From Rhodopseudomonas pseudopalustris (lineage in GTDB: Bacteria; Pseudomonadota; Alphaproteobacteria; Rhizobiales; Xanthobacteraceae), in assembly GCF_900110435.1 (NCBI RefSeq), contig NZ_FODT01000001.1, positions 62,001 to 126,000 of the forward strand: a stretch of DNA of 64,000 nt, read 5' to 3'. Below the pieces are notes generated by a model, which worked only from the letters and a program-made list of their open reading frames with translations, did not search any database and had not been told where the DNA came from. The translations under genes and the position numbers were made by a program. Shown in pieces: positions 1-64,000 of the stretch. The first letter of the stretch is position 1; each line of letters starts with the position of its first letter.

Positions 1-440
1 TCGTTGCAGACCGCGACCGGGCGCTCCTTGCCGTAGGAAATCGTCCGCATCCGGGACGGCTCGATGCCGCGCGAGGAGAGATAGTTGCGGACCGACTGCG
101 CCCGGCGAGCGCCCAGCGCGATGTTGTATTCGCGGGTGCCGCGCTCGTCGGCATGTCCCTCGATGGTGAAGGAGTAGCGATTGTAGGTCTGCAGCCACTG
201 TGCCTGCTTGTCGAGAGTCGCCGCCGCCTGCGGCGAAAGTTCGGTCTGGTCGCTCTCGAAGAACACGCGGTCGCCGACGTTGACGACGAAATCCTGCTGG
301 CTGCCGGGAGTCGCCGCGCTGGCCATTGCTCCATCGGAGCCGAGACCCGTCTTGTTGTTGGCGCAAGCCCCCATCGACAGGGCCACCGCGAGCACCGCGG
401 CCAGCTTCAATCCCTGGAGGATTCGCTTCTGATGTGTCAT
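1..440 (-). CDS. pal: Peptidoglycan-associated lipoprotein Pal (3' end cut by the window edge)
   Basis: Outer-membrane lipoprotein that ties the outer membrane to peptidoglycan and works with TolB. The translation begins MTHQKRILQGLKLAAVLA, followed by a hydrophobic stretch and a lipobox-like GACANN, so Cys is near residue 27. An OmpA-like peptidoglycan-binding domain follows, with the recognisable GHADERGTREYN and a GARRAQSV stretch. The ATG at 440 is preceded by AGGCTCCGGA. The C-terminal part lies beyond base 1. It is the last tol-pal gene on this strand, but two unrelated genes separate it from tolB, so it may have its own promoter in the 441-782 gap. Confidence 0.95.
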   Translation of the reverse strand, partial: MTHQKRILQGLKLAAVLAVALSMGACANNKTGLGSDGAMASAATPGSQQDFVVNVGDRVFFESDQTELSPQAAATLDKQAQWLQTYNRYSFTIEGHADERGTREYNIALGARRAQSVRNYLSSRGIEPSRMRTISYGKERPVAVCN

Positions 441-710
441 TCCGGAGCCTCCACGCTCGCGATATTCGGACTGTGATCCGGTCTACAGGTCGATGGTTAA
501 GCGAACGTTCCGTCAACCTTGATGAGACGTTGCCGGCCCCGATCAAATGCCTCCGACCTGCGAAAAGCAATCGCGATGGTTAATGAGATGCAAATATGGC
601 GCGATGGTGAAGCAAGGCGCCGATTGCGCCTCTTTCGACCGCGACCGTGGGATCAACGGGACTCTTGACTACCGCCGCGGCGCGACTTTCCTGAAAGCCC
701 GCCCAAAACG
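441..710. other. Intergenic region upstream of pal, no gene seen
   Basis: Together with the terminator at 711-738 this fills the 340-base gap between pal and the acyltransferase-like gene. I see no convincing ORF. The part next to base 440 presumably carries the pal promoter, but I cannot point to clear -35/-10 boxes. Confidence 0.5.
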
Positions 711-738
711 CACAAAAGCCGCCGGAGGCCGGCGGCTT
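711..738 (-). terminator. Rho-independent terminator after the acyltransferase-like gene
   Basis: On the minus strand a perfect 9-bp stem (717-725 pairs with 729-737, three-base loop) is followed directly by TTTTGTG. It lies about 45 bases after the stop codon at 783 and would separate that gene from pal. Confidence 0.8.
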
Positions 739-782
739 GAGCGGTCATCGGGCGAGCGCCAAACGGCTCGCCGCCGGACTGA

Positions 783-1541
783 TCACATATAGCAGTCAGC
801 CGAGTTGACCGGCGCCGTGCTCGGCGCATCGGCCGACCGCAGCGTCGGCCCGGCGAAAGCCGCCGGACGTTCGAACAGCATCCGGCGCTCGAACGCACTT
901 GAACGCATAAACGGGAACCTCGCGTAGACCCGGTCGCGGATCTCCCGATAGTTGGCTCCCATCAGCCCGACCGGCTTTAGCAGGCCTGGAAACAGCCGCG
1001 GCTCGCACATCGGCTGCTGCAGAAATACGCGGCGGTAAAACGCTCTGTGCTCCGCGCGTACGGTCGCCAGCCCGATATCGGCGTCGAAATAGCAGCAGGC
1101 GATATAACCGAGCCGAACCGTGACATAGGGCAATTCCGGAAGACGCTCGATCCGATCGGGATCAGCGACGAAACGGGTGGGGTCGACGATGACCTTCCCG
1201 CGCTCGAGTTCGGGCTGCAAGATGTCAGGAAACACATCGACCGACGGCGACGTCGGCAACGATGGGGTGGCTACGCTGATTCGAATTGATCCCGACAGGG
1301 CGCCATCGACATGGATGCCGAATACCCAGGAGTTTGGCATCTCGTCATGGCTGTCCGTTACGAGCCCATCGGCGTTCGGCTCGATCGCCCCCTCGTTCAG
1401 ATAGGCGCGGTAGCGCAGTTGGTAGATCGCCTCTTTCTCGGCGACGGTCTCAGCCACCCGGTAGTCTATTCGATCGAGCAACTCGTGACCGCGCACTGCG
1501 GCAACGACGCGAGTCTTCTGCGCTTGTTGAGCAGAGCTCAT
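783..1541 (-). CDS. N-acyl amino acid synthase-like (FeeM/GNAT fold) protein
   Basis: 252 residues from the ATG at 1541, which has GGGTGG about six bases upstream; an in-frame start at 1598 is less likely. The core contains RYRAYLNEGAI, a FGIHVDGALSGSIRI strand, VIVDPTRFV and a late EHRAFYRRVF helix. This pattern is typical of FeeM-type acyltransferases, distant relatives of acyl-homoserine-lactone synthases in the GNAT fold. Known relatives transfer an acyl chain from acyl-ACP to an amino acid. The product here cannot be predicted. It lies downstream of the GGDEF-EAL gene on the same strand and is closed by the terminator at 711-738. No acyl carrier protein gene is nearby. Confidence 0.7.
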   Translation of the reverse strand: MSSAQQAQKTRVVAAVRGHELLDRIDYRVAETVAEKEAIYQLRYRAYLNEGAIEPNADGLVTDSHDEMPNSWVFGIHVDGALSGSIRISVATPSLPTSPSVDVFPDILQPELERGKVIVDPTRFVADPDRIERLPELPYVTVRLGYIACCYFDADIGLATVRAEHRAFYRRVFLQQPMCEPRLFPGLLKPVGLMGANYREIRDRVYARFPFMRSSAFERRMLFERPAAFAGPTLRSADAPSTAPVNSADCYM

Positions 1542-1701
1542 ATTACCACCCTGAATACGATGAACGCCCGCCTCAGAGGTTAACAAATCGCTAATCACAA
1601 CGCAAAGTGATTGAATCGTTAGGGTTAACCTCTCGCGCCCCTCCGAGACTTTTCGCGACGCCGGACTAAGTATTCGTTAAGGAGGGATTGGTCAGAAGCG
1701 A

Positions 1702-4044
1702 TCAAGCGATCGAGCGAAACGGCAGCACCAGAGGCTCGCCGTCCGTCTGTCGATTGCCGTGCGAAGCCGCGAGTAGCTGGCGGATTCGCGATGCGGGGAC
1801 CGGACGACTGAACAGATATCCCTGCCCTTCGGTCACGGTGCCTTCGGAGTTGATCCGTTCGAGCTGTTCGTTGGTCTCGATGCCCTCGACGACCACGGCC
1901 ATGCCGAGATCGGCGCTCAACCGTGCAACGCCGTGCAGCAGGGTCAGCGGCCGATCGCTGTCGATGCCCTCGAGGAAAGACCGATCGATCTTGACCTTCT
2001 GCAACGGGAAACTGTGCAGATAGCTCAGGCTGGAATACCCGGTGCCGAAATCGTCGAGCGAGATCCGCACGCCCTCGGCATGCAATTGCTCCAGAGCGTC
2101 GTGGGTGAACTGCGTGTTCCGCAGCAGCGACGATTCGGTAATCTCGATTTCGAGACGGCTGGCCGGCAGGCCCGAGACCTCGAGCGCATAGCGCACCTCG
2201 TTGATCACGTCGCGCTGATGGAACTGTTGCGAGGAGAAATTGACCGCGACGCTGACTTGCTCCGGCCACATCATGCATTCCATGCAGGCCTTGCGCAGGA
2301 TCCAGCGGCCGAGATCGACGATCAGCCCCATTTCCTCGGCCACCGGGATGATGTCGACCGGCGAGACCGTCCCGCGCACCGGATGATTCCAGCGCAACAA
2401 CGCCTCACAGGTCGCGATCCGGCCGGTCTTCAGGTTGACCAGGGGCTGGAAATAGAGCTCGAATTCCTCGTTGGCGAGCGCCTTGCGTAGGTCGAGTTCA
2501 AGGATGCGGCGCGCCTCGACGGTTTTCGCCATCTCTTCGCGGAAGAAGCAATAGGTGCCACGGCCATCGGCCTTGGCGCGATACAGCGCCATGTCGGCGT
2601 TCTTCAGCAGGATGTCGGCGCGGGTGGCCGGCGCAGTCAGCGCGATTCCGATCGAGGCGCCGATCTCGACGACGTGATGGTCGATCAGATAGCGGTCGCT
2701 CAGTCGATCGACGATCCTGCGCGCCAGCACCGCGGCGTCCTCGTTCGACCGAATATTCTGCTGAAACACGACGAATTCGTCGCCGCCGAACCGCGCGACG
2801 AAGTCCTCCGGGCGCAGCATGTCACGCAAACGGTCGGCGACCGCGCACAGCAGCCGGTCGCCGCAGGGGTGACCGAGCGTATCATTGACCTGCTTGAACT
2901 GATCGAGATCGATGAACAGCAGCGCAGAGAGAGCCGCTTTGTTCTGACCCTGCGAAGCCGTCAGAATTCGTTCGATCTCGTCGTGGAAATTGACTCGGTT
3001 GGGTAAGCCGGTGAGTTCGTCGTAGCGCGCCAGATGGATGATCCGCGCCTCGGCGTTTCGCCGCTCGGTGATGTCCTCAACCAGCACGACGGTGCCGCCG
3101 CCGGCCATCGGCTGGAACGTCCAGGACAACGATCGTGGCGTCGACTCGTCGCCGACGGTCACGATCTCGCCGGCCAGCGAATTGTCGACCTCCGACAGAA
3201 TCAATCTGCCGCTCGACGCCGAGATGGCGCCGATCGAAACGCAGGCGGCGACAATCTCGGTCGCGGTCGGCGCATTTTTGACGAGGCTGTCACGCAGCTT
3301 CATCATTTCGGTAAAGCGATGATTCATCACCGCCAGTCGCCCATCGGGGCCGAACATGCACAGACCGTGCGGCATGTTGTTCAGGGCGGTATCGAACTGG
3401 GCCGCCAGAGCGGATTCGCGTTCGCGGCCGAGCAGCGCGCGTACAAAGATCTGTTGCAGGCTGGTTGTGATGTGCTTGACGCCGACGAAAAACACGACGT
3501 TCAGCAACGCGAGGCCGGCATAGTAGATATTTCCATGCCAAGCCAAGGCGGCGGACATCGAGCCGCAGGCGAGCAATATCTGCAGATGGAATATCCACGG
3601 CCGGCCGTAGGTTCGGCCGGCGCCGGCTGCCATATAGCTCAAGGTGACGCACGTGCAGATCATATGCGCCACCGGGTCATCCGTCCCGATCAAGGCGATC
3701 ACGCACCAGAAGCCGAGCGCCGCTGCGTAGAGCATTGCGCCGATCTGATATCGCATTTCCCAACGCTGGGCGTCGTCCGGCGTCAACGTCCCTTTTCGAC
3801 GTTGATAATTGTGCATATCAATTGAACGTAGTGCACCGGTCGCAATCAGCAACAGGGCGCAGATCCACAGCAGATGGTTCCCGGTCTTGAGCGCGGTCAT
3901 GACCGCGGCGACGGCAGCCGACAGGGCGCCAGCGAACATCGGCGCAGGATTCTGGAACAGCGAATCAACAAGCGCAGCATAGATCGAGCGCGACATTTTC
4001 TGCTCGGTGGTCCCGTCTTGTGCCGCCAGTTGCATCCGCGCCAT
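1702..4044 (-). CDS. Membrane GGDEF-EAL cyclic-di-GMP protein with PAS-like region
   Basis: 780 residues. About six hydrophobic helices lie between residues 35 and 190. A PAS-like sensor segment occupies about 215-330. A GGDEF domain follows with the GGDEF motif at 420-424 and an RPED inhibitory I-site at 411-414. A C-terminal EAL domain has EAL at 547-549, DDFGTGYSSL, KIDRSF and VVVEGIET. Signature residues of both domains are intact, so both diguanylate cyclase and phosphodiesterase activity are possible; which dominates is not visible. It acts at the inner membrane. It sits between tolB and pal on the same strand. Confidence 0.93.
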   Translation of the reverse strand: MARMQLAAQDGTTEQKMSRSIYAALVDSLFQNPAPMFAGALSAAVAAVMTALKTGNHLLWICALLLIATGALRSIDMHNYQRRKGTLTPDDAQRWEMRYQIGAMLYAAALGFWCVIALIGTDDPVAHMICTCVTLSYMAAGAGRTYGRPWIFHLQILLACGSMSAALAWHGNIYYAGLALLNVVFFVGVKHITTSLQQIFVRALLGRERESALAAQFDTALNNMPHGLCMFGPDGRLAVMNHRFTEMMKLRDSLVKNAPTATEIVAACVSIGAISASSGRLILSEVDNSLAGEIVTVGDESTPRSLSWTFQPMAGGGTVVLVEDITERRNAEARIIHLARYDELTGLPNRVNFHDEIERILTASQGQNKAALSALLFIDLDQFKQVNDTLGHPCGDRLLCAVADRLRDMLRPEDFVARFGGDEFVVFQQNIRSNEDAAVLARRIVDRLSDRYLIDHHVVEIGASIGIALTAPATRADILLKNADMALYRAKADGRGTYCFFREEMAKTVEARRILELDLRKALANEEFELYFQPLVNLKTGRIATCEALLRWNHPVRGTVSPVDIIPVAEEMGLIVDLGRWILRKACMECMMWPEQVSVAVNFSSQQFHQRDVINEVRYALEVSGLPASRLEIEITESSLLRNTQFTHDALEQLHAEGVRISLDDFGTGYSSLSYLHSFPLQKVKIDRSFLEGIDSDRPLTLLHGVARLSADLGMAVVVEGIETNEQLERINSEGTVTEGQGYLFSRPVPASRIRQLLAASHGNRQTDGEPLVLPFRSIA

Positions 4045-4238
4045 CTACCTCTGTTCGATTGAAAGGTTTATCGGCTCGGAATGAAATATTTCTGAGGGAA
4101 TATCGTTAGCGGTTCGTTTGGATCCGTCCGCACGCAGAGACACTATCGTGTGATAGCCGAGAAACCCGGCCGTCGGGGCGTCGAACGGCAACCGGGCAAT
4201 CGGCATCGCCCGGGGAGCCAGCGGAGCTAATTTGACAG

Positions 4239-5588
4239 CTATGACAGCAGTGGCGACCAGGCCGGGTCGGACGCGTAGCCCGGGGTCGGAACCCGCAATT
4301 CGTTGCGGCCCGACACGTCGACCGTATAGAGCGACGGCCCCGCGTTCCCGCCCGGATCGCGGAAAAACATCAGCACGCGGCCGTTCGGCGCGAAGGTCGG
4401 CCCCTCATTGTGGAAGCCCGAGGTCAGAATTCGCTCGCCGGAGCCGTCGGGCTTCATGATGCCGATCGCGAACTGACCACCGCCCTGCTTGGTGAAAGCG
4501 ATGTAGTCGCCCCGCGGCGACCATACCGGGGTCGAATAGCTCCCGTCGCCGAAGGAAATGCGCTGCGCCTGCCCGCCGCCCGCCGGCATGATGTAGATCT
4601 GCGGCTTGCCGCCGCGGTCGGACTCGAAGCAGATCCGGGCTGCGTCGGGCGAATAGGACGGCGAGGTGTCGATCGCCGGCGTGTCGGTCAGCCGTGTCGT
4701 CGTCTTCGAGCGCAGGTCCATGACGAACAGATTGGAATTGCCGCCCTGCTGCAGGCTCATGATGATGCGCTGACCGTCCGGCGAAAACCGCGGCGCGAAC
4801 GACATTCCGGGGAAGTTGCCGACGATCTCGCGCTGCCCGGTCTCGATGTTGAACAGATAGACCTTCGGGTCGCCCTGACCGAACTCCATATAGGTGATTT
4901 CCTGGGTCGACGGCGAGAACCGGGGCGTCAGCACCAGATCGCTGCCGCGGGTCAGATAGCGAACATTGGCGCCGTCCTGGTCCATCAGCGCCAGCCGCTT
5001 GACGCGGCGGTCCGCCGGGCCGCTTTCATCGATGAACACCACGCGGCTGTCGAAGTATCCCTTCTCGCCGGTGAGCCGTTCGTAGATCTGGTCGGAGATG
5101 ATGTGGGCGATGCGCCGCCAGTATTCCGGCGAGGTGAAATACTGCTGGCCCGCGAGCTGCTGGCCGGTGGCGACATCCCACAGCCGGAACTCGGCCTTGA
5201 GGCGGCCGTCCGGCTGCCGCGTCATCCGGCCGGTGACCAGCGCCTGGGCGTTGATGCTGGTCCAGCTCTTGAACTGCGGCGGCACGTCGATGTTGGTGAT
5301 CTTCTCGAGATAGGCGGCCTGATCGATCGGCGCGAACAACCCGCTACGCTTGAGGTTGTTGGTGATCACCTGGCTGACGCCGCCGCCGACTTCATTGTCC
5401 GACGGCGTGCCGGCGACGAAGTTCGGGATCGCGATCGGCAGCGGCGCGACGTTGCCCTCGGTGATCTGCACGCGGGCCTGGCCGAAAGCGTCACGCGCCG
5501 GGCCGAGCGCGAGCGCGCCGGCCGCACTCGCTGCGGAGAGCATCAATTGTCTGCGATTCAAGTTGAGCGGCATGTTCGGGCAATCCAT
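4239..5588 (-). CDS. tolB: Tol-Pal system beta-propeller protein TolB
   Basis: 449 residues from the first ATG; a second in-frame ATG lies five codons later at 5573. Periplasmic partner of Pal and TolA in envelope constriction and outer-membrane stability. The N-terminal TolB domain is followed by WD-like repeats ([31 protein letters not shown]) of the six-bladed propeller. The export signal contains [14 protein letters not shown], with two arginines in a Tat-like context, whereas TolB usually carries a Sec signal. It follows tolA by 57 bases and is surely in the same operon. Confidence 0.97.
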
Positions 5589-5645
5589 CGGGTCAGTCGT
5601 ATGCCGCGCGCGCTGCGGCGCCGGCGATCGTCAGCAAGCTTCGCA

Positions 5646-6623
5646 TCAGGTTCGCCGATCGGTGAACACAGGGGCGAAGAATTTCCACTCGTCGAAAAAC
5701 GCGGCGGGCAGATTGTACGGCTGGCACTCGATGATCGCCCGCAGCGCACTTTCCTGATAGACGCGCAGATAGGGCGTCGCCGGGTGGCCTTCCGGCTGCG
5801 GCATGCTTTCGAGCGAGCCGTCGCGCTTCAGGCGGATCACGAAGGCGGCTTCGGCGCGCTGCGCTTCGATGCCGCCATACGGCTTCTTCCAGCAGCGCTC
5901 GACCTGCGACTGGAACATCGCGCCCCAGGTCGCGGAATTATCCGCCGACTTGCCTTTCGAGAGCCCCAGTGCCGCGTTCGAATTCAGCGCGTCGCCCGCC
6001 ACGGCCTGCCGGGTCGGATCGCGCTTGTCGAGCAGCGCCGCGATCTTCGACTGGTCGAACACCCGCTCGGCCTTCGGCTTGACCGGCTCCGGCTTGGCGG
6101 CGGCCTCGGTCTGCGGCTTCGGCGGCGGCGGCTTTTTCTTCTCTTCCTTCTTCAAGGCCTCGGCGATCGGATCGACCTTCGGGTCCGGCTTCTTCTCCGC
6201 TTCCTTGGCCTCTTCCTTCGGCGGGTCGGGCTTCTTCTCCGCCTTCTTCTCTTCTTTCTTCGGTTCTTCCTTCACCACGGGCTTGGGAGGCTCGGGCTTC
6301 TTCTCGACCGGCTTTTCGACGGGCTTGGGCTGCGGTGGCGGCGACGTGTCGGTGACCACCGGGGCCTTCTCGCTGATCTTGCCGACGGTGTCCTCCACCG
6401 GCTTGGCCTCGGCGACCTTCTCGACCAGCGGCTTGGGATTTTCCTTCTTGCCGGTGCGCATCCCGGCCATCACCTTGGCGAGCTGATCTTCCGAGATGGT
6501 ATCGACCGCGACGGAATCCTGCGGCTCGAGCTCGAAGGCCTTCGACGAGAACGACAGCATGGCCCAGCCGAGCACGAGGACGTGCAACGCCACGGACGCC
6601 GCCAATGTCTTGTCGATCTTCAC
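5646..6623 (-). CDS. tolA: TolA-like energy-transducing envelope protein
   Basis: 325 residues. One N-terminal inner-membrane helix (about residues 8-27) is followed by a long Pro/Lys/Glu-rich spacer (about 80-195, many KPEPPK and EEKK units) and a compact C-terminal TolA/TonB-like domain with two cysteines (VERCWKKPYGG and IIECQPYN). It couples the TolQR motor to TolB and Pal across the periplasm. The low-complexity middle is normal for the family. It lies between tolR and tolB with short gaps, consistent with a tolQRAB operon. Confidence 0.93.
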   Translation of the reverse strand: MKIDKTLAASVALHVLVLGWAMLSFSSKAFELEPQDSVAVDTISEDQLAKVMAGMRTGKKENPKPLVEKVAEAKPVEDTVGKISEKAPVVTDTSPPPQPKPVEKPVEKKPEPPKPVVKEEPKKEEKKAEKKPDPPKEEAKEAEKKPDPKVDPIAEALKKEEKKKPPPPKPQTEAAAKPEPVKPKAERVFDQSKIAALLDKRDPTRQAVAGDALNSNAALGLSKGKSADNSATWGAMFQSQVERCWKKPYGGIEAQRAEAAFVIRLKRDGSLESMPQPEGHPATPYLRVYQESALRAIIECQPYNLPAAFFDEWKFFAPVFTDRRT

Positions 6624-6679
6624 CTTCAGAATTCCCGCTCCATCCTCACCGACGGCGCCTGCCTCGTCTCATCCCCTGC

Positions 6680-7150
6680 TCAAGAGCCCTGCTCCGGCAC
6701 GATGACGATATTCGCCTTGAAGCCGGCGGTCCGGATCTGCCCGAGCAGCTTCATCATGTCGGTATAGCAAACGTCCTTGTCGCCTCGAAGATAGACGACG
6801 TTGTCGGTTTCCGACCGGGTCGTCCGGATCGCCTTGATCTTCGACTCCATCTCCGCCGGCGCGACCGGGCTGTCGCCGAGATACAGCTCGACCTGCGAGT
6901 TGCAGCCGCCGCCGGTGCGCTTCACCGACAGCGTCAGCGGAGGCGAGTTCGACTGGATCTGCGCGCCGCCGCGTGCAATCGGCAGATCGATGTCGATCGA
7001 GGTGGTGAGCAGCGGCGCCGCGACCATGAAGATGATCAGCAGCACCAACATCACGTCGACCATCGGGGTGACGTTGATCTCCGCCATCACCGGGCGTTTG
7101 CGCCGGCGGCGTCCGCCGCTCCCGCCACCCGCGGCTATGTTCATCGCCAT
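6680..7150 (-). CDS. tolR: Biopolymer transport protein TolR
   Basis: 156 residues, ExbD/TolR family. A basic N-terminus (GGRRRRKRPVM) precedes the single membrane helix with the family motif EINVTPMVDVMLVLLIIF, whose Asp takes part in proton flow. A periplasmic domain follows. It forms the proton-driven motor with TolQ that energises TolA. Its neighbours are tolQ (38 bases upstream) and tolA (56 bases downstream). Confidence 0.96.
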   Translation of the reverse strand: MAMNIAAGGGSGGRRRRKRPVMAEINVTPMVDVMLVLLIIFMVAAPLLTTSIDIDLPIARGGAQIQSNSPPLTLSVKRTGGGCNSQVELYLGDSPVAPAEMESKIKAIRTTRSETDNVVYLRGDKDVCYTDMMKLLGQIRTAGFKANIVIVPEQGS

Positions 7151-7187
7151 GATCGGATTCTCACCTTGGCGCCCAACTGTGTTCGTG

Positions 7188-7901
7188 TCATGCGCGTTCG
7201 TCGATCTGTCGCGACAGGATGGCCGAGAACTCGTCCGCGAAACCCTCCAGCCGCTGGGTCTGGCGGTTCACTTCGGATGTGAACTTGTTATAGAAAATTG
7301 TCGCCGGAATTGCGGCGATCAGGCCGACGGCGGTCGCGAACAGCGCCTCGGCGATGCCGGGCGCGACCACCGCCAGCGAGGTGTTCTTGGACGCGGCGAT
7401 CGACTGGAAGCTCGACATGATGCCCCAGACAGTGCCGAACAGGCCGACGAAGGGGCCGGCCGAACCGACGGTCGCCAGCACCAGCAGACGCCGCTCCAAC
7501 CGCTCGACCTCGCGCGCGATCGAAACGTTCATCACCTTCTCGATCCGCATCTGCAGGCCGGCGAAGGAACGCGATTGGCTTTCGAACGAGCGTTTCCACT
7601 CGCGCATCGCGGCGACGAAACAGGCCGCCATCGAATGCGTCGGCTTGGCTGACAGGGTGCGGTACAGGTCATCGATCGACTCGCCCGACCAGAACGCCTG
7701 CTCGAAGCGATCCATCGCGCGCTTGGTACGCGAATAGAGCAGCAGCTTGTCGATCGCGATCGCCCAGACCCAGACCGAGCAGCCGATCAGTCCCAGCATC
7801 ACCGATTTGACGATCCAGTGGGCCTGCCAGAACAACGCGATCAGCGAAACGTCGGCGGATACCAGCGGCATGGCTGACTGAGTCACCTCGGCCGGGTTCA
7901 T
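7188..7901 (-). CDS. tolQ: Tol-Pal system proton channel protein TolQ
   Basis: 237 residues from the ATG at 7901, which has GAGAGG nine bases upstream; an upstream start at 7919 lacks that support. ExbB/TolQ family with three membrane helices: one near residues 20-40 (VKSVMLGLIGCSVWVWAIAI) and a C-terminal pair including VGSAGPFVGLFGTVWGIM. First gene of the tolQRAB operon. ybgC, which usually precedes tolQ, is 12 kb away at 20404. Confidence 0.96.
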   Translation of the reverse strand: MNPAEVTQSAMPLVSADVSLIALFWQAHWIVKSVMLGLIGCSVWVWAIAIDKLLLYSRTKRAMDRFEQAFWSGESIDDLYRTLSAKPTHSMAACFVAAMREWKRSFESQSRSFAGLQMRIEKVMNVSIAREVERLERRLLVLATVGSAGPFVGLFGTVWGIMSSFQSIAASKNTSLAVVAPGIAEALFATAVGLIAAIPATIFYNKFTSEVNRQTQRLEGFADEFSAILSRQIDERA

Positions 7902-8201
7902 AGTCGATTGTCCTCTCACGCAAGTGTTCGGCAGCAGCCGGCTTGGCGCCCGCTCCGGTTCTCCGCAGCCACGCTCCGCATTCTGGCAAAAAGCGCCACC
8001 GCCAGTTCCGCGTTGTCAGTTGGGATGGCCCGTCCAAAGCCGGGCCCTCAATCCCCTGCCAACGTGTCAAAACGAGGGCTGAAGGCGCATCTTGCTGGCT
8101 CTAACCAAACGCTAATCATGGTTAAAGAGAGGTTACCAGACCGGGAAAATACCCGTGATCGGACCGGGACCCGGCGGCGCGGGACGGCGCCCGCCGGCCG
8201 T
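7902..8201. other. Intergenic region upstream of tolQ
   Basis: Three hundred bases between tolQ and the ECF41 sigma gene, both on the minus strand. No ORF is convincing. It should hold the tolQRAB promoter, now that ybgC no longer precedes tolQ, but no clear promoter boxes are visible. Confidence 0.45.
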
Positions 8202-9107
8202 TCAATGCAGCGCGGCAGGGTTTCCGGGCAGCAGCAGGTGGCGCAGCTTGTCGGGATTGCGGACCACGTAGATCGCGACGATGCGGTCGTTTTCGATGGC
8301 GAGCGCGGAGGTCTGGATCAGGCCGTCCGGCTCGGTGGTGACGAAGCCCGGCAGTCCGTCGATCCGCCGGATCGCCACCAGGGCGGAGCCACCGGGGGCA
8401 TATTTGCGGGCGAGCCCTTCGAACAAGCGCGCGACCTTGGCGAGGCCGTAGATCGGGTTCAGCGTCGCCGGGCGCTTGCCGCCGCCGTCGCCGTAGAACA
8501 CCACATCGTCAGCCAGCAACGCGGTCAACGCCTTCAGATCGCCGCTGCGCGAGGCCTCGAAGAACGCGCCGGCGATCGCATGGCCACGTTCTTGCGACAC
8601 CGGAAACCGCGGCCGTTCCGCGCGGACATGGCCACGGGCACGCGCGGCGAGCTGGCGGCAGGCGGCGGCGTCGCGGTCGAGGGTGCGGGCGATCTCGTCG
8701 AAGCCGAGGCCGAACACGTCGTGCAGCAGAAACGCCGCGCGCTCGAGCGGCGACAGCCGCTCCAGCGCGAGCATCAGCGTCAGCGTGATATCGTCGCCGT
8801 CGTCGTCTGGCAGCGCAGTGATCAGCGGCTCGGGCAGCCACGGTCCGACATAGGTTTCGCGCCTGAGCCGCGCCGATTTCAGCACATCGAGACACAGCCT
8901 TGTCACCGTCCGGATGAGGAACCCGCCGGGGTCGCGCACCTGGGCACGATCCGTCCGGTGCCAGCGCAAGTAAGCGTCCTGCACGACATCCTCAGCCTCG
9001 GCGACCGAGCCGAGCATGCGGTACGCGACCCGGACCAGCCGCGCGCGCAGCGGCGCGAAGGTTGCCGCTGCGTCATCGGACGAGCTTTGGTCAGGAGGCC
9101 TTGGCAT
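8202..9107 (-). CDS. ECF41-family RNA polymerase sigma factor (SigJ-like) with SnoaL-like C-terminus
   Basis: 301 residues. Sigma-70 region 2 (VAYRMLGSVAEAEDVVQDAYLRW) and region 4 (about residues 115-165) are followed by a NTF2/SnoaL-like extension. All three signature motifs of the ECF41 group are present: WLPEP at 90-94, DGGGK at 207-211 and NPDKL at 283-287. In this family the extension controls activity in place of an anti-sigma factor, so none is expected nearby. The start overlaps the end of the upstream AhpD-like gene by 17 bases, implying translational coupling. Expression probably comes from the ECF41-type promoter at 9588-9614, which would make the pair self-activating. Confidence 0.93.
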   Translation of the reverse strand: MPRPPDQSSSDDAAATFAPLRARLVRVAYRMLGSVAEAEDVVQDAYLRWHRTDRAQVRDPGGFLIRTVTRLCLDVLKSARLRRETYVGPWLPEPLITALPDDDGDDITLTLMLALERLSPLERAAFLLHDVFGLGFDEIARTLDRDAAACRQLAARARGHVRAERPRFPVSQERGHAIAGAFFEASRSGDLKALTALLADDVVFYGDGGGKRPATLNPIYGLAKVARLFEGLARKYAPGGSALVAIRRIDGLPGFVTTEPDGLIQTSALAIENDRIVAIYVVRNPDKLRHLLLPGNPAALH

Positions 9108-9558
9108 GGGCGGCGGGGGCAGCCGGATGAATCAGCCGGAAGCCGATCGCCAGCCTGTTCCAGATGTTGATCGTGCCGATCAGCAGCGTCAGCTTGACCT
9201 GCTCGGCCTCGGTGAACTGTTGCTTCAGCATCTCGTAGTCCGTGTCGGGCGCGTGGGTCTGCGCGATCAGCGTCAGCGCTTCGGTCCAGGCCAGCGCGGC
9301 GCGTTCGCGATCACTATACACCGGCGACTCCCGCCAGGCATCGAGCAGATACAGCCGCTGCTCGGTCTCGCCATGGGCGCGGGCATCCTTGCTGTGCATG
9401 TCGAGGCAGAACGCGCAGCCGTTGATCTGCGAGGCGCGCATCTTCACCAGTTCGATCAGGCTCGATTCGAGCCCGCTGGCCTTGATGTAGGTCTCCAGCG
9501 CGACCATCGCCTTGTAGGCATCAGGCGCGGCAGCAGTCGGGTTCAGGCGCGGCTTCAT
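9091..9558 (-). CDS. Carboxymuconolactone decarboxylase/AhpD-like protein, ECF41 partner
   Basis: 155 residues from the ATG at 9558, which has AGGAGAG upstream; the open frame continues further up without a better start. The AhpD-type redox motif CAFCLDMH places cysteines at 48 and 51 and His at 55. Such proteins act as peroxidase-like reductants or decarboxylases; the substrate here is unknown. ECF41 sigma genes are characteristically paired with a gene of this class (carboxymuconolactone decarboxylase, oxidoreductase or epimerase), which is the controlled target. The next gene, overlapping it, is the sigma factor. Confidence 0.9.
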   Translation of the reverse strand: MKPRLNPTAAAPDAYKAMVALETYIKASGLESSLIELVKMRASQINGCAFCLDMHSKDARAHGETEQRLYLLDAWRESPVYSDRERAALAWTEALTLIAQTHAPDTDYEMLKQQFTEAEQVKLTLLIGTINIWNRLAIGFRLIHPAAPAAHAKAS

Positions 9559-9587
9559 CGGTCTCTCCTGTGGTTCTCTGACGACAG

Positions 9588-9614
9588 GACGAGACGGCAC
9601 GACGCGATGTGACA
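9588..9614 (-). promoter_or_regulatory. ECF41-type promoter for the AhpD-like/sigma operon
   Basis: Read on the minus strand: TGTCACA (9614 to 9608), then exactly 16 bases, then CGTC (9591 to 9588). As I recall it, the published ECF41 consensus is TGTCACA-N16-CGTC, so this is an exact match. It lies 30 bases before the ATG at 9558. Confidence 0.85.
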
Positions 9615-9654
9615 TCGCCGCGCGAAAAACTTCGGGGTCGACGCAAAACGAAGC

Positions 9655-9679
9655 CGCCCGCCTGGGTTTCAGGCGGGCG
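9655..9679 (-). terminator. Hairpin terminator candidate after the DUF2852 gene
   Basis: Perfect 10-bp stem (9655-9664 with 9670-9679) 36 bases after the stop codon. The run of T is not immediate: GGCTTCGTTTT follows on the minus strand. It could separate the DUF2852 gene from the ECF41 promoter. Confidence 0.55.
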
Positions 9680-9715
9680 ACGACGACGATCGAAGTGATT
9701 GAGAAGGCCGGACGA

Positions 9716-10186
9716 TCAGCCCTGCTGCGGGGCGTCGGGCGACGGCGCCGGCTTGGTGCGGTGCTGCGCCATGAAGGCGTCGAACTCTTCCTTGTCCTTG
9801 GCGTGGCGCAGGCGATCAAGGAACTCCTTGAACTGAACCTGCTCTTCCTCGAGCCGGCGCAGCGTATCGGTCCGATATTCGTCGAAGGCGCGGTTGCCGC
9901 TCGACGGCGGGCCGAAGCCGAAGCCGCTGCGGTCCATGCGCTCGCGCATCCGCTCCATCTTGTACTGCATCCGCTCCATCTTGTTGGAGAAGCGATCACC
10001 GCGATCCCAGCAACCCATGTTTCTGCTCCAGAGGGTGTAGAAGAGAAGTGCCAATCCGATCGGCCACCAGACGATGAAGCCGGCCACCGTCAGCAGGATC
10101 CAACCCGGGCTCCAGGACGACCGCAGCGCGGGCTGATAGCGCTGTTGGGTCGGGCCCCATCGATTGTAGTCAGCGGCGTTCGCCAT
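9716..10186 (-). CDS. DUF2852 family membrane protein
   Basis: 156 residues from the ATG at 10186, preceded by GGAGAGG; ATGs 12 and 21 bases further up are weaker. One or two hydrophobic segments near residues 25-50 (WILLTVAGFIVWWPIGLALL) are followed by a basic, Met/Arg-rich, helix-prone stretch (NKMERMQYKMERMRERM) and a long charged helix. I recognise the DUF2852 family from this layout; its function is unknown. It is preceded by a TTGACA promoter overlapped by a palindrome that recurs at the neighbouring TetR gene, so it is the likely target of that repressor. Confidence 0.75.
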   Translation of the reverse strand: MANAADYNRWGPTQQRYQPALRSSWSPGWILLTVAGFIVWWPIGLALLFYTLWSRNMGCWDRGDRFSNKMERMQYKMERMRERMDRSGFGFGPPSSGNRAFDEYRTDTLRRLEEEQVQFKEFLDRLRHAKDKEEFDAFMAQHRTKPAPSPDAPQQG

Positions 10187-10219
10187 TTGCCTCTCCATGA
10201 CCGGCAACCGCCGGTGTGA

Positions 10220-10238
10220 ATGTAAATAACATTTACAT
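10220..10238. promoter_or_regulatory. TetR operator candidate upstream of the DUF2852 gene
   Basis: Perfect inverted repeat ATGTAAAT-AAC-ATTTACAT. Written as ATGTAAA-N5-TTTACAT it matches, with the same spacing, the sequence overlapping the TetR start at 11034-11052. It lies just downstream of the -10 of the promoter at 10238-10265, where bound repressor would block transcription. Confidence 0.75.
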
Positions 10239-10265
10239 AGCTAGTGCATTCTCGGGTTTTGTCAA
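10238..10265 (-). promoter_or_regulatory. Sigma-70 type promoter for the DUF2852 gene
   Basis: Perfect -35 TTGACA (10265 to 10260), a 16-base spacer and a weaker -10 TAGCTA (10243 to 10238). The operator palindrome abuts it downstream. Confidence 0.6.
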
Positions 10266-10330
10266 GCGAAGGCGGGATTCGGTCGGGGTGACAATTTCGC
10301 ACGGCGCACACATCGTCGTGAGCGAAGCTG

Positions 10331-11035
10331 CTACGGCGCCGCGCCCCACGGGCCGGAACGCTTTGGTTCTGCTGGCTTTTCCGGCTGCACGCGAAGATCC
10401 GCCGAAAACCCGAGACCGCGCAGATAGATCAGAACGCCGGCTTCGAGCAGTTCTTCCGCGGCCATTGGCAGCTTGCGGCGCGCGGCGTCGCCGCGGCCGA
10501 ACAGCGAGGCGACGCCGTGCGACATCGACCAGATATGCAGCGCCATCATCAGCGCCGGCGGCCGCGCCACGCCGGACGGGGTCAGCGCCGCGAGCCGTTC
10601 GGCGGCGGCGCGGATGACGTTGAAAGCGCGCTCCGACGCGGTCATCAGCAGCGGATTGACGTCGACCGGAACGCCGGATTCGAACATTGCCGAGTAGTAA
10701 GCGGGCTCGTTGCGGGCGAAAGCGAGATAGGCCGTGCCGACCCGCATGAAAGCGGTGATGGTGTCGGGACGGCCGTCGTCCCAGGCCCTGGCGAGCACCT
10801 GCTCGAACAGCTCGAAGCCGCGTTGGGCGATGTTCGACAGCAATTCGTCGCGATCGCGGAAATGCCGATAGGGCGCGGCCGGGCTGACGCCGGCGACGCG
10901 CGCGGCGTCGGCGAAGGTGAAGCCGGCCGGCCCCTTCTCCGCGATCAGCCCGAGCGCCGCCTGCAGCAACGCCTCTTTCAGATTGCCATGGTGATAGCCG
11001 CGCTCGGCGCGGCGTTCTTCCTTGCGCCAGCTCAT
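10331..11035 (-). CDS. TetR/AcrR family transcriptional regulator
   Basis: 234 residues. The N-terminal helix-turn-helix (about residues 20-65: FTFADAARVAGVSPAAPYRHF) is typical of TetR. The C-terminal half, with AFARNEPAYYSAMFESG and MALHIWSMSHGVASLF, resembles the WHG ligand-binding type. The inducer is unknown. A palindrome shared with the DUF2852 promoter overlaps its start codon, so it probably represses itself and the neighbouring gene. It lies on the same strand as, and 145 bases upstream of, that gene. Confidence 0.93.
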   Translation of the reverse strand: MSWRKEERRAERGYHHGNLKEALLQAALGLIAEKGPAGFTFADAARVAGVSPAAPYRHFRDRDELLSNIAQRGFELFEQVLARAWDDGRPDTITAFMRVGTAYLAFARNEPAYYSAMFESGVPVDVNPLLMTASERAFNVIRAAAERLAALTPSGVARPPALMMALHIWSMSHGVASLFGRGDAARRKLPMAAEELLEAGVLIYLRGLGFSADLRVQPEKPAEPKRSGPWGAAP

Positions 11036-11052
11036 GTGAAGGGCTTTTACAT
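11034..11052. promoter_or_regulatory. TetR operator candidate over the tetR start
   Basis: ATGTGAA-N5-TTTACAT, one mismatch from a perfect palindrome and the same half-site and spacing as 10220-10238. It covers the ATG at 11035, as expected for autorepression. Confidence 0.7.
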
Positions 11053-11219
11053 GAGCAAGGTTGAAAGGTCACGACCTCATCGATCGCGGAGCGAACGATG
11101 TCCCCTCCCCGATCGCCGAAAGGCAGGCCGCAGGCGCCGGCCAGACGGCCGGATTTCCCCCGATTCAGCCTCAAGGCGAAGTTGGGGCGCTTGCGGCAGC
11201 AAATGTGGCATCCCGCGGA

Positions 11220-11247
11220 ACCGAGCGCAGCGCTCACTGCGCTCGGT
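11220..11247. repeat. Perfect 11-bp inverted repeat
   Basis: ACCGAGCGCAG (11220-11230) pairs with CTGCGCTCGGT (11237-11247). It lies 23 bases downstream of the YCII gene stop, but no T-run follows, so it is a weak terminator at best. Confidence 0.5.
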
Positions 11248-11269
11248 CCCGATGCGAAAATCTCCCCGC

Positions 11270-11689
11270 TCAGCCGCGCGCGGCCGACTGCATGGTCTCC
11301 CATCCGGCGAGTTCGCTTTGCACCTCGTCGGAAAAATCGGCGACCTCCTGCACCTGCCGGATTTCGATGACCTCGTTCGGACCGCCCGGGCAGCGCTTGG
11401 CCCAGGCGATCGCCTCGTCGCGTGAGGCGACCTCGATCATCCAGTAGCCGCCGAGCACTTCCTTGACCTCGGCGAACGGGCCGTCGGTCACCAGCGGCTT
11501 GCCGCCGGCGAAGGAGACGCGTGCGCCCATCGAGGGCGGGTGCAGGCCGTCGCAGGTGATCAGCACGCCGGCCTGCTGCAGCGCCTCGTTGTACTTCATC
11601 ATCGCGGCGATCGCGGCGGTGTCTTCGGGCATCGTGCCGGGCGGCGCGCTGTCGTAGCCCTTCGGGATCATCAGCATCATGAATCGCAT
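11270..11689 (-). CDS. YCII/DGPF-domain protein
   Basis: 139 residues from the ATG at 11689 (MRFMMLMIPKGYD), with AGGAGAG upstream; the frame extends further but without a better start. The DGPF signature is present (TDGPFAEVKEVLGGYW). Proteins of this type commonly accompany ECF42 sigma factors; their biochemical role is unknown, and a catalytic role is only inferred. A promoter-like TGTCGGC-N16-CGTC lies 35 bases upstream. The same motif precedes the VOC gene at 16527, so the ECF42-type sigma factor at 14321-15580 is the obvious candidate activator. Confidence 0.88.
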   Translation of the reverse strand: MRFMMLMIPKGYDSAPPGTMPEDTAAIAAMMKYNEALQQAGVLITCDGLHPPSMGARVSFAGGKPLVTDGPFAEVKEVLGGYWMIEVASRDEAIAWAKRCPGGPNEVIEIRQVQEVADFSDEVQSELAGWETMQSAARG

Positions 11690-11723
11690 GATCGGTCTCT
11701 CCTGTTGGATCGTATGCCTGTCT

Positions 11724-11750
11724 GACGAACCGCAGCCTGCCGCGCCGACA
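11724..11750 (-). promoter_or_regulatory. ECF-type promoter upstream of the YCII gene
   Basis: On the minus strand: TGTCGGC (11750 to 11744), 16 bases, CGTC (11727 to 11724). Same architecture as the ECF41 promoter but a different -35. I recall TGTCGA-like -35 and CGA/TC-like -10 boxes for ECF42. It is identical in both boxes and spacing to 16558-16584. Confidence 0.7.
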
Positions 11751-12166
11751 TCGGCTTTGAAATAACCTGCCAGGTCAAACCTGCCGCGCGCGCCGCTCAA
11801 GCGTGTCGCTTCGCGGTCCCGGCGCGCAGCCGCTGGCCCTGGTCGCGTAGTTCCAGCCAAGAATGACGATTGCGCGCGGCGCGACCCGACATCGCGTCGC
11901 ACTGGAAATTCGGAATCACTCGCTTGAGAACGGGCGTAAACGTACCGTTCGCGGCGACAAATTGCCGCCGCATTGATTGACGAACGTTCATGCGTCGATG
12001 TTCGCCGAGTGGGGACTCAACGAAGTTGCGAATATTCGTCGCGGGGCGTTCAGCGTAGCAAATTCGAATCTGCCGGACCGCGCTTCACGCGCGGACAACG
12101 CATGTCGCTGCGATGCGGCTTGCGTCCGGGCTTTGCTGTGCGTCCACGCCGTTTTGGGAGGACGGA
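11751..12166. other. Gene-poor stretch
   Basis: About 415 bases between the YCII promoter and the 33-residue ORF at 12167. The open frames here lack ribosome binding sites and recognisable protein sequence, and I see no clear structure. Confidence 0.5.
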
Positions 12167-12268
12167 ATGGACGAAACAACCAAACTCGCCGCGTCGCGCG
12201 CCATAGCGCATCTGCTCGCAGTCGCGGCCCTGCTGATGATCGCAGGCGTGGTGTTTTATGTGCGGTGA
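12167..12268 (+). CDS. 33-residue single-span membrane peptide
   Basis: The ORF begins MDETTKLAASRAIAHLLA and is followed by a hydrophobic stretch ending FYVR and TGA. GGAGG lies six bases before the ATG. A charged amphipathic N-terminus followed by one membrane helix is typical of bacterial small membrane proteins. No homologue is recalled, and no partner gene is obvious. The call rests on the strong Shine-Dalgarno and the helix, so chance is not excluded. Confidence 0.55.
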   Translation: MDETTKLAASRAIAHLLAVAALLMIAGVVFYVR

Positions 12269-12412
12269 TCGCGTGTTCGCCGCCGTCTCTCTGGGGCCGG
12301 CGCGTGCTGTGCGGCGCTCCCTTCTCAAGGCAGCGCGACCGACCACGCCGATCGGTGGGTTATGCGCTGAGCGCTAACCCACCCAATGAGACGACGGCGT
12401 CAGCTACACAGA

Positions 12413-12589
12413 TCAGCTGTTCGTCGTGACGCTCGGATCGGACTTCAGCTCGTTGTAGGTATCCTGCTCGCCGCGAACTTCCTTCTCGGCTTCCAGCCAG
12501 AATTCGTCGCTCCGGTCTTCAGGATAGCCGGCCAGCTCCCACTTTTCGCGGGCGCGGTGGCGGATACGCTGCTCGAGATCGCTGTCCAT
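12413..12589 (-). CDS. DUF2934 small protein
   Basis: 58 residues from the ATG at 12589 (MDSDLEQRIRHRAREKWELA), with GGAGG nine bases upstream; a longer open frame lacks this support. The pattern of a basic helix followed by GYPEDRSDEFWLEAEKE matches the DUF2934 family, common in Rhizobiales and of unknown function. It is soluble and strongly charged, and stands alone on this strand. Confidence 0.8.
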   Translation of the reverse strand: MDSDLEQRIRHRAREKWELAGYPEDRSDEFWLEAEKEVRGEQDTYNELKSDPSVTTNS

Positions 12590-12872
12590 AATGATCGCCT
12601 CCATCGCAATGCCTGGATGTGTCAGGGGTTGTATTGCATTTCGATGTAATCCTGATGTCAGCAACTGGTTCCTGACAAATTCCTGCGGGCATCGGGCTAC
12701 GGCGCGCGAGCCATTCGAGGCGGCGCGCTCCGATCGTTCCGACAATGCGCTCGGCTGCGACAGGAAATTCTCCGCTGCGCTGTCACAACGCAACCTCTCG
12801 TCATCCGCCATGTGCTAACGGATGCACGAAGCGGATTCGAACCGCGTATTGCACAGTGATGACAGGACAAGC

Positions 12873-13661
12873 ATGACCGCCTCTTCGCCCAAAGTCGCCC
12901 TCGTCACCGGCGCCGCGCGCGGCATCGGTCTCAAAACGGCGCGACGCTTTCTCGACTCCGGCTGGCGCGTTGCGCTGCTCGATCTCGACGATGAGGCGTT
13001 GCGCCAGGCGATCGAGCAGCTTGCGCAGCCGGAGCGGACGCTGGCGCTGCATTGCGACGTCGCCGACACCAACTCGATCGCCAGCGACGTCGCCGCAGTC
13101 GGCAAGCGGTTCGGCCGGCTCGACGCGGTGGTCAACAATGCCGGCGTCGCGGTGTTCAAGCCGCTGATGGAGACGACGCCCGCGGAATGGAATCGGGTGA
13201 TCGAGGTCAATCTGACCGGGCCGTTTCTCGTGATCCAGGCGGCGGTGCCGCTGCTGCGAGACAGCGGCGGCGGCGCGATCGTCAACGTCACGTCGATCTC
13301 GGCATTGCGCGCCTCGACGCTGCGGGCCGCCTACGGCTCCAGCAAGGCCGGGCTCGCGCATCTCACCAAGCAATGCGCGGTCGAACTCGCCTCACTCGGC
13401 ATCCGCGTCAACGGCGTCGCGCCCGGCCCGGTCGAGACCGCAATGGCCAAGGCGGTGCACACGCCGGCGATCCGCGCCGATTATCATGACGCGATTCCGC
13501 TCGGGCGCTACGGCCTCGAGCAGGAACTGGCGGAAGCGATCTACTTTTTGTGCAGCGACCGATCCAGCTACATCACCGGCCAGATCCTGGCCGTCGACGG
13601 CGGCTTCGACGCCGCCGGCATCGGCCTGCCGACACTGCGCGGCGAACGAAGAAACGGATAG
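12873..13661 (+). CDS. SDR-family oxidoreductase
   Basis: 262 residues from the ATG at 12873 (MTASSPKVALVTGAARGIG), with AGGACA upstream; an in-frame start at 12822 gives an atypical N-terminal extension. The NAD(P)-binding TGAARGIG, NNAG, catalytic Ser (in VTSISAL) and YGSSK (the Tyr-x-x-x-Lys pair) are all present, as is the C-terminal SSYITGQILAVDGGF. A classical soluble short-chain dehydrogenase; the substrate is not predictable. It is the only large plus-strand gene in the 8-20 kb block. Confidence 0.93.
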   Translation: MTASSPKVALVTGAARGIGLKTARRFLDSGWRVALLDLDDEALRQAIEQLAQPERTLALHCDVADTNSIASDVAAVGKRFGRLDAVVNNAGVAVFKPLMETTPAEWNRVIEVNLTGPFLVIQAAVPLLRDSGGGAIVNVTSISALRASTLRAAYGSSKAGLAHLTKQCAVELASLGIRVNGVAPGPVETAMAKAVHTPAIRADYHDAIPLGRYGLEQELAEAIYFLCSDRSSYITGQILAVDGGFDAAGIGLPTLRGERRNG

Positions 13662-13689
13662 GGAGTGATCGCAAGCTCAGCGCTCGGCT

Positions 13690-13735
13690 CGCCCTCACCC
13701 CAACCCTCTCCCGCAAGCGGGAGAGGGGGCGCGTT
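13690..13735. repeat. Palindromic intergenic repeat (CTCTCCCGC type)
   Basis: The core 13704-13727 is a perfect palindrome-like hairpin of CCCTCTCCCGC and GCGGGAGAGGG around AA. Copies lie at 16636-16659, 16878-16900, near 22305-22335, 22410-22500 and 23609-23706. It follows the SDR stop codon. Confidence 0.8.
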
Positions 13736-13875
13736 GTGCTTGGGGAGATTCATCGATTTCTTTTGAGCGCTGCTGGTGAGCACCGTTAAAGATGGCGCAC
13801 GATATCGCCCAGCGACGCGGCGGGACTCCCTCTGCCGCTTGCGGGGAGTGCGTTGATGTCACTCGTAGGCAGCCC

Positions 13876-14286
13876 TCAATCCTCCAGCGGGCAGTTCACC
13901 ATCCAGGGGATGCCGAACTGGTCGGTGCACATGCCGAAGCCCTTGGAGAAGAATGTCGCACCGAAGGGCATCGTCACCGTGCCGCCTTCGGACAGCGCCT
14001 TGAAGCGGCGTTCGGCATCGGCGGGGGTTTCCACCAACAGCGACACCGCAAAACCCTGCGGCGTGTGGAAGTGGCCGGGCGGAGCGTCGCCGCCCATCAG
14101 CACTTCGCCGTCGATCGACAGCTTGGCGTGCATCACCTTGGCCTCCTGGCCGGGCGGCAGCGGCGTGCCGGCCGGCGCATCCTTCCAGGTCATCAGCGCC
14201 TCGATCCGCGCGCCGAGCACCTTCTCGTAATATTTGAACGCGGCTTCGCAATTGCCGTCGTAGAACAGATAGGGGTTCACCTGCAT
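13876..14286 (-). CDS. VOC-superfamily (PhnB/glyoxalase-like) protein
   Basis: 136 residues with the beta-alpha-beta-beta-beta layout of the VOC fold. The start is MQVNPYLFYDGNCEAAFKYY, and the end QFGIPWMVNCP is typical of PhnB-like members. No enzymatic activity can be assigned. It starts 34 bases after the ECF42 sigma gene on the same strand and is probably the third gene of that operon; YCII, ECF42 and VOC genes often occur together. Confidence 0.88.
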   Translation of the reverse strand: MQVNPYLFYDGNCEAAFKYYEKVLGARIEALMTWKDAPAGTPLPPGQEAKVMHAKLSIDGEVLMGGDAPPGHFHTPQGFAVSLLVETPADAERRFKALSEGGTVTMPFGATFFSKGFGMCTDQFGIPWMVNCPLED

Positions 14287-14320
14287 CGCGGGCTCCTCGG
14301 TTTGCCGATCGAGTTGTCTA

Positions 14321-15580
14321 TCACGTTCCGATCGCTTCGCTGTCGCGCTTCAGCCGATCGAGATGCATCCGGATGTGCGAAGCCTCGGCGGTGGTGCGGG
14401 CGAGCGCGATGGCGCGTTCGAACGCGATGCGGGCCTCGTCGCGGCAACCCTGTTGCAGCAGCAGAGCGCCCTTGGTGCCGAAATAATGGAAGTAGTTCGA
14501 CAGCCGCTGCTCCAGCGGCGCGATCATCGACAGCGCCGCCGCCGCGCCGCGCACTTTCGACACCGCGACCGCGCGGTTGAGCGTCACCACCGGCGACGGC
14601 TGCAGGATTTCCAGCGAACCGTACAACAGATCGATCTGCACCCAATCGGTGTCCCCGGGCTTTTCGGCCCGCGCATGTAGCGCGGCGATCGCGGCCTGGA
14701 TCTGATACGCCCCGGTGCGGCGATGGCGCATCGCCTTGTCGATCAGCGCCAGACCCTCGGCGATGAATTTTGCGTTCCAGAGGCTGCGGTCCTGATCGTC
14801 GAGCAGCACGATCTCGCCGCCCGGATCGAACCGCGCCGGCGCGCGGGCGTGCTGCAGCAGCATCAGCGCGGTCAGGCCCATGATCTCGGGCTCGGACGGA
14901 AACAGCCGCAGCAGCAGCCGCGCCAGCCGGATCGCTTCCTCGCACAGCGGCGCGCGAAGGCCGGCGGTGTCGCCGGAGGCGGAATAGCCTTCGTTGAACA
15001 GCAGGTAGATCATCGCCGCCACCGCGCCGAGCCGTTCACTGCGCTCCGGCGCGCCCGGCGTCTCGAACGGCACGCTCGCGCGGGCGACCCTGGCTTTGGC
15101 GCGGGTGATGCGCTGCTCCATCGCCGCATCCGAGACGAGAAACGCGCGCGCGATCTGCGCCACGGTCAGGCCGCTGACGATGCGCAGCGCCAGCGCGATC
15201 TGCTGGGTCGGCGGCAATTCGGGATGGCAGCAGATGAACAGCAGCCGCAGGATGTCGTCGCGATAATGCGAGCCGTCGAGCCGCTCGGCGAGCGCGTCCT
15301 CGGCGTCGTCGAGATCGGAGATCGTGTCGTCGTCGGGCAGCGGCTGCAGCTTCCTGCCGCGTCGGATGTCGTCGATCGCGACGTTGCGGCCGACCATGAT
15401 CAGCCACGCCGCCGGATCGCGCGGCGGACCATTCTGCGGCCACGCTTTCAGGGCGCGCAGGCAGGCGTTCTGAAACGCCTCCTCGGCGGTGTCGAGGTTG
15501 CGGAAATAGCGCAGCAACGCGCCGATCGCCTGGGGACGCGCCGCGGTGATCGCGGTTTCGATCCAGGCGAGATCGGTCAT
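14321..15580 (-). CDS. ECF42-type RNA polymerase sigma factor (DUF6596)
   Basis: 419 residues from the ATG at 15580. Sigma region 2 (LLRYFRNLDTAEEAFQNACLRAL) and region 4 (ALRIVSGLTVAQIARAFLVSDAAMEQRI) are followed by a roughly 230-residue helical extension, with AAMIYLLFNEGYSAS and ARIAFERAIALARTTAE like TPR repeats. This architecture defines the ECF42 group. The start overlaps the stop of the upstream YCII gene as ATGA, so the two are translationally coupled. A VOC gene follows. No anti-sigma gene is present, as usual for this group. I do not see its target-type promoter upstream of this operon. Confidence 0.93.
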   Translation of the reverse strand: MTDLAWIETAITAARPQAIGALLRYFRNLDTAEEAFQNACLRALKAWPQNGPPRDPAAWLIMVGRNVAIDDIRRGRKLQPLPDDDTISDLDDAEDALAERLDGSHYRDDILRLLFICCHPELPPTQQIALALRIVSGLTVAQIARAFLVSDAAMEQRITRAKARVARASVPFETPGAPERSERLGAVAAMIYLLFNEGYSASGDTAGLRAPLCEEAIRLARLLLRLFPSEPEIMGLTALMLLQHARAPARFDPGGEIVLLDDQDRSLWNAKFIAEGLALIDKAMRHRRTGAYQIQAAIAALHARAEKPGDTDWVQIDLLYGSLEILQPSPVVTLNRAVAVSKVRGAAAALSMIAPLEQRLSNYFHYFGTKGALLLQQGCRDEARIAFERAIALARTTAEASHIRMHLDRLKRDSEAIGT

Positions 15581-15948
15581 GGCTGCAGTGTCCCCGGCAT
15601 GAACAGGCCGATCGGGCGGATCTCGTAGGACCCGCCCGGATTGGCGCGGCCGAGGTCGCGGGCGACCTCGAGCGCGCCGTCGAGATCGGCGCATTCGACG
15701 ACGTAGAAACCGAGCAACTGTTCCTTGGTCTCGGCGAACGGCCCGTCGATCACCACCGGCGGCTCGGAATCTTTGCGCAGCGTGGTCGCCGCCGTGGTCG
15801 GCAGCAGCCGCGCCACCGGCCCGAGCCGGCCTTGCTCCGCGAGTTTGCCGTGGACGAGCTTGAGCTTCTCCATCACCGCGGCGTCTTCCTCGCGGCTCCA
15901 CGAACCGACGAAATCCTCGTCATGATAGCAAAGGATGGCGTAGAGCAT
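15577..15948 (-). CDS. YCII/DGPF-domain protein, ECF42 operon
   Basis: 123 residues from the ATG at 15948 (MLYAILCYHDEDFVGSWS), with GGGAG upstream. The signature IDGPFAETKEQLLGFYV is present. Proteins with this DGPF motif are the hallmark partners of ECF42 sigma factors and are thought to be their targets; no reaction is known. The stop overlaps the sigma start by four bases. Confidence 0.92.
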   Translation of the reverse strand: MLYAILCYHDEDFVGSWSREEDAAVMEKLKLVHGKLAEQGRLGPVARLLPTTAATTLRKDSEPPVVIDGPFAETKEQLLGFYVVECADLDGALEVARDLGRANPGGSYEIRPIGLFMPGTLQP

Positions 15949-16101
15949 GTGGAACGGATCTCCCTGGCTGCGCGGCATTGGTCGCCGCGCTTGCGCGCTA
16001 CCATGCCGGACAATCCTGCGGCGACCAAGTCGGGTGACGGGAACCGGCGCGACACGTTCCAGCGCATCGCGCCTGCCCGTTGGCTCGCAAGGCGGAAGCT
16101 G

Positions 16102-16527
16102 TCAGCTCGCCGCCGGCAGCGGATGGGCGAAGCTCCAGCTATGCCCGAACGGATCGACGATGCGGGCGTAGCGCGCGCCCCAGAACGCATCCCACGGCTC
16201 CATCGGCACAATGGCGCCGGCCGCTTTTGCCCGCGCCACCGCGGCGTCGCAATCCGTCACTTCGAGATGCATCGTGACCGCGGTGCCCTTCAGCTCGTTC
16301 GGCGGCATATACGCCTCGCCGCCATGCTGGGCGCGATATTCGGGGAAATAGTCGACCACGAAAATCCGCGCGCCGTCGATCTGGATCTCGGCATGGAGCA
16401 GCCGCTTGCCGTCCTCGGCCGGCATCCGCACCGCCTCGCTGGCGCCGAGCGCCTGCTTGTAGAATTCGATGGCCGCACCGGCGTCGCTGACGACGAGATG
16501 CGGAATGACGGTCTGCGGGGCGGTCAT
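16102..16527 (-). CDS. VOC-superfamily (glyoxalase-like) protein
   Basis: 141 residues. The start is MTAPQTVIPHLVVSDAGAAI, and EVTDCDAAVARAKAAGA and IVDPFGHSW are typical of PhnB/YdeI-like VOC members. The ATG at 16527 has CCAGGAGACTCCC before it. A TGTCGGC-N16-CGTC promoter lies 31 bases upstream, the same as for the YCII gene at 11689, which ties this gene to an ECF sigma regulon. The substrate is unknown. Confidence 0.88.
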   Translation of the reverse strand: MTAPQTVIPHLVVSDAGAAIEFYKQALGASEAVRMPAEDGKRLLHAEIQIDGARIFVVDYFPEYRAQHGGEAYMPPNELKGTAVTMHLEVTDCDAAVARAKAAGAIVPMEPWDAFWGARYARIVDPFGHSWSFAHPLPAAS

Positions 16528-16557
16528 GGGAGTCTCCTGGCTGATGAGCCTCCGCAG

Positions 16558-16584
16558 GACGAACGGAGCGCGGCGCTGCCGACA
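16558..16584 (-). promoter_or_regulatory. ECF-type promoter upstream of the VOC gene
   Basis: On the minus strand: TGTCGGC (16584 to 16578), 16 bases, CGTC (16561 to 16558). Identical boxes and spacing to 11724-11750. Confidence 0.7.
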
Positions 16585-16635
16585 GCGGTCGCGGCTTTTT
16601 TCTGCCGGACCCGAATTCCTTGCGCACGGCCTGCC

Positions 16636-16659
16636 CCCTCTCCCGCTTGCGGGAGAGGG
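16636..16659. repeat. Palindromic repeat (CTCTCCCGC type)
   Basis: CCCTCTCCCGC-TT-GCGGGAGAGGG, same family as 13704-13727. It opens a gene-free stretch to 16995 that holds only repeats. Confidence 0.8.
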
Positions 16660-16706
16660 TTGGGGGTAAGGGCGAGCCGGGCAGTGAGTTGGTGATCTGC
16701 CGGACC

Positions 16707-16812
16707 TAGAGCTTTTCCGGTTCTGATAGAATCAGAACCGGAGCTCTAACTTTTTGTTCTGACGCGTTTTCTTCACGCGAACCGGTTTCCACTTCGCTCG
16801 AAAACGCTCTAA
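16707..16812. repeat. About 105-bp interspersed repeat, copy 1
   Basis: It starts near TAGAGC with an inverted GGTTCTGAT/ATCAGAACC, continues through GACGCGTTTTCTTCACGCG and ends at TTCGCTCGAAAACGCTCTAA. Diverged copies lie at 58469-58571 and 62855-62956. It has no coding capacity. Confidence 0.75.
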
Positions 16813-16842
16813 CTACTGAACTCACTCTCCGACTCGCGGAAA

Positions 16843-16906
16843 GCCCTTCCCCCACCCGGATCGCTTTCGCGATCCGACCTCCCCCGCAAGCGGGAGAGGT
16901 TGCGCG
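16843..16906. repeat. Palindromic repeat with paired hairpins
   Basis: A GATCGC-TTTC-GCGATC hairpin is followed by ACCTCCCCCGC-AA-GCGGGAGAGGT. The same combination recurs, inverted, near 22305-22360. Confidence 0.65.
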
Positions 16907-16995
16907 GTGCCGGTTTGCGGGCATTCTGGAATAACGAACGCACCACGGCGAACAGGACGCCGCGGAGGTTGTCCTGATCGGTCAGTTCGTCAAAA

Positions 16996-18246
16996 CTATC
17001 CTGGCTGGCGCACCTGTGCAGCAGCGCCTTCGCCGGGCGCTGCGCCGTCCGTCTTCGCCTCGCCGGGTTTCTCCTGCTCGACGACAGGCATCGTCACCGG
17101 CACCGTGAACAGCGTCGGCAGGCTGCGATACCAGGTCGCGAGCCAGGCGATGCCGGTCAGCAGGCCGATGCCGCCGATGCTGACGAGGATCTGCATGGCG
17201 ATGCCGCCCGAGACCTGCACCAGAATCCAGTGCGCGGTGAATGACAGGATCACGCCGAAGCAAAACACCGGCAGCGAACGCTGGCCGCACAGGATGATCG
17301 GCCGCAGATGCGGCGAGCGCAGCGCCGGCAGTTCGGGCGGCAGCAGCCGCACCACGATCGCGAGCAGCGCCAGGAAGTGGATCAGCCGGACCGGCGCCAG
17401 GCTGGTCTTGTCGATCGGGTACAGCAGCTTGCCGATCGATTCCGGAACGAGGCCGTAGAGCGGCTCGAAATTCCAGGACATCACGATCACCAGCGCGACC
17501 AGCACGATCGTCCAGGACACGATCTGGTTCGGCAGCGAACGCACCCACGGCCTGATCTGCGGACCGTTGCCGAAGCCGCACCAGATTCCGAACACGAACA
17601 GGAATTGCCACGCGAACGGGTTGAAGTACCAATGACCGTCGGGGGAAGACGGAAAGTTCCAGCCGAAATGCCGCGACACCAGATACAGCAGTCCGGAGCC
17701 GACCAGAACCCAGGTGGGGCGGCGTAGCAGGCCCCACAGGATCAGCGGCGCGGCGACCACCAGCACGATGTAGAGCGGCAGTACGTCGAGATTGACCGGC
17801 TTGTATTTCAGCAGCAGCGCCTGCTGGATCATGATGTCGGGATTCTCGAGAAACTGCGCGACGTTGAACTCGTCCTTGTACATCGGATTGTCGAAGCGCC
17901 GCGCGGCGCGCGCAATCTGCGCGGTGAAGAACAGGAACAGGAAGATGTGCGCGACGTAGAGCTGCACCGCGCGCGTCCACAGCCGCTTGATCGCGGCGAC
18001 CATCTCGCCGCGCCTGATCGCCGGGCCATAGGCGAAGCCGATCGAATAGCCGGAAATGTAGACGAAGAACTCCGCGGCGTCGCAGAAGCCGTAGTTGCGC
18101 AGCGTGAACCAGTGCAGAACGTTGTAGGGAATGTGATCGATGAAGATCATCCACTGGCCGACGCCGCGCAGAAAATCCAGCCGCAGATCGCGCTCGGCGG
18201 GGCCGATCATCGCCACGTTACGCGGCGTTTCGTTGCTTGCGTCCAC
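16996..18246 (-). CDS. opgC: OpgC family membrane protein
   Basis: 416 residues from a GTG at 18246, with GGGGAGGG upstream. Multi-pass acyltransferase-3-like protein with about ten hydrophobic helices. The start RDLRLDFLRGVGQWMIFIDH and FVYISGYSIGFAYG are typical of OpgC, which in relatives decorates osmoregulated periplasmic glucans, for example with succinyl groups. A Pro/Glu/Ala-rich cytoplasmic tail closes it. The glucan synthesis genes opgGH are not in this window, so the acceptor is inferred from the family only. Confidence 0.88.
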   Translation of the reverse strand: MDASNETPRNVAMIGPAERDLRLDFLRGVGQWMIFIDHIPYNVLHWFTLRNYGFCDAAEFFVYISGYSIGFAYGPAIRRGEMVAAIKRLWTRAVQLYVAHIFLFLFFTAQIARAARRFDNPMYKDEFNVAQFLENPDIMIQQALLLKYKPVNLDVLPLYIVLVVAAPLILWGLLRRPTWVLVGSGLLYLVSRHFGWNFPSSPDGHWYFNPFAWQFLFVFGIWCGFGNGPQIRPWVRSLPNQIVSWTIVLVALVIVMSWNFEPLYGLVPESIGKLLYPIDKTSLAPVRLIHFLALLAIVVRLLPPELPALRSPHLRPIILCGQRSLPVFCFGVILSFTAHWILVQVSGGIAMQILVSIGGIGLLTGIAWLATWYRSLPTLFTVPVTMPVVEQEKPGEAKTDGAAPGEGAAAQVRQPG

Positions 18247-18427
18247 GCGCCTGCCCTCCCCGATCGCTTCCGCCGAATCATTGATCAGGCAGCAATCTAT
18301 CCGACCCGTGCCGGGACGGCTCCCTGCGACACCCCGGAAGACTACGCGTGTGGCCCGCTTGCGTCACGCCCGCTTCGGCTGGAACAGGGTGACTTAAGTT
18401 CGAATTCTAACCCCGGCTCCAGGTTCC

Positions 18428-18543
18428 TGTTCGAGCATCAACTAGTCCCGAAAACCGGGGCCACTTTTCGGGATCATGCTCCATTCTTGCTTGAGCATGA
18501 TCTCATCCGAAAACCGGCGTCCACTTTTCGGGATCATGCTCTA
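18428..18543. repeat. Two tandem copies of a GAGCATGATC palindromic element
   Basis: Each copy has GAGCAT near its left end, CCGAAAACCGG in the middle and CCACTTTTCGGGATCATGCT at the right. The right copy abuts, and its terminal CTA supplies, the TAG stop codon of the NADH dehydrogenase gene. A third copy lies at 20924-20980. The rest of the 18247-18540 gap has no gene. Confidence 0.85.
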
Positions 18544-19854
18544 ATGCAGCTTCACCGTCGGCTTCGGTCGGTTGCTGCCGGACAGGACGCTGAGCAGCGT
18601 CCGGCCGCGGCCGTACAGCGCCGCCTCGTGCATCTTGTAGAGCGAGTTGTACATGAAGCGGGCGAAATATCCCTCGATCATGAAGCTCTTGTCGACCAGC
18701 GAGCCCATCAGGCTGCCGACCGTCGAATATTTGCCGAGCGACACCAGCGAGCCGAAATCGCGATACTGAAACTCGCCGAGCGGTTCGCCGGCCAATCGCT
18801 TGCCGATCTGCGCCAGCATGAACTCGGCCTCCTGATGCGCGGCCTGGGCGCGCGGCGGGATGTTGTTCTCGTAACCGGGGATGGCGCAGGCGGCGCAATC
18901 GCCGAGCGCGAACACGTCGTCGTCGCGACTGGTCTGCAGCGTCGGCTTCACCACCAGCTGATTGATGCGATTGGTCTCGAGCCCGTCGATCTCCTTGAGG
19001 AAATCCGGCGCGCGGACGCCGGCGGCCCACACCACCAGTTCGGAGGGAATGATCTGGCCGTCGGCGAGCCTGATGCCGTCGGCCAGCACTTCGGCGACGC
19101 GCGCGTTGGTGCGGACCTCGACGCCGAGATCGACCAACAGCTTCAGCGTCGCCTGCGAGATTCGCTCCGGCAGCGCCGGCAGGATCCGCGGCGCGGCCTC
19201 GATCAGCACGATCTTGAGGTCGTGCTCCGGATCGATCTTGTCGAGACCGTAGGCGATGATCTCGCGCGCGGTGTGATGCAGCTCGGCGGCGAGCTCGGTG
19301 CCGGTGGCGCCGGCGCCGATGATCGCGACGTGGAGCTGGCCCGGTGTGATCGGGCTGTGCTGATGCTGCGCGCGCAGGCAGGCGTTGACCATGCGGCGGT
19401 TGAACCGCGTCGCCTGCTCCGGCGTCTCCAGCGGCACCGCATAGTCCTTGGCGCCGGGCGTGCCGAAATCATTGGTGACACTGCCGACCGCGATCACCAG
19501 CGTGTCATAGCCGAGTTCGCTGGCCGGATTGATCTCGCGCCCCTCTTCGTCGATCACCGGGGCGAGCGTGATCGTCTTCGCGGCGCGGTCGAGCCCGACC
19601 ATCTCGCCGAGGCGATAGTGGAAATGATGCCAATGCGCCTGCGCCAGATAGTTCAGCTCGTGCTGGGAGCGGCGCAACGAGCCGGCGGCGATCGCGTGCA
19701 GCAACGGCTTCCAGATGTGGGTGCGGCTGCGGTCGACCAGGGTGACGCGAAACTTGTCGGACTTGCCGTATTTGTCGCCGAGCGCGGTGGCGAGCTCGAG
19801 CCCGCCGGCGCCGCCGCCGACGATGACGATCCTGTGGAGCGAGGTGCTGGTCAT
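18541..19854 (-). CDS. ndh: NAD(P)/FAD-dependent oxidoreductase, type II NADH dehydrogenase
   Basis: 437 residues. The FAD-binding IVGGGAGGLELATALG at the N-terminus, the second nucleotide-binding IGAGATGTELAAEL and the FALGDCAAC motif near 300 define NDH-2. The C-terminal region (YFARFMYNSLYKMHEAALYGRGR) is the amphipathic membrane-attachment part. It passes electrons from NADH to quinone without pumping protons. It stands alone on this strand, 88 bases downstream of ybgC. The TAG stop codon at 18541-18543 lies on the edge of a palindromic repeat. Confidence 0.93.
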   Translation of the reverse strand: MTSTSLHRIVIVGGGAGGLELATALGDKYGKSDKFRVTLVDRSRTHIWKPLLHAIAAGSLRRSQHELNYLAQAHWHHFHYRLGEMVGLDRAAKTITLAPVIDEEGREINPASELGYDTLVIAVGSVTNDFGTPGAKDYAVPLETPEQATRFNRRMVNACLRAQHQHSPITPGQLHVAIIGAGATGTELAAELHHTAREIIAYGLDKIDPEHDLKIVLIEAAPRILPALPERISQATLKLLVDLGVEVRTNARVAEVLADGIRLADGQIIPSELVVWAAGVRAPDFLKEIDGLETNRINQLVVKPTLQTSRDDDVFALGDCAACAIPGYENNIPPRAQAAHQEAEFMLAQIGKRLAGEPLGEFQYRDFGSLVSLGKYSTVGSLMGSLVDKSFMIEGYFARFMYNSLYKMHEAALYGRGRTLLSVLSGSNRPKPTVKLH

Positions 19855-19942
19855 AATGCTTCCGAAGAGAGGGATTGCAACCTCCGTTTAGCATTAAAAC
19901 CACAGCGCCCCTAGCTCGGGATTACAACAACATGGCGCGCGA

Positions 19943-20404
19943 TCAGGCGACATCGGCCTTCATCGCGACCCGCAGTGGTAGCGGGATCGGGCGGGCGCGC
20001 CCGCCGGAGACAAAGGCGACCTTGACGCTCGCTGCCATCAGCAGAACGTCGCCGTGCTTGATCTGCTGATGCATGGTGATCGACGCGCCGCGTACTTCTA
20101 CGGGGCGGGTGATCACGTCGAGCAGATCGTCCATCTTCGCCGGCTTGAGGAAATCGAGCTGCATCGCCCGCACCACGAAGGCGAAGCCCGGGGTCTCGCT
20201 CTCGGCCTCGGCGAACAACGCGCTCTGCGCCGCGCCGAGCAGCCGCAGATAATTGGTCCGGCCGCGCTCCATGAAGCGCAGATAGTTGGCGTGATAGACG
20301 ATCCCGGAAAAATCCGTGTCCTCGTAATAGACCCGGACCTGCATGTGGTGAATGCCGTCGCGGATCGCGCCGTCGAGGGAGCTGTGGGGAGCGGAGTGAG
20401 GCAT
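19943..20404 (-). CDS. ybgC: YbgC-type acyl-CoA thioesterase of the Tol-Pal system
   Basis: 153 residues if it starts at the ATG at 20404; a start at 20344 (MQVRVYYEDTDFSG) would also give a normal-sized protein, and neither has a clear ribosome site. 4-hydroxybenzoyl-CoA thioesterase-like hotdog fold with the active-site YYEDTDFSGIVYHANYLRFM. Usually directly upstream of tolQ. Here the ruv genes lie on its upstream side as expected, but tolQ is 12 kb downstream. Confidence 0.93.
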   Translation of the reverse strand: MPHSAPHSSLDGAIRDGIHHMQVRVYYEDTDFSGIVYHANYLRFMERGRTNYLRLLGAAQSALFAEAESETPGFAFVVRAMQLDFLKPAKMDDLLDVITRPVEVRGASITMHQQIKHGDVLLMAASVKVAFVSGGRARPIPLPLRVAMKADVA

Positions 20405-20578
20405 GAGATGTATCGCTGAAGATGGTGCGAGCAGATCTCTCGCATGCAAGAGAGCCGAAGCTGCGTGAACCGCGGTGCCGAGTTCACCTCGGAAAGCCGA
20501 GGGCAAAGCTTATTGTCGGTGTTCGGGCTTTTTGCAAGTCAGGCGCGCGCGGCGCTGCCATGGCTGAATGGGCCAGCC

Positions 20579-20869
20579 TTAACCTCGAAACTCCTCTTCG
20601 ACATTCATGCGGCCGTCCAGCACTCGAACGACGACGATATGGTCGGCCTCGGCATAGTAGAAGGCGATGAGGTTTCCGATCAGCAAACCGCGCAGCGAAG
20701 CTCCGAGATCTTTTCGTTCCGGACCGAGCAAGGGAAAGTCCGCCAGTTCGCTGAAACGATGATCGATCTGCGTAATCAGGCGCTCCGCGGCCTGAGGGCT
20801 GCGTTCGGCGAGGTACGAGTAGGCGGATTGAATGTCGTTGCGGGCACGGATCGTAAGGACGACATTCAT
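20579..20869 (-). CDS. RelE/ParE-type toxin
   Basis: 96 residues. RARNDIQSAYSYLAERSPQAAERL, the basic middle and the late IVVVRVLDGRMN strand fit the RelE/ParE fold. Family members either cleave mRNA on the ribosome or poison gyrase; the sequence does not decide which. The antitoxin gene is upstream on the same strand, but a 107-base segment made of two palindromes separates them, whereas such pairs normally overlap. Confidence 0.85.
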   Translation of the reverse strand: MNVVLTIRARNDIQSAYSYLAERSPQAAERLITQIDHRFSELADFPLLGPERKDLGASLRGLLIGNLIAFYYAEADHIVVVRVLDGRMNVEEEFRG

Positions 20870-20878
20870 CGTGTTTGC

Positions 20879-20917
20879 TAGAGCAGATGACGCTTCTTCG
20901 AATCGTTATCTGCTCTA
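20879..20917. repeat. Inverted repeat upstream of the toxin gene
   Basis: TAGAGCAGATGACG (20879-20892) pairs with CGTTATCTGCTCTA (20904-20917) with one mismatch. It sits immediately before the toxin ribosome-binding region and could fold in the mRNA. Confidence 0.7.
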
Positions 20918-20923
20918 GATTGT

Positions 20924-20980
20924 TGCTTGAGCATGATCTTTTCCGAAAACCGGTGTCCACTTTTCGGGATCATGCTCTAG
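20924..20980. repeat. GAGCATGATC palindromic element between antitoxin and toxin
   Basis: Third copy of the element at 18428-18543, with CCGAAAACCGG and CCACTTTTCGGGATCATGCTC. Its terminal CTA (20977-20979) is the stop codon TAG of the antitoxin gene. Confidence 0.85.
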
Positions 20981-21186
20981 GTCTCGGACCTTGCCCTGCG
21001 GAGGTAATCTTCAGGATCCCAGGGCACGACGCGCCCCGCCTCGGCGTCGGCGATCCCCTCATCGACTGCGGCTTTGAGCGCTCTGAATTTCTCGGCCTTC
21101 TCGACAAGATATGCGACAGCATGCTCGCGCATGTCGTCAGGCATCATCTCCAGAGCTTCGACGGCTTTATCAATCGTGGACGTCAT
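20977..21186 (-). CDS. Antitoxin of the RelE/ParE pair, possibly cut by a repeat
   Basis: 69 residues from the ATG at 21186 (MTSTIDKAVEALEMMP); a GTG two codons upstream is also possible. Helical and acidic, it ends VPWDPEDYLRRARSET. The last part is the typical toxin-binding tail. The TAG stop lies in the edge of the palindromic element, so the original C-terminus may have been replaced when the repeat arrived. It likely neutralises the downstream toxin and represses the pair. Confidence 0.75.
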   Translation of the reverse strand: MTSTIDKAVEALEMMPDDMREHAVAYLVEKAEKFRALKAAVDEGIADAEAGRVVPWDPEDYLRRARSET

Positions 21187-21217
21187 TGGCACAGCCTAGC
21201 AGTTTTGCTGCGAAAAG

Positions 21218-22264
21218 TCAGTCCCCGTCCTCCTCCCCGCCGAACAGCCCGAACTGCCCGGGGTCGCGCGCGGGCTCGGCGAGACCGAGATGGCGGAACG
21301 CTGAAGCGGTGAGCAGGCGGCCGCGGGGGGTTCGCTGCAAGTAACCGCACTGGATCAGATAGGGCTCGATGATGTCCTCGATCGCGTCGCGCGGCTCCGA
21401 CAGCGCCGCCGCCATGGTTTCGACCCCGACCGGGCCGCCGCCATAGTTCAGCGCGATCGTGCTGAGGTAACGGCGGTCCATCGCATCCAGACCGGCGGCG
21501 TCGACTTCCAGCGCACCGAGCGCGTGGTCGGCGATCTTGCGGTCGATCGCGTCGGCGTCCGCCGCGGAAGCGAAGTCACGGACCCGGCGCAGCAGCCGTC
21601 CGGCGATGCGCGGCGTGCCGCGGGCGCGGCGGGCGATCTCATTGGCGCCGTCCGCGGTGATGCCGGTGCCGAGCACGCGCGCGCCGCGCTTCACGATGCT
21701 TTCCAGTTCCTCGATCGTGTAGAAATTCAGCCGCACCGGAATCCCGAAGCGGTCGCGCAGCGGATTGGTGAGCAGGCCGGCGCGGGTGGTGGCGCCGACC
21801 AGCGTGAATTTCGACAGGTCGATCTTCACCGAGCGCGCCGCCGGCCCCTCGCCGATGATCAGATCGAGCTGAAAATCCTCCATCGCCGGATACAGCACCT
21901 CCTCGACCGCAGGGCTGAGGCGATGGATCTCGTCGATGAACAGCACGTCGCGTTCTTCGAGATTGGTGAGCAAGGCGGCGAGATCGCCGGCCTTGGCGAT
22001 CACCGGTCCCGATGTGGCGCGAAAGCCGACGCCGAGCTCGCGCGCGACGATCTGCGCCAGCGTGGTCTTGCCGAGGCCCGGCGGGCCGACGAACAGCACG
22101 TGATCGAGCGCCTCTTTGCGCTTGCGCGCGGCGTCGATGAAGATCTGCAGATTGGCGCGCGCCTGCTGCTGGCCGACGAATTCGGACAGATGCTGCGGCC
22201 GCAGCGCGGCGTCGCCGAGATCGTCGCCGCGGCGTTCGGGGGTGACGAGGCGGGGATCAGTCAT
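21218..22264 (-). CDS. ruvB: Holliday junction branch migration ATPase RuvB
   Basis: 348 residues from the ATG at 22264 ([15 protein letters not shown]). AAA+ motor with Walker [13 protein letters not shown], Walker [11 protein letters not shown], sensor GATTRAGLL and arginine-finger region LRDRFGI, followed by a winged-helix C-terminus ([12 protein letters not shown]). It drives branch migration with RuvA. Separated from ruvA by the deaminase-like gene and a repeat-filled gap. Confidence 0.98.
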
Positions 22265-22299
22265 GGCGAGACATGTCGCATGGCGCGCGCCGTCCGGCA

Positions 22300-22505
22300 C
22301 GGCGCAACCTCTCCCGCTTGCGGGGGAGGTCGGATCGCGCAGCGATCCGGGTGGGGGAAGCTGAGGTGCGGCGAAGCGCCGAGTCGGTGCTCGGCTCGCC
22401 CCCACCCCGACCCTCCCCCGCAAGAGCGGGAGAGGGAGCAGGCTGTGCTCGGCTCGCCCTCACCCCAACCCTCTCCCGCAAGCGGGAGAGGGGGCGCGCC
22501 GGGCG
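22300..22505. repeat. Cluster of palindromic intergenic repeats upstream of ruvB
   Basis: Several hairpins: CCTCTCCCGC-TT-GCGGGGGAGG, CGGATCGC-GCA-GCGATCCG, and two further CTCTCCCGC-type palindromes. They fill the 275-base gap before the deaminase-like gene, which has no ORF of its own. Confidence 0.75.
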
Positions 22506-22540
22506 CGGGATCGACTCATCGATCAATAGAAACGCGGCCC

Positions 22541-22969
22541 TCACAACACCCGCTCCCGGCTGTATTTGTTCGGCAGCAACTCGGCGATGCCGACGGCTTC
22601 GACGACGCCGTCGGCGCCGGGAACCAGCACGCGGGCGTTGCGGTCGTAGTCCCAGATCAGTTCGCGGCAGGCGCCGCAGGGCGACACCACGCGGATTTCG
22701 CGGTCGGTCTCATGCGGCTTGGGATGGCGCACCGCCACGATGGTGTCGATGCCGGCCTCGCCCAATTCGGTGATCACCTGGCCGAGCGCCACCGCCTCGG
22801 CGCACACCGCCATCCGGCCCAGATAGGCGTCGAGATTGACCGCGACAAAGCGCTTTCCGCTGCGGGTCAGCAATGCGGCGCCGACCTCCTGCCAGTCATT
22901 GCGATAACGCCTGGTAATCGCCTCGATCGCGCTGGCGATCAGCGCGCGGTCGGTTTCGGTGACGCTCAC
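22541..22969 (-). CDS. Cytidine deaminase-like protein
   Basis: 142 residues from a GTG at 22969, whose GTGA overlaps the ruvA stop. The zinc site VCAEAV (Cys-Ala-Glu) and the later PCGACRE are the cytidine deaminase signature. The single-domain length, with the zinc motifs about 33 residues apart, fits the small tetrameric or blasticidin-deaminase-like branch. It may salvage pyrimidines; the substrate is not certain. It is translationally coupled to ruvA and so probably part of the ruv operon. Confidence 0.88.
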
Positions 22970-23583
22970 TTCGACAGCTCCTTCAGGCCGAGCTTGATCA
23001 GTTGCGCGGTGGCTGCGTCGTCGCCGGCGGCGCGGGCCGCAGCCGCGATCGCGGCGGCCGCCTGCGGCTGGCCGTAGCCGAGATTGACCAGCGCCGAGAT
23101 CGCGTCGGTCACCGGGCGCGGCGCGCGGTTGTCGTCGAGCGCGCCGGACAGTTGCACCACCGCCGGATCGACATTCGACAACGCCGGCACCTTGTCCTTC
23201 AGTTCGGAGACGATGCGCTCGGCGACTTTCGGCCCGACGCCGGGGGTGCGCGCCACAGCCGCCTTGTCGCGCAACGCGATGGCGTTGGCGAGATCGTTCG
23301 GCGGCAGCGTCGACAGCACCGCCAGCGCCACCTTGGCGCCGACGCTCTGCACGGTCTGCAGCAGGCGAAACCATTCGCGCTCGTGATCGGTGCGGAAACC
23401 GAACAGCTTGATCTGATCCTCGCGCACATAGGTCTCGATCGACAGCGTCGCCGCCTCGCCGGGCGAGGGCAGCGCCTGCAGCGTGCGCGACGAGCAGTGC
23501 ACCTGATAGCCGACGCCGTGGACGTCGAGGATCACGTAGTCCTCGCCGTAGCTATCGATCACGCCTTTGAGTTTGCCGATCAT
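22966..23583 (-). CDS. ruvA: Holliday junction branch migration protein RuvA
   Basis: 205 residues. OB-fold N-terminus ([20 protein letters not shown]) followed by helix-hairpin-helix motifs ([11 protein letters not shown] and [13 protein letters not shown]) and a C-terminal domain that touches RuvB. It binds the four-way junction. ruvC lies upstream on the same strand after a repeat. Confidence 0.98.
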
Positions 23584-23608
23584 GGCAGACCTCCCGGGGG
23601 GCGCCCTT

Positions 23609-23706
23609 CTCCCCTCCCCCTGGCGGGGAGGGGTCGGGGGTGGGGGGCCGCGGGCACTGTGCCCGCGTCGCCCTCACCCCACCCCTCTCCCGCAAGCGGG
23701 AGAGGG
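23609..23706. repeat. Palindromic repeats between ruvC and ruvA
   Basis: A CTCCCC/GGGGAG hairpin, a GCGGGCAC/GTGCCCGC palindrome and a CCCTCTCCCGC-AA-GCGGGAGAGGG copy stand in series within the 157-base gap. They may form strong structures in the ruvC-ruvA mRNA. Confidence 0.75.
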
Positions 23707-23740
23707 CGCGCGCTGTGGTTGGGGATGGGGATCATCATCC

Positions 23741-24265
23741 TCATCCTCCCACCGCCTTCAGCCGCTGCGCGCTGACGCGGTGGTGGGCGTGGGTGATCGC
23801 CACCGCCAGCGCGTCGGCGGCGTCGGCGCTGTGCGGATCGGCTTTCGGCAGCAGGATCTTCAGCATCATCTGGATCTGGGTCTTGTCGGCATGGCCGGCG
23901 CCGACCACCGTCTTCTTCACCAGGTTCGGCGCGTATTCGGCGACCAGCAGGCCGCGCATCGCCGGGGCCAGCATCGCGACGCCGCGCGCCTGGCCGAGCT
24001 TCAGCGTGGCGGCGCCGTCCTTGTTGACGAAGGTCTGCTCGACCGCGGCTTCCGCCGGCGCGTAGTCGGTCAGCACTCTCGAAAGCCCGTGGTGGATCGC
24101 CAACAGCCGCTCGGCCAACGGCAGCGTGTTTTTCGGTTCAACGGAACCGCAGCCGACGAACACCAGCCGATTGCCGTCACTGTCGACCACGCCCCAGCCG
24201 GTGCGGCGGAGGCCGGGGTCGATCCCCAGAATACGAACAGCGGTGCGAATCGGCGGCAGGCTCAT
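23741..24265 (-). CDS. ruvC: Crossover junction endodeoxyribonuclease RuvC
   Basis: 174 residues from the ATG at 24265 ([25 protein letters not shown]); the open frame extends upstream but only the internal start gives a normal RuvC. The acidic residues appear in GIDPGL, AVEQTF and [13 protein letters not shown]. It resolves Holliday junctions made accessible by RuvAB. Confidence 0.97.
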
Positions 24266-24349
24266 GGCGCAGTGATAACGCCATACAGACGTGAACGAAA
24301 CAGAAACAGGGTGAAGCGGGAGCTGGTGCTTCTGGAAAACCCTCTCCGC

Positions 24350-24490
24350 TTGCGTTCCCCGGATGCTGCGCAGCGCGCCGCTCTTTGCGGCGTGGTGCGC
24401 TGCAGATCCGGGGTCCCGGTTCGCAGCGGACGGGCACAACCGGGATCCCGGATCTGCGGAGCAGCGCTACGCGCTGCACCGCGTCCGGGA
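24350..24490. repeat. Long inverted repeat between yebC and ruvC
   Basis: CGCTGCAGATCCGGG-type and CCCGGATCTGCGGAGCAGCG-type arms surround GGTCCCGG and CCGGGATCCC. It belongs to the CCGGAATGAC/CCCGGA class of intergenic palindromes also seen at 35010, 38268 and 60536. No gene lies in the gap. Confidence 0.6.
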
Positions 24491-24498
24491 CACAGGAA

Positions 24499-25245
24499 TT
24501 ACCCCGCCATCTTCGCCATCAGCGCGTCGGAGACTTCGAAGTTCGCGTAGACGTTCTGCACGTCGTCGTGCTCGTTGAGATGTTCCATCAGCTTGAACAG
24601 CTTCTCGCCGGTCTCGTCGTCGACCGCGACGGTGTTCTGCGGCTTCCAGATCAGCGCCGCCTTGCGCGGCTCGCCGAATTTGGCTTCGAGCGCCTTGGCG
24701 ACGTCGCGGAAGGTTTCCTGCGAGGCGAACACCTCGTGGCCGCCTTCGCTCGACAGCACATCGTCGGCGCCGGCCTCGATCGCAGCGTCCAGCATGTCGT
24801 CGGCGGAGGCTTTGCCGGCGTCGTATTCGATCACGCCGGTGCGGTCGAACATGAAGGAAACCGAGCCGGTTTCGCCGAGATTGCCGCCGGATTTGGTGAA
24901 ATAGGAGCGGATGTCGGAGGCGGCGCGGTTACGGTTGTCGGTCAGCGCCTCGACGATCACCGCGACGCCGCCGGGGCCGTAGCCCTCGTAGCGGATCTCG
25001 TCATAGTTCTCGCTGTCGCCGCCGATCGCCTTCTTGATCGCGCGCTCGATATTGTCCTTCGGCATGTTCTCCTGCCGCGCGGCGATCACGGCGGCGCGGA
25101 GCCGCGGGTTCATCGCCGGGTCCGGTGTCCCGAGCTTGGCGGCGACCGTGATTTCGCGGGCCAGCTTGCTGAACGCCTTGGACCTCTGGGCATCCTGCTT
25201 GCCCTTGCGGTGCATGATGTTCTTGAATTGGGAATGTCCGGCCAT
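24499..25245 (-). CDS. YebC/PmpR family protein
   Basis: 248 residues from the ATG at 25245 ([18 protein letters not shown]), the standard family start. Continues with [41 protein letters not shown] and [14 protein letters not shown], all conserved. Proteins of the family act as DNA-binding regulators or help the ribosome through proline stretches (TACO1-like); the role here is not shown. It commonly precedes ruvC, as here. Confidence 0.96.
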
Positions 25246-25436
25246 GCGTGCTCTCTCGCGGATCAGGGACGTTTCGGGCTGCGGCGCGGGGTTATAAGCG
25301 CCGGGGGGGCCGAAATCAAAGACCTGACCCAAAATAGCGCTCGCATCCCCGTATTTCCACGCTGTGAAAAGTTAACCGTAATTTCACTGGGCGCCGCGAG
25401 AGTGGGGTCGCAGTTTCGCGTTATACGGGAGAATCC

Positions 25437-27191
25437 ATGGCGTTCAGTCTGTTCCGCAAGCGGCTGCCGGAGACGGCGGCCCCTGAAAGCGTGGTGAATC
25501 AGGCCCCCGAAACGCCGGCGCAGGACCATTCAGCCGAGGCCGAGTCGGCGCACGAGATCCTCGAATTGCTGGAGCTCGAACTCGGTTCGCTGATCCGCCA
25601 GCTCGAACGCGCTGCGCATTCGGTGGCCGGCGGCGTGCAATCGACGACGACGACGCTGCACACCATCCGCGAGCGCACCGACGCGCTGACCGGAAGGACC
25701 AGCGCGGCGCGGGCCTCCGCGACGTCGTTTTCGCAGGCCGCAGACAAATTCACCCATTCGGCCGAGGGCATCGGCATCCAGGTCCGCCAGGCCTCGCAGC
25801 TCGCCGACGACGCCAGCGCCGCGGCCAATGACGCCAGTGCCAATGTCGAGCGGCTGCGCGAATCGTCGGCGGCGATCGGCAATGTGGTCAATCTGATCGC
25901 GCAGATCGCGCGGCAGACCACGCTGCTGGCGCTGAACTCGACGATCGAAGCCGCGCGCGCCGGCGCCGCCGGCCGCGGCTTCGCGGTGGTCGCGACCGAA
26001 GTGAAGGCGCTCGCGGTGCAGACCCAGGAGGCGACCGAGGAGATCAAACGCAAAATCGACGCGCTGCAGCGCGACGCGGCGAGTTCGGCCGACGCCGTCC
26101 ACCGCATCACCAGCGCGATCGCTGCGATCCGCCCGGTGTTCGACCACGTCAACGGCGCGGTCGCCGAACAAAACCGCACCACCGGCGACGTCGCCGGCAA
26201 CGCCGCGACCGCGAACACCTTCATCGTCTCGGTCGGCGACAGCGCCGCCGAGATCGACAGCGCCACCCGCGAAGCCGAGCAGCATGGCGACGAGGTCGCA
26301 AAAGCCGGCCAAACCGTGACGATGTTCGCCGAGAAATTGCGCGCCCGCACCGCCCTGCTGCTGAAACAGGGCGATCGCGAGGAGGCGCGCAAGCGCGAGA
26401 AGCTGCCGTGCCATCTGTCGATCGAGGTCGACACACCGCGCGGCAGGATCACCGCGCCGGTCTATGAGATCTCGCAGGATGGGGTGCTGATCGCCGGGCC
26501 CGGCGCTTCGACGCTGCAGGTCAATGAGACGCTCGCCGCCGAATTGCAGGACATCGGCGCCTGCAGGATTCGCGTCACCGGATACACCAGCGCCGGCGCA
26601 CAGGCGAAGTTCGTCGCCGCCGATCCGCGTCTGCAGGAGCGGATCGAGGACCGGCTGTGGGCGATCCGCGACGAAAACACCGAATTCGTCACCCGCGCGC
26701 TCGAGGCCGGCGGGGAGCTGCACCGCATCTTCGAACGCGGCATCGCCACCGGCGCGATCACGATGGACGACATGTTCGACGACAACTACGTCGAGATCGC
26801 CGGCAGCAACCCGACGCAGTATCGCACCAGGATTCTGCCGTGGGCCGATCAGGCGTTGCCGCCGTTTCAGGAGGCGTTTCTCGCCAGAGATCCGCGGATG
26901 ACGTTCTGCGTCATGATCGACCGCAACGGCTATCTGCCGGTGCACAACCGAATCTACTCGCAACCGCAGCGGCCGGGCGACGTCGTCTTCAACACCGCTA
27001 ATTCGCGCAACCGGCGCATCTTCAACGATCCGGCGGGGCTCGCCGCCGGCCGCAACACCCGCTCGTTCCTGATCCAAAGCTACGCCCGCGACATGGGTGG
27101 CGGTAAGATGGTAATGATGCGCGAGATCGACGTGCCGGTGAAGGTCCGCGGCCGCCACTGGGGCGGGTTCCGCACGGCGTACAAACTGTAA
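25437..27191 (+). CDS. Soluble methyl-accepting chemotaxis protein with PilZ-like and C-terminal Cache-like parts
   Basis: 584 residues, ATG at 25437 preceded by GGGAG. It has no membrane helix. The long helical signalling domain spans about residues 40-300, with the hairpin [38 protein letters not shown] that contacts CheA. Then a PilZ-like stretch (about 320-405, REKLPCHLSIEV and VYEISQDGVLIAG) and a C-terminal sensor-like domain (about 440-584) ending GGGKMVMMREIDVPVKVRGRHWGGF. So signalling comes first and sensing last, the reverse of ordinary receptors. Whether it binds c-di-GMP is uncertain because the usual RxxxR is not clear. Confidence 0.88.
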   Translation: MAFSLFRKRLPETAAPESVVNQAPETPAQDHSAEAESAHEILELLELELGSLIRQLERAAHSVAGGVQSTTTTLHTIRERTDALTGRTSAARASATSFSQAADKFTHSAEGIGIQVRQASQLADDASAAANDASANVERLRESSAAIGNVVNLIAQIARQTTLLALNSTIEAARAGAAGRGFAVVATEVKALAVQTQEATEEIKRKIDALQRDAASSADAVHRITSAIAAIRPVFDHVNGAVAEQNRTTGDVAGNAATANTFIVSVGDSAAEIDSATREAEQHGDEVAKAGQTVTMFAEKLRARTALLLKQGDREEARKREKLPCHLSIEVDTPRGRITAPVYEISQDGVLIAGPGASTLQVNETLAAELQDIGACRIRVTGYTSAGAQAKFVAADPRLQERIEDRLWAIRDENTEFVTRALEAGGELHRIFERGIATGAITMDDMFDDNYVEIAGSNPTQYRTRILPWADQALPPFQEAFLARDPRMTFCVMIDRNGYLPVHNRIYSQPQRPGDVVFNTANSRNRRIFNDPAGLAAGRNTRSFLIQSYARDMGGGKMVMMREIDVPVKVRGRHWGGFRTAYKL

Positions 27192-27671
27192 GTAACCAGC
27201 CTGATCCTGAAACGATTGCCGCGCGGCGCATGCGCCTGCGCCATCTCACGGCCTATGCCGACCCGGCATCGCAGCTGCGGCGGGTTGCCGCTGCACCGGA
27301 AGTATGAGCTCCAAACCCTTCGGCGTCGGTATCATGGTGCATTAGACCAGCTAATCGCAACTGATTCCGCGTACTTTATTACCCCATGTATTACGCAATT
27401 TACCAATCGCTATCATTTCATCATCATTGTCATCGTCAACAACCCGGGACGTCGGGGATGTAACGACTGATCGGCGAATCCTAGCTCCTAGGAAGGAATC
27501 AAATACCCCACCACGTGCGATCCACCGCGCGGCGCTTGCTGTACGCGAGTCGTTGGGCGCGGGAGCGGGCGCGCACGGAACAGGGCGCCGCGCCAGGTTG
27601 CGCCTGAAAACGACATCAATCTCGGTGCGGGCGTTCGCTCATCGCCGAGCACCGGACCGGAGAAGCTACGC
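27192..27671. other. Gene-free stretch between two chemoreceptors
   Basis: 480 bases. A locally AT-rich patch around 27360-27430 (runs such as ATTTCATCATCATTG) stands out in an otherwise GC-rich window. No ORF with a ribosome site is convincing; it probably holds the promoter of the next receptor. Confidence 0.45.
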
Positions 27672-29362
27672 ATGCTATCGAAACTGAACATGACCATCGG
27701 CCGCCGCATCTACCTGCTGATCGGACTCGGATTTCTGGGGCTGATGGGAACCAACTACATGGCGTCGCACGAGATGGCGAGCGGCCTCAAGCAGCAGAAG
27801 CAGATCGAGTTGAGCCATATGACCGATCTGGCGATCGCTATCATCAAGGGCGAATTCGAGGCGGCGCAGCGAGGCGAGCTCAACGCCGACGATGCGCAGA
27901 AGCGGGCGTTGGCGCGGATCGCCGAACTGCGCTACGGCGGCAACGAGTACTTTTTCGTCACTGATATCCAGGGCAAGATGCTGATGCATCCGATCGCAAA
28001 GCAGCTGATCGGGCAGGATCAATCGAGCCTCAAGGACGCCACCGGCAAGCCGTTCTTCAAAGACATGATGGTGATGGTTCGCCAGAACGGCAAAGGTTTC
28101 GTCGACTACGTCTGGCCGAAACCCGGCTCCGACAAGCCTTATCCGAAGCTGACTTTTGTCGCCGGCTTCGCGCCGTGGGGCTGGGCGATCGGCACCGGAG
28201 TCTATATCGACGATCTCGAAGCCCAGACCTGGGCGGCCATGGAAATGTTGCTGATCGCGGCCGCGATCGTACTGCTGATCACCATTGTGGTGTCGACCTT
28301 CGTCGCCCGGGGGATCACCGGACCGATCCACAAGATGACGGCTGCAATGAAGGGACTGGCTGCCGGTCGGCTCGACGCCGAGGTGCCCGGCGTCGGGCGA
28401 AACGACGAGATCGGTGAGATGGCCGGCGCGGTCGAGGTGTTCAAACTCAACGCGATCGAGCGGCAGCGGCTCGAGGCCGAGCACCACCAGGCGGAGCAGC
28501 GCTCTGCCGCCGCCCGCAAGGCCGACACCATCCGCCTCGCCAACGAGTTCGAACGCACGATCGGCGAAATCGTCGATACGGTGTCGTCGGCCTCCCGCGA
28601 GCTGGAAGCCTCCGCGACGACGCTGACCAGCACCGCAGAACGTTCGCAGTACCTCGCCACCATGGTGACTTCGGCGTCCGAGGAAGCCTCCACCAACGTC
28701 CAGTCGGTGGCGTCGGCGACCGAGGAGATGAGTTCGTCGGTGAACGAGATCAGCCGCCAGGTGCAGGAATCCGCGCGGATCGCCCATGAGGCGGTCGATC
28801 AGGCCCGCTCCACCAACGGCCGGGTCGAGGAACTGGCCAAGGCGGCGGCGCGGATCAGCGACGTGGTCGAACTGATCAGCAACATCGCCGGCCAGACCAA
28901 TCTGCTGGCGCTGAACGCCACGATCGAGGCCGCCCGCGCCGGCGAAGCGGGCCGCGGTTTCGCGGTGGTCGCATCGGAAGTGAAGGCGCTGGCCGAGCAG
29001 ACCGCCAAGGCCACCGGCGAGATCACGCAGCAGATCAACGGCATCCAGACCGCGACCGAGCAGTCGGTGGCGGCGATCAAGGAAATCGGCGGCACCATCG
29101 GGCGGATGTCGGAAATCTCCTCGACGATCGCCTCGGCGGTCGAGGAGCAGGCGCGGCGACGCAGGAAATCTCCCGCAACGTCCAGCAGGCGTCGATCGGC
29201 ACCCAGCAGGTGTCGGCCAACATCATCGACGTGCAGCGCGGCGCCACCGAGACCGGCTCGGCCTCGTCGCAGGTGCTGTCGGCGGCGAAATCGCTATCCC
29301 AGGACAGCAGCCGTCTCAAGCTCGAAGTCTCGAAATTCCTCGACAACGTTCGCGCCGCCTGA
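27672..29362 (+). pseudogene. Transmembrane methyl-accepting chemotaxis protein, frameshifted near the 3' end
   Basis: A first helix at about residues 10-30, a Cache-type periplasmic sensor ([20 protein letters not shown] to [13 protein letters not shown]), a second helix ([15 protein letters not shown]), a HAMP domain and a signalling domain ([25 protein letters not shown]). After ASAVEEQ, near 29150, the frame departs from the family: GAGCAGGCGCGGCG lacks one G compared with the expected EEQGAATQEI. In the other frame translation continues normally ([20 protein letters not shown]) to FLDNVRAA and TGA at 29362. As written, the frame runs on to 29453 with an Arg/Ser-rich tail. A real one-base deletion or a sequencing error is possible. 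Confidence 0.8.
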
Positions 29363-29393
29363 ACGCTGCCATCCTCCAAAACAGCTCACGACC

Positions 29394-29425
29394 AACCGGC
29401 GCCCACGGGCGCCGGTTTCTTTTTG
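29394..29425 (+). terminator. Rho-independent terminator after the chemoreceptor
   Basis: Perfect 9-bp stem CCGGCGCCC-AC-GGGCGCCGG (29396-29415) followed by TTTCTTTTTG, 30 bases after the restored stop codon at 29362. Its position supports the frameshift interpretation, since the shifted frame would run through the hairpin. Confidence 0.85.
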
Positions 29426-29576
29426 TGCGCCGTATCCATCGCCCGCCCCGTAGAGCTCCGGGGTCGGAAGTAAATCAGGCGTTAACCAAGTTCGTTTACG
29501 TCTTGGTGAGAATAGCGCCCGGCATACGGCCGCGGCGCGACGGCCGCCCGGCGCGCGCCGGGCCAGAGGTTGTGCG

Positions 29577-31196
29577 ATGTCGAAATCCGGGAGCGTGCCC
29601 CGAACACTCGCCGACCGCCGGTCGCCGGCCGGGCCCGGGCTGCGATCTCCCTCGCCGCTGCGCGAGTTGTTCGCTCCCCTCGAACAGCTATTGACCTGTG
29701 GCGGCGATGCGCGGCTCGCAATCGATCCGGGCACCGGCCGCAACGCCTATGGCTGCGGCCCGATCCCCTGCCCCGACATTCCAGCTTTCTCGTCCTGCAC
29801 CGCCAGCACGATCTCGCAGCGCGGCTACGAGGCCGCCGAGAGCGCGCGCACCGCGCTGATGGCCTCGGCGCTGCTGCACGGGCTGGTCGAGTGCTTCGAC
29901 GCGCGGATCGAAGCGATGCGCGGCGAACTCAAGACACTGCTCGGCCTCGAACGCTCCGCCGCCGAGGTGGTGTTTTCGGCGTCGGGCACCGACGCGCAAT
30001 TGCAGGCACTGGCGCTGACCCGCGCGCTGCTCGGCAACGAACTGACAACCGTGATCGTCGCCGCCGACCAGACCGGCAGCGGCACCGTGAACACCGCGCG
30101 CGGCAATCATTTCGGCGACCGCAGCACCAATGATTGCAAAGTCTCCCGCGGCGCGCCGGTCAGCGGCCTCGGCCCGCTGAGCAGCGTCGCCGTGCGGCTG
30201 CGCGACGGTAACGACCGGCTGCGTTCGCCGTCGGCGATCGACGCGGAGGTGCTGGAGACCGTGGAGTCGCTCGTCGCCCAGGGCGCACGGGTCATGCTCG
30301 AAGTGATGGATTGCTCCAAATTCGGCTATCAGGCGCCGAGCGATCGCTGCACCGACGAGATCGCCGCGCGATGGCCGGGCCGCGTACAGATCGTGGTCGA
30401 TGCCTGCCAGATGCGGCTCGGCCGCAGCCGGATCGCGCGTTACCTCGCCCGCGGCGATCTGGTGCTGCTGACAGGCTCGAAATATTTCGCCGGACCGCCA
30501 TTCAGCGGCGCGCTGCTGGTGCCACCGCAACTAGGCCAAGCGATCGGCGCGATGACTGAGCTCGCCCCGGGGATCGCCGATTATTCCAGCCGCAGCGACT
30601 GGCCGATGCGCTGGCGCGGGCTGCGGGCGCAGTTTTCAGCAGCGCCGAATTTCGGCCAGTGGCTGCGCTGGGAAGCCGCGCTGGAAGAGATCCGCGCCTA
30701 CTACGCGGTGCCCATCGCCTTCCGCCGCGCCGCGCTGCGCCAGCTCGGCGACGGCATCGCGAAGATCATTGCCGGGGCGCCGGCGTTGCGGCTGTTGCCG
30801 CCGCAGCCGCGCCCCGGGCACGACGACGAATTCTCCGATCCCTCGATCTTCGCCTTCACCGTCGAGCCCGGCGGGCACCCGCTGTCATTGGCGCAATGCC
30901 GCGCGATCTACAGCGCGCTTCGCGACGACCGGCCCGGCGACACGCCGGTCGGCGCCCCCGCCGCGCCATGCCTGATCGGCCAACCGGTCGGCTGGGGCGG
31001 CCGCGACGACGACGCCGTGGCGGCGATGCGAATCTGCATCAGCGCCCGCCACGTCATCGACGCCTGGGCGGCGCATCCCGACCTCGCGCACGGCGCGCTG
31101 ACCCGCATTCTCGACGACGCTGCGACCGCTGTCGCCAACATCCAAGCGCTGCTGCCGCAGCCCGACGCCATTGCCAAGGACTTCCATGCCGACTGA
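29577..31196 (+). CDS. PLP-dependent enzyme, aminotransferase class V-like, first gene of a three-gene operon
   Basis: 539 residues. The fold-type I pattern is clear: VVFSASGTDAQLQALALTRALLG (cofactor phosphate region), IVVDACQMRLGRSRIARYL (the Asp that contacts the ring nitrogen) and LTGSKYFAGPPFSGALLV, with the likely PLP lysine at residue 302. The N-terminus includes a Cys-containing YGCGPIPCPD loop. I do not recognise a characterised subfamily. The stop overlaps the next gene by 11 bases. A 6-bp inverted repeat ACCAAG/CTTGGT lies upstream (29485-29507) and could be a regulator site. Confidence 0.75.
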   Translation: MSKSGSVPRTLADRRSPAGPGLRSPSPLRELFAPLEQLLTCGGDARLAIDPGTGRNAYGCGPIPCPDIPAFSSCTASTISQRGYEAAESARTALMASALLHGLVECFDARIEAMRGELKTLLGLERSAAEVVFSASGTDAQLQALALTRALLGNELTTVIVAADQTGSGTVNTARGNHFGDRSTNDCKVSRGAPVSGLGPLSSVAVRLRDGNDRLRSPSAIDAEVLETVESLVAQGARVMLEVMDCSKFGYQAPSDRCTDEIAARWPGRVQIVVDACQMRLGRSRIARYLARGDLVLLTGSKYFAGPPFSGALLVPPQLGQAIGAMTELAPGIADYSSRSDWPMRWRGLRAQFSAAPNFGQWLRWEAALEEIRAYYAVPIAFRRAALRQLGDGIAKIIAGAPALRLLPPQPRPGHDDEFSDPSIFAFTVEPGGHPLSLAQCRAIYSALRDDRPGDTPVGAPAAPCLIGQPVGWGGRDDDAVAAMRICISARHVIDAWAAHPDLAHGALTRILDDAATAVANIQALLPQPDAIAKDFHAD

Positions 31197-32433
31197 CACG
31201 CAGCCATCGCCCGTCCCGCAGGAGATCGCCGACCGGATCGGCTTTGCGCGCCTGACCAAGCGGGCGTTCGACGGCGAGAACCTGTTTCCGCTGTGGCAGA
31301 GCCTGATGACCAAGGTCGACGAGGGCGCCGCGAGCGCCGGCGAGCAGCTCGATCTGGCGCTGATCACGCAATTGTTCGGCCACAAGCAGGCCGGCCTGTC
31401 GGTGCAGACCGAAACCCTGGCGCAGCATCGGCTGTTTCGCTCGCCATGTGCGAGCGCGCCTCCGAAGATGCGCGTGCTGGCGCTCGCCGCCGATATCGAC
31501 ATGGGCGGCAACACGCCGATCGAGTTTCTACTGGAGACGTCCGGCATCGAGCTGCTGACGCTGTATGTGGTCGACGGCGTGGCGCTGCCGGACCCGTTGC
31601 CGGCGCATGACCTCGCGATCGTGATCGCGTCGGATTCGGACGAATGCCGCGCCGCGCTGGCCGCGATCGCGGCGCGCGCCGCGAACTGGCCGGCGCCGCT
31701 GCTCAACCCGCCGCATCTGATCGGCCATCTCGATCGCGACAAGCTGTATCGGCTGATCGGCGACGTCGACGGTCTCGACATTCCCGCCACCGTGCCGGTC
31801 GGCCGCGACGCGCTTGCAGCGGTCGCTGCGGGCCACGCGACGCTGCAGAACGCGGCCGGAGGCGTCGCCTTCCCGATCATCGTTCGGCCGCGCGGCTCAC
31901 ATGCCGGCTTCGGTCTGGCGCGGATCGCGGACAGCGTCGCGCTCGCGGCGTATCTGGACGAGCGCGCGGAGGCCGACTACTTCGTCGCGCGCTATGTCGA
32001 CTACGCCAGCGACGACGGGCTGTTCCGCAAATACCGGATCGTCGTCGTCGACGGCAAGCCCTATGCCTGCCACATGGCGATCGCCGACCGCTGGGACATC
32101 TGGTACCTCAACGCCGGGATGGCGCAGAGCGAAGCCAAGCGACTCGAGGAAGCGGCGTTCTTCCACACCTTCGACATCGGCTTCGGGCGGCGGCATCGCA
32201 CCGCGCTCAGCGGCATGATCGAGGGGATCGGGCTCGATTACTTCACGATCGACTGCGCGCAGACGCCGGCCGGCGATCTGCTGGTATTCGAGATCGACAA
32301 CACCGCGGTGGTCCACAACATGGACAGCCCGGAGCTGTATCCCTACAAGCCGCCGCAGATGACGAAGATTTTCGAGGCGTTCGCGGCGATGCTGGAGCGG
32401 CGCGTGGCGTCGCGGCTGCAGGGCGTGGCGTGA
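31186..32433 (+). CDS. ATP-grasp ligase-like protein
   Basis: 415 residues from the ATG at 31186, with AAGGA five bases upstream. An N-terminal helical part of about 95 residues precedes a PreATP-grasp-like fold (MRVLALAADIDMGGNTPIEFL) and the ATP-grasp region: FPIIVRPRGSHAGFGLARI and LLVFEIDNTAVVHN, the latter holding metal-binding Glu and Asn. Such enzymes join a carboxylate to an amine or thiol at the expense of ATP. The substrates here are unknown. The stop overlaps the start of the next gene (GTGA). Confidence 0.75.
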   Translation: MPTDTQPSPVPQEIADRIGFARLTKRAFDGENLFPLWQSLMTKVDEGAASAGEQLDLALITQLFGHKQAGLSVQTETLAQHRLFRSPCASAPPKMRVLALAADIDMGGNTPIEFLLETSGIELLTLYVVDGVALPDPLPAHDLAIVIASDSDECRAALAAIAARAANWPAPLLNPPHLIGHLDRDKLYRLIGDVDGLDIPATVPVGRDALAAVAAGHATLQNAAGGVAFPIIVRPRGSHAGFGLARIADSVALAAYLDERAEADYFVARYVDYASDDGLFRKYRIVVVDGKPYACHMAIADRWDIWYLNAGMAQSEAKRLEEAAFFHTFDIGFGRRHRTALSGMIEGIGLDYFTIDCAQTPAGDLLVFEIDNTAVVHNMDSPELYPYKPPQMTKIFEAFAAMLERRVASRLQGVA

Positions 32434-33893
32434 GCGGGATGGAGCGCGCCGGAGGGCATTCCGGCGCGGCGAGCCTCGATCCCGACGACTGGGACGCGCT
32501 GCGCGCCGATGCGCATCGCATGCTCGACGATATGATCGACTACATCGCGGACGTGCGCGAGCGGCCGGTGTGGCAGCCGATCCCGGACGCCGTGCGCGCC
32601 GGCTTCAGCGAGCAGCTGCCGCGCAACGAGACGCCGCTCGGCGAGGTCTATCGCACCTTCACCGACAACATCGCGCCCTATGCGACCGGCAATGTGCATC
32701 CCGGCTTCATGGGCTGGGTGCACGGCGGCGGCACCGCCGTGGGGATGTTGGCCGAGATGCTGGCGGCGGGGCTGAACGCCAATTGCGGCGGCCGCAATCA
32801 CATCGGCATCGAGGTCGAGCGGCAGATCGTGCGCTGGGTGCGCGAACTGTTCGGCTTTCCGCAAAGCGCGAGCGGATTATTCGTCACCGGCTCGTCGATG
32901 GCCAATCTGATGGCCCTGTTAGTTGCGCGCACGGCGGCGCTCGGGCCGCAGGTCCGCGAGGGCGGCATCAAGGGCGAACCGCTGACCGCCTACGCATCGG
33001 CGGCGGCGCATGGCTGCGTGGTTCAGGCCGCCGATCTCGCCGGCCTCGGCGGGGGCGCGCTGCGGCGGATTGCGTTCGACTCCGCGCATCGCATCGATAT
33101 CGCAGCGCTGCGCCGACGGATCGCGGAGGATCGCGCCGCCGGTTTTCAGCCGTTCCTGGTGACCGGCTCGGCCGGCACCGTCGATGTCGGTGCGATCGAC
33201 GATCTCGCCGCGCTCGCCGCCGTGTGCCGCGAGGAGCAATTGTGGTTTCACGTCGACGGCGCCTACGGCTCGCTCGGGATGCTGTCGGACGAGATCGCCC
33301 CGCGGCTCGCAGGGCTGAGCGAAGCGGATTCGGTGGCGCTGGATTTCCATAAATGGGGCCAGGTGAATTACGACGCCGGCTTCCTGATCGTGCGCGACGG
33401 CGAGGCGCATCGCCAGACCTTCGCCGCGCCGGCCGCCTATCTGCGCCGCGAAACCCGCGGCCTTGCGGCGGACTCGCCGTGGCCGTGCGATTTCGGCCCC
33501 GATCTGTCGCGCGGCTTCCGCGCGCTGAAGACCTGGTTCACCCTGAAGACCTTCGGCGCCGACCGATTGGGGGCGATGATCGCCCGCACCTGCGCGGTGG
33601 CGCGGCATCTCGAAGCGCGGGTGCGGCGCGAACCGAAGCTGGAGATGCTGGCGCCGGTGGCGCTCAACATCGTCTGCTTCCGCTACCGGGCGGCGTCCGG
33701 CGACGCCGATGCGCTGAACGCCGAGATCGTCGCCGACATCCATGAATCGGGGATTGCCGCGCCGTCCTCGACCACGATCGACGGCAAGCTCGCGATCCGC
33801 GCCGCGATCACCAACCACCGCACCGCGTTCGAGGACGTCGACCGGATGGTGGATGCGGTGCTGCGGTTCGGGGAAGCACGGGAACAGCGCTGA
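32430..33893 (+). CDS. PLP-dependent amino acid decarboxylase (group II, AADC-like)
   Basis: 487 residues if it starts at the GTG at 32430, which overlaps the ATP-grasp stop; an ATG three codons later is also possible. Family landmarks are HPGFMGWVHGGGTAVG, GLFVTGSSMANLMAL, HVDGAYGS and LDFHKWGQVNYDAGF, whose lysine binds PLP. Relatives decarboxylate aromatic amino acids, glutamate or diaminobutyrate; the substrate cannot be told. It is the third gene of the operon with the PLP enzyme and the ligase, so its amine product may be a building block for that ligase. Confidence 0.88.
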   Translation: MSGMERAGGHSGAASLDPDDWDALRADAHRMLDDMIDYIADVRERPVWQPIPDAVRAGFSEQLPRNETPLGEVYRTFTDNIAPYATGNVHPGFMGWVHGGGTAVGMLAEMLAAGLNANCGGRNHIGIEVERQIVRWVRELFGFPQSASGLFVTGSSMANLMALLVARTAALGPQVREGGIKGEPLTAYASAAAHGCVVQAADLAGLGGGALRRIAFDSAHRIDIAALRRRIAEDRAAGFQPFLVTGSAGTVDVGAIDDLAALAAVCREEQLWFHVDGAYGSLGMLSDEIAPRLAGLSEADSVALDFHKWGQVNYDAGFLIVRDGEAHRQTFAAPAAYLRRETRGLAADSPWPCDFGPDLSRGFRALKTWFTLKTFGADRLGAMIARTCAVARHLEARVRREPKLEMLAPVALNIVCFRYRAASGDADALNAEIVADIHESGIAAPSSTTIDGKLAIRAAITNHRTAFEDVDRMVDAVLRFGEAREQR

Positions 33894-34000
33894 TATCCAG
33901 TGCGCTGGGCGCGCGCCAAATCATCGCACCCGGCGACCGGTCATCAGCGTGACAAATACCAAGCGGCATCTGCCGGCGGCAGTTTCGCCCGGAGAACCAA

Positions 34001-34975
34001 ATGGCTCGAAAACCCGCCGGCAAGGCGACCAAGACACCGTCCAAACCGACCCGCAAGACGCCCGTCGCGGCCGCGCCGACGATGCGGCAGCGGATCGAGG
34101 CCGAGATGCTCGACGGGTTCGACGAGGAACTCGAACTCGAGATCGACGACGACCGCCTCGACGCGCTGACCAATGAGTTCGCCGGCCACTCGCCCGCCGA
34201 CACCGTCGACCGCCGGATCTATTTCAAGGAACTGTTCCGGCTGCAGGGCGAACTGGTGAAGCTGCAGAGCTGGGTGCAGCATCAGGGGCTAAAGCTGGTG
34301 GTGATCTTCGAGGGCCGCGATTCAGCCGGCAAGGGCGGCGTCATCAAGCGCATCACCCAGCGGCTCAATCCGCGCATCTGCCGCGTCGCCGCACTGCCGG
34401 CGCCGAGCGAGCGCGAACGCACGCAATGGTACTTCCAACGCTACGTCTCGCATCTGCCGGCCGCCGGCGAGATGGTTCTGTTCGACCGTAGCTGGTACAA
34501 CCGCGCCGGCGTCGAGCGGGTGATGGGTTTCTGCAGCGAGGCCGAGGTCGAGGAGTTCTTCCGCTCGGTTCCCGAATTCGAGCGGATGCTGGTGCGCTCC
34601 GGCATCGTGCTGATCAAATACTGGTTCTCCATCACCGACGACGAGCAGCAGCTCCGCTTCATGATGCGGATCAACGATCCGCTCAAGCAGTGGAAGCTGA
34701 GCCCGATGGACGTGCAGTCGCGGGCGCGCTGGGAGAACTACACCAAGGCCAAGGAGGAGATGCTGGAGCGCACCCACATCGCCGAGGCGCCGTGGCACGT
34801 GGTGCAGGCGGTCGACAAGAAGAAGGCGCGGCTGAACTGCATCGCGCATCTGTTGGAGCAGATCCCCTATAAGGAGGTGCCGTCCAAGCGGGTGGTGCTG
34901 CCGCGACGCATCCACCATCCCGACTATCACCGCACGCCGGTCCCGGCGGAGATGTATGTGCCGGAGCGATATTGA
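34001..34975 (+). CDS. ppk2: Polyphosphate kinase 2 (PPK2)
   Basis: 324 residues. A Lys/Thr/Pro-rich N-terminal tail of about 30 residues is followed by the PPK2 core. Walker A is FEGRDSAGKGGVIKR and the FDRSWYNRAGVERVMGF motif is the family hallmark. These cytoplasmic enzymes transfer phosphate between polyphosphate and nucleotides, in either direction depending on class. It appears to be a single-gene unit, followed by a palindromic repeat. Confidence 0.95.
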   Translation: MARKPAGKATKTPSKPTRKTPVAAAPTMRQRIEAEMLDGFDEELELEIDDDRLDALTNEFAGHSPADTVDRRIYFKELFRLQGELVKLQSWVQHQGLKLVVIFEGRDSAGKGGVIKRITQRLNPRICRVAALPAPSERERTQWYFQRYVSHLPAAGEMVLFDRSWYNRAGVERVMGFCSEAEVEEFFRSVPEFERMLVRSGIVLIKYWFSITDDEQQLRFMMRINDPLKQWKLSPMDVQSRARWENYTKAKEEMLERTHIAEAPWHVVQAVDKKKARLNCIAHLLEQIPYKEVPSKRVVLPRRIHHPDYHRTPVPAEMYVPERY

Positions 34976-35009
34976 GGTTGGCTAACAACGGGGCGCCAAC
35001 CTCGCGTGC

Positions 35010-35047
35010 GTCATTCCGGGTTCGCGCTTCGCGCGCCCCGGAATGAC
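35010..35047. repeat. GTCATTCCGGG-type palindromic repeat
   Basis: GTCATTCCGGG-TTCGCGC and GCGCGC-CCCGGAATGAC form a near-perfect hairpin in the gap after ppk2. Similar elements lie at 38268-38318 and 60536-60650. Confidence 0.75.
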
Positions 35048-35092
35048 GGACGAAAGGCTGGAACCGACACAGCGCGCGCAGCGCAGCCCCGA

Positions 35093-35917
35093 CTAACTCA
35101 CCCAGAACGCCGGTACCGCCGGCTCCAGCCGTCCGCCGATCCGCACCGGGGCGATCCGGATCGCGAGGCCGGTGCTGTCGTCGGTCTCGACCGCGACGCC
35201 GCTCAAAGTGGCGACCCCATTGGCCGGCTCGAAACGGCTCGAGGCGATGCCGGTGGTGAAGCGCTGCAGCGGCTCGTCCTTGTGCATGCCGATCACCGAA
35301 TCATAGTCGCCGGTCATGCCGGCGTCGGTCATGTAGGCGGTGCCGCCGGGCAGGATTTGATGATCGGCGGTGGGCACATGGGTATGGGTGCCGACCACCA
35401 GGCTGACCTTGCCGTCGCAGAAATAACCCATGCCCTGCTTCTCGCTCGACGCCTCGCCGTGAAAATCCAGCACGACGGCGTCGGCGGCTTCGCGCAGCGG
35501 GCAGGCGTCGAGTTCGCGCGCGACCGCGGCGAACGGATCGTTCAGCGGCTCCATGAAGACGCGGCCCATCGCGTTGATCACCAGCACCCGCGCGCCCTTG
35601 CGGGTTTCGACCAAAGCGGCGCCGCGCCCCGGCGTGTGGCGCGGGAAATTCGCCGGCCGGATCAGACGCGGCGCGCGTTCGATGAACACCAGCGCCTCCT
35701 TCTGATTCCAGGCGTGGTTGCCGAGCGTCACCGCATCGGCGCCGGCGTCGATGAAATCATGGTAGATCGCCTCGGTGATGCCGAAGCCTCCGGCGGCGTT
35801 CTCGCCATTGATGATGGTGCAGTCGACCTGCCAGTCGCGGATCGCCGCGGGCAGATGGTCGGTGATCGCGGTTCGGCCGGATTTGCCGACCACGTCGCCG
35901 ATGAACAGAATGCGCAA
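35093..35917 (-). CDS. YmdB-type metallophosphoesterase (TIGR00282 family)
   Basis: 274 residues from a TTG at 35917, with GGAG eight bases upstream; the frame extends further up but no better start fits the family N-terminus LRILFIGDVVGKSGR. Metal-binding motifs GDVVG, INGENAAGGFGI, LGNHAW and VVGTHTHVPTAD are intact. Relatives hydrolyse 2',3'-cyclic nucleotides or related phosphodiesters. It begins two bases after the 5-formyl-THF cyclo-ligase stop and is surely co-transcribed with it. Confidence 0.92.
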   Translation of the reverse strand: MRILFIGDVVGKSGRTAITDHLPAAIRDWQVDCTIINGENAAGGFGITEAIYHDFIDAGADAVTLGNHAWNQKEALVFIERAPRLIRPANFPRHTPGRGAALVETRKGARVLVINAMGRVFMEPLNDPFAAVARELDACPLREAADAVVLDFHGEASSEKQGMGYFCDGKVSLVVGTHTHVPTADHQILPGGTAYMTDAGMTGDYDSVIGMHKDEPLQRFTTGIASSRFEPANGVATLSGVAVETDDSTGLAIRIAPVRIGGRLEPAVPAFWVS

Positions 35918-35919
35918 GC

Positions 35920-36507
35920 CTATCGACTCCGGAAAATGAGCGTCTCTCGCTCGGTTATCACATAATCCAGCGCCACGTCGTGGGCGGCGGCGGGGACGAC
36001 CTCGATTTGCTGCACGGCAAAAGCCAGCCCCGCGGCGATGATGCGCCGCGATGCGCGCAGCGCCGCGAGCGTGCAATCATAGTAGCCGGCGCCGTAGCCG
36101 ATGCGATGGCCGAGCGTGTCGAACGCCGCCAGCGGCACGAGAACGATGTCCGGGACGATTTCGGCCGCGCCCTGCGGCGGCTCGAGAATGCCGAGCGGGC
36201 TGCGGGCCAGCGCCTCGGCTTCCGACCAGGCGCGAAACAGCAGCGGCCGGCCCTGCCCGGTCACCACCGGCAGCGCCAGTCTGGCGCCACGCGCCGACAG
36301 CGCGTGCATCAGGGGAAACGGGTCGATTTCACCGCGGATCGGGGCATAGCCGGCGACGATCGCATCCTGCGGCACCGCAAACGGCAGCGCACGGGCGGCG
36401 ATCGCGGCGGCGGCGGCGGACCGCGCCTCGTCCGGCAAAGCGAGCCGCCGCGCCAATGCGGCCGCGCGCTGCTCGGTTTTGGATGCGGCTTCGGACAGCT
36501 CGGACAT
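35920..36507 (-). CDS. 5-formyltetrahydrofolate cyclo-ligase
   Basis: 195 residues, usual length. AGYAPIRGEIDPFPLM binds the folate substrate, VPLAAFDTLGHRIGYGAGYYD is the ATP-binding signature. It converts 5-formyl-THF to 5,10-methenyl-THF with ATP. In many proteobacteria the 6S RNA gene lies immediately upstream; a structured region is present here at 36610-36735. Confidence 0.94.
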   Translation of the reverse strand: MSELSEAASKTEQRAAALARRLALPDEARSAAAAAIAARALPFAVPQDAIVAGYAPIRGEIDPFPLMHALSARGARLALPVVTGQGRPLLFRAWSEAEALARSPLGILEPPQGAAEIVPDIVLVPLAAFDTLGHRIGYGAGYYDCTLAALRASRRIIAAGLAFAVQQIEVVPAAAHDVALDYVITERETLIFRSR

Positions 36508-36609
36508 CCCCGCTTATAGGCAGAGGCGGCCGGCCGGAAAAGCCGAAGACACTGGCGGAAAAGCGAAAGTGAGCCGGAAACGGCAGGAAACAGAAAAGTG
36601 CGAAGCCAC

Positions 36610-36735
36610 GATGACCGTTGAAGCGCTCGATCCCGGAGTTCCCTACGAAAGTAGGTGGGCACCATGTGACCGGGTCCACGGACCCGGCCAGGGACAGTTC
36701 CCTTAAGGATCGATAAGGCCCCGGGGATTATGGCT
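36610..36735. ncRNA. Structured non-coding region, 6S RNA candidate
   Basis: About 125 bases without coding potential beside the 5-formyl-THF cyclo-ligase gene, the usual position of 6S RNA. Outer arms CGATCC and GGATCG enclose nested hairpins CCGGGTC-CACG-GACCCGG and CCTAC-GAAA-GTAGG (a GNRA loop on the plus strand), and GGGACAGTTCCC can fold too. The gene context argues for the minus strand; the tetraloop argues for plus. A TATGAT box lies at 36774-36779 on the minus strand. 6S identity and strand are inferences. Confidence 0.45.
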
Positions 36736-36927
36736 CCTGACGCGAAACGCAGCCTCGCCGACCCAATGTAGCGATCATACCGCCGCTCCGCCAGCCTCGG
36801 CTTGCGCGTTTTGGTTGCGACGACACGAACACCTGACGCAGGATGGCGTTTTCCGCTATTGAGAGCTTCCGTCCCACGATCGCCATCAAATCGCGCGATC
36901 CGGAACGTACGATCAAACTGGATCATC

Positions 36928-37386
36928 ATGGCCGCCAAGCCCAGCACCACGATTGCCCGCCGAGCCCGAACCAGGGCCGAGGCCGATTTCGCCACCTGGT
37001 TGATGATGGCGAAGCTCGGCAGCTTCGACACCCTGCCGGAGAACGCGCAGAAGGTGCTGAACGGCTATCGCGAGCGGCTCGACCGCATGAGCGAGATCGA
37101 ATCCAAGACGATCGCGGTGCGCGAGACCTACCAGGCCTATTACAGCGACATGGGCGGCGCCGGCGACGCGCCGGAGCCCGAGCCGCGCACGCCGTCGGCC
37201 GAACATGGCGATATGGCGGTCGACAATGTGGTGCGGTTCCAGAAGCCGCCGAAGCCGCAGCCCGCCCGCTCCGCCGATCGCGGCGCCCGCCCGACAGCGC
37301 CAGGCGGCCGCAAGCCGATCCCCGCGCTGCTGATCTTCGCGGCGCTGGTCGCCGTGGTGGTGGCCTGGAAGTTCCTGACGCGCTGA
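36928..37386 (+). CDS. Hypothetical protein with C-terminal membrane anchor
   Basis: 152 residues from the ATG at 36928 (MAAKPSTTIARRARTRAEAD); the open frame starts earlier, but upstream sequence is implausible as protein. A helical N-terminal half (WLMMAKLGSFDTLPENAQKVLNGYRERL), a Pro/Arg-rich linker and a C-terminal helix (IPALLIFAALVAVVVAWKFL) suggest a tail-anchored inner-membrane protein facing the cytoplasm. No family recognised. Confidence 0.7.
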   Translation: MAAKPSTTIARRARTRAEADFATWLMMAKLGSFDTLPENAQKVLNGYRERLDRMSEIESKTIAVRETYQAYYSDMGGAGDAPEPEPRTPSAEHGDMAVDNVVRFQKPPKPQPARSADRGARPTAPGGRKPIPALLIFAALVAVVVAWKFLTR

Positions 37387-37400
37387 GCCCACCGCTCCGC

Positions 37401-37577
37401 TTACATCCGCCGCGTCAGGTCGCGCGGGCGGCGCGTCGTCACGATTCGCGGGCGGCGTGACCGCAGCCCGCCGAGCGGGCGGAGCAGCAGCACGAATCCG
37501 GCGACGGTGCAGCCGACCAGAGCGACAACCATCCACACGGGCAGAGCGGCCTGGAACAAAGTGATGATGTGAGACAT
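37401..37577 (-). CDS. 58-residue single-span membrane protein
   Basis: The ATG at 37577 has GAGG nine bases upstream. The protein begins MSHIITLFQAALPVWMVVAL, continues hydrophobic to about residue 32, then has a very basic tail (RRPRIVTTRRPRDLTRRM) that would face the cytoplasm. The stop is TAA at 37401. It is convergent with the gene at 36928-37386. No family recognised; the ribosome site and clean topology support it. Confidence 0.6.
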   Translation of the reverse strand: MSHIITLFQAALPVWMVVALVGCTVAGFVLLLRPLGGLRSRRPRIVTTRRPRDLTRRM

Positions 37578-37679
37578 CTGCTGATACCTCGTTTATCGAG
37601 GTCAAAAGCCGGCCGACGAAATGGTTCCAGCTACGACGCCATCAGCTGGGGTGATCGAAACATCGCAGGAGGATTTGCA

Positions 37680-38213
37680 GTGGATGACGAGACCCGGCGC
37701 GGCGCGCCGCCGAGCGACGGCCATGCGCCGACGAAGCCCGCTCGACCGACCCCCCAATCGCCGCTGGTCGACAGCCTGATCGATCTGGTGATCGACGGGG
37801 CGGCGGCGATCACCAAGGCGGCCGCCAAGCGGGCGGCGCGCAGCCTGACCGGCAGCCCGGCCCGAAAACGCACGGCCGCCAAGGCCGGCCTGCTCGACGC
37901 GCCCAAGAAAGCCTCGAAGAAGAAGAAGGCCGCAGCAAAGCCGGCAGGGGCCGACGGAGCCAAGACGAAGAAAGCCAAGACCGGTGCGGCCAGGAAAAAG
38001 ACCGCGAAGCTGAGCAAAGCCTCGACTGCGAAGGCCGAGACCTCCAAATCGAGGACGCCCCCGTCGAAGGCTTCCAAGTCGACGGCCTCGAAGCCGAAGG
38101 CACCCAAGGCTGGCAAGTCCAAGACTTCCAAGTCCAAGACTTCCAAGTCAAAGACTTCAAAATCGAAGACGATAAAGTCAAAGAAGGCATCAAAGTCGAA
38201 GAGCCGCCGCTGA
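37680..38213 (+). CDS. Lys/Ala/Ser-rich basic protein, histone H1-like
   Basis: 177 residues from a GTG at 37680 with AGGAGG seven bases upstream; the frame is open further up but this site decides the start. A short normal segment (SLIDLVIDGAAAITKAAAKRAAR) is followed by a low-complexity tail of KKAS, KSKTSK and KTGAARKK units, with a run of KTSKS repeats at about 38120-38190. Such tails bind DNA or polyphosphate non-specifically; a nucleoid role is inferred. Tandem DNA repeats make its length prone to change. Confidence 0.7.
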   Translation: MDDETRRGAPPSDGHAPTKPARPTPQSPLVDSLIDLVIDGAAAITKAAAKRAARSLTGSPARKRTAAKAGLLDAPKKASKKKKAAAKPAGADGAKTKKAKTGAARKKTAKLSKASTAKAETSKSRTPPSKASKSTASKPKAPKAGKSKTSKSKTSKSKTSKSKTIKSKKASKSKSRR

Positions 38214-38267
38214 GCGCAGAGCCGTGGCGGTCGACGTGGCGCGAGCCGGAGTGATTACCACCGCCGG

Positions 38268-38318
38268 GACGATGGATTCCGGGTCCGCGCCCGGAGGGGC
38301 GCATCCCGGAATGACGAA
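38268..38318. repeat. CCGGAATGAC-type palindromic repeat
   Basis: ATTCCGGGTCCGCGCC and GGCGCATCCCGGAAT arms form a hairpin. Same family as 35010-35047 and 60536-60650. Confidence 0.7.
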
Positions 38319-38372
38319 TGGCGGGTGAGCGAAGGACCGCTCACGAAGCGATACGCGCGAAGCGCCTGCTCC

Positions 38373-38765
38373 TTACATGCCGCGGTCGATCGGCTTGTCG
38401 ACGGCGCCGCCACTCTCGACCCAGTCCTTGAACGCGCCGAGATTGTAGACCTCGGTATAGCCGAGATCCTTCAGCGCCTTGCCGGCCAGGGCCGAGCGGC
38501 CGCCGGAGGCGCAGTACACGACGATCGGCTTGTCTGTGGCGAGGCGCTTGTCGTGGAACGGCGAGTCCGGATCGGCGCGGAATTCCAGCATCCCCCGCGA
38601 AACGTGCAGCGCGCCCTCGACCTTGCCGGTGTTCTCGACTTCCGGCGCGTCGCGCACGTCGATCACCACCGCGCCCTTGCCCATCATCTCGCGCGCCTGC
38701 TCCACGGTGACGCGCGGCACGAGCGCATTGGCGGCGTCGATCAATTGCTTGACGTTGGTGGTCAT
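38373..38765 (-). CDS. Rhodanese-like domain protein
   Basis: 130 residues, a single rhodanese domain. The catalytic loop YCASGGRSA holds the active cysteine, and VVIDVRDAPEVENTGKVEGALHV is the usual entry. It may transfer sulfur or handle persulfides in the cytoplasm. It lies 23 bases after the methyltransferase-like membrane gene on the same strand. Confidence 0.93.
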   Translation of the reverse strand: MTTNVKQLIDAANALVPRVTVEQAREMMGKGAVVIDVRDAPEVENTGKVEGALHVSRGMLEFRADPDSPFHDKRLATDKPIVVYCASGGRSALAGKALKDLGYTEVYNLGAFKDWVESGGAVDKPIDRGM

Positions 38766-38788
38766 TCAACTCTCCTTTGCAAGAATGC

Positions 38789-39265
38789 TCAGCGGATCAG
38801 CCAGCGCGGCGTCTGCGCGGCGTATTCGATCCAGTCGTTGCCGAACCGGATCGCGAGGTGGCGTTCCTCGCGGCGGATCGCGAGGCGATCGACCGCGAGC
38901 GCCGAGAGCAGCGCGAACACGATGAACCAGGCATTGCCGAAGGCGAGCCCGATCCCGGCCAGCAGCCATGTGTTGGCGAGATAGATCGGATTGCGGCTGA
39001 AGCCGAACGGCCCCCAGGTCACCAACCGGTCGGCGGCGCGATGCGGCAGGATGTTGGTCTTGGCGCTGCGCATCGTCAGGATCGCCCAGACATCGAGCGC
39101 GAGCCCGAGCAACGCCAAAGCTCCGCCGAGCAGCGACACCCAGCGCGCCGACGGCGCGGGAAGCGGCGCGAGCCAGCCGAGCCCGATCGAAGCCAGCGCA
39201 GCGATGCCGAGCAGCATCGGCGGCCACGGCAGCACGTTCGGTCGGGTCTTGTCGGAAACGCTCAT
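38789..39265 (-). CDS. Isoprenylcysteine carboxyl methyltransferase-like membrane protein
   Basis: 158 residues from the ATG at 39265 (MSVSDKTRPNVLPWPPML). Four hydrophobic helices and the C-terminal pattern TWGPFGFSRNPIYLANTWLLAGIGLAFG then EERHLAIRFGNDWIEYAAQTPRWL are the hallmark of the ICMT/PEMT-like family. Members methylate lipids or small molecules using SAM; the target here is unknown. Likely co-transcribed with the rhodanese gene. Confidence 0.88.
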   Translation of the reverse strand: MSVSDKTRPNVLPWPPMLLGIAALASIGLGWLAPLPAPSARWVSLLGGALALLGLALDVWAILTMRSAKTNILPHRAADRLVTWGPFGFSRNPIYLANTWLLAGIGLAFGNAWFIVFALLSALAVDRLAIRREERHLAIRFGNDWIEYAAQTPRWLIR

Positions 39266-39358
39266 CGTCGCGCCCGCTTTAAATTCGTGGATAGGAATGT
39301 TTCTATCTTGATTGCGAGCGAACGCCAAGTTGCGCCCGACGATCGCGCGCCGCAGCCT

Positions 39359-39664
39359 TCACAGCGTCCCGGACGCCGTCGCCGCCATCATGCGCCAGAT
39401 CACGCCGCTGCGGGAGAATTCCTCGCTGAGCGCAGCGAGCAGGCTGCGCGCGTCGGCTTCCGATACGGTGAGCGCGATCTCGACGGCCAGCGCATGGCCG
39501 CGAACCTGCTCGACCACGCTGTCGCAATCGGCGCTGTTGCCATAGCCCTCGATCTCGCGCGCGATGAAGCCGGCCTGCGCGGTCTGCGGGTGGGCGAGCA
39601 TCGCCGCGACCAGTTCCTCTTTCACCGCTGTCGGCGCGATCAGGGTCAGCACCACGAGGCTCAT
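39359..39664 (-). CDS. DUF3240 family protein of the metal-efflux operon
   Basis: 101 residues. MSLVVLTLIAPTAVKEELV and the ferredoxin-like strand-helix layout fit DUF3240, a family often found downstream of CzcA/CusA pump genes. A metal-sensing or chaperone role is inferred from context only. Its start overlaps the end of the pump gene by four bases, so it is translated with it. Confidence 0.85.
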   Translation of the reverse strand: MSLVVLTLIAPTAVKEELVAAMLAHPQTAQAGFIAREIEGYGNSADCDSVVEQVRGHALAVEIALTVSEADARSLLAALSEEFSRSGVIWRMMAATASGTL

Positions 39665-42600
39665 GCCTTTTTCTCCGCGGCGATGCCGAAGCGGCGATAC
39701 AGCACCGGCAGGATCACCAGCGTCAGCAGCGTCGACGAAACCAGGCCGCCGATCACCACCACCGCCAGCGGCCGCTGCACGTCGGCGCCGGGGCCGGTGG
39801 CGTAGAGCAACGGCACCAGGCCGAACGCGGTGATGCTGGCGGTGAGCAGGATCGGCCGCAACCGCCGCTGCGAGCCGAGCATCACGATCTCGTCGGGCGG
39901 CAGGCCCTGATTGCGCAGGGTGTTGAAATACGTCACCAGCACCAGGCCGTTCAGCACCGCGATGCCGAGCAGCGCGATGAAGCCGACCGACGCCGGCACC
40001 GAGAGATATTCGCCGGAGATCAGCAGACTGAAGACACCCCCGACCAAGGCGAACGGAATGTTGATCAGGACCAGCAACGATTGGCGCAGCGACACGAAGG
40101 TCGTGAACAGCAGCAGAAACACCAGCGCCAGCGCGATCGGCACGACGATGCCGAGCCGCGCCGCGGCGCGCTGCTGGTTCTCGAACTGGCCGCCCCAGAC
40201 GATGCTGTAGCCTTCCGGCAGCTTGACGCGCTCGGCGACCGCGCGCTTGGCCTCGTCGACGAAGCCGACCAGATCGCGGCCCGAGACGTTGCTCATCACC
40301 AGCGCGAGGCGGCGGCCGTTTTCACGATCGATCTTCACCGGTCCGTCGATCCGCTCGAGCCGCGCGACGTTGGTGAGCGGCACCGACTTGCCGTCGGCGA
40401 GCACGAGGCTGAGGCCGGCGAGGCGCGCCGGCGACTCGCGCAGGGAATCGGGGCCGCGGATCGAGATCGGCGTGCGGCGGCCCTCCTCGACGACGATGCC
40501 GGCGGGTTCGCCGTCGATCTGGGTCCGCAACGCCGCGGTGAGCTGATCGACGTCGAGCCCGAGCCGGCCGGCCTGCAGCCGGTCGATCTTGACGCTGTAA
40601 TACTCGAAGCCCTTGTTCAGCGTGGTGCGGACGTCCTCGGCGCCCTTCAGCGTCTTCAACGTCGCGGTGATCTGTTCGGCGAGGCTGTTCAGCGTGGCGA
40701 TGTCGGTGCCGAAGATCTTCGCCACCACATCACCGCGCGCGCCGATGATCATCTCCTGCACGCGCATTTCGATCGGCTGGGTGAAGCTGAAGCCGATGCC
40801 GGGGAATTCGCCGAGCGCCTTGCGGATCTCGCCCATCAGCCATTCCTTGTCGTCGGGCTTACGCCATTCCGACGGCGGCTTCAGGATCACGTAAGTGTCG
40901 GTCTGGTTGAGGCCCATCGGATCGAGGCCGATTTCGTCGGAGCCGACGCGGGCGACAATGCTCTGAACCTCGGGAACCGCCGCCATCACCGCCTTCTGAA
41001 TCTTCAGGTCGAGATTGACGCTTTCCTCCAGGCTGATCGAGGGCAGCTTCTCGACGCTGACGATCGGCGTGCCCTCCTCCATCGTCGGCATGAAGATCTT
41101 GCCGATCTGGCCGTAGGCGAACCCGGTCGCGACCAGCGCCAGCACCGAGACCGCGAGCACCGTCTTTTCGCGGCGCAGCGCGAAGCGCAGCACCGGCGTG
41201 TAGGCCGCGCCGATCTTGCGCACCAGCCAGGTGTCTTGATGCCCGGAGGTGCGCAGCAGCAGCGAGGCCAGCACCGGGATCACCGTCAGCGCCAGCAGCA
41301 GCGACGAACCGAGCGCGAACACGATCGCCAGCGCCACCGGGATGAACAGCTTGCCTTCGAGCCCCTGCAGCGTCAGCAGCGGCAGGAACACGATGACGAT
41401 GATGACGATGCCGGAGGTGACCGGCACCACCACTTCGCGCAACGCCTGATAGATCCGGTGCAGCAGCGGCACACGCGCGGCGTGGCGGTCGTGCGCAAGA
41501 TGCGAGATGATGTTCTCGACCACCACCACCGCGGCATCGATCAGCATACCGATCGCCACCGCGAGACCGCCGAGGCTCATCAGATTGGCTGACATCCCCG
41601 CCCAGCGCATCAGCACGAAGGTGGCGAGCGCCGACAGCGGCAGCGTCAGCGCCACCACCAGCGCGGCGCGCCAATCGCCGAGGAACAGGATCAGCAGCAC
41701 GATCACCAGCACGGTGGCTTCGATCAGCGACTTCGACACCGTGCCGATGGCGCGGCCGACCAGATCGCCGCGATCGTAGAACACTTTGAGCGTCACGCCC
41801 TTCGGCAGCGTCGGCTCGAGCTCCTTGAACTTGGCGCGGACGCCCTCGACCACGTCGCGGGCATTGGCGCCGCGCAGCCCGAGCACCAGACCCTGCACCG
41901 CCTCACCCTGGCCGTCGCGGGTGACCGCGCCGGAGCGGGTGATGCTGCCGATCCGGACCTGCGCGACGTCGCGCACCCGCACCATGCCGCCGTCACGCGA
42001 GGCGAGCACGATGTTGCGCAAATCGTCGAGGGTGCGGACCTGGCCGTCGACGCGCACCAGCAGCACCTCTTCGCCGGCGGAGAGCCGGCCGGCGCCGCCA
42101 TTGCGGTTGTTGGCCTTGATCGCTTTCTCCAGCACGTCGATCGAGATCCCGCGCGAGGCCATCGCCAGATTGTCGGGGACGATTTCGAAGCTGCGGACAT
42201 AGCCGCCGAGCGAGTTCACATCGGCGACGCCGGGCAGCGTGCGCAGCGCCGGCCGGATCGTCCAGTCGAGCAGCGTGCGGCGCTCGGCGAGCGTCAGGTC
42301 GCCGCCCTCGATGGTGAACATGAACATCTCGCCGAGCGGCGTGGTGATCGGCGCGAGTCCGCCGGTCAGCCCGTCCGGCATGTCCTTCATCGCGGAGGCG
42401 AGACGTTCGGCGACCTGGTTGCGCGCCCAATAAATGTCGACGCCGTCGGAAAAATCGATCGTGACGTCGGCGAGGCCGTATTTGGTGGTCGAGCGCAGAA
42501 TAGTTTTGTTGGGGATGCCGAGCATTTCGAGCTCGAGCGGCATCGTCACCCGGCTCTCGACCTCTTCAGGCGTCATGCCCGGCGCCTTCATGATGATCTT

Positions 42601-42741
42601 GACCTGCACCGGCGAGACGTCCGGGAAGGCATCGATCGGCAGCCCGCGCACGGCGTACACGCCGGAGCCGATCAGCAGCAGGGTGGCCAGCACCACCAGC
42701 AGGCGATGCGCAAGCGAGAACTCGACCAGGCGCGCGAGCAT
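39661..42741 (-). CDS. Heavy-metal efflux RND pump (CusA/CzcA family)
   Basis: 1026 residues, the standard length. The start MLARLVEFSLAHRLLVVLATLLL and the SDGVDIYWARNQVAERLASAMKDMP segment are diagnostic of HME-type RND pumps. The central membrane helix AVAIGMLIDAAVVVVENIISH carries the proton-relay acidic residues. It exports metal ions across the envelope using proton flow; Cu/Ag, Co/Zn/Cd or Ni cannot be told apart from these motifs alone. The adaptor gene is immediately upstream, but no outer-membrane channel gene is present. Confidence 0.95.
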   Translation of the reverse strand: MLARLVEFSLAHRLLVVLATLLLIGSGVYAVRGLPIDAFPDVSPVQVKIIMKAPGMTPEEVESRVTMPLELEMLGIPNKTILRSTTKYGLADVTIDFSDGVDIYWARNQVAERLASAMKDMPDGLTGGLAPITTPLGEMFMFTIEGGDLTLAERRTLLDWTIRPALRTLPGVADVNSLGGYVRSFEIVPDNLAMASRGISIDVLEKAIKANNRNGGAGRLSAGEEVLLVRVDGQVRTLDDLRNIVLASRDGGMVRVRDVAQVRIGSITRSGAVTRDGQGEAVQGLVLGLRGANARDVVEGVRAKFKELEPTLPKGVTLKVFYDRGDLVGRAIGTVSKSLIEATVLVIVLLILFLGDWRAALVVALTLPLSALATFVLMRWAGMSANLMSLGGLAVAIGMLIDAAVVVVENIISHLAHDRHAARVPLLHRIYQALREVVVPVTSGIVIIVIVFLPLLTLQGLEGKLFIPVALAIVFALGSSLLLALTVIPVLASLLLRTSGHQDTWLVRKIGAAYTPVLRFALRREKTVLAVSVLALVATGFAYGQIGKIFMPTMEEGTPIVSVEKLPSISLEESVNLDLKIQKAVMAAVPEVQSIVARVGSDEIGLDPMGLNQTDTYVILKPPSEWRKPDDKEWLMGEIRKALGEFPGIGFSFTQPIEMRVQEMIIGARGDVVAKIFGTDIATLNSLAEQITATLKTLKGAEDVRTTLNKGFEYYSVKIDRLQAGRLGLDVDQLTAALRTQIDGEPAGIVVEEGRRTPISIRGPDSLRESPARLAGLSLVLADGKSVPLTNVARLERIDGPVKIDRENGRRLALVMSNVSGRDLVGFVDEAKRAVAERVKLPEGYSIVWGGQFENQQRAAARLGIVVPIALALVFLLLFTTFVSLRQSLLVLINIPFALVGGVFSLLISGEYLSVPASVGFIALLGIAVLNGLVLVTYFNTLRNQGLPPDEIVMLGSQRRLRPILLTASITAFGLVPLLYATGPGADVQRPLAVVVIGGLVSSTLLTLVILPVLYRRFGIAAEKKA

Positions 42742-43848
42742 TTACTCGACCCCGCCGAGTCCCTGCCACGCGCCCTTGAGCGCCGCGACGCCGCGCACCG
42801 CGATGCGCTCATCGCCGCGAAAACTGCCGCTGACCACGGCGAATTGCGGCAGTTCCTCGCGCACCTTCACCGGGGTGGCGACAAAGCCGCCGCTGGTCTG
42901 CACGAACACAAAGGCGTCGCTCCCCCGCCGCACCATGGCGCCGGAGCGCACCCGCCATTCGGCCTTGCCGCTGGTCGATGGCGCGATCCGCGCCTCGACC
43001 ATCTGGCCGGGCCGCAAATCAGGGTCCGGATCGTCGAACTCGGCGCGGACGATCACGGTTTGCGAGGTCGCCTCGACGCTGCTGCCGATCGACACGACGC
43101 GGCCGACGCAATCATGGCCGTTCAACGTGACGCGGGCGCCGACCGCAAAATCCTCGGCACGCAGCGCAGGGACCTGCACTTCCACCCACAACGGCGCGAG
43201 CTGCGCCAGCCTGAACACCGGGGCGAGCGCCTCGATGGTCTGGCCCGGCATCGTGGTGCTCTCGAGAACGACACCGTCGATCGGCGAGATCAGCGTCAGC
43301 TTCGGATCGAGCACCTGGCTGGTGGTCAGCTTCTCGATCTGCGGCTCGGTCATGCCGACATGCGACAGCGCCTGGCGGCGCTCGGCGACGGTGGCGCGGG
43401 CCTGATCGTATTCGTTCTGGGTGATGATGACCTGCTTCTTCGGCACTGCGCCGTAGGGAGCGAGCTGCTGCTCGCGGTCGAGATTGGTGCGCAGCAGCCG
43501 TTCCTTGTTGTAGGCGACGAGATACTCGGCCTGGGCGTGTGCCAGCGCCGGGCTCTGCAGCTCGGCGAGCACGTCGCCGACCTTGATCGCGGTGTCGGTG
43601 CGGACCAGCAGGCGCTCGATCCGGCCGCCGAGCTGCGCGTTCATCAGCCGGGTGCGATCGGGCGGCACGGTGATCTTGCCGGGAAAGCTGAGGCCCATCG
43701 CGGCCGGCTGCTGCTCCAGCGGCGAGGTTTCGATTCCGACGCGCTCAGCCTGCACTTGCGAGATGGCAAGTTCATCGCTCGCGCGCGCGACGCCGCAGGC
43801 GAGCAGCGCAGCGAGACATGCGGTTGTGATGGTTAATTGGCGGAGCAT
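42742..43848 (-). CDS. RND efflux periplasmic adaptor (CusB/CzcB-like)
   Basis: 368 residues from the ATG at 43848. The signal peptide MLRQLTITTACLAALLACGVARA is followed by a lipoyl-like half motif, a coiled coil (LAHAQAEYLVAYNKERLL to ARATVAERRQALSHVG) and a beta-barrel domain. It bridges the pump to an outer-membrane channel. The stop abuts the pump start. The frame stays open far upstream, reading through an 18-bp tandem repeat as Pro/Lys/Ser/Ala; I take that as non-coding. Confidence 0.92.
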   Translation of the reverse strand: MLRQLTITTACLAALLACGVARASDELAISQVQAERVGIETSPLEQQPAAMGLSFPGKITVPPDRTRLMNAQLGGRIERLLVRTDTAIKVGDVLAELQSPALAHAQAEYLVAYNKERLLRTNLDREQQLAPYGAVPKKQVIITQNEYDQARATVAERRQALSHVGMTEPQIEKLTTSQVLDPKLTLISPIDGVVLESTTMPGQTIEALAPVFRLAQLAPLWVEVQVPALRAEDFAVGARVTLNGHDCVGRVVSIGSSVEATSQTVIVRAEFDDPDPDLRPGQMVEARIAPSTSGKAEWRVRSGAMVRRGSDAFVFVQTSGGFVATPVKVREELPQFAVVSGSFRGDERIAVRGVAALKGAWQGLGGVE

Positions 43849-43858
43849 TGGCTTCTTG

Positions 43859-43912
43859 GACTTCGCTGGTCTTGGCGCCTTCGCTGATCTTGGCGACTTC
43901 GCTGGTCTTTGC
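43859..43912. repeat. 18-bp tandem repeat, three copies
   Basis: Units GACTTCGCTGGTCTTGGC, GCCTTCGCTGATCTTGGC and GACTTCGCTGGTCTTTGC stand head to tail, eleven bases upstream of the adaptor start codon. Confidence 0.85.
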
Positions 43913-44055
43913 CGACCTGACAGTCGATGGCGCGCAGGCCCCCCGCAGCCGTTGCGACCGACGCTGTGATAGGCACCAGCGCCTGACAGAATGCTGACAC
44001 CGAGCAGCCACCGCAACATAGCGCAAATGCAACGATGCATGGCCTGTTTTAGTTG

Positions 44056-44380
44056 CTATCTATTCTCATCTTGCAACGAAGCCGCCGGTCCATCACAGCA
44101 CCCGCGTTTCGTTCGGCCCGCAATCTCGACCGGCGCGATGCTGCCCTCGGACAACAGCCTGATGTCGCGGGCATGAACCTGCAGCACGCGGCGATAACTG
44201 CCGCCTGCGCCGGCGACGTAGACTTCGTGCAGGCAGCCGCTGGCATCACATTGCGCCGCCTTGTTGTGGCAGCGGAAATCGTCGTCGTGCAGCGTAATGA
44301 AGCGCGCCCGGCACGGTGAGATACAGCGCAATTGCTGCAACGCGGCGATCGGCGCGCCGCACGCAGCCTCCGCAGAGCCT
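44056..44380 (-). pseudogene. Degraded Cys-containing gene
   Basis: One frame reads LRCISPCRARFITLHDDDF, then FRCHNKAAQCDASGCLHEVYVAG and YRRVLQVHARDIRLLSEGSI, which looks like true protein with five or more cysteines. Upstream no start codon with a ribosome site follows in that frame. At the end, the neighbouring frame gives a natural-looking WTGGFVAR and stop where this frame reads GCCDGPAAS. I infer a gene that has lost its start and has a frameshift near its end. Family unknown. It lies between the ferric-reductase operon and the metal pump. Confidence 0.45.
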
Positions 44381-44459
44381 GAGCGCCGATCTCCGGCGGC
44401 AGGCTGTCGCGATGCGCGCGACTTCGTCGGAGGATGATTCAGGTCAACCGTTGCCCCTG

Positions 44460-44825
44460 CTAACCGCCGGGGAGAAAGCGACCGATCCTGTATTTCGGCA
44501 GCATCGCGTCGGCTTCGCCGGTATGTGCGCGCCCCTTGGTCTTGGTGTTGTAGGCATCGCTCGCCTCCCTGCCGCACCATGGCTCGATGATCGTCGGCCG
44601 CGACGGGTGGTCAGGCAAATAGGAGGTGAGATCGTAAACGCCACCCCGGATCGCCATCCAGCAATCATCGGGTTTCGCATGGCTGGCCAACTCGGCCGCA
44701 GTGATCTCACGCTCGGCCGCAACCGCGGGCTGCTGGGCGACCGGCGTCAACGCGCTGCCAGCCCAGAAGCCGATGACGATGACCCAGAATGTCGCGGTGG
44801 ACGCCAAGAATAGCTTGCGCATCAT
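44460..44825 (-). CDS. Cytochrome b5-like heme protein, membrane anchored
   Basis: 121 residues. An N-terminal hydrophobic helix (TATFWVIVIGFWAGSAL) serves as anchor or signal. The b5 fold is seen in EITAAELASHAKPDDCWMAIRGGVYDLTSYLPDHPSRP, where the usual HPGG is HPSRP; a later RAHTGEADAML would give the second heme ligand. Likely faces the periplasm. Overlaps the end of the ferric-reductase-like gene by four bases and may accept its electrons. Confidence 0.85.
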   Translation of the reverse strand: MMRKLFLASTATFWVIVIGFWAGSALTPVAQQPAVAAEREITAAELASHAKPDDCWMAIRGGVYDLTSYLPDHPSRPTIIEPWCGREASDAYNTKTKGRAHTGEADAMLPKYRIGRFLPGG

Positions 44826-46087
44826 CTGAACTCGAAGTTCTCGAAGTGAATATGCTGCGCGGCAACGCCGCGCGCGCTCAACACCTGCTTCAGCGCGCCG
44901 ACCAGACCCGGCGGCTCACACAGATAGCATTCGACGCCTGACAATTCCCGGGCATCGGGGAGTAAACCTTCGATGTCAGGGAGTTCGTCGCCCGTCACGA
45001 TGGTTTGCAGCGTCAGGTTCGGGTCGGTCGCAGCGATCTGACGCAATTCCCGCAGATAGGTCGCGTCATCCTCGCGGCGGTAGAGATACAGCAGCCGCGC
45101 CGGATGGCGCAGCCTGCCGTCGTTCAGCAACGCGACGAACGGGGTGACGCCGATGCCGCCCGCGATCCACAATTGCGGCGCGCCGCTCACCTCGCTGAGG
45201 AAGCTGCCGAAGCCGCCGATCACGCGCGCCGCAACGCCGGGCTCGATCGACAGCATCCGCGAGGTGCAATCGCCGAGCGCCTTCACCGCGAGATGCAGCG
45301 CACCGTCGCCATCGATCGAACTGATGGTGAAGGGATGGAATTCGCCGCAGCCGCGATAGACCGGACCATTCCTGAACGCCACCAGCACGAACTGCCCGGT
45401 GCTCAATGTGACGGGATCGGCGAGCGGCCGCAGCACGATCTCGACGGAACGCGCGGTCAGCTTGCGCGCCGTCGCGACGATATAGGGCCGCGCCCCGAGA
45501 CCGAGATCGCCGCGCAGAAGCCGCCAGCCCAGGATAGCCGCCGCGATCGCCAGGATCGGCAGCACCGGCTCGTCGATGCCGAGCAGGATCAGATGCACGA
45601 GGCCGATCACGACGCCGATGCCGAGCAGGGCGTGCAGCCAGCGCCATGCGCCGTAGCGGATCGAGGGGGCGAAAGTGGCGGCGAGGCCGATCATCAGCAA
45701 CAGCAGGCCGAGCCAGCCCGACCACACCGGCCAGCTTTCCTCGACCGGCGACAGCGTGTGCCAGGCGAGAACCCACGACGTCTGCCAGTTGCCTGCAGCG
45801 AGCGCCAGCGGATGCAGCAGCAGAAAAACATAGGCCGCAACACCGGTGACGTGATGCCAGCGATACATTCGCTCGAGGCCACCGAGCCAATTCGCGAGCC
45901 GCGGCTCGCGCAGCATCAGCAGCAGGCTCACCAGCAGCAGGCCACAACCCAACCAGCCGGTAACGATGCCTGCGGCCCGCAACGGCGCGAGCCCATGGGG
46001 AAACGCCCACACCACAAAGCCAAGCGGCACCGCAATCGTGAGCAGCGGAACCGACCAGACACGAAAGCCTGCCCCGTATGCGGCCAC
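44822..46087 (-). CDS. Ferric reductase-like flavocytochrome (membrane b-heme plus FNR domain)
   Basis: 421 residues. About six N-terminal membrane helices hold paired histidines (RWHHVTGVAAYVFLLLHPLAL and WLHALLGIGVVIGLVHLILL) for b hemes. A ferredoxin-NADP reductase-like half follows (about 200-421): FHPFTISS for FAD, IAGGIGVTPFVALL for the nucleotide and a terminal HFENFEF. It moves electrons from NAD(P)H across the membrane to an external acceptor, perhaps iron or the adjacent cytochrome b5-like protein. Confidence 0.9.
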   Translation of the reverse strand: MAAYGAGFRVWSVPLLTIAVPLGFVVWAFPHGLAPLRAAGIVTGWLGCGLLLVSLLLMLREPRLANWLGGLERMYRWHHVTGVAAYVFLLLHPLALAAGNWQTSWVLAWHTLSPVEESWPVWSGWLGLLLLMIGLAATFAPSIRYGAWRWLHALLGIGVVIGLVHLILLGIDEPVLPILAIAAAILGWRLLRGDLGLGARPYIVATARKLTARSVEIVLRPLADPVTLSTGQFVLVAFRNGPVYRGCGEFHPFTISSIDGDGALHLAVKALGDCTSRMLSIEPGVAARVIGGFGSFLSEVSGAPQLWIAGGIGVTPFVALLNDGRLRHPARLLYLYRREDDATYLRELRQIAATDPNLTLQTIVTGDELPDIEGLLPDARELSGVECYLCEPPGLVGALKQVLSARGVAAQHIHFENFEFR

Positions 46088-46091
46088 CGGC

Positions 46092-46421
46092 TCAATCCTG
46101 CTCAGGCTGCGCGTCGCGCTTCAGACGCCAGCAGAAGCCCTCCCGATCATCGAAAAGCTTGAGCCCGCGCTCACGCGCGCGCTGCTCCATCAGCTCGTGA
46201 TGCTGCTTGCGATAGGCTTTGCACGTATCATAGTCGGTGAAGCTGCGCACCCGCGCCTGGTGATCGATACGTTCCTGCTGCGACATCAACTGCCAGCCGC
46301 GGGTGTTGTCCTCATCGGCGCGCCATGGCGATGCGCGTGCGCGATCCGGGATGGTTTGAAGCGCAAGCGCAGCGCTGCCGAGCAGCACCGCTGCGCTGAA
46401 AACCAGGTTTCTGCGCAGCAT
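46092..46421 (-). CDS. Hypothetical periplasmic protein of the ferric-reductase operon
   Basis: 109 residues. N-terminal signal peptide (MLRRNLVFSAAVLLGSAALALQTIPDRARAS), then a mostly helical, charged body with two cysteines (DTCKAYRKQHHELMEQRARERG and GFCWRLKRD). No family recognised. It starts the operon and lies four bases before the ferric-reductase-like gene. A FixK/FNR-like box lies at 46481-46494 upstream. Confidence 0.75.
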   Translation of the reverse strand: MLRRNLVFSAAVLLGSAALALQTIPDRARASPWRADEDNTRGWQLMSQQERIDHQARVRSFTDYDTCKAYRKQHHELMEQRARERGLKLFDDREGFCWRLKRDAQPEQD

Positions 46422-46480
46422 GATCGTCGTCCTGCCATTTCGATGTGATCGGCAGCTTAGAGTCAGGCGGCATCACAGTC

Positions 46481-46494
46481 ATGACGTAGATCAA
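46481..46494 (-). promoter_or_regulatory. FixK/FNR-type box candidate
   Basis: On the minus strand TTGATCTACGTCAT, one mismatch from TTGAT-N4-GTCAA. It is 60 bases before the start at 46421, a reasonable place for oxygen-responsive activation of the ferric-reductase operon. Confidence 0.35.
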
Positions 46495-46670
46495 TAGTCA
46501 GAGAGGCTCGCCGACTGAACACAATCGTGGGGCGGGTTACGGCAAGCGACGCACCTTTGCTCAGCTCCTTTGCGGCGCGCCCGTCTGATCGCCTGCCTGG
46601 ACAAGCGCGACATCGCGCAGGCCCATCACACCGCGGCGCTTGCCCGATCCGGGCCGTCGCTGCGATCGGA

Positions 46671-47693
46671 TCAGGCGTCGCTCGGCGCCGGACTGCGCAT
46701 CGACACCGTTGCGCTGCTGCCGTCCGCGAACCGTTGTTCCGCAAGCCAATCCGCGTTGTAAATCTTGGAAACGTACTTCGCTCCGCTGTCCGGAAGAACG
46801 GTCACAATGACCGCCGGCGGCTTCAGCGCCTTCGCAACTTCGATGCAGCCCCAGATATTGGCTCCTGAACTGCCGCCGCACAGCAAGCCTTCTTTCCGCG
46901 CAAGCTCGTGGCACATTTGAATGGCGTTACGATCGTTGAAGCGAATTACATTGGTGAGAACCGAGAAATCCATGCACTTGGCGAGATGGTCCTCACCGAC
47001 ACCCTCGACGTGGTAGGCCGCGATTTCGCGCGGATCCACGACGCCTTCGTGAAAGTATTTGTGATAGATCGAGCCGACGGGGTCGAGCAGAACGACGTGG
47101 ATGTCGGGGTTCTTCGAGCGTAGATAGCCGCCGATACCGGAAATCGTTCCCCCGGTGCTGCCCGACGAAACGAAGGCCGTGATCCGGCCGCCGAGCGCTT
47201 CCCATATTTCCGGCCCGGTGGTGTGGAAATGCGCCTCGGCGTTCAGCGGATTGTCGTACTGGTTCAGCATGAACGAGCCGGGTATCTCGCGGTGAAGCCG
47301 TCGAGCCGTCTCGACGTAGTGCTCCGGTGAATCCGGTCGAACCGCCGTCGGGCAAACGATTGTCTGTGCGCCCATCGCGCGCAGGACGTTTTGTTTCTCC
47401 TGGCTCACCTTGTCCGGCATCGTCAGGATCGCCCGATATCCGCGTTCGGCCGCGAACATGGCGATCGCCGCGCCGGTGTTTCCGGACGTATTCTCCACAA
47501 TCGTCGCACCGGGCTGCAGCGCCCCGACACGCTCGGCATGGTCGAGAATGTATTTGACCATGCGGTCCTTGATGCTGCCGCCAGGATTGAGGAACTCCAG
47601 CTTCGCGAATACCCGGATGCCATCCGGGATATCCAACTTGGTGATCTCGACCAGCGGGGTCGCGCCGACGGCGTTACCGACGTGCAATCTCAT
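46671..47693 (-). CDS. Cysteine synthase/cystathionine beta-synthase-like PLP enzyme
   Basis: 340 residues. PLP lysine at residue 42 in NPGGSIKDRM, asparagine loop ENTSGNTGAAIA, phosphate-binding SSGSTGGTISG and YHVEGVGED. The fold-type II beta-replacement family includes cysteine synthase, cystathionine beta-synthase and enzymes of diaminopropionate or other non-protein amino acids. The phosphate loop reads SGSTGGT instead of the GTGTGGT of housekeeping CysK, so a special substrate is plausible. It is the last gene of an EamA-methyltransferase-PLP operon. Confidence 0.88.
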   Translation of the reverse strand: MRLHVGNAVGATPLVEITKLDIPDGIRVFAKLEFLNPGGSIKDRMVKYILDHAERVGALQPGATIVENTSGNTGAAIAMFAAERGYRAILTMPDKVSQEKQNVLRAMGAQTIVCPTAVRPDSPEHYVETARRLHREIPGSFMLNQYDNPLNAEAHFHTTGPEIWEALGGRITAFVSSGSTGGTISGIGGYLRSKNPDIHVVLLDPVGSIYHKYFHEGVVDPREIAAYHVEGVGEDHLAKCMDFSVLTNVIRFNDRNAIQMCHELARKEGLLCGGSSGANIWGCIEVAKALKPPAVIVTVLPDSGAKYVSKIYNADWLAEQRFADGSSATVSMRSPAPSDA

Positions 47694-47702
47694 GGCGCGT
47701 CC

Positions 47703-48689
47703 TCACAGCTTTTGCGATTCGAGGACGAAGACGGTGTGGCCGATCTCGACGCCGTCGAGGTGCGCCTGCAACGCCTGCTCTGCCGAAAGGGCATCAGGCT
47801 GCAACGCCCTCTCGATCTCGATCGCCTGCGCGGCGGCCGCGACCGCTGACATCGGAGAGAGCGTTCGCTCCAGCACCGCTCTTGGATAAAAGCGGAATGG
47901 GCCCAACCCCTCGCGCTCCCACCGGGCGTAGCCGCCGATGACGTCCTCGGGTTCGGACTGAATCTTCCAGGCCAAGACCAGAATGTGGCTTGCATAGCCG
48001 GTCTCGCGCCCGAGCCGCAGAATGACCTCGACCGGGATCCGACCACCGATGGACGACAGGACGCGGCCCCCGGGCCGCAACATCGGATAGGCTTGCCGGA
48101 GCGCGAGATAATGGAGCGCGATCAAATGCTGGCGGACGAAATCGGGCAGTCCTTCCTTGCGGTCGGCGATGAACGTCGAGCTCGCCTGACCTTCGGCAAG
48201 ATCATCGTCGCTGCCGAGCGGAATATTCGGAAGGTTTTCGTAGATCAGATCGAGCGCCGATCGAGTTTCCTTGAGGGGGTCGAGCAAATCGCCGACGCCG
48301 GCAAATACCGCCGGCTGCGGCGGGAGAACATTCATCAGAATGTTCTGGCGCGCCTGCTGCACGACGTCTTCGTGCAGGTCGGTGACGAAGACGTTTCTGA
48401 CGCGGAGGATCTCGATGGCGGCGAGCGCGTCCAGTCCGGCCCCGGTGCCGATGGTGCAGAAATCCTCCACCTTCACTCCCATTTCCGCAAGTGCACGGAA
48501 CGCGGGAGCGGCGACGCGTGCGACCCAGTCGCTGTGCGGATCGGATGCTTTCGGCAGATAGCTCTGCTCGGTCAAACCCAACCGAGCCTGCTGACGAACC
48601 CGTGTGACGCCCTCGAGGCCGAAGAAGGCGGCGGCATCGATGGTGACGCCTGGAATATCGATCTGTTTGGAAATTGCATTGACGCTCAT
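47703..48689 (-). CDS. Class I SAM-dependent methyltransferase-like protein
   Basis: 328 residues, longer than a bare methyltransferase: about 95 N-terminal residues precede the SAM-binding FCTIGTGAGLDALAAIEI. Motif IV reads DLIYENLPNIPL, replacing the NPPY of PrmC-like enzymes. The family includes true methyltransferases and enzymes that use SAM as a donor of other groups; which applies is not visible. It sits between the exporter and the PLP enzyme with gaps of three and nine bases, so the three proteins surely act together. Confidence 0.82.
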   Translation of the reverse strand: MSVNAISKQIDIPGVTIDAAAFFGLEGVTRVRQQARLGLTEQSYLPKASDPHSDWVARVAAPAFRALAEMGVKVEDFCTIGTGAGLDALAAIEILRVRNVFVTDLHEDVVQQARQNILMNVLPPQPAVFAGVGDLLDPLKETRSALDLIYENLPNIPLGSDDDLAEGQASSTFIADRKEGLPDFVRQHLIALHYLALRQAYPMLRPGGRVLSSIGGRIPVEVILRLGRETGYASHILVLAWKIQSEPEDVIGGYARWEREGLGPFRFYPRAVLERTLSPMSAVAAAAQAIEIERALQPDALSAEQALQAHLDGVEIGHTVFVLESQKL

Positions 48690-48692
48690 GGG

Positions 48693-49574
48693 CTAACCTC
48701 CGACCTTACGACTGAAAAGTTGTTGTTGATTGGCGACGACCAGGCCGATGGCGATCAAGGTCGCCCCGGCGAAATCAGTGGCGCGCAACGGCGCGCCGAG
48801 CACGAGATGGGCGAGCAGCGCGCCGCTGAACGGATTGAGCAGGTGATAGGTCGACGCTGTCGCGGCGCCGCTCTTGCGGATCAGCAGCAACCACAGCGCC
48901 ATGCCGCCGATGGTGACGACGACGACCAAATGAGCGAGGGCCAGCAACGACGACGGCGATGGCGACCCGATCGGCTGGCCCCACAACAGCGCGACCGGAA
49001 GCAGCACCACCGCGCCTGCCACCGACTGCCAGAAATTCACCTGCAACAGCGGCAACCGGCCCGCCGACTTGCGGAACAACACGGTCGCCGCCGCGAACGC
49101 GATCATTCCGCCGATGGCCAGCGACAGACCGCCGAGGTCCGGCACGTCGGCGCCTACCACCCCCGAAACCATCACCACGCCGGCGAAGGCAAGCACGGCG
49201 CCCGCAACCGACATCGCCCGGATGCGCTCGAGGCCGAACGCAGCCGACAACAATGTGGTGACGAACGGCGCGCAGCTCACCACGACGATCACCACCTCCG
49301 GACGGACCGTCCGCAGCGCGGCAAAGCTCAGGCCGAGATAGATCGCATTGTTCAACACCCCGAGGCCGAGGCCGTGACCGACGACATCGGCGGTGAAGGT
49401 GGGCGCTGAAGTCAACAGGCAGAGTGGCAACAGCAGCAGCGCGCTCGCGGCGAAGCGAATCGTCAGCAGCGTGGTGGGATCGAAATCGCGCAATGCAACC
49501 GCTCCGGCGACAAAGGCGGAACTCCAGATCATGCTGAAGACGATGACCAGGCCGGCGAACATGAAACGGGGCAT
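48693..49574 (-). CDS. EamA/DMT-family transporter
   Basis: 293 residues with ten predicted hydrophobic helices in two repeats of five. LVIVFSMIWSSAFVAGAVALR and TYHLLNPFSGALLAHLVLGAPL are family-typical. Members export amino acids and metabolites. As first gene of the operon with a methyltransferase and a PLP enzyme it is the likely exit or resistance route for their product. Divergent from the LysR gene, 105 bases away. Confidence 0.9.
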   Translation of the reverse strand: MPRFMFAGLVIVFSMIWSSAFVAGAVALRDFDPTTLLTIRFAASALLLLPLCLLTSAPTFTADVVGHGLGLGVLNNAIYLGLSFAALRTVRPEVVIVVVSCAPFVTTLLSAAFGLERIRAMSVAGAVLAFAGVVMVSGVVGADVPDLGGLSLAIGGMIAFAAATVLFRKSAGRLPLLQVNFWQSVAGAVVLLPVALLWGQPIGSPSPSSLLALAHLVVVVTIGGMALWLLLIRKSGAATASTYHLLNPFSGALLAHLVLGAPLRATDFAGATLIAIGLVVANQQQLFSRKVGG

Positions 49575-49679
49575 GTCGTCTCCCTACGAACGACGCGATT
49601 GTCGCAGGGGGGCTGCCGGCTGGAAAATGAATCATTAAAGTGGCGTAATAAGACAAACTGCTTTTGCGGGGAGGCGACG

Positions 49680-50639
49680 TTGGGACGAGAACGACGACCG
49701 GCGTTGGGTGACCGTCGGATAACGCTCGAACATTTGCGCGCGTTTGTGTCCGTCGCCGAAGGCGGCGGCTTCCAGCAGGCCGGGCTGGAATTGCATCGAA
49801 GCCAGTCGGCGATCACACAGAGCCTGAAACGACTCGAGGAGATCATCGAATGCCGCCTGGTCGAGCGCTGCCAGGGACACATTGTCGGCCTCACCAGCGA
49901 CGGACGCCGTTTCCTGCCGTCTGCGGTCGAAATCCTGGCGCGGACCAATGAAGCGGTCAGCGCCATGGTACAGCCGCAGATCTCCGGCCGGATCACCCTG
50001 GGCGTGCCCGACGACTTCAGAATCATGGATCTGCACGGCGCGATCTCGCGTTGCGCGGCGCTGAACCGCGGTCTGCGGATCGAGACGGTGTCGGCGCTGT
50101 CCTCGGCCCTCGTCAGCGGGGTGCAGAAGGGCGATCTCGATCTCGCGATCTTCAAGCAGATCGACGGGCAGCGGACCGCCACGCCGGGCCGGTCGTCGCT
50201 GTTGCTGCGCACCGAGCCGCTGCTGTGGGTCGCCAATGCGCGCAGCCGGTTCGACTCGATCGCGGAGCTGCCGCTGGTCGTGTTCCCGCCGGGCTGCTGC
50301 TACCGCGAGGCTGCGCTGGTCGCGCTCGCGGCGAAAGCCAAGCCCAGCTATCCGGCCTATGTCAGCGCATCCTACGAGAACGTCCGCGCGGCGATCTCGG
50401 CCGGACTGGGCGTCGGCATTCTCCCCGACAGCGCCGTCGGCGCCGATCACATCGTGCTACGAGAGGCGGACGGTTTCCCGCGCCTGCCTCGCGTCAATCT
50501 GACGATGATCGAGGCATCGGGGCGGAAGGCGGTCAGGCAGTTCCGCGACTTCCTGCGCGCTACCGTCGGTCGGACCTCCGCGCGCGCAGACACGATCGCG
50601 CTCGACCACGCCGGATCGCGAATGACGGCGGCGGAATGA
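49680..50639 (+). CDS. LysR family transcriptional regulator
   Basis: 319 residues from a TTG at 49680, which has GGGGAGG five bases upstream; an earlier in-frame start at 49599 lacks support. Winged helix-turn-helix at the N-terminus (ITLEHLRAFVSVAEGGGFQQAGLELHRSQSAITQSLKRLEE), then the two-lobed effector domain. Being divergent from the exporter operon, it most likely controls that operon and responds to its substrate or product. The shared 105-base gap has an AT-rich core around 49630-49660. Confidence 0.92.
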   Translation: MGRERRPALGDRRITLEHLRAFVSVAEGGGFQQAGLELHRSQSAITQSLKRLEEIIECRLVERCQGHIVGLTSDGRRFLPSAVEILARTNEAVSAMVQPQISGRITLGVPDDFRIMDLHGAISRCAALNRGLRIETVSALSSALVSGVQKGDLDLAIFKQIDGQRTATPGRSSLLLRTEPLLWVANARSRFDSIAELPLVVFPPGCCYREAALVALAAKAKPSYPAYVSASYENVRAAISAGLGVGILPDSAVGADHIVLREADGFPRLPRVNLTMIEASGRKAVRQFRDFLRATVGRTSARADTIALDHAGSRMTAAE

Positions 50640-50682
50640 CGACGGTGGCGCGGCGACGCGCCACGCACGCGGTCGGCGGCGG

Positions 50683-51327
50683 TTACTTCTTTTGCGCTGC
50701 GGCGCGGGCGTCCTTGATCGCCTGCTTGAACATCGCGACGTCGAGCACGCCCGGCACCCGGAAACGGCCGATGATGAAAGCCGGCGTTCCCTGAAAGCCG
50801 AACGCCTTCGCCTGCGCGTCATTGCGCGCGAGGGTCGCCTCGATCGCGGCGCGGTTGGTCTCGAGATCCTTGGTGGCGCGCGCGACGTCGACGCCACCCG
50901 CGCCGAGAATTTCGCCGATGCCGGACTCGGTCAGTTTCGAGCTGGTGCGGATCAGCGCGTTGTGGGCTTCGAGATATTTGCCCTGATATTTCGAGGCCAA
51001 CACCATCTTCGCCGCATCGACCGAGATGCCGCCGAAGATCGGCCAGTCCTTGAAAACCATGCGGACCTTGCCGTCTTCCTGCACGACCCGCATCAGGTCG
51101 GGGTGGACCTTCTTGCAGTACGAGCAGCGGAAGTCGGAATACTCGACGATGGTGATGTCGCCATCGGGATTGCCGGCGACAGGGATCTCGGGATCGCGCA
51201 ACACCGATTCGGTCGACAGCACGTTGTCGTCCGGAGCAGACGCGGCCGGCGCCGCCCACGCCCGCGAAGCGGCCAGCGCCGGCGCGAGCGACAGGGCCGT
51301 CATCAGGGCCGATCGTCGGGTGATCAT
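50683..51327 (-). CDS. DsbA-like thioredoxin-fold protein with Tat-type signal
   Basis: 214 residues. The signal MITRRSALMTALSLAPALAA has two arginines in a Tat-like setting. The thioredoxin-like domain has the redox pair in SDFRCSYCKKVHPDL and the cis-Pro loop GFQGTPAFIIG. Periplasmic disulfide or persulfide chemistry is expected. It starts 62 bases after the RND pump gene and ends the arsR-adaptor-pump operon. Confidence 0.92.
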   Translation of the reverse strand: MITRRSALMTALSLAPALAASRAWAAPAASAPDDNVLSTESVLRDPEIPVAGNPDGDITIVEYSDFRCSYCKKVHPDLMRVVQEDGKVRMVFKDWPIFGGISVDAAKMVLASKYQGKYLEAHNALIRTSSKLTESGIGEILGAGGVDVARATKDLETNRAAIEATLARNDAQAKAFGFQGTPAFIIGRFRVPGVLDVAMFKQAIKDARAAAQKK

Positions 51328-51389
51328 TATCGGTTCCAATCGTTGGTTTCGCGATTGGCCCTTGTGCCCCGGATCGGCCGGCGATGCTA

Positions 51390-54300
51390 TCACTTTGCCG
51401 TCAAATTCGGCGGCGGCTTCGGCGTATTGTCGCGCAGCACGATGTAGATCGCCGGGATCACCAGCACGGTCAGCAGCGTCGACGAGGCGAGTCCGAACAG
51501 CAGCGAGATCGCCAGCCCCTGAAAGATCGGATCGAGCAGGATCGTCGCCGCGCCGATCATCGCCGCCAGCGCGGTGAGCAGGATCGGCTTGAAGCGCACG
51601 GCGCCGGCCCGCAGCACCACCTCGCGCAGCGTCTTGCTCTCGCCGCCGGAGTGGCGGATGAAATCGACCAGCAGGATCGAGTTGCGCACGATGATGCCGG
51701 CGAGCGCGATGAAGCCGATCATCGAGGTGGCGCTGAACGGCGCGCCGAACAGCCAGTGGCCGATCAGGATGCCGATCAGCGTCAGCGGGATCGGCGTCAG
51801 GATCACCAGCGGCAGCTTGAAGCTCCTGAACTGCGCCACCACCAGCACGTAGATGCCGAGGATCGCCGCGCCGAACGCCGCGCCCATGTCGCGGAACGTC
51901 ACCCAGGTGATCTCCCATTCGCCGTCCCACAGCAGCGTCGGGCGCGACTCGTCGGTCGGCTGGCCGTGCAGGCTGATCGCCGGCTTCGGCAGCTTGCCCC
52001 AGTCGTGCGCCTCGATCCGCTTGTCGACCTCGAGCATCCCGTAGAGCGGCGCCTCGAACTTGCCGGCGAGTTCGGCCATCACCATGTCGGCGAAGCGGCC
52101 GTCGCGGCGGAAGATCATCGGCGAGCCGACCTCGCGGGTCGCCTTCACCAACTGCCCCAGCTCCACCACCGTCTTGCTGCCGGGCAGCGTGTTGGCCGGC
52201 ACCGGCGTCGAGGCCAGCGCCTCGTTCCAGGCGAGATCGTGCTTCGGCAGGCCGACATGGATGGCGATCGGATTGCGGCCCTCGCCGCGATGCGAGTAGC
52301 CGACCGACACGCCGCCGAACAGCGTCTGGATGGTGTCGTAGACGTCCTTCTGTTCGACGCCGAAGAACTCCAGCCGATCCTGATCGATCGACAGCCGCAG
52401 CCGCGGCCGCTTCTCGCCGATCGAATCGTCGACGTCGACGATGAACGGCACGTCCTTGAAGATCTTCTTCACCTCGGCGGTCACCGCGCGGCGGGTCTCG
52501 GCGTCGGGGCCGTAGATTTCCGCGAGCAGCGTCGACAGCACCGGCGGGCCGGGCGGCACCTCGACCACCTTGACGCTGGCGCCGGCGGGAATGGCGAGCG
52601 CCTTCAACCGCTCGCGCAGATCGAGCGCGATCGCGTGGCTGGCGCGCGACCGGTCGCCGCGCGCGGCGAGATTGACCTGCAGCTCGCCGAGCTCCGGCCG
52701 CTCGCGCAAGTAATAATGCCGGACCAGGCCGTTGAAGTTGAACGGCGCCGGCGTGCCGGCATAGCTCTGCACCGAAGTGATCTCCGGCAGGCCGCGGGCG
52801 ATGTCGGCGGCGGCGAACAGCGTGCGCTCGGTGTCCTCCAGCGTCGCGCCTTCCGGCAGATCGACGATCACCGCGATCTCGCTCTTGTTGTCGAACGGCA
52901 GCAGCTTCACCGTCACCGACTTGGTGTAGAACAGCACCATCGACAGCAGCGTGGCGACACCGACGCCGAGCAGGAAGATCCACGACGCGCGCTTGCTGGC
53001 GACGATCGGCGACGCCATGCGGCGATACAGCCGGCCGAGCCGGCCCTCGTCATGCGCGTCATGCGCCGCGACCGCAGCGCCCTGCTTCGGCGCCAGCCGC
53101 AGCATCAGCCAAGGCGCCACCACCATCGCGACGAAGAACGAGAACAGCATCGCCGCCGAGGCGTTGGCCGGGATCGGCGCCATATAGGGCCCCATCAGCC
53201 CGGACACGAACAGCATCGGCAACAGCGCCGCGACCACGGTGAGCGTCGCGATCACGGTCGGATTGCCGACCTCGGCCACCGCCTCGATGGTGGCCTGCAG
53301 CCGCGGCCGGCCGTCCTTCATCCCCCAGTGCCGGGCGATGTTCTCGACCACCACGATGGCGTCGTCGACCAGGATGCCGATGGAGAAAATCAGCGCGAAC
53401 AGGCTGACGCGGTTGATGGTGTAGCCCATCAGATTGGCGGCGAACAAGGTCAGCAGGATGGTGGTCGGGATCACCACCGCGGTGACCACCGCTTCGCGCC
53501 AGCCGATCGCGATCGCGATCAGCACCACGATCGAGATCGTGGCGATGCCGAGATGCAGCAACAATTCGTTGGCCTTCTCGTTGGCGGTGTCGCCATAGTC
53601 GCGGGTGACGGTGACGACGACGTCGTCGGGAAGAAGCGTGCCCTTCAGGCCGGCAAGCCGGTGCTCGATCTCCTGCGACACCACCACGGCGTTGGCGCCG
53701 GCGCGCTTGGCGAGCGCGACGCTGACCGCGGGCACGCGGGTCCAGTCGCCGCCGCCGCTGCGGGCGTCGTTCCACACCCGATGCTCGGCCGCGTTCGGGC
53801 CGATGATCACCGCGGCGACGTCCTTGACGTAGACCGGGCGATTGTCGCGGGTCGAAATCAGCAGCAGGCCGATGTCGGGAATGCCCATCAGCGTCTGCCC
53901 GGCCGAGACGCTGCGCATCGCGCCGCCGTCGCGCACCTGCCCGGCCAGGAACGAGCGGTTGGCGTCCTTCACCTTGGCGACGAGCTGTTGCAGCGTCACG
54001 CCGTACAGCGACAGCTTCTCCGGATCGGGCTCGACCCGGATCTGCTGCGCGCCGCCGCCTGCGATGTAGGTGAGGCCGATGCTGTCGACCTTCATCAGCT
54101 CGGAGCGCAGCTTGTCGGCGAGTTCGTAAAGGTCCTTGTCGGTCCAGCGGCTGGCTGCTTCCGGCTTCGGCGACAGCGTCAGGATCGCGACGGCGACATC
54201 GTTGATGCCGCGGCCGACGATCAGCGGCTCGGGAATGCCGACCGGAATCCGGTCGAAATTGGCGCGGATTTTCTCGTGCACCCGCAGGATGGCGTCCTCG

Positions 54301-54617
54301 GACTTGGTGCCGACCAGGAAGCGGGCGGTGACCAACACCCGATCGTCTTCGGTCTGGCTGTAGACGTGCTCGACGCCGTCGATGCCCTTGACGATCGCCT
54401 CGAGCGGCTTGGTCACCAGCTCGACCGCGTCGGGGCCGTGCAGGCCGTCGGCGTTGATGCGGATGTCGACCATCGGCACGCTGATCTGCGGCTCCTCCTC
54501 GCGCGGGATCGCGGCGAGCGCGATCAGCCCGACGACCAGCGACGCCAGCAGGAACAGCGGCGTCAGCGGCGACTGGATGCTGGCCTTAGTCAGGCCACCT
54601 GAAATTCCGAGCTTCAC
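51390..54617 (-). CDS. RND efflux pump (AcrB/HAE-like)
   Basis: 1075 residues. Twelve membrane helices in two halves and large periplasmic loops. [21 protein letters not shown] opens the protein; [22 protein letters not shown] carries the paired Asp of the proton relay and [18 protein letters not shown] the second-half motif. Hydrophobe/amphiphile-type pumps export organic compounds; the substrate here is unknown. It overlaps the adaptor gene by four bases. Confidence 0.93.
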   Translation of the reverse strand: [1075 protein letters not shown]

Positions 54618-55615
54618 GGTTGCACCAGCCTGTCGCCATTGCGCAGGCCCGACAGGATTTCGAGGCCGTCGGGCATGTCGGGAGAGGGATGTTCACGGCC
54701 GCGCTGCACCGGCACCGCGATCGCCTTGCCGGGTTCGCCGAGCCGGACATAGTCGATGCCGAATTCGGTCCTGACGTAGCGCGACGGAATGACGAAGGCG
54801 GGACGTTCGCCGCCGGCGATCCACACCCGCAGCCGGTCGCCGACGAAATACTGGCCCAGCCCCTCGACGGTGGCGTCGGCGACGACGCGGCCGTCCTCGA
54901 TCAGCGGATAGACCAGATCGATGGTGCCGAACTTCGCCGCCAGGTCGCCGACCTCGGCGCCGTCGATCCGCAGCCTGTCGCCCTGCTTGAGCAAGCGCGC
55001 ATGGCGCTCCGGCACCCGCAACCGCAGTTTGTAGTGCTGTTGCGCCACGGAGACCACCGGATCGCCCGGCAACACCACCGAGCCGACCGTCACCATCTTC
55101 TTCAGCACCCGGCCGTCATCGGGCGCCAGCACCTGGCCTTCCTTGAACTGCTGCTGCACCACCGCGCGCTCGGCGGTCTTGGCGCGCAGCCCGTTCTCGG
55201 CGACGTTGAGCGCGGTGCGGGCCTCGTCGAGCTTGACGCGCGGCAGCGTACCGCGTTCGACCAGGCCGTTGATGCGGTCGAAGTCGATCTGCGCCTGCCC
55301 GGCTTGGGCCTGCAGCGCCTCGATCTGGGCGTCGAGCGAGCGCATCTGCAGCGCCAGCTTGTCGTCGCCGATGGTCGCGATCTCCTGGCCGCGGCTGACG
55401 CTGTCGCCTTCGCGCACCTTCAGCGTGATCACCGTGCCGCCGATCCGCGCGCGGGCCGGCACGACGCTGACGCTCTCGACGGTGGCGAACACCGCCTTCT
55501 CGTCGGCGATGGTCCGCGCCGCCACCGCCAGGCTGTCCGCCGGCGCCTGTGTCGCCGCAACGCCGAGCAGGATCGCGGCCAATGCGCCGCTCATGGTCCA
55601 ATCACGCATCTGCAT
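54614..55615 (-). CDS. RND efflux periplasmic adaptor
   Basis: 333 residues, starting one base after the ArsR stop (TGACATG). Signal peptide, then two lipoyl-like halves flanking a coiled coil (LRSLDAQIEALQAQAGQAQIDFDRINGLVERG) and a beta-barrel (RLRVPERHARLLKQGDRLRI). It connects the pump to an outer-membrane channel encoded elsewhere. Confidence 0.9.
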   Translation of the reverse strand: MQMRDWTMSGALAAILLGVAATQAPADSLAVAARTIADEKAVFATVESVSVVPARARIGGTVITLKVREGDSVSRGQEIATIGDDKLALQMRSLDAQIEALQAQAGQAQIDFDRINGLVERGTLPRVKLDEARTALNVAENGLRAKTAERAVVQQQFKEGQVLAPDDGRVLKKMVTVGSVVLPGDPVVSVAQQHYKLRLRVPERHARLLKQGDRLRIDGAEVGDLAAKFGTIDLVYPLIEDGRVVADATVEGLGQYFVGDRLRVWIAGGERPAFVIPSRYVRTEFGIDYVRLGEPGKAIAVPVQRGREHPSPDMPDGLEILSGLRNGDRLVQP

Positions 55616-55616
55616 G

Positions 55617-55958
55617 TCACGCCCTCGTCGATTTGGTTGCGGCGTTACCGCCGGGCTGAACCGGACAATACACCCGATACAGCGTGGTCAGGATTTCGCG
55701 CGCCGGCTCGCTCGCGATCGAATAATAGACCGTCTGGGCGTCGCGCCGGGCCGAAACCAGCCCGTCCCTGCGCAGCAACGCCAGGTGTTGCGACACGGTC
55801 GAGTCGCGCAAACCCAGCATCTCGGCGAGTTCGCCGACGGCGCGCTCGCCGCCGATCAACTGACACACGATCAACAGCCGATGCCGGTTCGACAGCGCCT
55901 TCAGCAGTTCGCTGGCGCGGTCGGCGGCGGCCTCCATGAGTTCGACCTGTATTTTCAT
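55617..55958 (-). CDS. ArsR-family regulator with persulfide-sensor cysteines (BigR/SqrR/YgaV type)
   Basis: 113 residues from the ATG at 55958; the open frame begins further upstream in AT-rich operator DNA. Winged helix with KALSNRHRLLIVCQLIGGE and LGLRDSTVSQHLALLRRDGLV. Two cysteines at 32 and 98 are 66 residues apart, the spacing of the reactive pair in BigR (42/108) and SqrR (41/107), which form a tetrasulfide with reactive sulfur species. It should repress until sulfide or persulfide appears. Targets are its own operon with the RND pump, and the divergent YgaP-like gene. Operator at 55966-55987. Confidence 0.88.
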   Translation of the reverse strand: MKIQVELMEAAADRASELLKALSNRHRLLIVCQLIGGERAVGELAEMLGLRDSTVSQHLALLRRDGLVSARRDAQTVYYSIASEPAREILTTLYRVYCPVQPGGNAATKSTRA

Positions 55959-55965
55959 AGTTGCA

Positions 55966-55987
55966 TATATACGAACATTCAAATATA
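55966..55987. promoter_or_regulatory. AT-rich operator candidate of the ArsR regulator
   Basis: TATATACGA-ACAT-TCAAATATA, an imperfect inverted repeat (7 of 9 pairs) in a very AT-rich patch, eight bases before the ArsR start and 58 bases before the divergent gene. Confidence 0.6.
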
Positions 55988-56045
55988 TCGTCAATGGCGA
56001 TTTCGCGTGGGCCAACGGCGCCCGCACAACCACAGGAGATACAAG

Positions 56046-56249
56046 ATGAATATCGATCAGACCGTGCTCGCCTTCGCCGGCACCGTGGTGCTGGTCAGCC
56101 TCGCGCTCGGCTGGCTGGTCAGCCCGTATTGGTTGCTGCTGACGGCGTTCGCCGGCTTCAACATGATCCAGGCATCGTTCACCGGCTTCTGTCCGGCGGC
56201 GATCGTGTTCAAGAAGCTCGGCGTGAAGAGCGGTAACGCGTTTTCGTGA
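56046..56249 (+). CDS. YgaP-like (DUF2892) two-helix membrane protein
   Basis: 67 residues, ATG preceded by CAGGAGATACAAG. Two hydrophobic helices, the second with the family pattern LTAFAGFNMIQASFTGFCPAAIVFKKLG. The same segment forms the membrane part of E. coli YgaP, a rhodanese regulated by the ArsR protein YgaV. Here the rhodanese domain is absent. Divergent from the ArsR gene and under the same operator region. Confidence 0.9.
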   Translation: MNIDQTVLAFAGTVVLVSLALGWLVSPYWLLLTAFAGFNMIQASFTGFCPAAIVFKKLGVKSGNAFS

Positions 56250-56443
56250 GGCCCGCGCTGGAACGGATACCCCTCATGGCGAGGAGGCGCGGAGCGCCGT
56301 CTCGAATCATGAGCTGTTCTGCGGTGCCGTGGAGCCGGCGCGCGGCATCCTTCGAGACGACCGGTCGCGCTCTGTGAGCGAGACCGGTCTCCTCAAGATG
56401 TGGTCGTGCTGGTTGATAAATGCGAGATGTTTGAGAGACGGGT

Positions 56444-56836
56444 TCAGCCCGCCGCCCGTCCGCAACTGCAATTGCAGCCGCCCTCTTCTTCCGCTTCGTC
56501 ATCGTGCGGCGCGGCCGGGGCGAGTGAACCGGCGAGATAGGCCTGCACGGCGGCAACCGGATCGGTCTCGGCGGTGGTGATGGCGCAGACGTCGCGCGAA
56601 GCCATCCGGCTGATGAAGCCGGGACCGGCGCTGCCCGCGATCACCACATCGACGACGTCGAGCGGGTGCGGGCCCTGCTCGCTGAATTCGTGAATCGACT
56701 GCTCCTTCGGCAGATCGAGACGCTGGATCTCTTGCGGCGCACGGCCCGGCGCGGCATCGAACACCAGGAAGCGGCGGGTCTTGCCGGCATGGCCGGTGAT
56801 GGTGCGGAAGTTCTGGCTGGCGACAGCGATCAGCAT
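56444..56836 (-). CDS. NifX/NifB-family (dinitrogenase Fe-Mo cofactor fold) protein with Cys-rich tail
   Basis: 130 residues from the ATG at 56836 (MLIAVASQNFRTITGHAGK). The fold continues with FLVFDAAPGRAPQEIQRLDL and VDVVIAGSAGPGFISRM, typical of NifX-like cluster-binding proteins. After an acidic EAEEEGG stretch it ends CNCSCGRAAG, a metal- or cluster-binding-looking tail. Function unassigned; nif genes are not in the window. It lies downstream of the Rieske gene on the same strand. Confidence 0.85.
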   Translation of the reverse strand: MLIAVASQNFRTITGHAGKTRRFLVFDAAPGRAPQEIQRLDLPKEQSIHEFSEQGPHPLDVVDVVIAGSAGPGFISRMASRDVCAITTAETDPVAAVQAYLAGSLAPAAPHDDEAEEEGGCNCSCGRAAG

Positions 56837-57001
56837 TGGGGGATTCTTTCGGCTGTGAGTGAAACGGGAAACGGCGCGCGTCATCACACGACCGCGCGAT
56901 GTGACACGCGCGGCGGCGGGCGATCACGCAGCACGGCGACCGCGCGGAAGCGCGGCGCCAGATCAGGTCCAATCAGTTCAGTTCGGACGTGACGTGTGGG
57001 C

Positions 57002-57535
57002 TCAGGTTTCGCCGATCAGGATCTTGTCGTCGGCGGTGAATTTGTACGGCACCAAAGCCAGATTGAGCGGCGCCGGCCCGAGCCGGATACGTCCCGACGA
57101 ATCGTATTGCGAGCCGTGGCACTGGCAGAACCAGCCGTCGTAATTGCCCTGATGCTCGGTCGGGATGCAGCCGAGATGGGTGCAGATCGCCGACACTACC
57201 AGCCACTGTTCGTGGCCGGGCTTGACCCGAGCCGAGTCCGGCTGCGGATCGCGCATGCTCTTCCAGTCCGCGGTCTGCGCCGATTCGACTTCCTTCGGCG
57301 TGCGGTGATTGATGAAGATCGGCTGGCCGCGCCAGAACACCTTGATCACCTGACCTTCGGCGAGCGGCGCGAGATCGACTTCAAGCGGGAAGCCGGCGGC
57401 GACCGTCGCGGCGTCGGGGTTGAGCTGCGACACGAATGGCCAGACCACCGCGGCGGTGCCGACCGCGGCGAGCGCGCCGGTGGCCAGATACAACACGTCG
57501 CGCCGACTGGGCTGCTCGGAAGTAATTGCGGTCAT
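57002..57535 (-). CDS. Rieske iron-sulfur protein (bc1-type), orphan
   Basis: 177 residues from the ATG at 57535. A Tat-type N-terminus (PSRRDVLYLATGALAAVG) also serves as the membrane anchor. The Rieske cluster motifs CTHLGC and CQCHGS and the closing GPAPLNLALVPY are intact, so it should bind a high-potential 2Fe-2S cluster as in ubiquinol-cytochrome c reductase. No cytochrome b or c1 gene follows: the next genes are NifX-like and a divergent YgaP-like one. It is either a second copy or a displaced petA. A PadR gene is directly upstream. Confidence 0.92.
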   Translation of the reverse strand: MTAITSEQPSRRDVLYLATGALAAVGTAAVVWPFVSQLNPDAATVAAGFPLEVDLAPLAEGQVIKVFWRGQPIFINHRTPKEVESAQTADWKSMRDPQPDSARVKPGHEQWLVVSAICTHLGCIPTEHQGNYDGWFCQCHGSQYDSSGRIRLGPAPLNLALVPYKFTADDKILIGET

Positions 57536-57617
57536 ATTCGTCTCCTGAATCTCGGCAGCCCCGGAAAGCAATCCGGGGGCGCGGCCGAATGTCCTGCGGG
57601 TCCGCCCGCTGTCGTCT

Positions 57618-58211
57618 CTAAACCCTGCGAAGCTCGCCCGCCGCGCGCGCGAGGATCGCGACGAGTTCGGCTTCGTTGTCCACGTCCTTGGCGACCTGAC
57701 GGATCGCCGCTTCGCGTAGATTGTCGAGCGCGGCGCGCAGCAGCGGCGGCAGATCGCCGCCGTCCGCGCCGCCGGCATGATTGTTCTGCTGGCGCATCAT
57801 CTCGCCGAACGTTGCCAGTCGCTCGAACACCGCGTCAGCGAGCGCGCGGTTGCCAGCGAGTTGATCGCGGCCGTCGTCGGTGATGACGTAGAGCTTCTTG
57901 GCGCCTTCCGGCTGTGCAACGACATGGCCCATCTCCTCGAGATAGGTCAGCGTCGGATAAACCACGCCCGGGCTTGGCGCATACCAGCCCGCAGTCCTTT
58001 CCTCGATCACCTTGATGATGTCGTAGCCATGCCGCGGCTGCTCGGCGATCAGCGCCAGCGCGATCAGCTTGAGATCGCCCTGCGCCAGCATCCGGCCGGC
58101 GCGGGTCATCTCGCCGCCGCCGAGGCCGCGCCCGCCGAGGCCGCGTCGACTCCAGCGACAGCCTGGCGTGCCGAAGCCGCAGCGCCGCGCGCTATTGTCG
58201 ATGCCGTCCAT
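57618..58211 (-). CDS. PadR family transcriptional regulator
   Basis: 197 residues from the ATG at 58211, with GAGAGG upstream. A Gly/Arg-rich N-terminal extension of about 40 residues precedes the winged helix (LIALALIAEQPRHGYDIIKVIEERTAGWYAPSPGVVYPTLTYLEEMG), then a helical dimerisation tail. Ligand unknown. Two palindromic operator candidates (58226-58237, 58263-58276) stand directly in front, so it likely represses itself and, through read-through, the Rieske gene 82 bases downstream. Confidence 0.92.
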   Translation of the reverse strand: MDGIDNSARRCGFGTPGCRWSRRGLGGRGLGGGEMTRAGRMLAQGDLKLIALALIAEQPRHGYDIIKVIEERTAGWYAPSPGVVYPTLTYLEEMGHVVAQPEGAKKLYVITDDGRDQLAGNRALADAVFERLATFGEMMRQQNNHAGGADGGDLPPLLRAALDNLREAAIRQVAKDVDNEAELVAILARAAGELRRV

Positions 58212-58225
58212 GCCGGAACCTCTCA

Positions 58226-58237
58226 AAGATATATCTT
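58226..58237. promoter_or_regulatory. PadR operator candidate, proximal
   Basis: Perfect palindrome AAGATATATCTT, 15 bases before the padR start codon. Confidence 0.7.
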
Positions 58238-58262
58238 GCGTACTGCCGCCGCGGCAGACTGT

Positions 58263-58276
58263 AAAGATATATCTTT
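58263..58276. promoter_or_regulatory. PadR operator candidate, distal
   Basis: Perfect palindrome AAAGATATATCTTT containing the same core; centres of the two sites are 38 bases apart. Confidence 0.7.
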
Positions 58277-58468
58277 CTCGGACGAGCGCCGCTGCGTCAA
58301 AAAGAGGCAGTGCGGTATAATGGTAGATAAATTAGGTGTTTTCAGTGGCTTACGGATTTGCGATTGATGCAGATCAAACGCACGAGCACTCAGAGACATA
58401 TCGTTGAAGCGGCTCGAAGGGCTGCCCGGCACCAGATTCGGTGGAGGACGGCGCTGCACTCGCACCTG

Positions 58469-58571
58469 GAGCATCTTCAGTTCTGATCGAACCAGAACCG
58501 AGGCTCCAAATCTTTGTTTTGATGGGTTTTCTTCAGGCGAACCGTCCCCCCTTCGCTCGAAAACGCCCTAA
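58469..58571. repeat. About 105-bp interspersed repeat, copy 2
   Basis: Diverged copy of 16707-16812: GTTCTGATCGAACCAGAACC at the left, GGGTTTTCTTCAGGCGAACCG in the middle and TTCGCTCGAAAACGCCCTAA at the right. The remaining bases of the 58277-58613 gap show no gene. Confidence 0.75.
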
Positions 58572-58613
58572 CGGTCGAAGGTCGCACAGTCAGGCCGACG
58601 GCAGGAGAAAGAC

Positions 58614-58814
58614 ATGTTCAAGATTGCAGTCCTGCTCTGGATCATCGGCGGCGCCACGCTCGCGGGAATGATGGTGATCGCCGTGCTGGCGGTGCCGAGC
58701 CTGTCCGAGCAGGCGATGATGTGGATTCCGCGGGCCGTCGCCGGTGGCTTCGTTCTGGCGATCCCGGTGTCGTTCCTGGTCGCGCGGATGATCGCGAACC
58801 CATCCACCCGCTGA
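58614..58814 (+). CDS. 66-residue two-helix membrane protein
   Basis: ATG at 58614 with AGGAG nine bases upstream. Two hydrophobic segments (KIAVLLWIIGGATLAGMMVI and AVAGGFVLAIPVSFLVARMI) with a short polar loop. No family recognised with certainty. It starts 42 bases after the interspersed repeat and converges on the TauE-like gene. Confidence 0.75.
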   Translation: MFKIAVLLWIIGGATLAGMMVIAVLAVPSLSEQAMMWIPRAVAGGFVLAIPVSFLVARMIANPSTR

Positions 58815-58900
58815 TCCGGCATCAGCGCTTCGCTGCACATCGCGGGGCCACGGCGTCTCATCGAGACGCCGCGCTCCGTGCGCAGCGGCGGGGCAGATTG

Positions 58901-59668
58901 TTAGTTCGCGCCCCGCAGCATTCCGATGAGGCCCTGTAGCACCAGCGCCGTCGAGACGACGAACAGCAGCACATAGGCGATCTTGTAGAACAGCCCGGTG
59001 GGCATGCGTCGTATCAGCCAGATCCCCGCGAAGTTCGCCACGGCGGCGAGCGGCAGCAGCGCGATCGAAGTCGCGACATTGGCGGCATTGAACTGCCCGA
59101 GCAGCAGATACGGCCCGATCTTCAACGCATTGAGGATCGCGAAGAAGATCGTGGTGGTGCCGACCAGCACCAGCTTCGGCAGTTGCAGCGGCAGCATGTA
59201 GACCTGATAGGGCGGCCCGCCGCCCTGGGTCATGAACGAGGTGAAGCCGGAGACTCCGCCCCAGAACACGCCGGCGGCCGTCGAGCCCTTCGCGGGCGAC
59301 AGTTGCGGCCGCAGCCAGACGTTGAGCACGAAAGCGACGCCAACGCCGCCGACGATCAGACGGACCACGTCGTCGGAGACGATCGACGCAGTCCACCACG
59401 CCACGCCCATGCCGATCAGCGCGCCCGGTAGCATGATCTTCAGGCTCCGCGCATCCCAATGGCGGCGATAGACGTAAAGCGAGATCATGTCCTGGCTGAT
59501 CAGAACCGGCAGCAGCAGCGCGGCCGCTTCCAGCGGTGGCAGGAACAGCGCCAGCAGAGGCGTCGCCGCGATGCCGATGCCCGAGAAGCCGCCCTTGGCG
59601 AGGCCCAGGAGGACAACCGCGGGAATCGCAGCGGCGTAGAACCAGGGGTCTAGGATGATCGACGACAA
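58901..59668 (-). CDS. TauE/SafE-family membrane permease
   Basis: 255 residues if it starts at the TTG at 59668 (LSSIILDPWFYAAAIPAVVL); GAGG lies just before. The frame is open to 59854, but the extra N-terminus is Pro/Arg-rich and unlikely. About eight helices in two halves; LLGLAKGGFSGIGIAATPLLAL and SGFTSFMTQGGGPPYQVYMLP are the family signatures. Members move sulfite, sulfoacetate or related anions. No sulfonate gene is adjacent. Confidence 0.88.
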   Translation of the reverse strand: MSSIILDPWFYAAAIPAVVLLGLAKGGFSGIGIAATPLLALFLPPLEAAALLLPVLISQDMISLYVYRRHWDARSLKIMLPGALIGMGVAWWTASIVSDDVVRLIVGGVGVAFVLNVWLRPQLSPAKGSTAAGVFWGGVSGFTSFMTQGGGPPYQVYMLPLQLPKLVLVGTTTIFFAILNALKIGPYLLLGQFNAANVATSIALLPLAAVANFAGIWLIRRMPTGLFYKIAYVLLFVVSTALVLQGLIGMLRGAN

Positions 59669-59975
59669 GTGACCTCGCGGTGGGACGTGAAAGACGGCCG
59701 GCGGGCCTGCGGGGATCAGGCGCAATGCTTGCGGCAGACTGCGCCGCCGCAAGCCGGACCGGACCACATTATCGCAACACAGGTAGCGCACCACCAACCT
59801 GCGCCAACCGGCCACAGTCCCGCGAACCGGGACCGGGACCGGGGGAGTTCGCAATTTTGAACGGTTCCGGCGGCCCCGGCGACCAAGGGATGCCGCGACT
59901 TGCGCGGCCCCTGCCGTATGACCGCGAACTCGGCTACGGTCGGCGTCGACGTTGTTTCATGGGGAGCCGCCAGTC

Positions 59976-60527
59976 ATGTGGATTTTTCTCGGCATCATCG
60001 TCGCGATCGCGGTGTTCGCGCTGATGACCTACAACCGCCTGGTGGCGCTGCGACAGCGCGTCGGCCAGGCCTTCGCCGACATCGACGTGCAACTCAAGCA
60101 GCGGCACGACCTCATTCCCAATCTGATCGAGACGGTGAAGGGCTACGCTGCGCATGAGCGCGGCACGCTCGACGATGTCATCAAGGCGCGTAACGCCGCG
60201 ATGTCGGCGCAGGGTCCGGGCCAGGTCGCCGCCGCGGAGAACATGCTGACAGGCGCCCTCGGCAAGCTGATCGCGCTGAGCGAGGCCTATCCGGACCTCA
60301 AGGCCAACGCGAACTTCCAGCAGCTGCAGTCGGAGTTGTCCGACATCGAGAACAAGATCGCGGCGAGCCGCCGGTTCTTCAACAACGCCGTGCAGGAGTA
60401 CAACACCGGCATCCAGCAGATGCCCGCCGCCCTGTTCGCCGCGCCGCTCGGCTTCACCCACAAGGACTATTTCGACCTCGGCGAAACCCGCAGCCAGGTC
60501 GAGCAGGTGCCGCAGGTGAAGTTCTGA
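59976..60527 (+). CDS. lemA: LemA family protein
   Basis: 183 residues from the ATG at 59976, with GGGGAG upstream. One N-terminal membrane helix (MWIFLGIIVAIAVFALMTYNR), then a helical bundle containing DIDVQLKQRHDLIPNLIETVKGYAAHE, the family hallmark. Function unknown; commonly paired with M48 proteases, as here with the gene 153 bases downstream. Confidence 0.95.
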   Translation: MWIFLGIIVAIAVFALMTYNRLVALRQRVGQAFADIDVQLKQRHDLIPNLIETVKGYAAHERGTLDDVIKARNAAMSAQGPGQVAAAENMLTGALGKLIALSEAYPDLKANANFQQLQSELSDIENKIAASRRFFNNAVQEYNTGIQQMPAALFAAPLGFTHKDYFDLGETRSQVEQVPQVKF

Positions 60528-60535
60528 GCGCCCGC

Positions 60536-60650
60536 GTCATTCCGGGGCGCGCGCAGCGCGAACCCGGAATCCCGAGGTGTTGGAAAGCGTTCTCTCACGT
60601 CGAGATTCCGGGTCTGCGCCGCTGAACGCGGCGCATCCCGGAATGACGTG
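60536..60650. repeat. CATTCCGGGGCGCGC-type palindromic repeat
   Basis: Large inverted element between lemA and the protease gene: GTCATTCCGGGGCGCG at the left and CGCATCCCGGAATGAC at the right, with inner GATTCCGGGT. Same family as 35010 and 38268. Confidence 0.75.
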
Positions 60651-60680
60651 GGTGGGTTGTGCCCAATTGGAGCGTGCCCG

Positions 60681-61874
60681 ATGGCCGCCTACGGTCTCTA
60701 TACCCACATCGCCGCGAACAGGACCCGGTCGGTCGTGTTGCTGATCGGGCTGTTCGGGCTGATCTATGTGCTGGTCTATGCCGGCGCGCTGATCGCCGAA
60801 GTCGTGCTCGACAGCGAGCGTTCGGTCGGTGAGTATCTCAACGCCGCCGCGGCCGATCTGGTGAAGGCGCTGCCGTTCGCCACGATCGGCGCGGCGTTGT
60901 GGATCGCAATCGCCTATTTCTTCAATCAGAAGCTGATCGACGCGGTCACCGGCGGCCGGACCGTGACGCGGCAGGAGCAGCCGCGGCTGTATAATCTGCT
61001 CGAGAACCTGTGCATCTCGCGCGGCATTGCGATGCCGAAGCTGAAGGTGATGGACTCCGAGGCGCTGAACGCCTTCGCCAGCGGCCTCAACCCGCGGCAA
61101 TACTCGATCACGGTGACCAGCGGCCTGTTGGCCAATCTCGACGATCACGAGATCGAGGCGGTGCTCGGCCACGAACTGACCCACATCCGCAACGGCGACG
61201 TACAGATGATGGTGATCGCGGTGATCATCGCCGGCGTGGTCGGGTTCTTCGGCGAGATGTTCTTCCGGATGTTCTTTCAGGGCGGCTTCCGGTTCGGCGG
61301 CGGCTCGGGAGGATCGTCATCCTCCTCGTCATCGTCGAGCGACCGCAAGGGCGGCGGCGCGATCGTGGTGGTGATCCTGGCGGTGGTGCTGATCCTGCTG
61401 GCCTGGTTCCTGTCGCAGGTGGTCAAGCTGGCGCTGTCGCGCTCGCGGGAATACCTCGCCGATGCGGGCTCCGTGGAGTTGACCAAGAATTCCGACGCGA
61501 TGATCTCGGCGCTGCGCAAGATCGAGAACCGCGGCGAACTGGAGGACGCAACCTCTGCGGTGATGGAAATGTGCGTCGACAACCCGCGCCAGGGCTTTTC
61601 AGACCTGTTCGCCACCCACCCTTCGGTGGAGTCGCGGGTGGCGGCGCTGGTGAAATTCGCCGGCGGCCGTGATCCAGGCCCGCTGGCGCTGCCGACGAAG
61701 CCCGCAGCGACCGACGCAGCCGCACACGATTCGACCACAGACGCGCCGGCGCCGGGCGGCGATCCCGCCGCAGCCGAAGCCGAAGCCGCGTCCCCCAGCG
61801 GCCCGTGGAGCGACGCAACGATGCCGCGCGCGAGGCCGCGATTCCTGCGCGGGCCGTGGGGCAAGCGGGTGTGA
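60681..61874 (+). CDS. M48 family metalloprotease, HtpX-like
   Basis: 397 residues from the ATG at 60681. Two N-terminal helices, then the zinc site GHELTHIRNGD with the catalytic Glu, a membrane helix pair, and the third ligand in SREYLADAGS. A Ser-rich loop (nine Ser in GGSSSSSSSSSDRK) and an Ala/Pro-rich C-terminal tail are extra. It probably degrades damaged membrane proteins. Partner of the lemA gene upstream. Confidence 0.93.
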   Translation: MAAYGLYTHIAANRTRSVVLLIGLFGLIYVLVYAGALIAEVVLDSERSVGEYLNAAAADLVKALPFATIGAALWIAIAYFFNQKLIDAVTGGRTVTRQEQPRLYNLLENLCISRGIAMPKLKVMDSEALNAFASGLNPRQYSITVTSGLLANLDDHEIEAVLGHELTHIRNGDVQMMVIAVIIAGVVGFFGEMFFRMFFQGGFRFGGGSGGSSSSSSSSSDRKGGGAIVVVILAVVLILLAWFLSQVVKLALSRSREYLADAGSVELTKNSDAMISALRKIENRGELEDATSAVMEMCVDNPRQGFSDLFATHPSVESRVAALVKFAGGRDPGPLALPTKPAATDAAAHDSTTDAPAPGGDPAAAEAEAASPSGPWSDATMPRARPRFLRGPWGKRV

Positions 61875-62047
61875 AACCGGCCCGCCTGCCGCCACCACCT
61901 CGCATCTGAACGAATTTGTTGAGATTGCCGCCATCAGCGGGGCCGCCAATTGAATTATCCCATGTTTCTGCCATGTTCGCGCCCAAAGCAGAGGCCTTGC
62001 ACCGCGATGCGCGGTGGGGGATCAAACCGGGCCCGAAAAGGAATCTC

Positions 62048-62821
62048 ATGGCGAAGCCAGCAGTCATCGTCGTAGGCGCAGACAAGGGCGGCGTGGGCAA
62101 AACCACGGTCTCGCGAACCTTGCTGGACTATTTCAACGCCAACAACATCCCGACCCGCGCCTTCGACACCGAGTCGCCGCGCGGCACCCTGAAGCGCTTC
62201 CATCCCGGCATCACCGAGATCGTCGACATGACGACGACGGCGGACCAGATGAAGATCTTCGATACGCTGAACACGGCGGCGCCGTCGGTGACCGTGATCG
62301 ACGTCCGCGCCGGCCTGCTGTCGCCGGCGCTCGCGAGCTTGCGCGACATCGGCTTCCTCGACGCCGCCCGCTCCGGCCAGATCACCTTCGCGGTGTTCCA
62401 TATTCTCGGCCCGTCGATCGCCTCGCTCGACGAGATCGCCGAGACCGCCAATTTCATGATCGGCGCGAAGTATTTCCTGGTGAAGAACTTCATCAACAAC
62501 ACCAGCTTCTTCGAGTGGGATCAGGCGACCTACAATTCGTACTTCCATCGCATCAAGGACGCGACCGAGCTGACGATCCCCAAGCTCAACGAAATGGCCT
62601 ATGAGCAGGTCGAGGTGTCGTCGGTGCCGTTTCTCAAATTCGTCGCCAACAAGGGCGTCCAGGACGAGCCGGCGAACTACTCCTTCGTGCTGCGCGGCTA
62701 TGTCCGGCACTGGCTCGCCAATGTGTGGAGCGAGTTCGACCGGATCAAGCTCACCGACCTCGTCGGCAAGGACAAGGGCGGCCGCAGCACCAATGTGGCG
62801 GAAGCCGACAGCGAGAAATAA
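62048..62821 (+). CDS. ParA/MinD-like P-loop ATPase
   Basis: 257 residues from the ATG at 62048, with AAGGA six bases upstream. Deviant Walker A GADKGGVGKTTVSR, where the Lys before GG is the signature of the ParA/MinD class. Later motifs are degenerate (TVIDVRAGLL). No ParB-like gene is adjacent, so a chromosome or plasmid partition role is doubtful; such orphans position other cargo. A second P-loop gene follows after a repeat. Confidence 0.85.
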   Translation: MAKPAVIVVGADKGGVGKTTVSRTLLDYFNANNIPTRAFDTESPRGTLKRFHPGITEIVDMTTTADQMKIFDTLNTAAPSVTVIDVRAGLLSPALASLRDIGFLDAARSGQITFAVFHILGPSIASLDEIAETANFMIGAKYFLVKNFINNTSFFEWDQATYNSYFHRIKDATELTIPKLNEMAYEQVEVSSVPFLKFVANKGVQDEPANYSFVLRGYVRHWLANVWSEFDRIKLTDLVGKDKGGRSTNVAEADSEK

Positions 62822-62854
62822 TCCGCTGCACAGCGGATTTTGGCTATATCGGAT

Positions 62855-62956
62855 CGGAGCATTTTCGGTTCTGATTGAATCGGAATCGAAGCTCTGGTTG
62901 GTTTTGACGCGTCTTCTTTACGCTGACCGATACGCCATTCGCTCGAAAACACTTTG
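62855..62956. repeat. About 105-bp interspersed repeat, copy 3
   Basis: Starts CGGAGCATTTTCGGTTCTGAT, contains GACGCGTCTTCTTTACGC and ends TTCGCTCGAAAACACTTTG. Diverged copy of 16707-16812, standing between two P-loop genes. Confidence 0.75.
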
Positions 62957-63008
62957 ACATCTTCCGGCCGGGCGAATGGACGCCGGCCGGAAAGCCCGAT
63001 CGACGCCA

Positions 63009-63689
63009 ATGTCCCGCAGTCTGCACCGCACCCCGGTCTACATCATCTGTTCGCCGCGGCCGTTCGTCGGCAAGACCCTGATCGCGCGACTGCTCAGCGA
63101 ATTCCTGCAACTCGCGCGCGGCTCGGTGACGGCCTTCGACGTCAACGTCAAGGAGCCGTCGCTGCTCGACTATCTGCCGCAGCTGACCGAGACCGCGGAG
63201 GTCGACGACACGTTCGGCAAGATGCAGCTGATGGACCGGCTGATCATCGGCGACGGGCTTGCGAAGGTGATCGACCTCGGCTTCCACGCTTTCGACGAAT
63301 TCTTCGGGACGTTCGCCGAGGTCGGCTTCATCAAGGAAGCCGCGCGGCAGCAGGTGGCGCCCGTCGTACTGTTCGTTCCCGACAGCGACCGCAATTCGGC
63401 GCGCGACTACGCCATGTTGCAGGAGATGATCCCGCCGCGGCAACTGATCGTCATCGACAACGAGCACGTGATGCACGGCGAGCTGCCGCGCGTGTTCGCG
63501 CAGGGCCGGGTCATCCGGATTCGCGCGCTACCGCCGTTTTTGAAGACGTATGTCGACCGGCTGAGCTTTTCCTTCACCGGCTATCTGCGCGCCGAGCCCG
63601 ATGCCTCGACCGAGCTGAACCAGTGGATCCGGAAGAACTACACCAGCTTCCGCGATCTCGAACTGGAAATGACGCAAGCAAGGGCGTGA
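63009..63689 (+). CDS. P-loop NTPase, ParA-like, function unknown
   Basis: 226 residues from the ATG at 63009 (MSRSLHRTPVYIICSPRP); a start at 62976 is also possible. The Walker A-like SPRPFVGKTLIAR lacks the GG of the usual KGGVGKT. Continues with GSVTAFDVNVKEPSLLDYLP and VVLFVPDSDRNSARDYAMLQ. It has the length and fold order of the preceding ATPase and may be a diverged partner of it. No family recognised. Confidence 0.7.
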   Translation: MSRSLHRTPVYIICSPRPFVGKTLIARLLSEFLQLARGSVTAFDVNVKEPSLLDYLPQLTETAEVDDTFGKMQLMDRLIIGDGLAKVIDLGFHAFDEFFGTFAEVGFIKEAARQQVAPVVLFVPDSDRNSARDYAMLQEMIPPRQLIVIDNEHVMHGELPRVFAQGRVIRIRALPPFLKTYVDRLSFSFTGYLRAEPDASTELNQWIRKNYTSFRDLELEMTQARA

Positions 63690-63699
63690 CGCGCACGTC

Positions 63700-63862
63700 G
63701 CTGGAGAGGTCACCCTCCCCTGGAGGGGGAGGGTCGCTCGCGTAGCGAGCGGGGTGGGGTGGGGTGGCGAAGAGTTCGACCGCCGTGCCCGCGGCTCACC
63801 CCTCCCCGTCCCGCATCCGCTACGCGGCTGCGTGCCGACCCTCCCCCTCAAGGGGAGGGTGA
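63700..63862. repeat. Palindromic repeats before the right edge
   Basis: Arms CACCCTCCCC and GGGGAGGGTG enclose inner GCTCGCG-TA-GCGAGC and CCGC-TAC-GCGG hairpins in the gap between the P-loop gene and apt. Confidence 0.7.
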
Positions 63863-63868
63863 AGAGGC

Positions 63869-64000
63869 TCAGTGGCCGCCGAACTCGATCAAAGTGCGGA
63901 CAGGAACGCCCATGGCGCGGATCTTGGCGGCGCCGCCGAGATCCGGCAGATCGACGATGAAGCAGGCGGCGACCACTTCGGCGCCGAGCTGGCGCAACAG
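63869..64000 (-). CDS. apt: Adenine phosphoribosyltransferase, C-terminal end only
   Basis: The last 43 residues are in the window. [31 protein letters not shown] followed by [12 protein letters not shown] and TGA match the C-terminus of Apt, which salvages adenine to AMP. The 5' part, including the PRPP-binding motif, lies beyond base 64000. Confidence 0.85.

Follow-up and report, generated by a model that had tools for sequence, protein, structure and literature searches.

The window, that is, the whole 64,000-nucleotide stretch of Rhodopseudomonas pseudopalustris DNA that was analysed, carries the following features on its minus strand, with Pfam accessions in brackets.

8202-9107 (-): sigma factor of ECF41 type, with a SnoaL_2 C-terminal domain
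9091-9558 (-): CMD gene of the ECF41 pair, carboxymuconolactone decarboxylase family (PF02627)
9588-9614 (-): predicted ECF41-type promoter, TGTCACA-N16-CGTC, 29 bp before CMD, the only exact match in the window
11270-11689 (-): YCII1, YCII/DGPF protein of 139 aa (PF03795)
11724-11750 (-): predicted ECF42-type promoter before YCII1, kept at most close YCII1 orthologues
11865-11891 (-): possible second, more upstream motif copy, TGTCGGG-N16-CGTC, a candidate
13876-14286 (-): VOC2, YjdN/PhnB-like VOC protein (PF00903 and PF06983)
14321-15580 (-): sigma factor of ECF42 type, 419 aa (sigma2, sigma4, DUF6596), with a long C-terminal extension
15577-15948 (-): YCII2, YCII/DGPF protein of 123 aa (PF03795)
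15974-16000 (-): decayed relic of a former YCII2 promoter, with TAGCGCG at -35 and TGCC at -10
16102-16527 (-): VOC1, glyoxalase-fold protein of 141 aa (PF00903)
16558-16584 (-): predicted ECF42-type promoter before VOC1

VOC1 lies directly upstream of YCII2, the sigma gene and VOC2 on the same strand, separated from them by a 153-bp gap. The end of YCII2 overlaps the start of the sigma gene by 4 bp, and VOC2 follows 34 bp after the sigma gene, its match to NCBIfam NF007537 remaining below the family cut-off. The DGPF signature is visible in both YCII1 and YCII2, with a TetR gene (10331-11035) directly downstream of YCII1.

The first-pass annotation placed an ECF42-type sigma factor between the two promoter sites, an assignment supported by domain content and gene context. 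Sigma70_r2 (residues 12-76) and Sigma70_r4_2 (114-164) are the only sigma domains that Pfam finds in the protein, and the residues after 164 of 419 form a C-terminal extension in keeping with the roughly 200 residues expected of the group, with DUF6596 at 183-284, the only match to this family in the genome at E <= 0.001. A YCII/DGPF gene is adjacent, and the associated sites follow the ECF42 pattern TGTCGGN-N16-CGTC, as do the Sinorhizobium meliloti RpoE10 promoters. Among the matches listed, Streptomyces plasmid homologues are 40-44% identical to the sigma factor. The Pfam search found no TPR family in the extension at E 0.001, and no anti-sigma family occurs among the Pfam matches of the nine proteins searched at and around the sigma gene. 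The available parts of a review place the control of ECF42 factors in the sigma factor's own C-terminal extension, perhaps together with the YCII protein (PMC8999054).

Sequence search of the window identified TGTCGGC-GCGGCAGGCTGCGGTT-CGTC at 11724-11750 (-) and TGTCGGC-AGCGCCGCGCTCCGTT-CGTC at 16558-16584 (-), separated by 34 bp from the YCII1 ATG (11689) and by 30 bp from the VOC1 ATG (16527), with GTT preceding CGTC in both. The motif thus stands exactly where it had been reported, upstream of a YCII and a VOC gene; both sites of the supposedly distant pair are real, but VOC1 adjoins the sigma operon, making the word misleading. The reported ECF-type character likewise agrees with the sequences, which match promoters of S. 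meliloti RpoE10, an ECF42 factor whose targets, in the available parts of the source, read TGTCGGC/A-N16-CGTC (PMC6180224). There, SMc01149 (TGTCGGC-N16-CGTC) and SMb20475 (TGTCGGA-N16-CGTC) carry the motif upstream of mapped starts, with both operons raised at least 2-fold under RpoE10 overexpression (PMC6180224); the N16 spacers were counted in the present analysis from the published sequences. The motif is, by sequence, this already published ECF42 promoter type, and the YCII1 and VOC1 sites are very probably ECF42 promoters.

Chance resemblance in G+C-rich DNA has to be weighed against this, the short pattern being frequent. The whole-genome scan for TGTCGGC-N15-17-CGTC that had been proposed as a check was run and returned 85 matches versus 39 in the reversed control; the short pattern is not specific. 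Only 11 of the 85 have exactly N16, and 10 of these 11 fall within an open frame under a crude ORF filter, the YCII1 site being so counted because the YCII1 frame extends upstream of its own ATG. As an enrichment test the loose count was discarded, since coding DNA dominates the matches. In the window, TGTCGGC-N14-18-CGTC occurs 5 times versus 0.81 expected, a count reached by 1 of 100 shuffles, and TGTCGG-N17-CGTC with one mismatch allowed occurs 9 times versus 10.05 expected, i.e. at chance level. A third exact-N16 site, at 13608-13634 (-), was rejected as a promoter, lying antisense within an SDR gene without G[AT]T before CGTC. An ABC-transporter gene (L167) has a further site 70 bp ahead of it. 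Coincidence is contradicted by the fixed spacing, the comparable distances from start codons, conservation across species and identity with the S. meliloti promoters, and is extremely improbable; position, longer consensus and conservation set the YCII1 and VOC1 sites above chance.

The 34 sites assembled, chosen by resemblance, give the consensus TGTCGG-N14-GWTCGTC, in which the seventh base is C in 12 sites only and G[AT]T before CGTC is largely kept; the list omits the DUF1428 site of G003 and those belonging to extra YCII genes (diverged in G002 and G015, second in G010). At YCII1, 8 of 10 close orthologues have a site matching at least 11/13 positions at 31-37 bp, a count that excludes all YCII2 genes, the additional YCII gene of G010 and the diverged G002 and G015 copies. 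Of the other two, G014 reaches only 9/13, and G008 has no site near the start and a 13/13 site 259 bp upstream. Before YCII2, an N16 site of at least 11/13 occurs in 70 of the best 80 of 342 relatives, four of the 80 being genomes that also enter the genus counts, compared with 136 of 14,972 random 160-bp windows and none of the 80 reverse complements; among the same 80, L221 and L232 have no recognisable site and that of L231 is degenerate, and spacings of 12, 19 and 20 also passed the threshold there, in 36, 16 and 16 loci. A scan of spacings from 8 to 24 yielded 170 sites at N16 versus 0-36 at each other spacing. Across the genus, TGTCGG-N15-TTCGTC gave 42 matches versus 4 reversed and TGTCGG-N14-GATCGTC 22 versus 0, with 6 of these 64 falling in the five genomes without a close ECF42. 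For the most part, these conservation counts are drawn from related species and are not independent. Farther afield, the YCII gene of the distant ECF42 in G015 is preceded only by TGTCGTT-N16-CGAC, a Nostoc locus has TGTCGAT-N16-CGAC before its YciI gene, and the one Streptomyces locus scanned has no TGTCG-type site.

The motif might instead be the operator of a DNA-binding regulator, for which the TetR gene directly downstream of YCII1 would be a candidate. The site is non-palindromic, consists of two blocks with promoter-like spacing, occupies a regular position ahead of start codons and corresponds to promoters with mapped starts in the available parts of the S. meliloti report (PMC6180224), leaving an operator scarcely credible.

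The sigma factor at 8202-9107 offers another possible reader. It carries the SnoaL_2 domain, with CMD upstream and a TGTCACA-N16-CGTC site, as expected of ECF41, although its TIGR02957 score of 313.9 bits lies under the cut-off of 323.25. Its own site, at 9588-9614, shares the spacing and CGTC with the YCII1 and VOC1 sites, which might suggest that it reads these too. The -35 differs, being ACA before CMD in 7 of 7 genus stretches holding CMD (11 stretches examined) and GG in 34 of 34 ECF42-type sites, the latter picked by resemblance, and in S. meliloti, as far as the available parts of the report go, the two promoter types answer RpoE9 and RpoE10 respectively (PMC6180224). Recognition of the YCII1 and VOC1 sites by ECF41 is accordingly very unlikely, and the ECF41 system is separate from the adjacent ECF42 system. 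Having the same spacing and CGTC with a different -35 triplet, the two kinds of site form a natural pair for studying how cross-talk is avoided.

Regarding the sigma operon itself, the first-pass annotation had found no motif before it and concluded that its control differs, a conclusion not supported in view of the VOC1 site one same-strand gene upstream and of the arrangement in the genus. Of the genus genomes, 11 have a close ECF42, and in every one of them the motif heads the sigma operon, directly before YCII2-sigma in seven and before VOC1-YCII2-sigma in four. A close VOC1 orthologue (at least 78% identity) is present in 4 of 16 genus genomes, always directly upstream of YCII2 with a gap of 144-174 bp; three more have 31-35% matches only. 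The TGTCGG ahead of YCII2 has lost its third base in all four VOC1 genomes and retains it in the five aligned genomes without VOC1, and all seven close-ECF42 genomes without VOC1 keep the YCII2 site. The relic was placed by alignment with eight relatives, its coordinates being counted off that alignment. With VOC1 placed 153 bp ahead of YCII2-sigma-VOC2 in the same orientation, the site at 16558-16584 is most likely, by position and sequence, the promoter of VOC1-YCII2-sigma(-VOC2).

We infer that the ECF42 sigma factor reads both sites through a -35 of TGTCGG and a -10 of GWTCGTC at fixed spacing, YCII1 being driven from 11724-11750. From the site at 16558-16584, transcription would cover VOC1 and run on through the 153-bp gap into YCII2, sigma and VOC2, so that VOC1 and the sigma gene would be co-transcribed, with the sigma gene transcribed from a promoter of its own type in a positive feedback loop. 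This read-through with its feedback step is reasonably likely. Conversely, the sites could be ECF42 promoters without autoregulation, VOC1 forming its own unit and YCII2-sigma using another promoter in the gap, which, at 144-174 bp across the four VOC1 genomes, may hold one. The decay of the YCII2 site in this strain, a gap that is long for an operon, and the S. meliloti precedent lend this some weight: according to the available parts of the source, TGTCGGC-N16-CGTC overlaps the putative start of SMc01151 (YCII), and RpoE10 overexpression brought no increase in expression of the YCII-rpoE10 operon, leaving autoregulation unseen there despite the motif (PMC6180224). Against it, wherever the YCII2 site has been lost, in four genomes, a good site stands one same-strand gene upstream, none of the 11 lacking both. 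Mesorhizobium sp. INR15, too, has VOC, YciI and sigma genes in a row, with a 20-bp gap, and TGTCGTA-N16-CGTC ahead of the VOC gene. A search of 11000-16800 returned no sigma-70-like promoter, although such a search is a weak test here, given the organism, and no terminator-like hairpin is listed on the minus strand. A locus without autoregulation is thus possible yet rather unlikely.

For the read-through arrangement, a promoter hand-over within the autoregulatory loop may be proposed, for and against which we are evenly balanced. VOC1, with its own ECF42 promoter, would have come to sit next to the sigma operon, on its upstream side; the YCII2 promoter itself would then have lost its -35, with the third base affected in each of the four genomes and the VOC1 promoter taking over and keeping the loop closed. 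The sigma-gene tree does not place the four VOC1 genomes in a single clade; it needs at least three changes, of which well-supported branches require two, and the hand-over may therefore be repeated, or single with later losses.

The predicted regulon extends beyond the locus. A local regulon of at least two targets had been suggested; YCII1 and VOC1 do appear to share one, but it is not only local, since conserved sites also precede DUF899 and DUF1428 genes that are located on other contigs and would be two more targets. The DUF899 site is present at 7 of 7 close orthologues, leaving out one partial, distant match in G010, and, within ECF42 genomes, the DUF1428 site at 6 of 7, the remaining one being off by a single base in the first six. 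In G003, which has no close ECF42, the DUF1428 gene is still preceded, at 38 bp, by TGTCGGC-N16-CGTC, which counts against the assignment. In Bradyrhizobium and its kin, the predicted regulon adds DoxX-like, SRPBCC, RibD_C, GST and SnoaL genes. An ECF42 promoter known from experimental mapping is hereby extended to relatives in Rhodopseudomonas and Bradyrhizobium; its consensus becomes tighter and a YCII/VOC/DUF899/DUF1428 regulon is predicted, providing a defined target set as reporters for finding the ECF42 signal and, in the decayed YCII2 promoter, a readable case of regulatory rewiring.

The mainly open literature searched, including the available parts of PMC8999054, PMC6180224, PMC8103513 and PMC3420878, yielded no description of an ECF42 regulon for Rhodopseudomonas or Bradyrhizobium. 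As far as the available parts of these sources describe them, Streptomyces venezuelae ECF42 (Liu et al. 2018, via PMC8999054) has a C-terminal extension and a YCII neighbour, as here, and Pseudomonas putida ECF-10, also ECF42, shares the group and gene context (via PMC8999054 and PMC6180224). S. meliloti RpoE9, an ECF41 with CMD, resembles the ECF42 sites here in N16 spacing and the CGTC -10, differing in the -35 TGTCACA, the CMD target and the SnoaL_2 extension (PMC6180224). S. meliloti RpoE10, within the same limits, shares TGTCGGN-N16-CGTC, a YCII gene directly upstream of sigma and glyoxalase-like targets both close to the sigma gene and at a distance from it; in contrast, VOC1 here separates the promoter from YCII2, and the predicted targets also include a second YCII gene, DUF899 and DUF1428.

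The first-pass annotation had described TGTCGGC-N16-CGTC (N16, a 16-base spacer) before a YCII and a VOC gene as an ECF-type promoter with a local regulon, and both sites are confirmed letter for letter. The sites and the genes around them, all on the same strand, are:

11724-11750, minus strand, predicted YCII1 promoter site, 34 bp before the YCII1 ATG
11270-11689, minus strand, YCII1, YCII gene (Pfam YCII domain)
16558-16584, minus strand, predicted VOC1 promoter site, 30 bp before the VOC1 ATG
16102-16527, minus strand, VOC1, VOC gene (Pfam glyoxalase domain)
15577-15948, minus strand, YCII2, overlapping the start of the sigma gene
14321-15580, minus strand, ECF42-type sigma gene (sigma2, sigma4, DUF6596, long C-terminal extension; Pfam sigma domains)
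13876-14286, minus strand, VOC2, beginning 34 bp past the end of the sigma gene

Apart from this sigma gene, the 5.27-Mb genome has no DUF6596 match. A candidate extra copy, TGTCGGG-N16-CGTC (11865-11891, minus strand), is intergenic and stands 141 bp further upstream than the YCII1 promoter.

The raw motif is weak evidence, given its genome-wide counts and the ORF filter, and the case is carried by position and conservation. In the window, TGTCGGC-N14-18-CGTC occurs five times against 0.81 expected, a count reached by 1 of 100 shuffles, and TGTCGG-N17-CGTC with one mismatch allowed stays at chance level (9 versus 10.05 expected). Across the whole genome, the loose pattern first proposed gives 85 matches versus 39 for the reversed control, with N16 in only 11, and TGTCGG-N17-CGTC gives 30 versus 10. 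Four of these 30 are promoter-like, with a recognisable gene start 30-49 bp downstream (VOC1, YCII1, DUF899 on contig C9 and DUF1428 on contig C8), and a fifth lies 70 bp ahead of an ABC-transporter gene. A crude ORF filter puts 22 of the 30 in an open frame; for three of these (the DUF899 site, the YCII1 site and 11865-11891) that frame is only the target's own, extended upstream. Identical copies of TGTCGGGGCGCAGCTCTGGGGTTCGTC stand on different contigs at G000:C12:118193-118219 and G000:C14:239795-239821, perhaps as part of a repeated element; the same filter places no gene start just downstream of either.

A close ECF42 (86-100% identity) is present in 11 of 16 genus genomes; another genome has a distant ECF42 (47%), and the other four give only remote sigma-factor matches. 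TGTCGGN-N16-CGTC heads the sigma operon in all 11 close-ECF42 genomes, directly before YCII2 in seven and before VOC1 in four. Of ten close YCII1 orthologues, eight carry a site of at least 11/13 motif matches at 31-37 bp; that of G014 retains a 9/13 remnant, and that of G008 has no site near its start, the nearest (13/13) being 259 bp upstream. Three genomes without ECF42 have YCII1-like genes (43-44%); none of these genes shows a site reaching 11/13 within 250 bp. Outside the window, conserved ECF42-type sites occur at G000:C9:474332-474358, 32 bp before a DUF899 gene, and at G000:C8:88165-88191, 49 bp before a DUF1428 gene. All seven close DUF899 orthologues have the site at 32-35 bp; the gene has no match in the five genomes without close ECF42, which are thus no control for it. 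For DUF1428, six of seven ECF42 genomes have the site, the seventh (G011) reading CGTCGG where others read TGTCGG. Counting against the model, G003 lacks close ECF42 and carries TGTCGGC-N16-CGTC 38 bp upstream of its DUF1428 gene. The regulon would gain two predicted targets.

Exact scans of the genus genomes gave 42 matches to TGTCGG-N15-TTCGTC versus 4 reversed, and 22 to TGTCGG-N14-GATCGTC versus 0; six of these 64 come from the five genomes without close ECF42. The consensus of 34 sites from four target types is TGTCGG-N14-G[AT]TCGTC with a free seventh base, its conservation overstated because the set was picked for resemblance. The distant-ECF42 genome, G015, has TGTCGTT-N16-CGAC 42 bp ahead of a YCII gene. 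In one relative an extra YCII paralogue just upstream of YCII1 (G010:C19:44190-44546) has its own TGTCGGA-N16-CGTC 59 bp ahead of its start.

The outer scan covered the best 80 of 342 relatives, chiefly Bradyrhizobium with some Tardiphaga, Rhodopseudomonas and unclassified kin; four (L196, L220, L224, L261) are apparently genus genomes already counted. An N16 site of at least 11/13 lies in the 160 bp preceding YCII2 in 70 of these 80 loci, compared with 136 of 14,972 random windows and none of the 80 reverse complements. The remaining ten comprise six loci with a 10/13 site, L231, where CGTCGGC-N16-CGTT is seen by eye, L224, which has the VOC1 layout and carries its site ahead of VOC1, and two loci with nothing recognisable before YCII2. 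Spacings of 12, 19 and 20 also reach the threshold in 36, 16 and 16 loci, presumably because CGTT/CGTC strings recur in these related sequences. Over 960,616 bases of the 80 loci, which are close relatives, so that counts are not independent, TGTCGGN-Nx-CGTC has 170 matches at x=16 and 0-36 at each of the other x values from 8 to 24. An open frame begins 15-75 bp downstream in 154 of the 170. The frames form ten clusters, named by Pfam on one example each save YCII2 and the out-of-register frame: YCII2 (55), DoxX-like (34), SRPBCC (22), another YCII (15), RibD_C (14), GST (4), VOC (4), SnoaL (4 and 1) and one frame out of register overlapping YCII2. It is very probable that the YCII1 and VOC1 sites are genuine promoters of an already known type, a conclusion that, like those on regulon and operon control, rests on sequence.

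A second ECF system (8202-9614) shares the strand of YCII1 and lies ~1.7 kb downstream of that gene. It comprises:

9588-9614, minus strand, TGTCACA-N16-CGTC, with no other exact match in the window
9091-9558, minus strand, CMD gene, preceding the ECF41-type sigma factor
8202-9107, minus strand, ECF41-type sigma factor with SnoaL_2 domain, after the CMD gene

Its site stands just upstream of CMD in all seven CMD-holding stretches among 11 genus stretches examined, and reads the same as the S. meliloti ECF41 promoter in the available text of PMC6180224. It might be proposed that the YCII1 and VOC1 sites are read by ECF41, as spacing and CGTC are common to both systems, but this is unlikely because the -35 triplet differs.

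The sigma operon was initially thought to lack the motif, which is not borne out: VOC1, which shares the strand of YCII2 and lies 153 bp upstream of it, carries the site, and its promoter would sit where the operon promoter is expected. Close VOC1 orthologues occur only in this genome, G008, G011 and G014, and only at that place. Before YCII2, the site is intact in all seven genomes that lack VOC1. In an alignment of the four VOC1 genomes with five of those seven, the flanking sequence is kept, the TGTC position reads TGGC, TGGC, TGCC and TAGC in the VOC1 genomes, and the -10 CGTC is kept in three of these four, being also lost in this genome. The operon promoter before YCII2 has decayed precisely in the genomes that have a good site one gene further upstream. 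We propose a promoter hand-over; on the simplest reading, the VOC1 promoter would now serve VOC1, YCII2, sigma and VOC2, presumably by read-through across 144-174-bp gaps. On the sigma-gene tree, VOC1 presence needs three changes, two forced by well-supported branches, a score that 170 of 500 shuffles also reach. The tree therefore lends no support to a single origin of the layout; few branches are well resolved, and one gain followed by losses is possible.

Homologues occur in 58 plasmid records (25 among the matches listed), of which nine were retrieved and eight scanned. Phyllobacterium, Sinorhizobium sp. M103 and Shinella loci have a TGTCGG-type site ahead of a YCII gene. Roseibium has TGTCGCA and Nostoc TGTCGAT-N16-CGAC ahead of a YciI gene, Mesorhizobium TGTCGTA ahead of a VOC-YciI-sigma run, and S. 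sojae TGTCGAA ahead of a short ORF; the one Streptomyces locus scanned has no such site.

A review, in its available portion, describes ECF42 as controlled by its own C-terminal extension, probably via protein contacts, perhaps with the YCII protein (PMC8999054). According to the available text of PMC6180224, RpoE10 of S. meliloti belongs to ECF42, and a YCII gene directly precedes its gene. Mapped starts lie downstream of TGTCGGC-N16-CGTC (SMc01149) and TGTCGGA-N16-CGTC (SMb20475), spacers counted here, and both operons rise upon RpoE10 overexpression; SMc01151 (YCII), whose TGTCGGC-N16-CGTC overlaps the putative start, shows no rise there. Given these RpoE10 data, the motif and its tie to YCII and glyoxalase-like genes were already published for a related bacterium.
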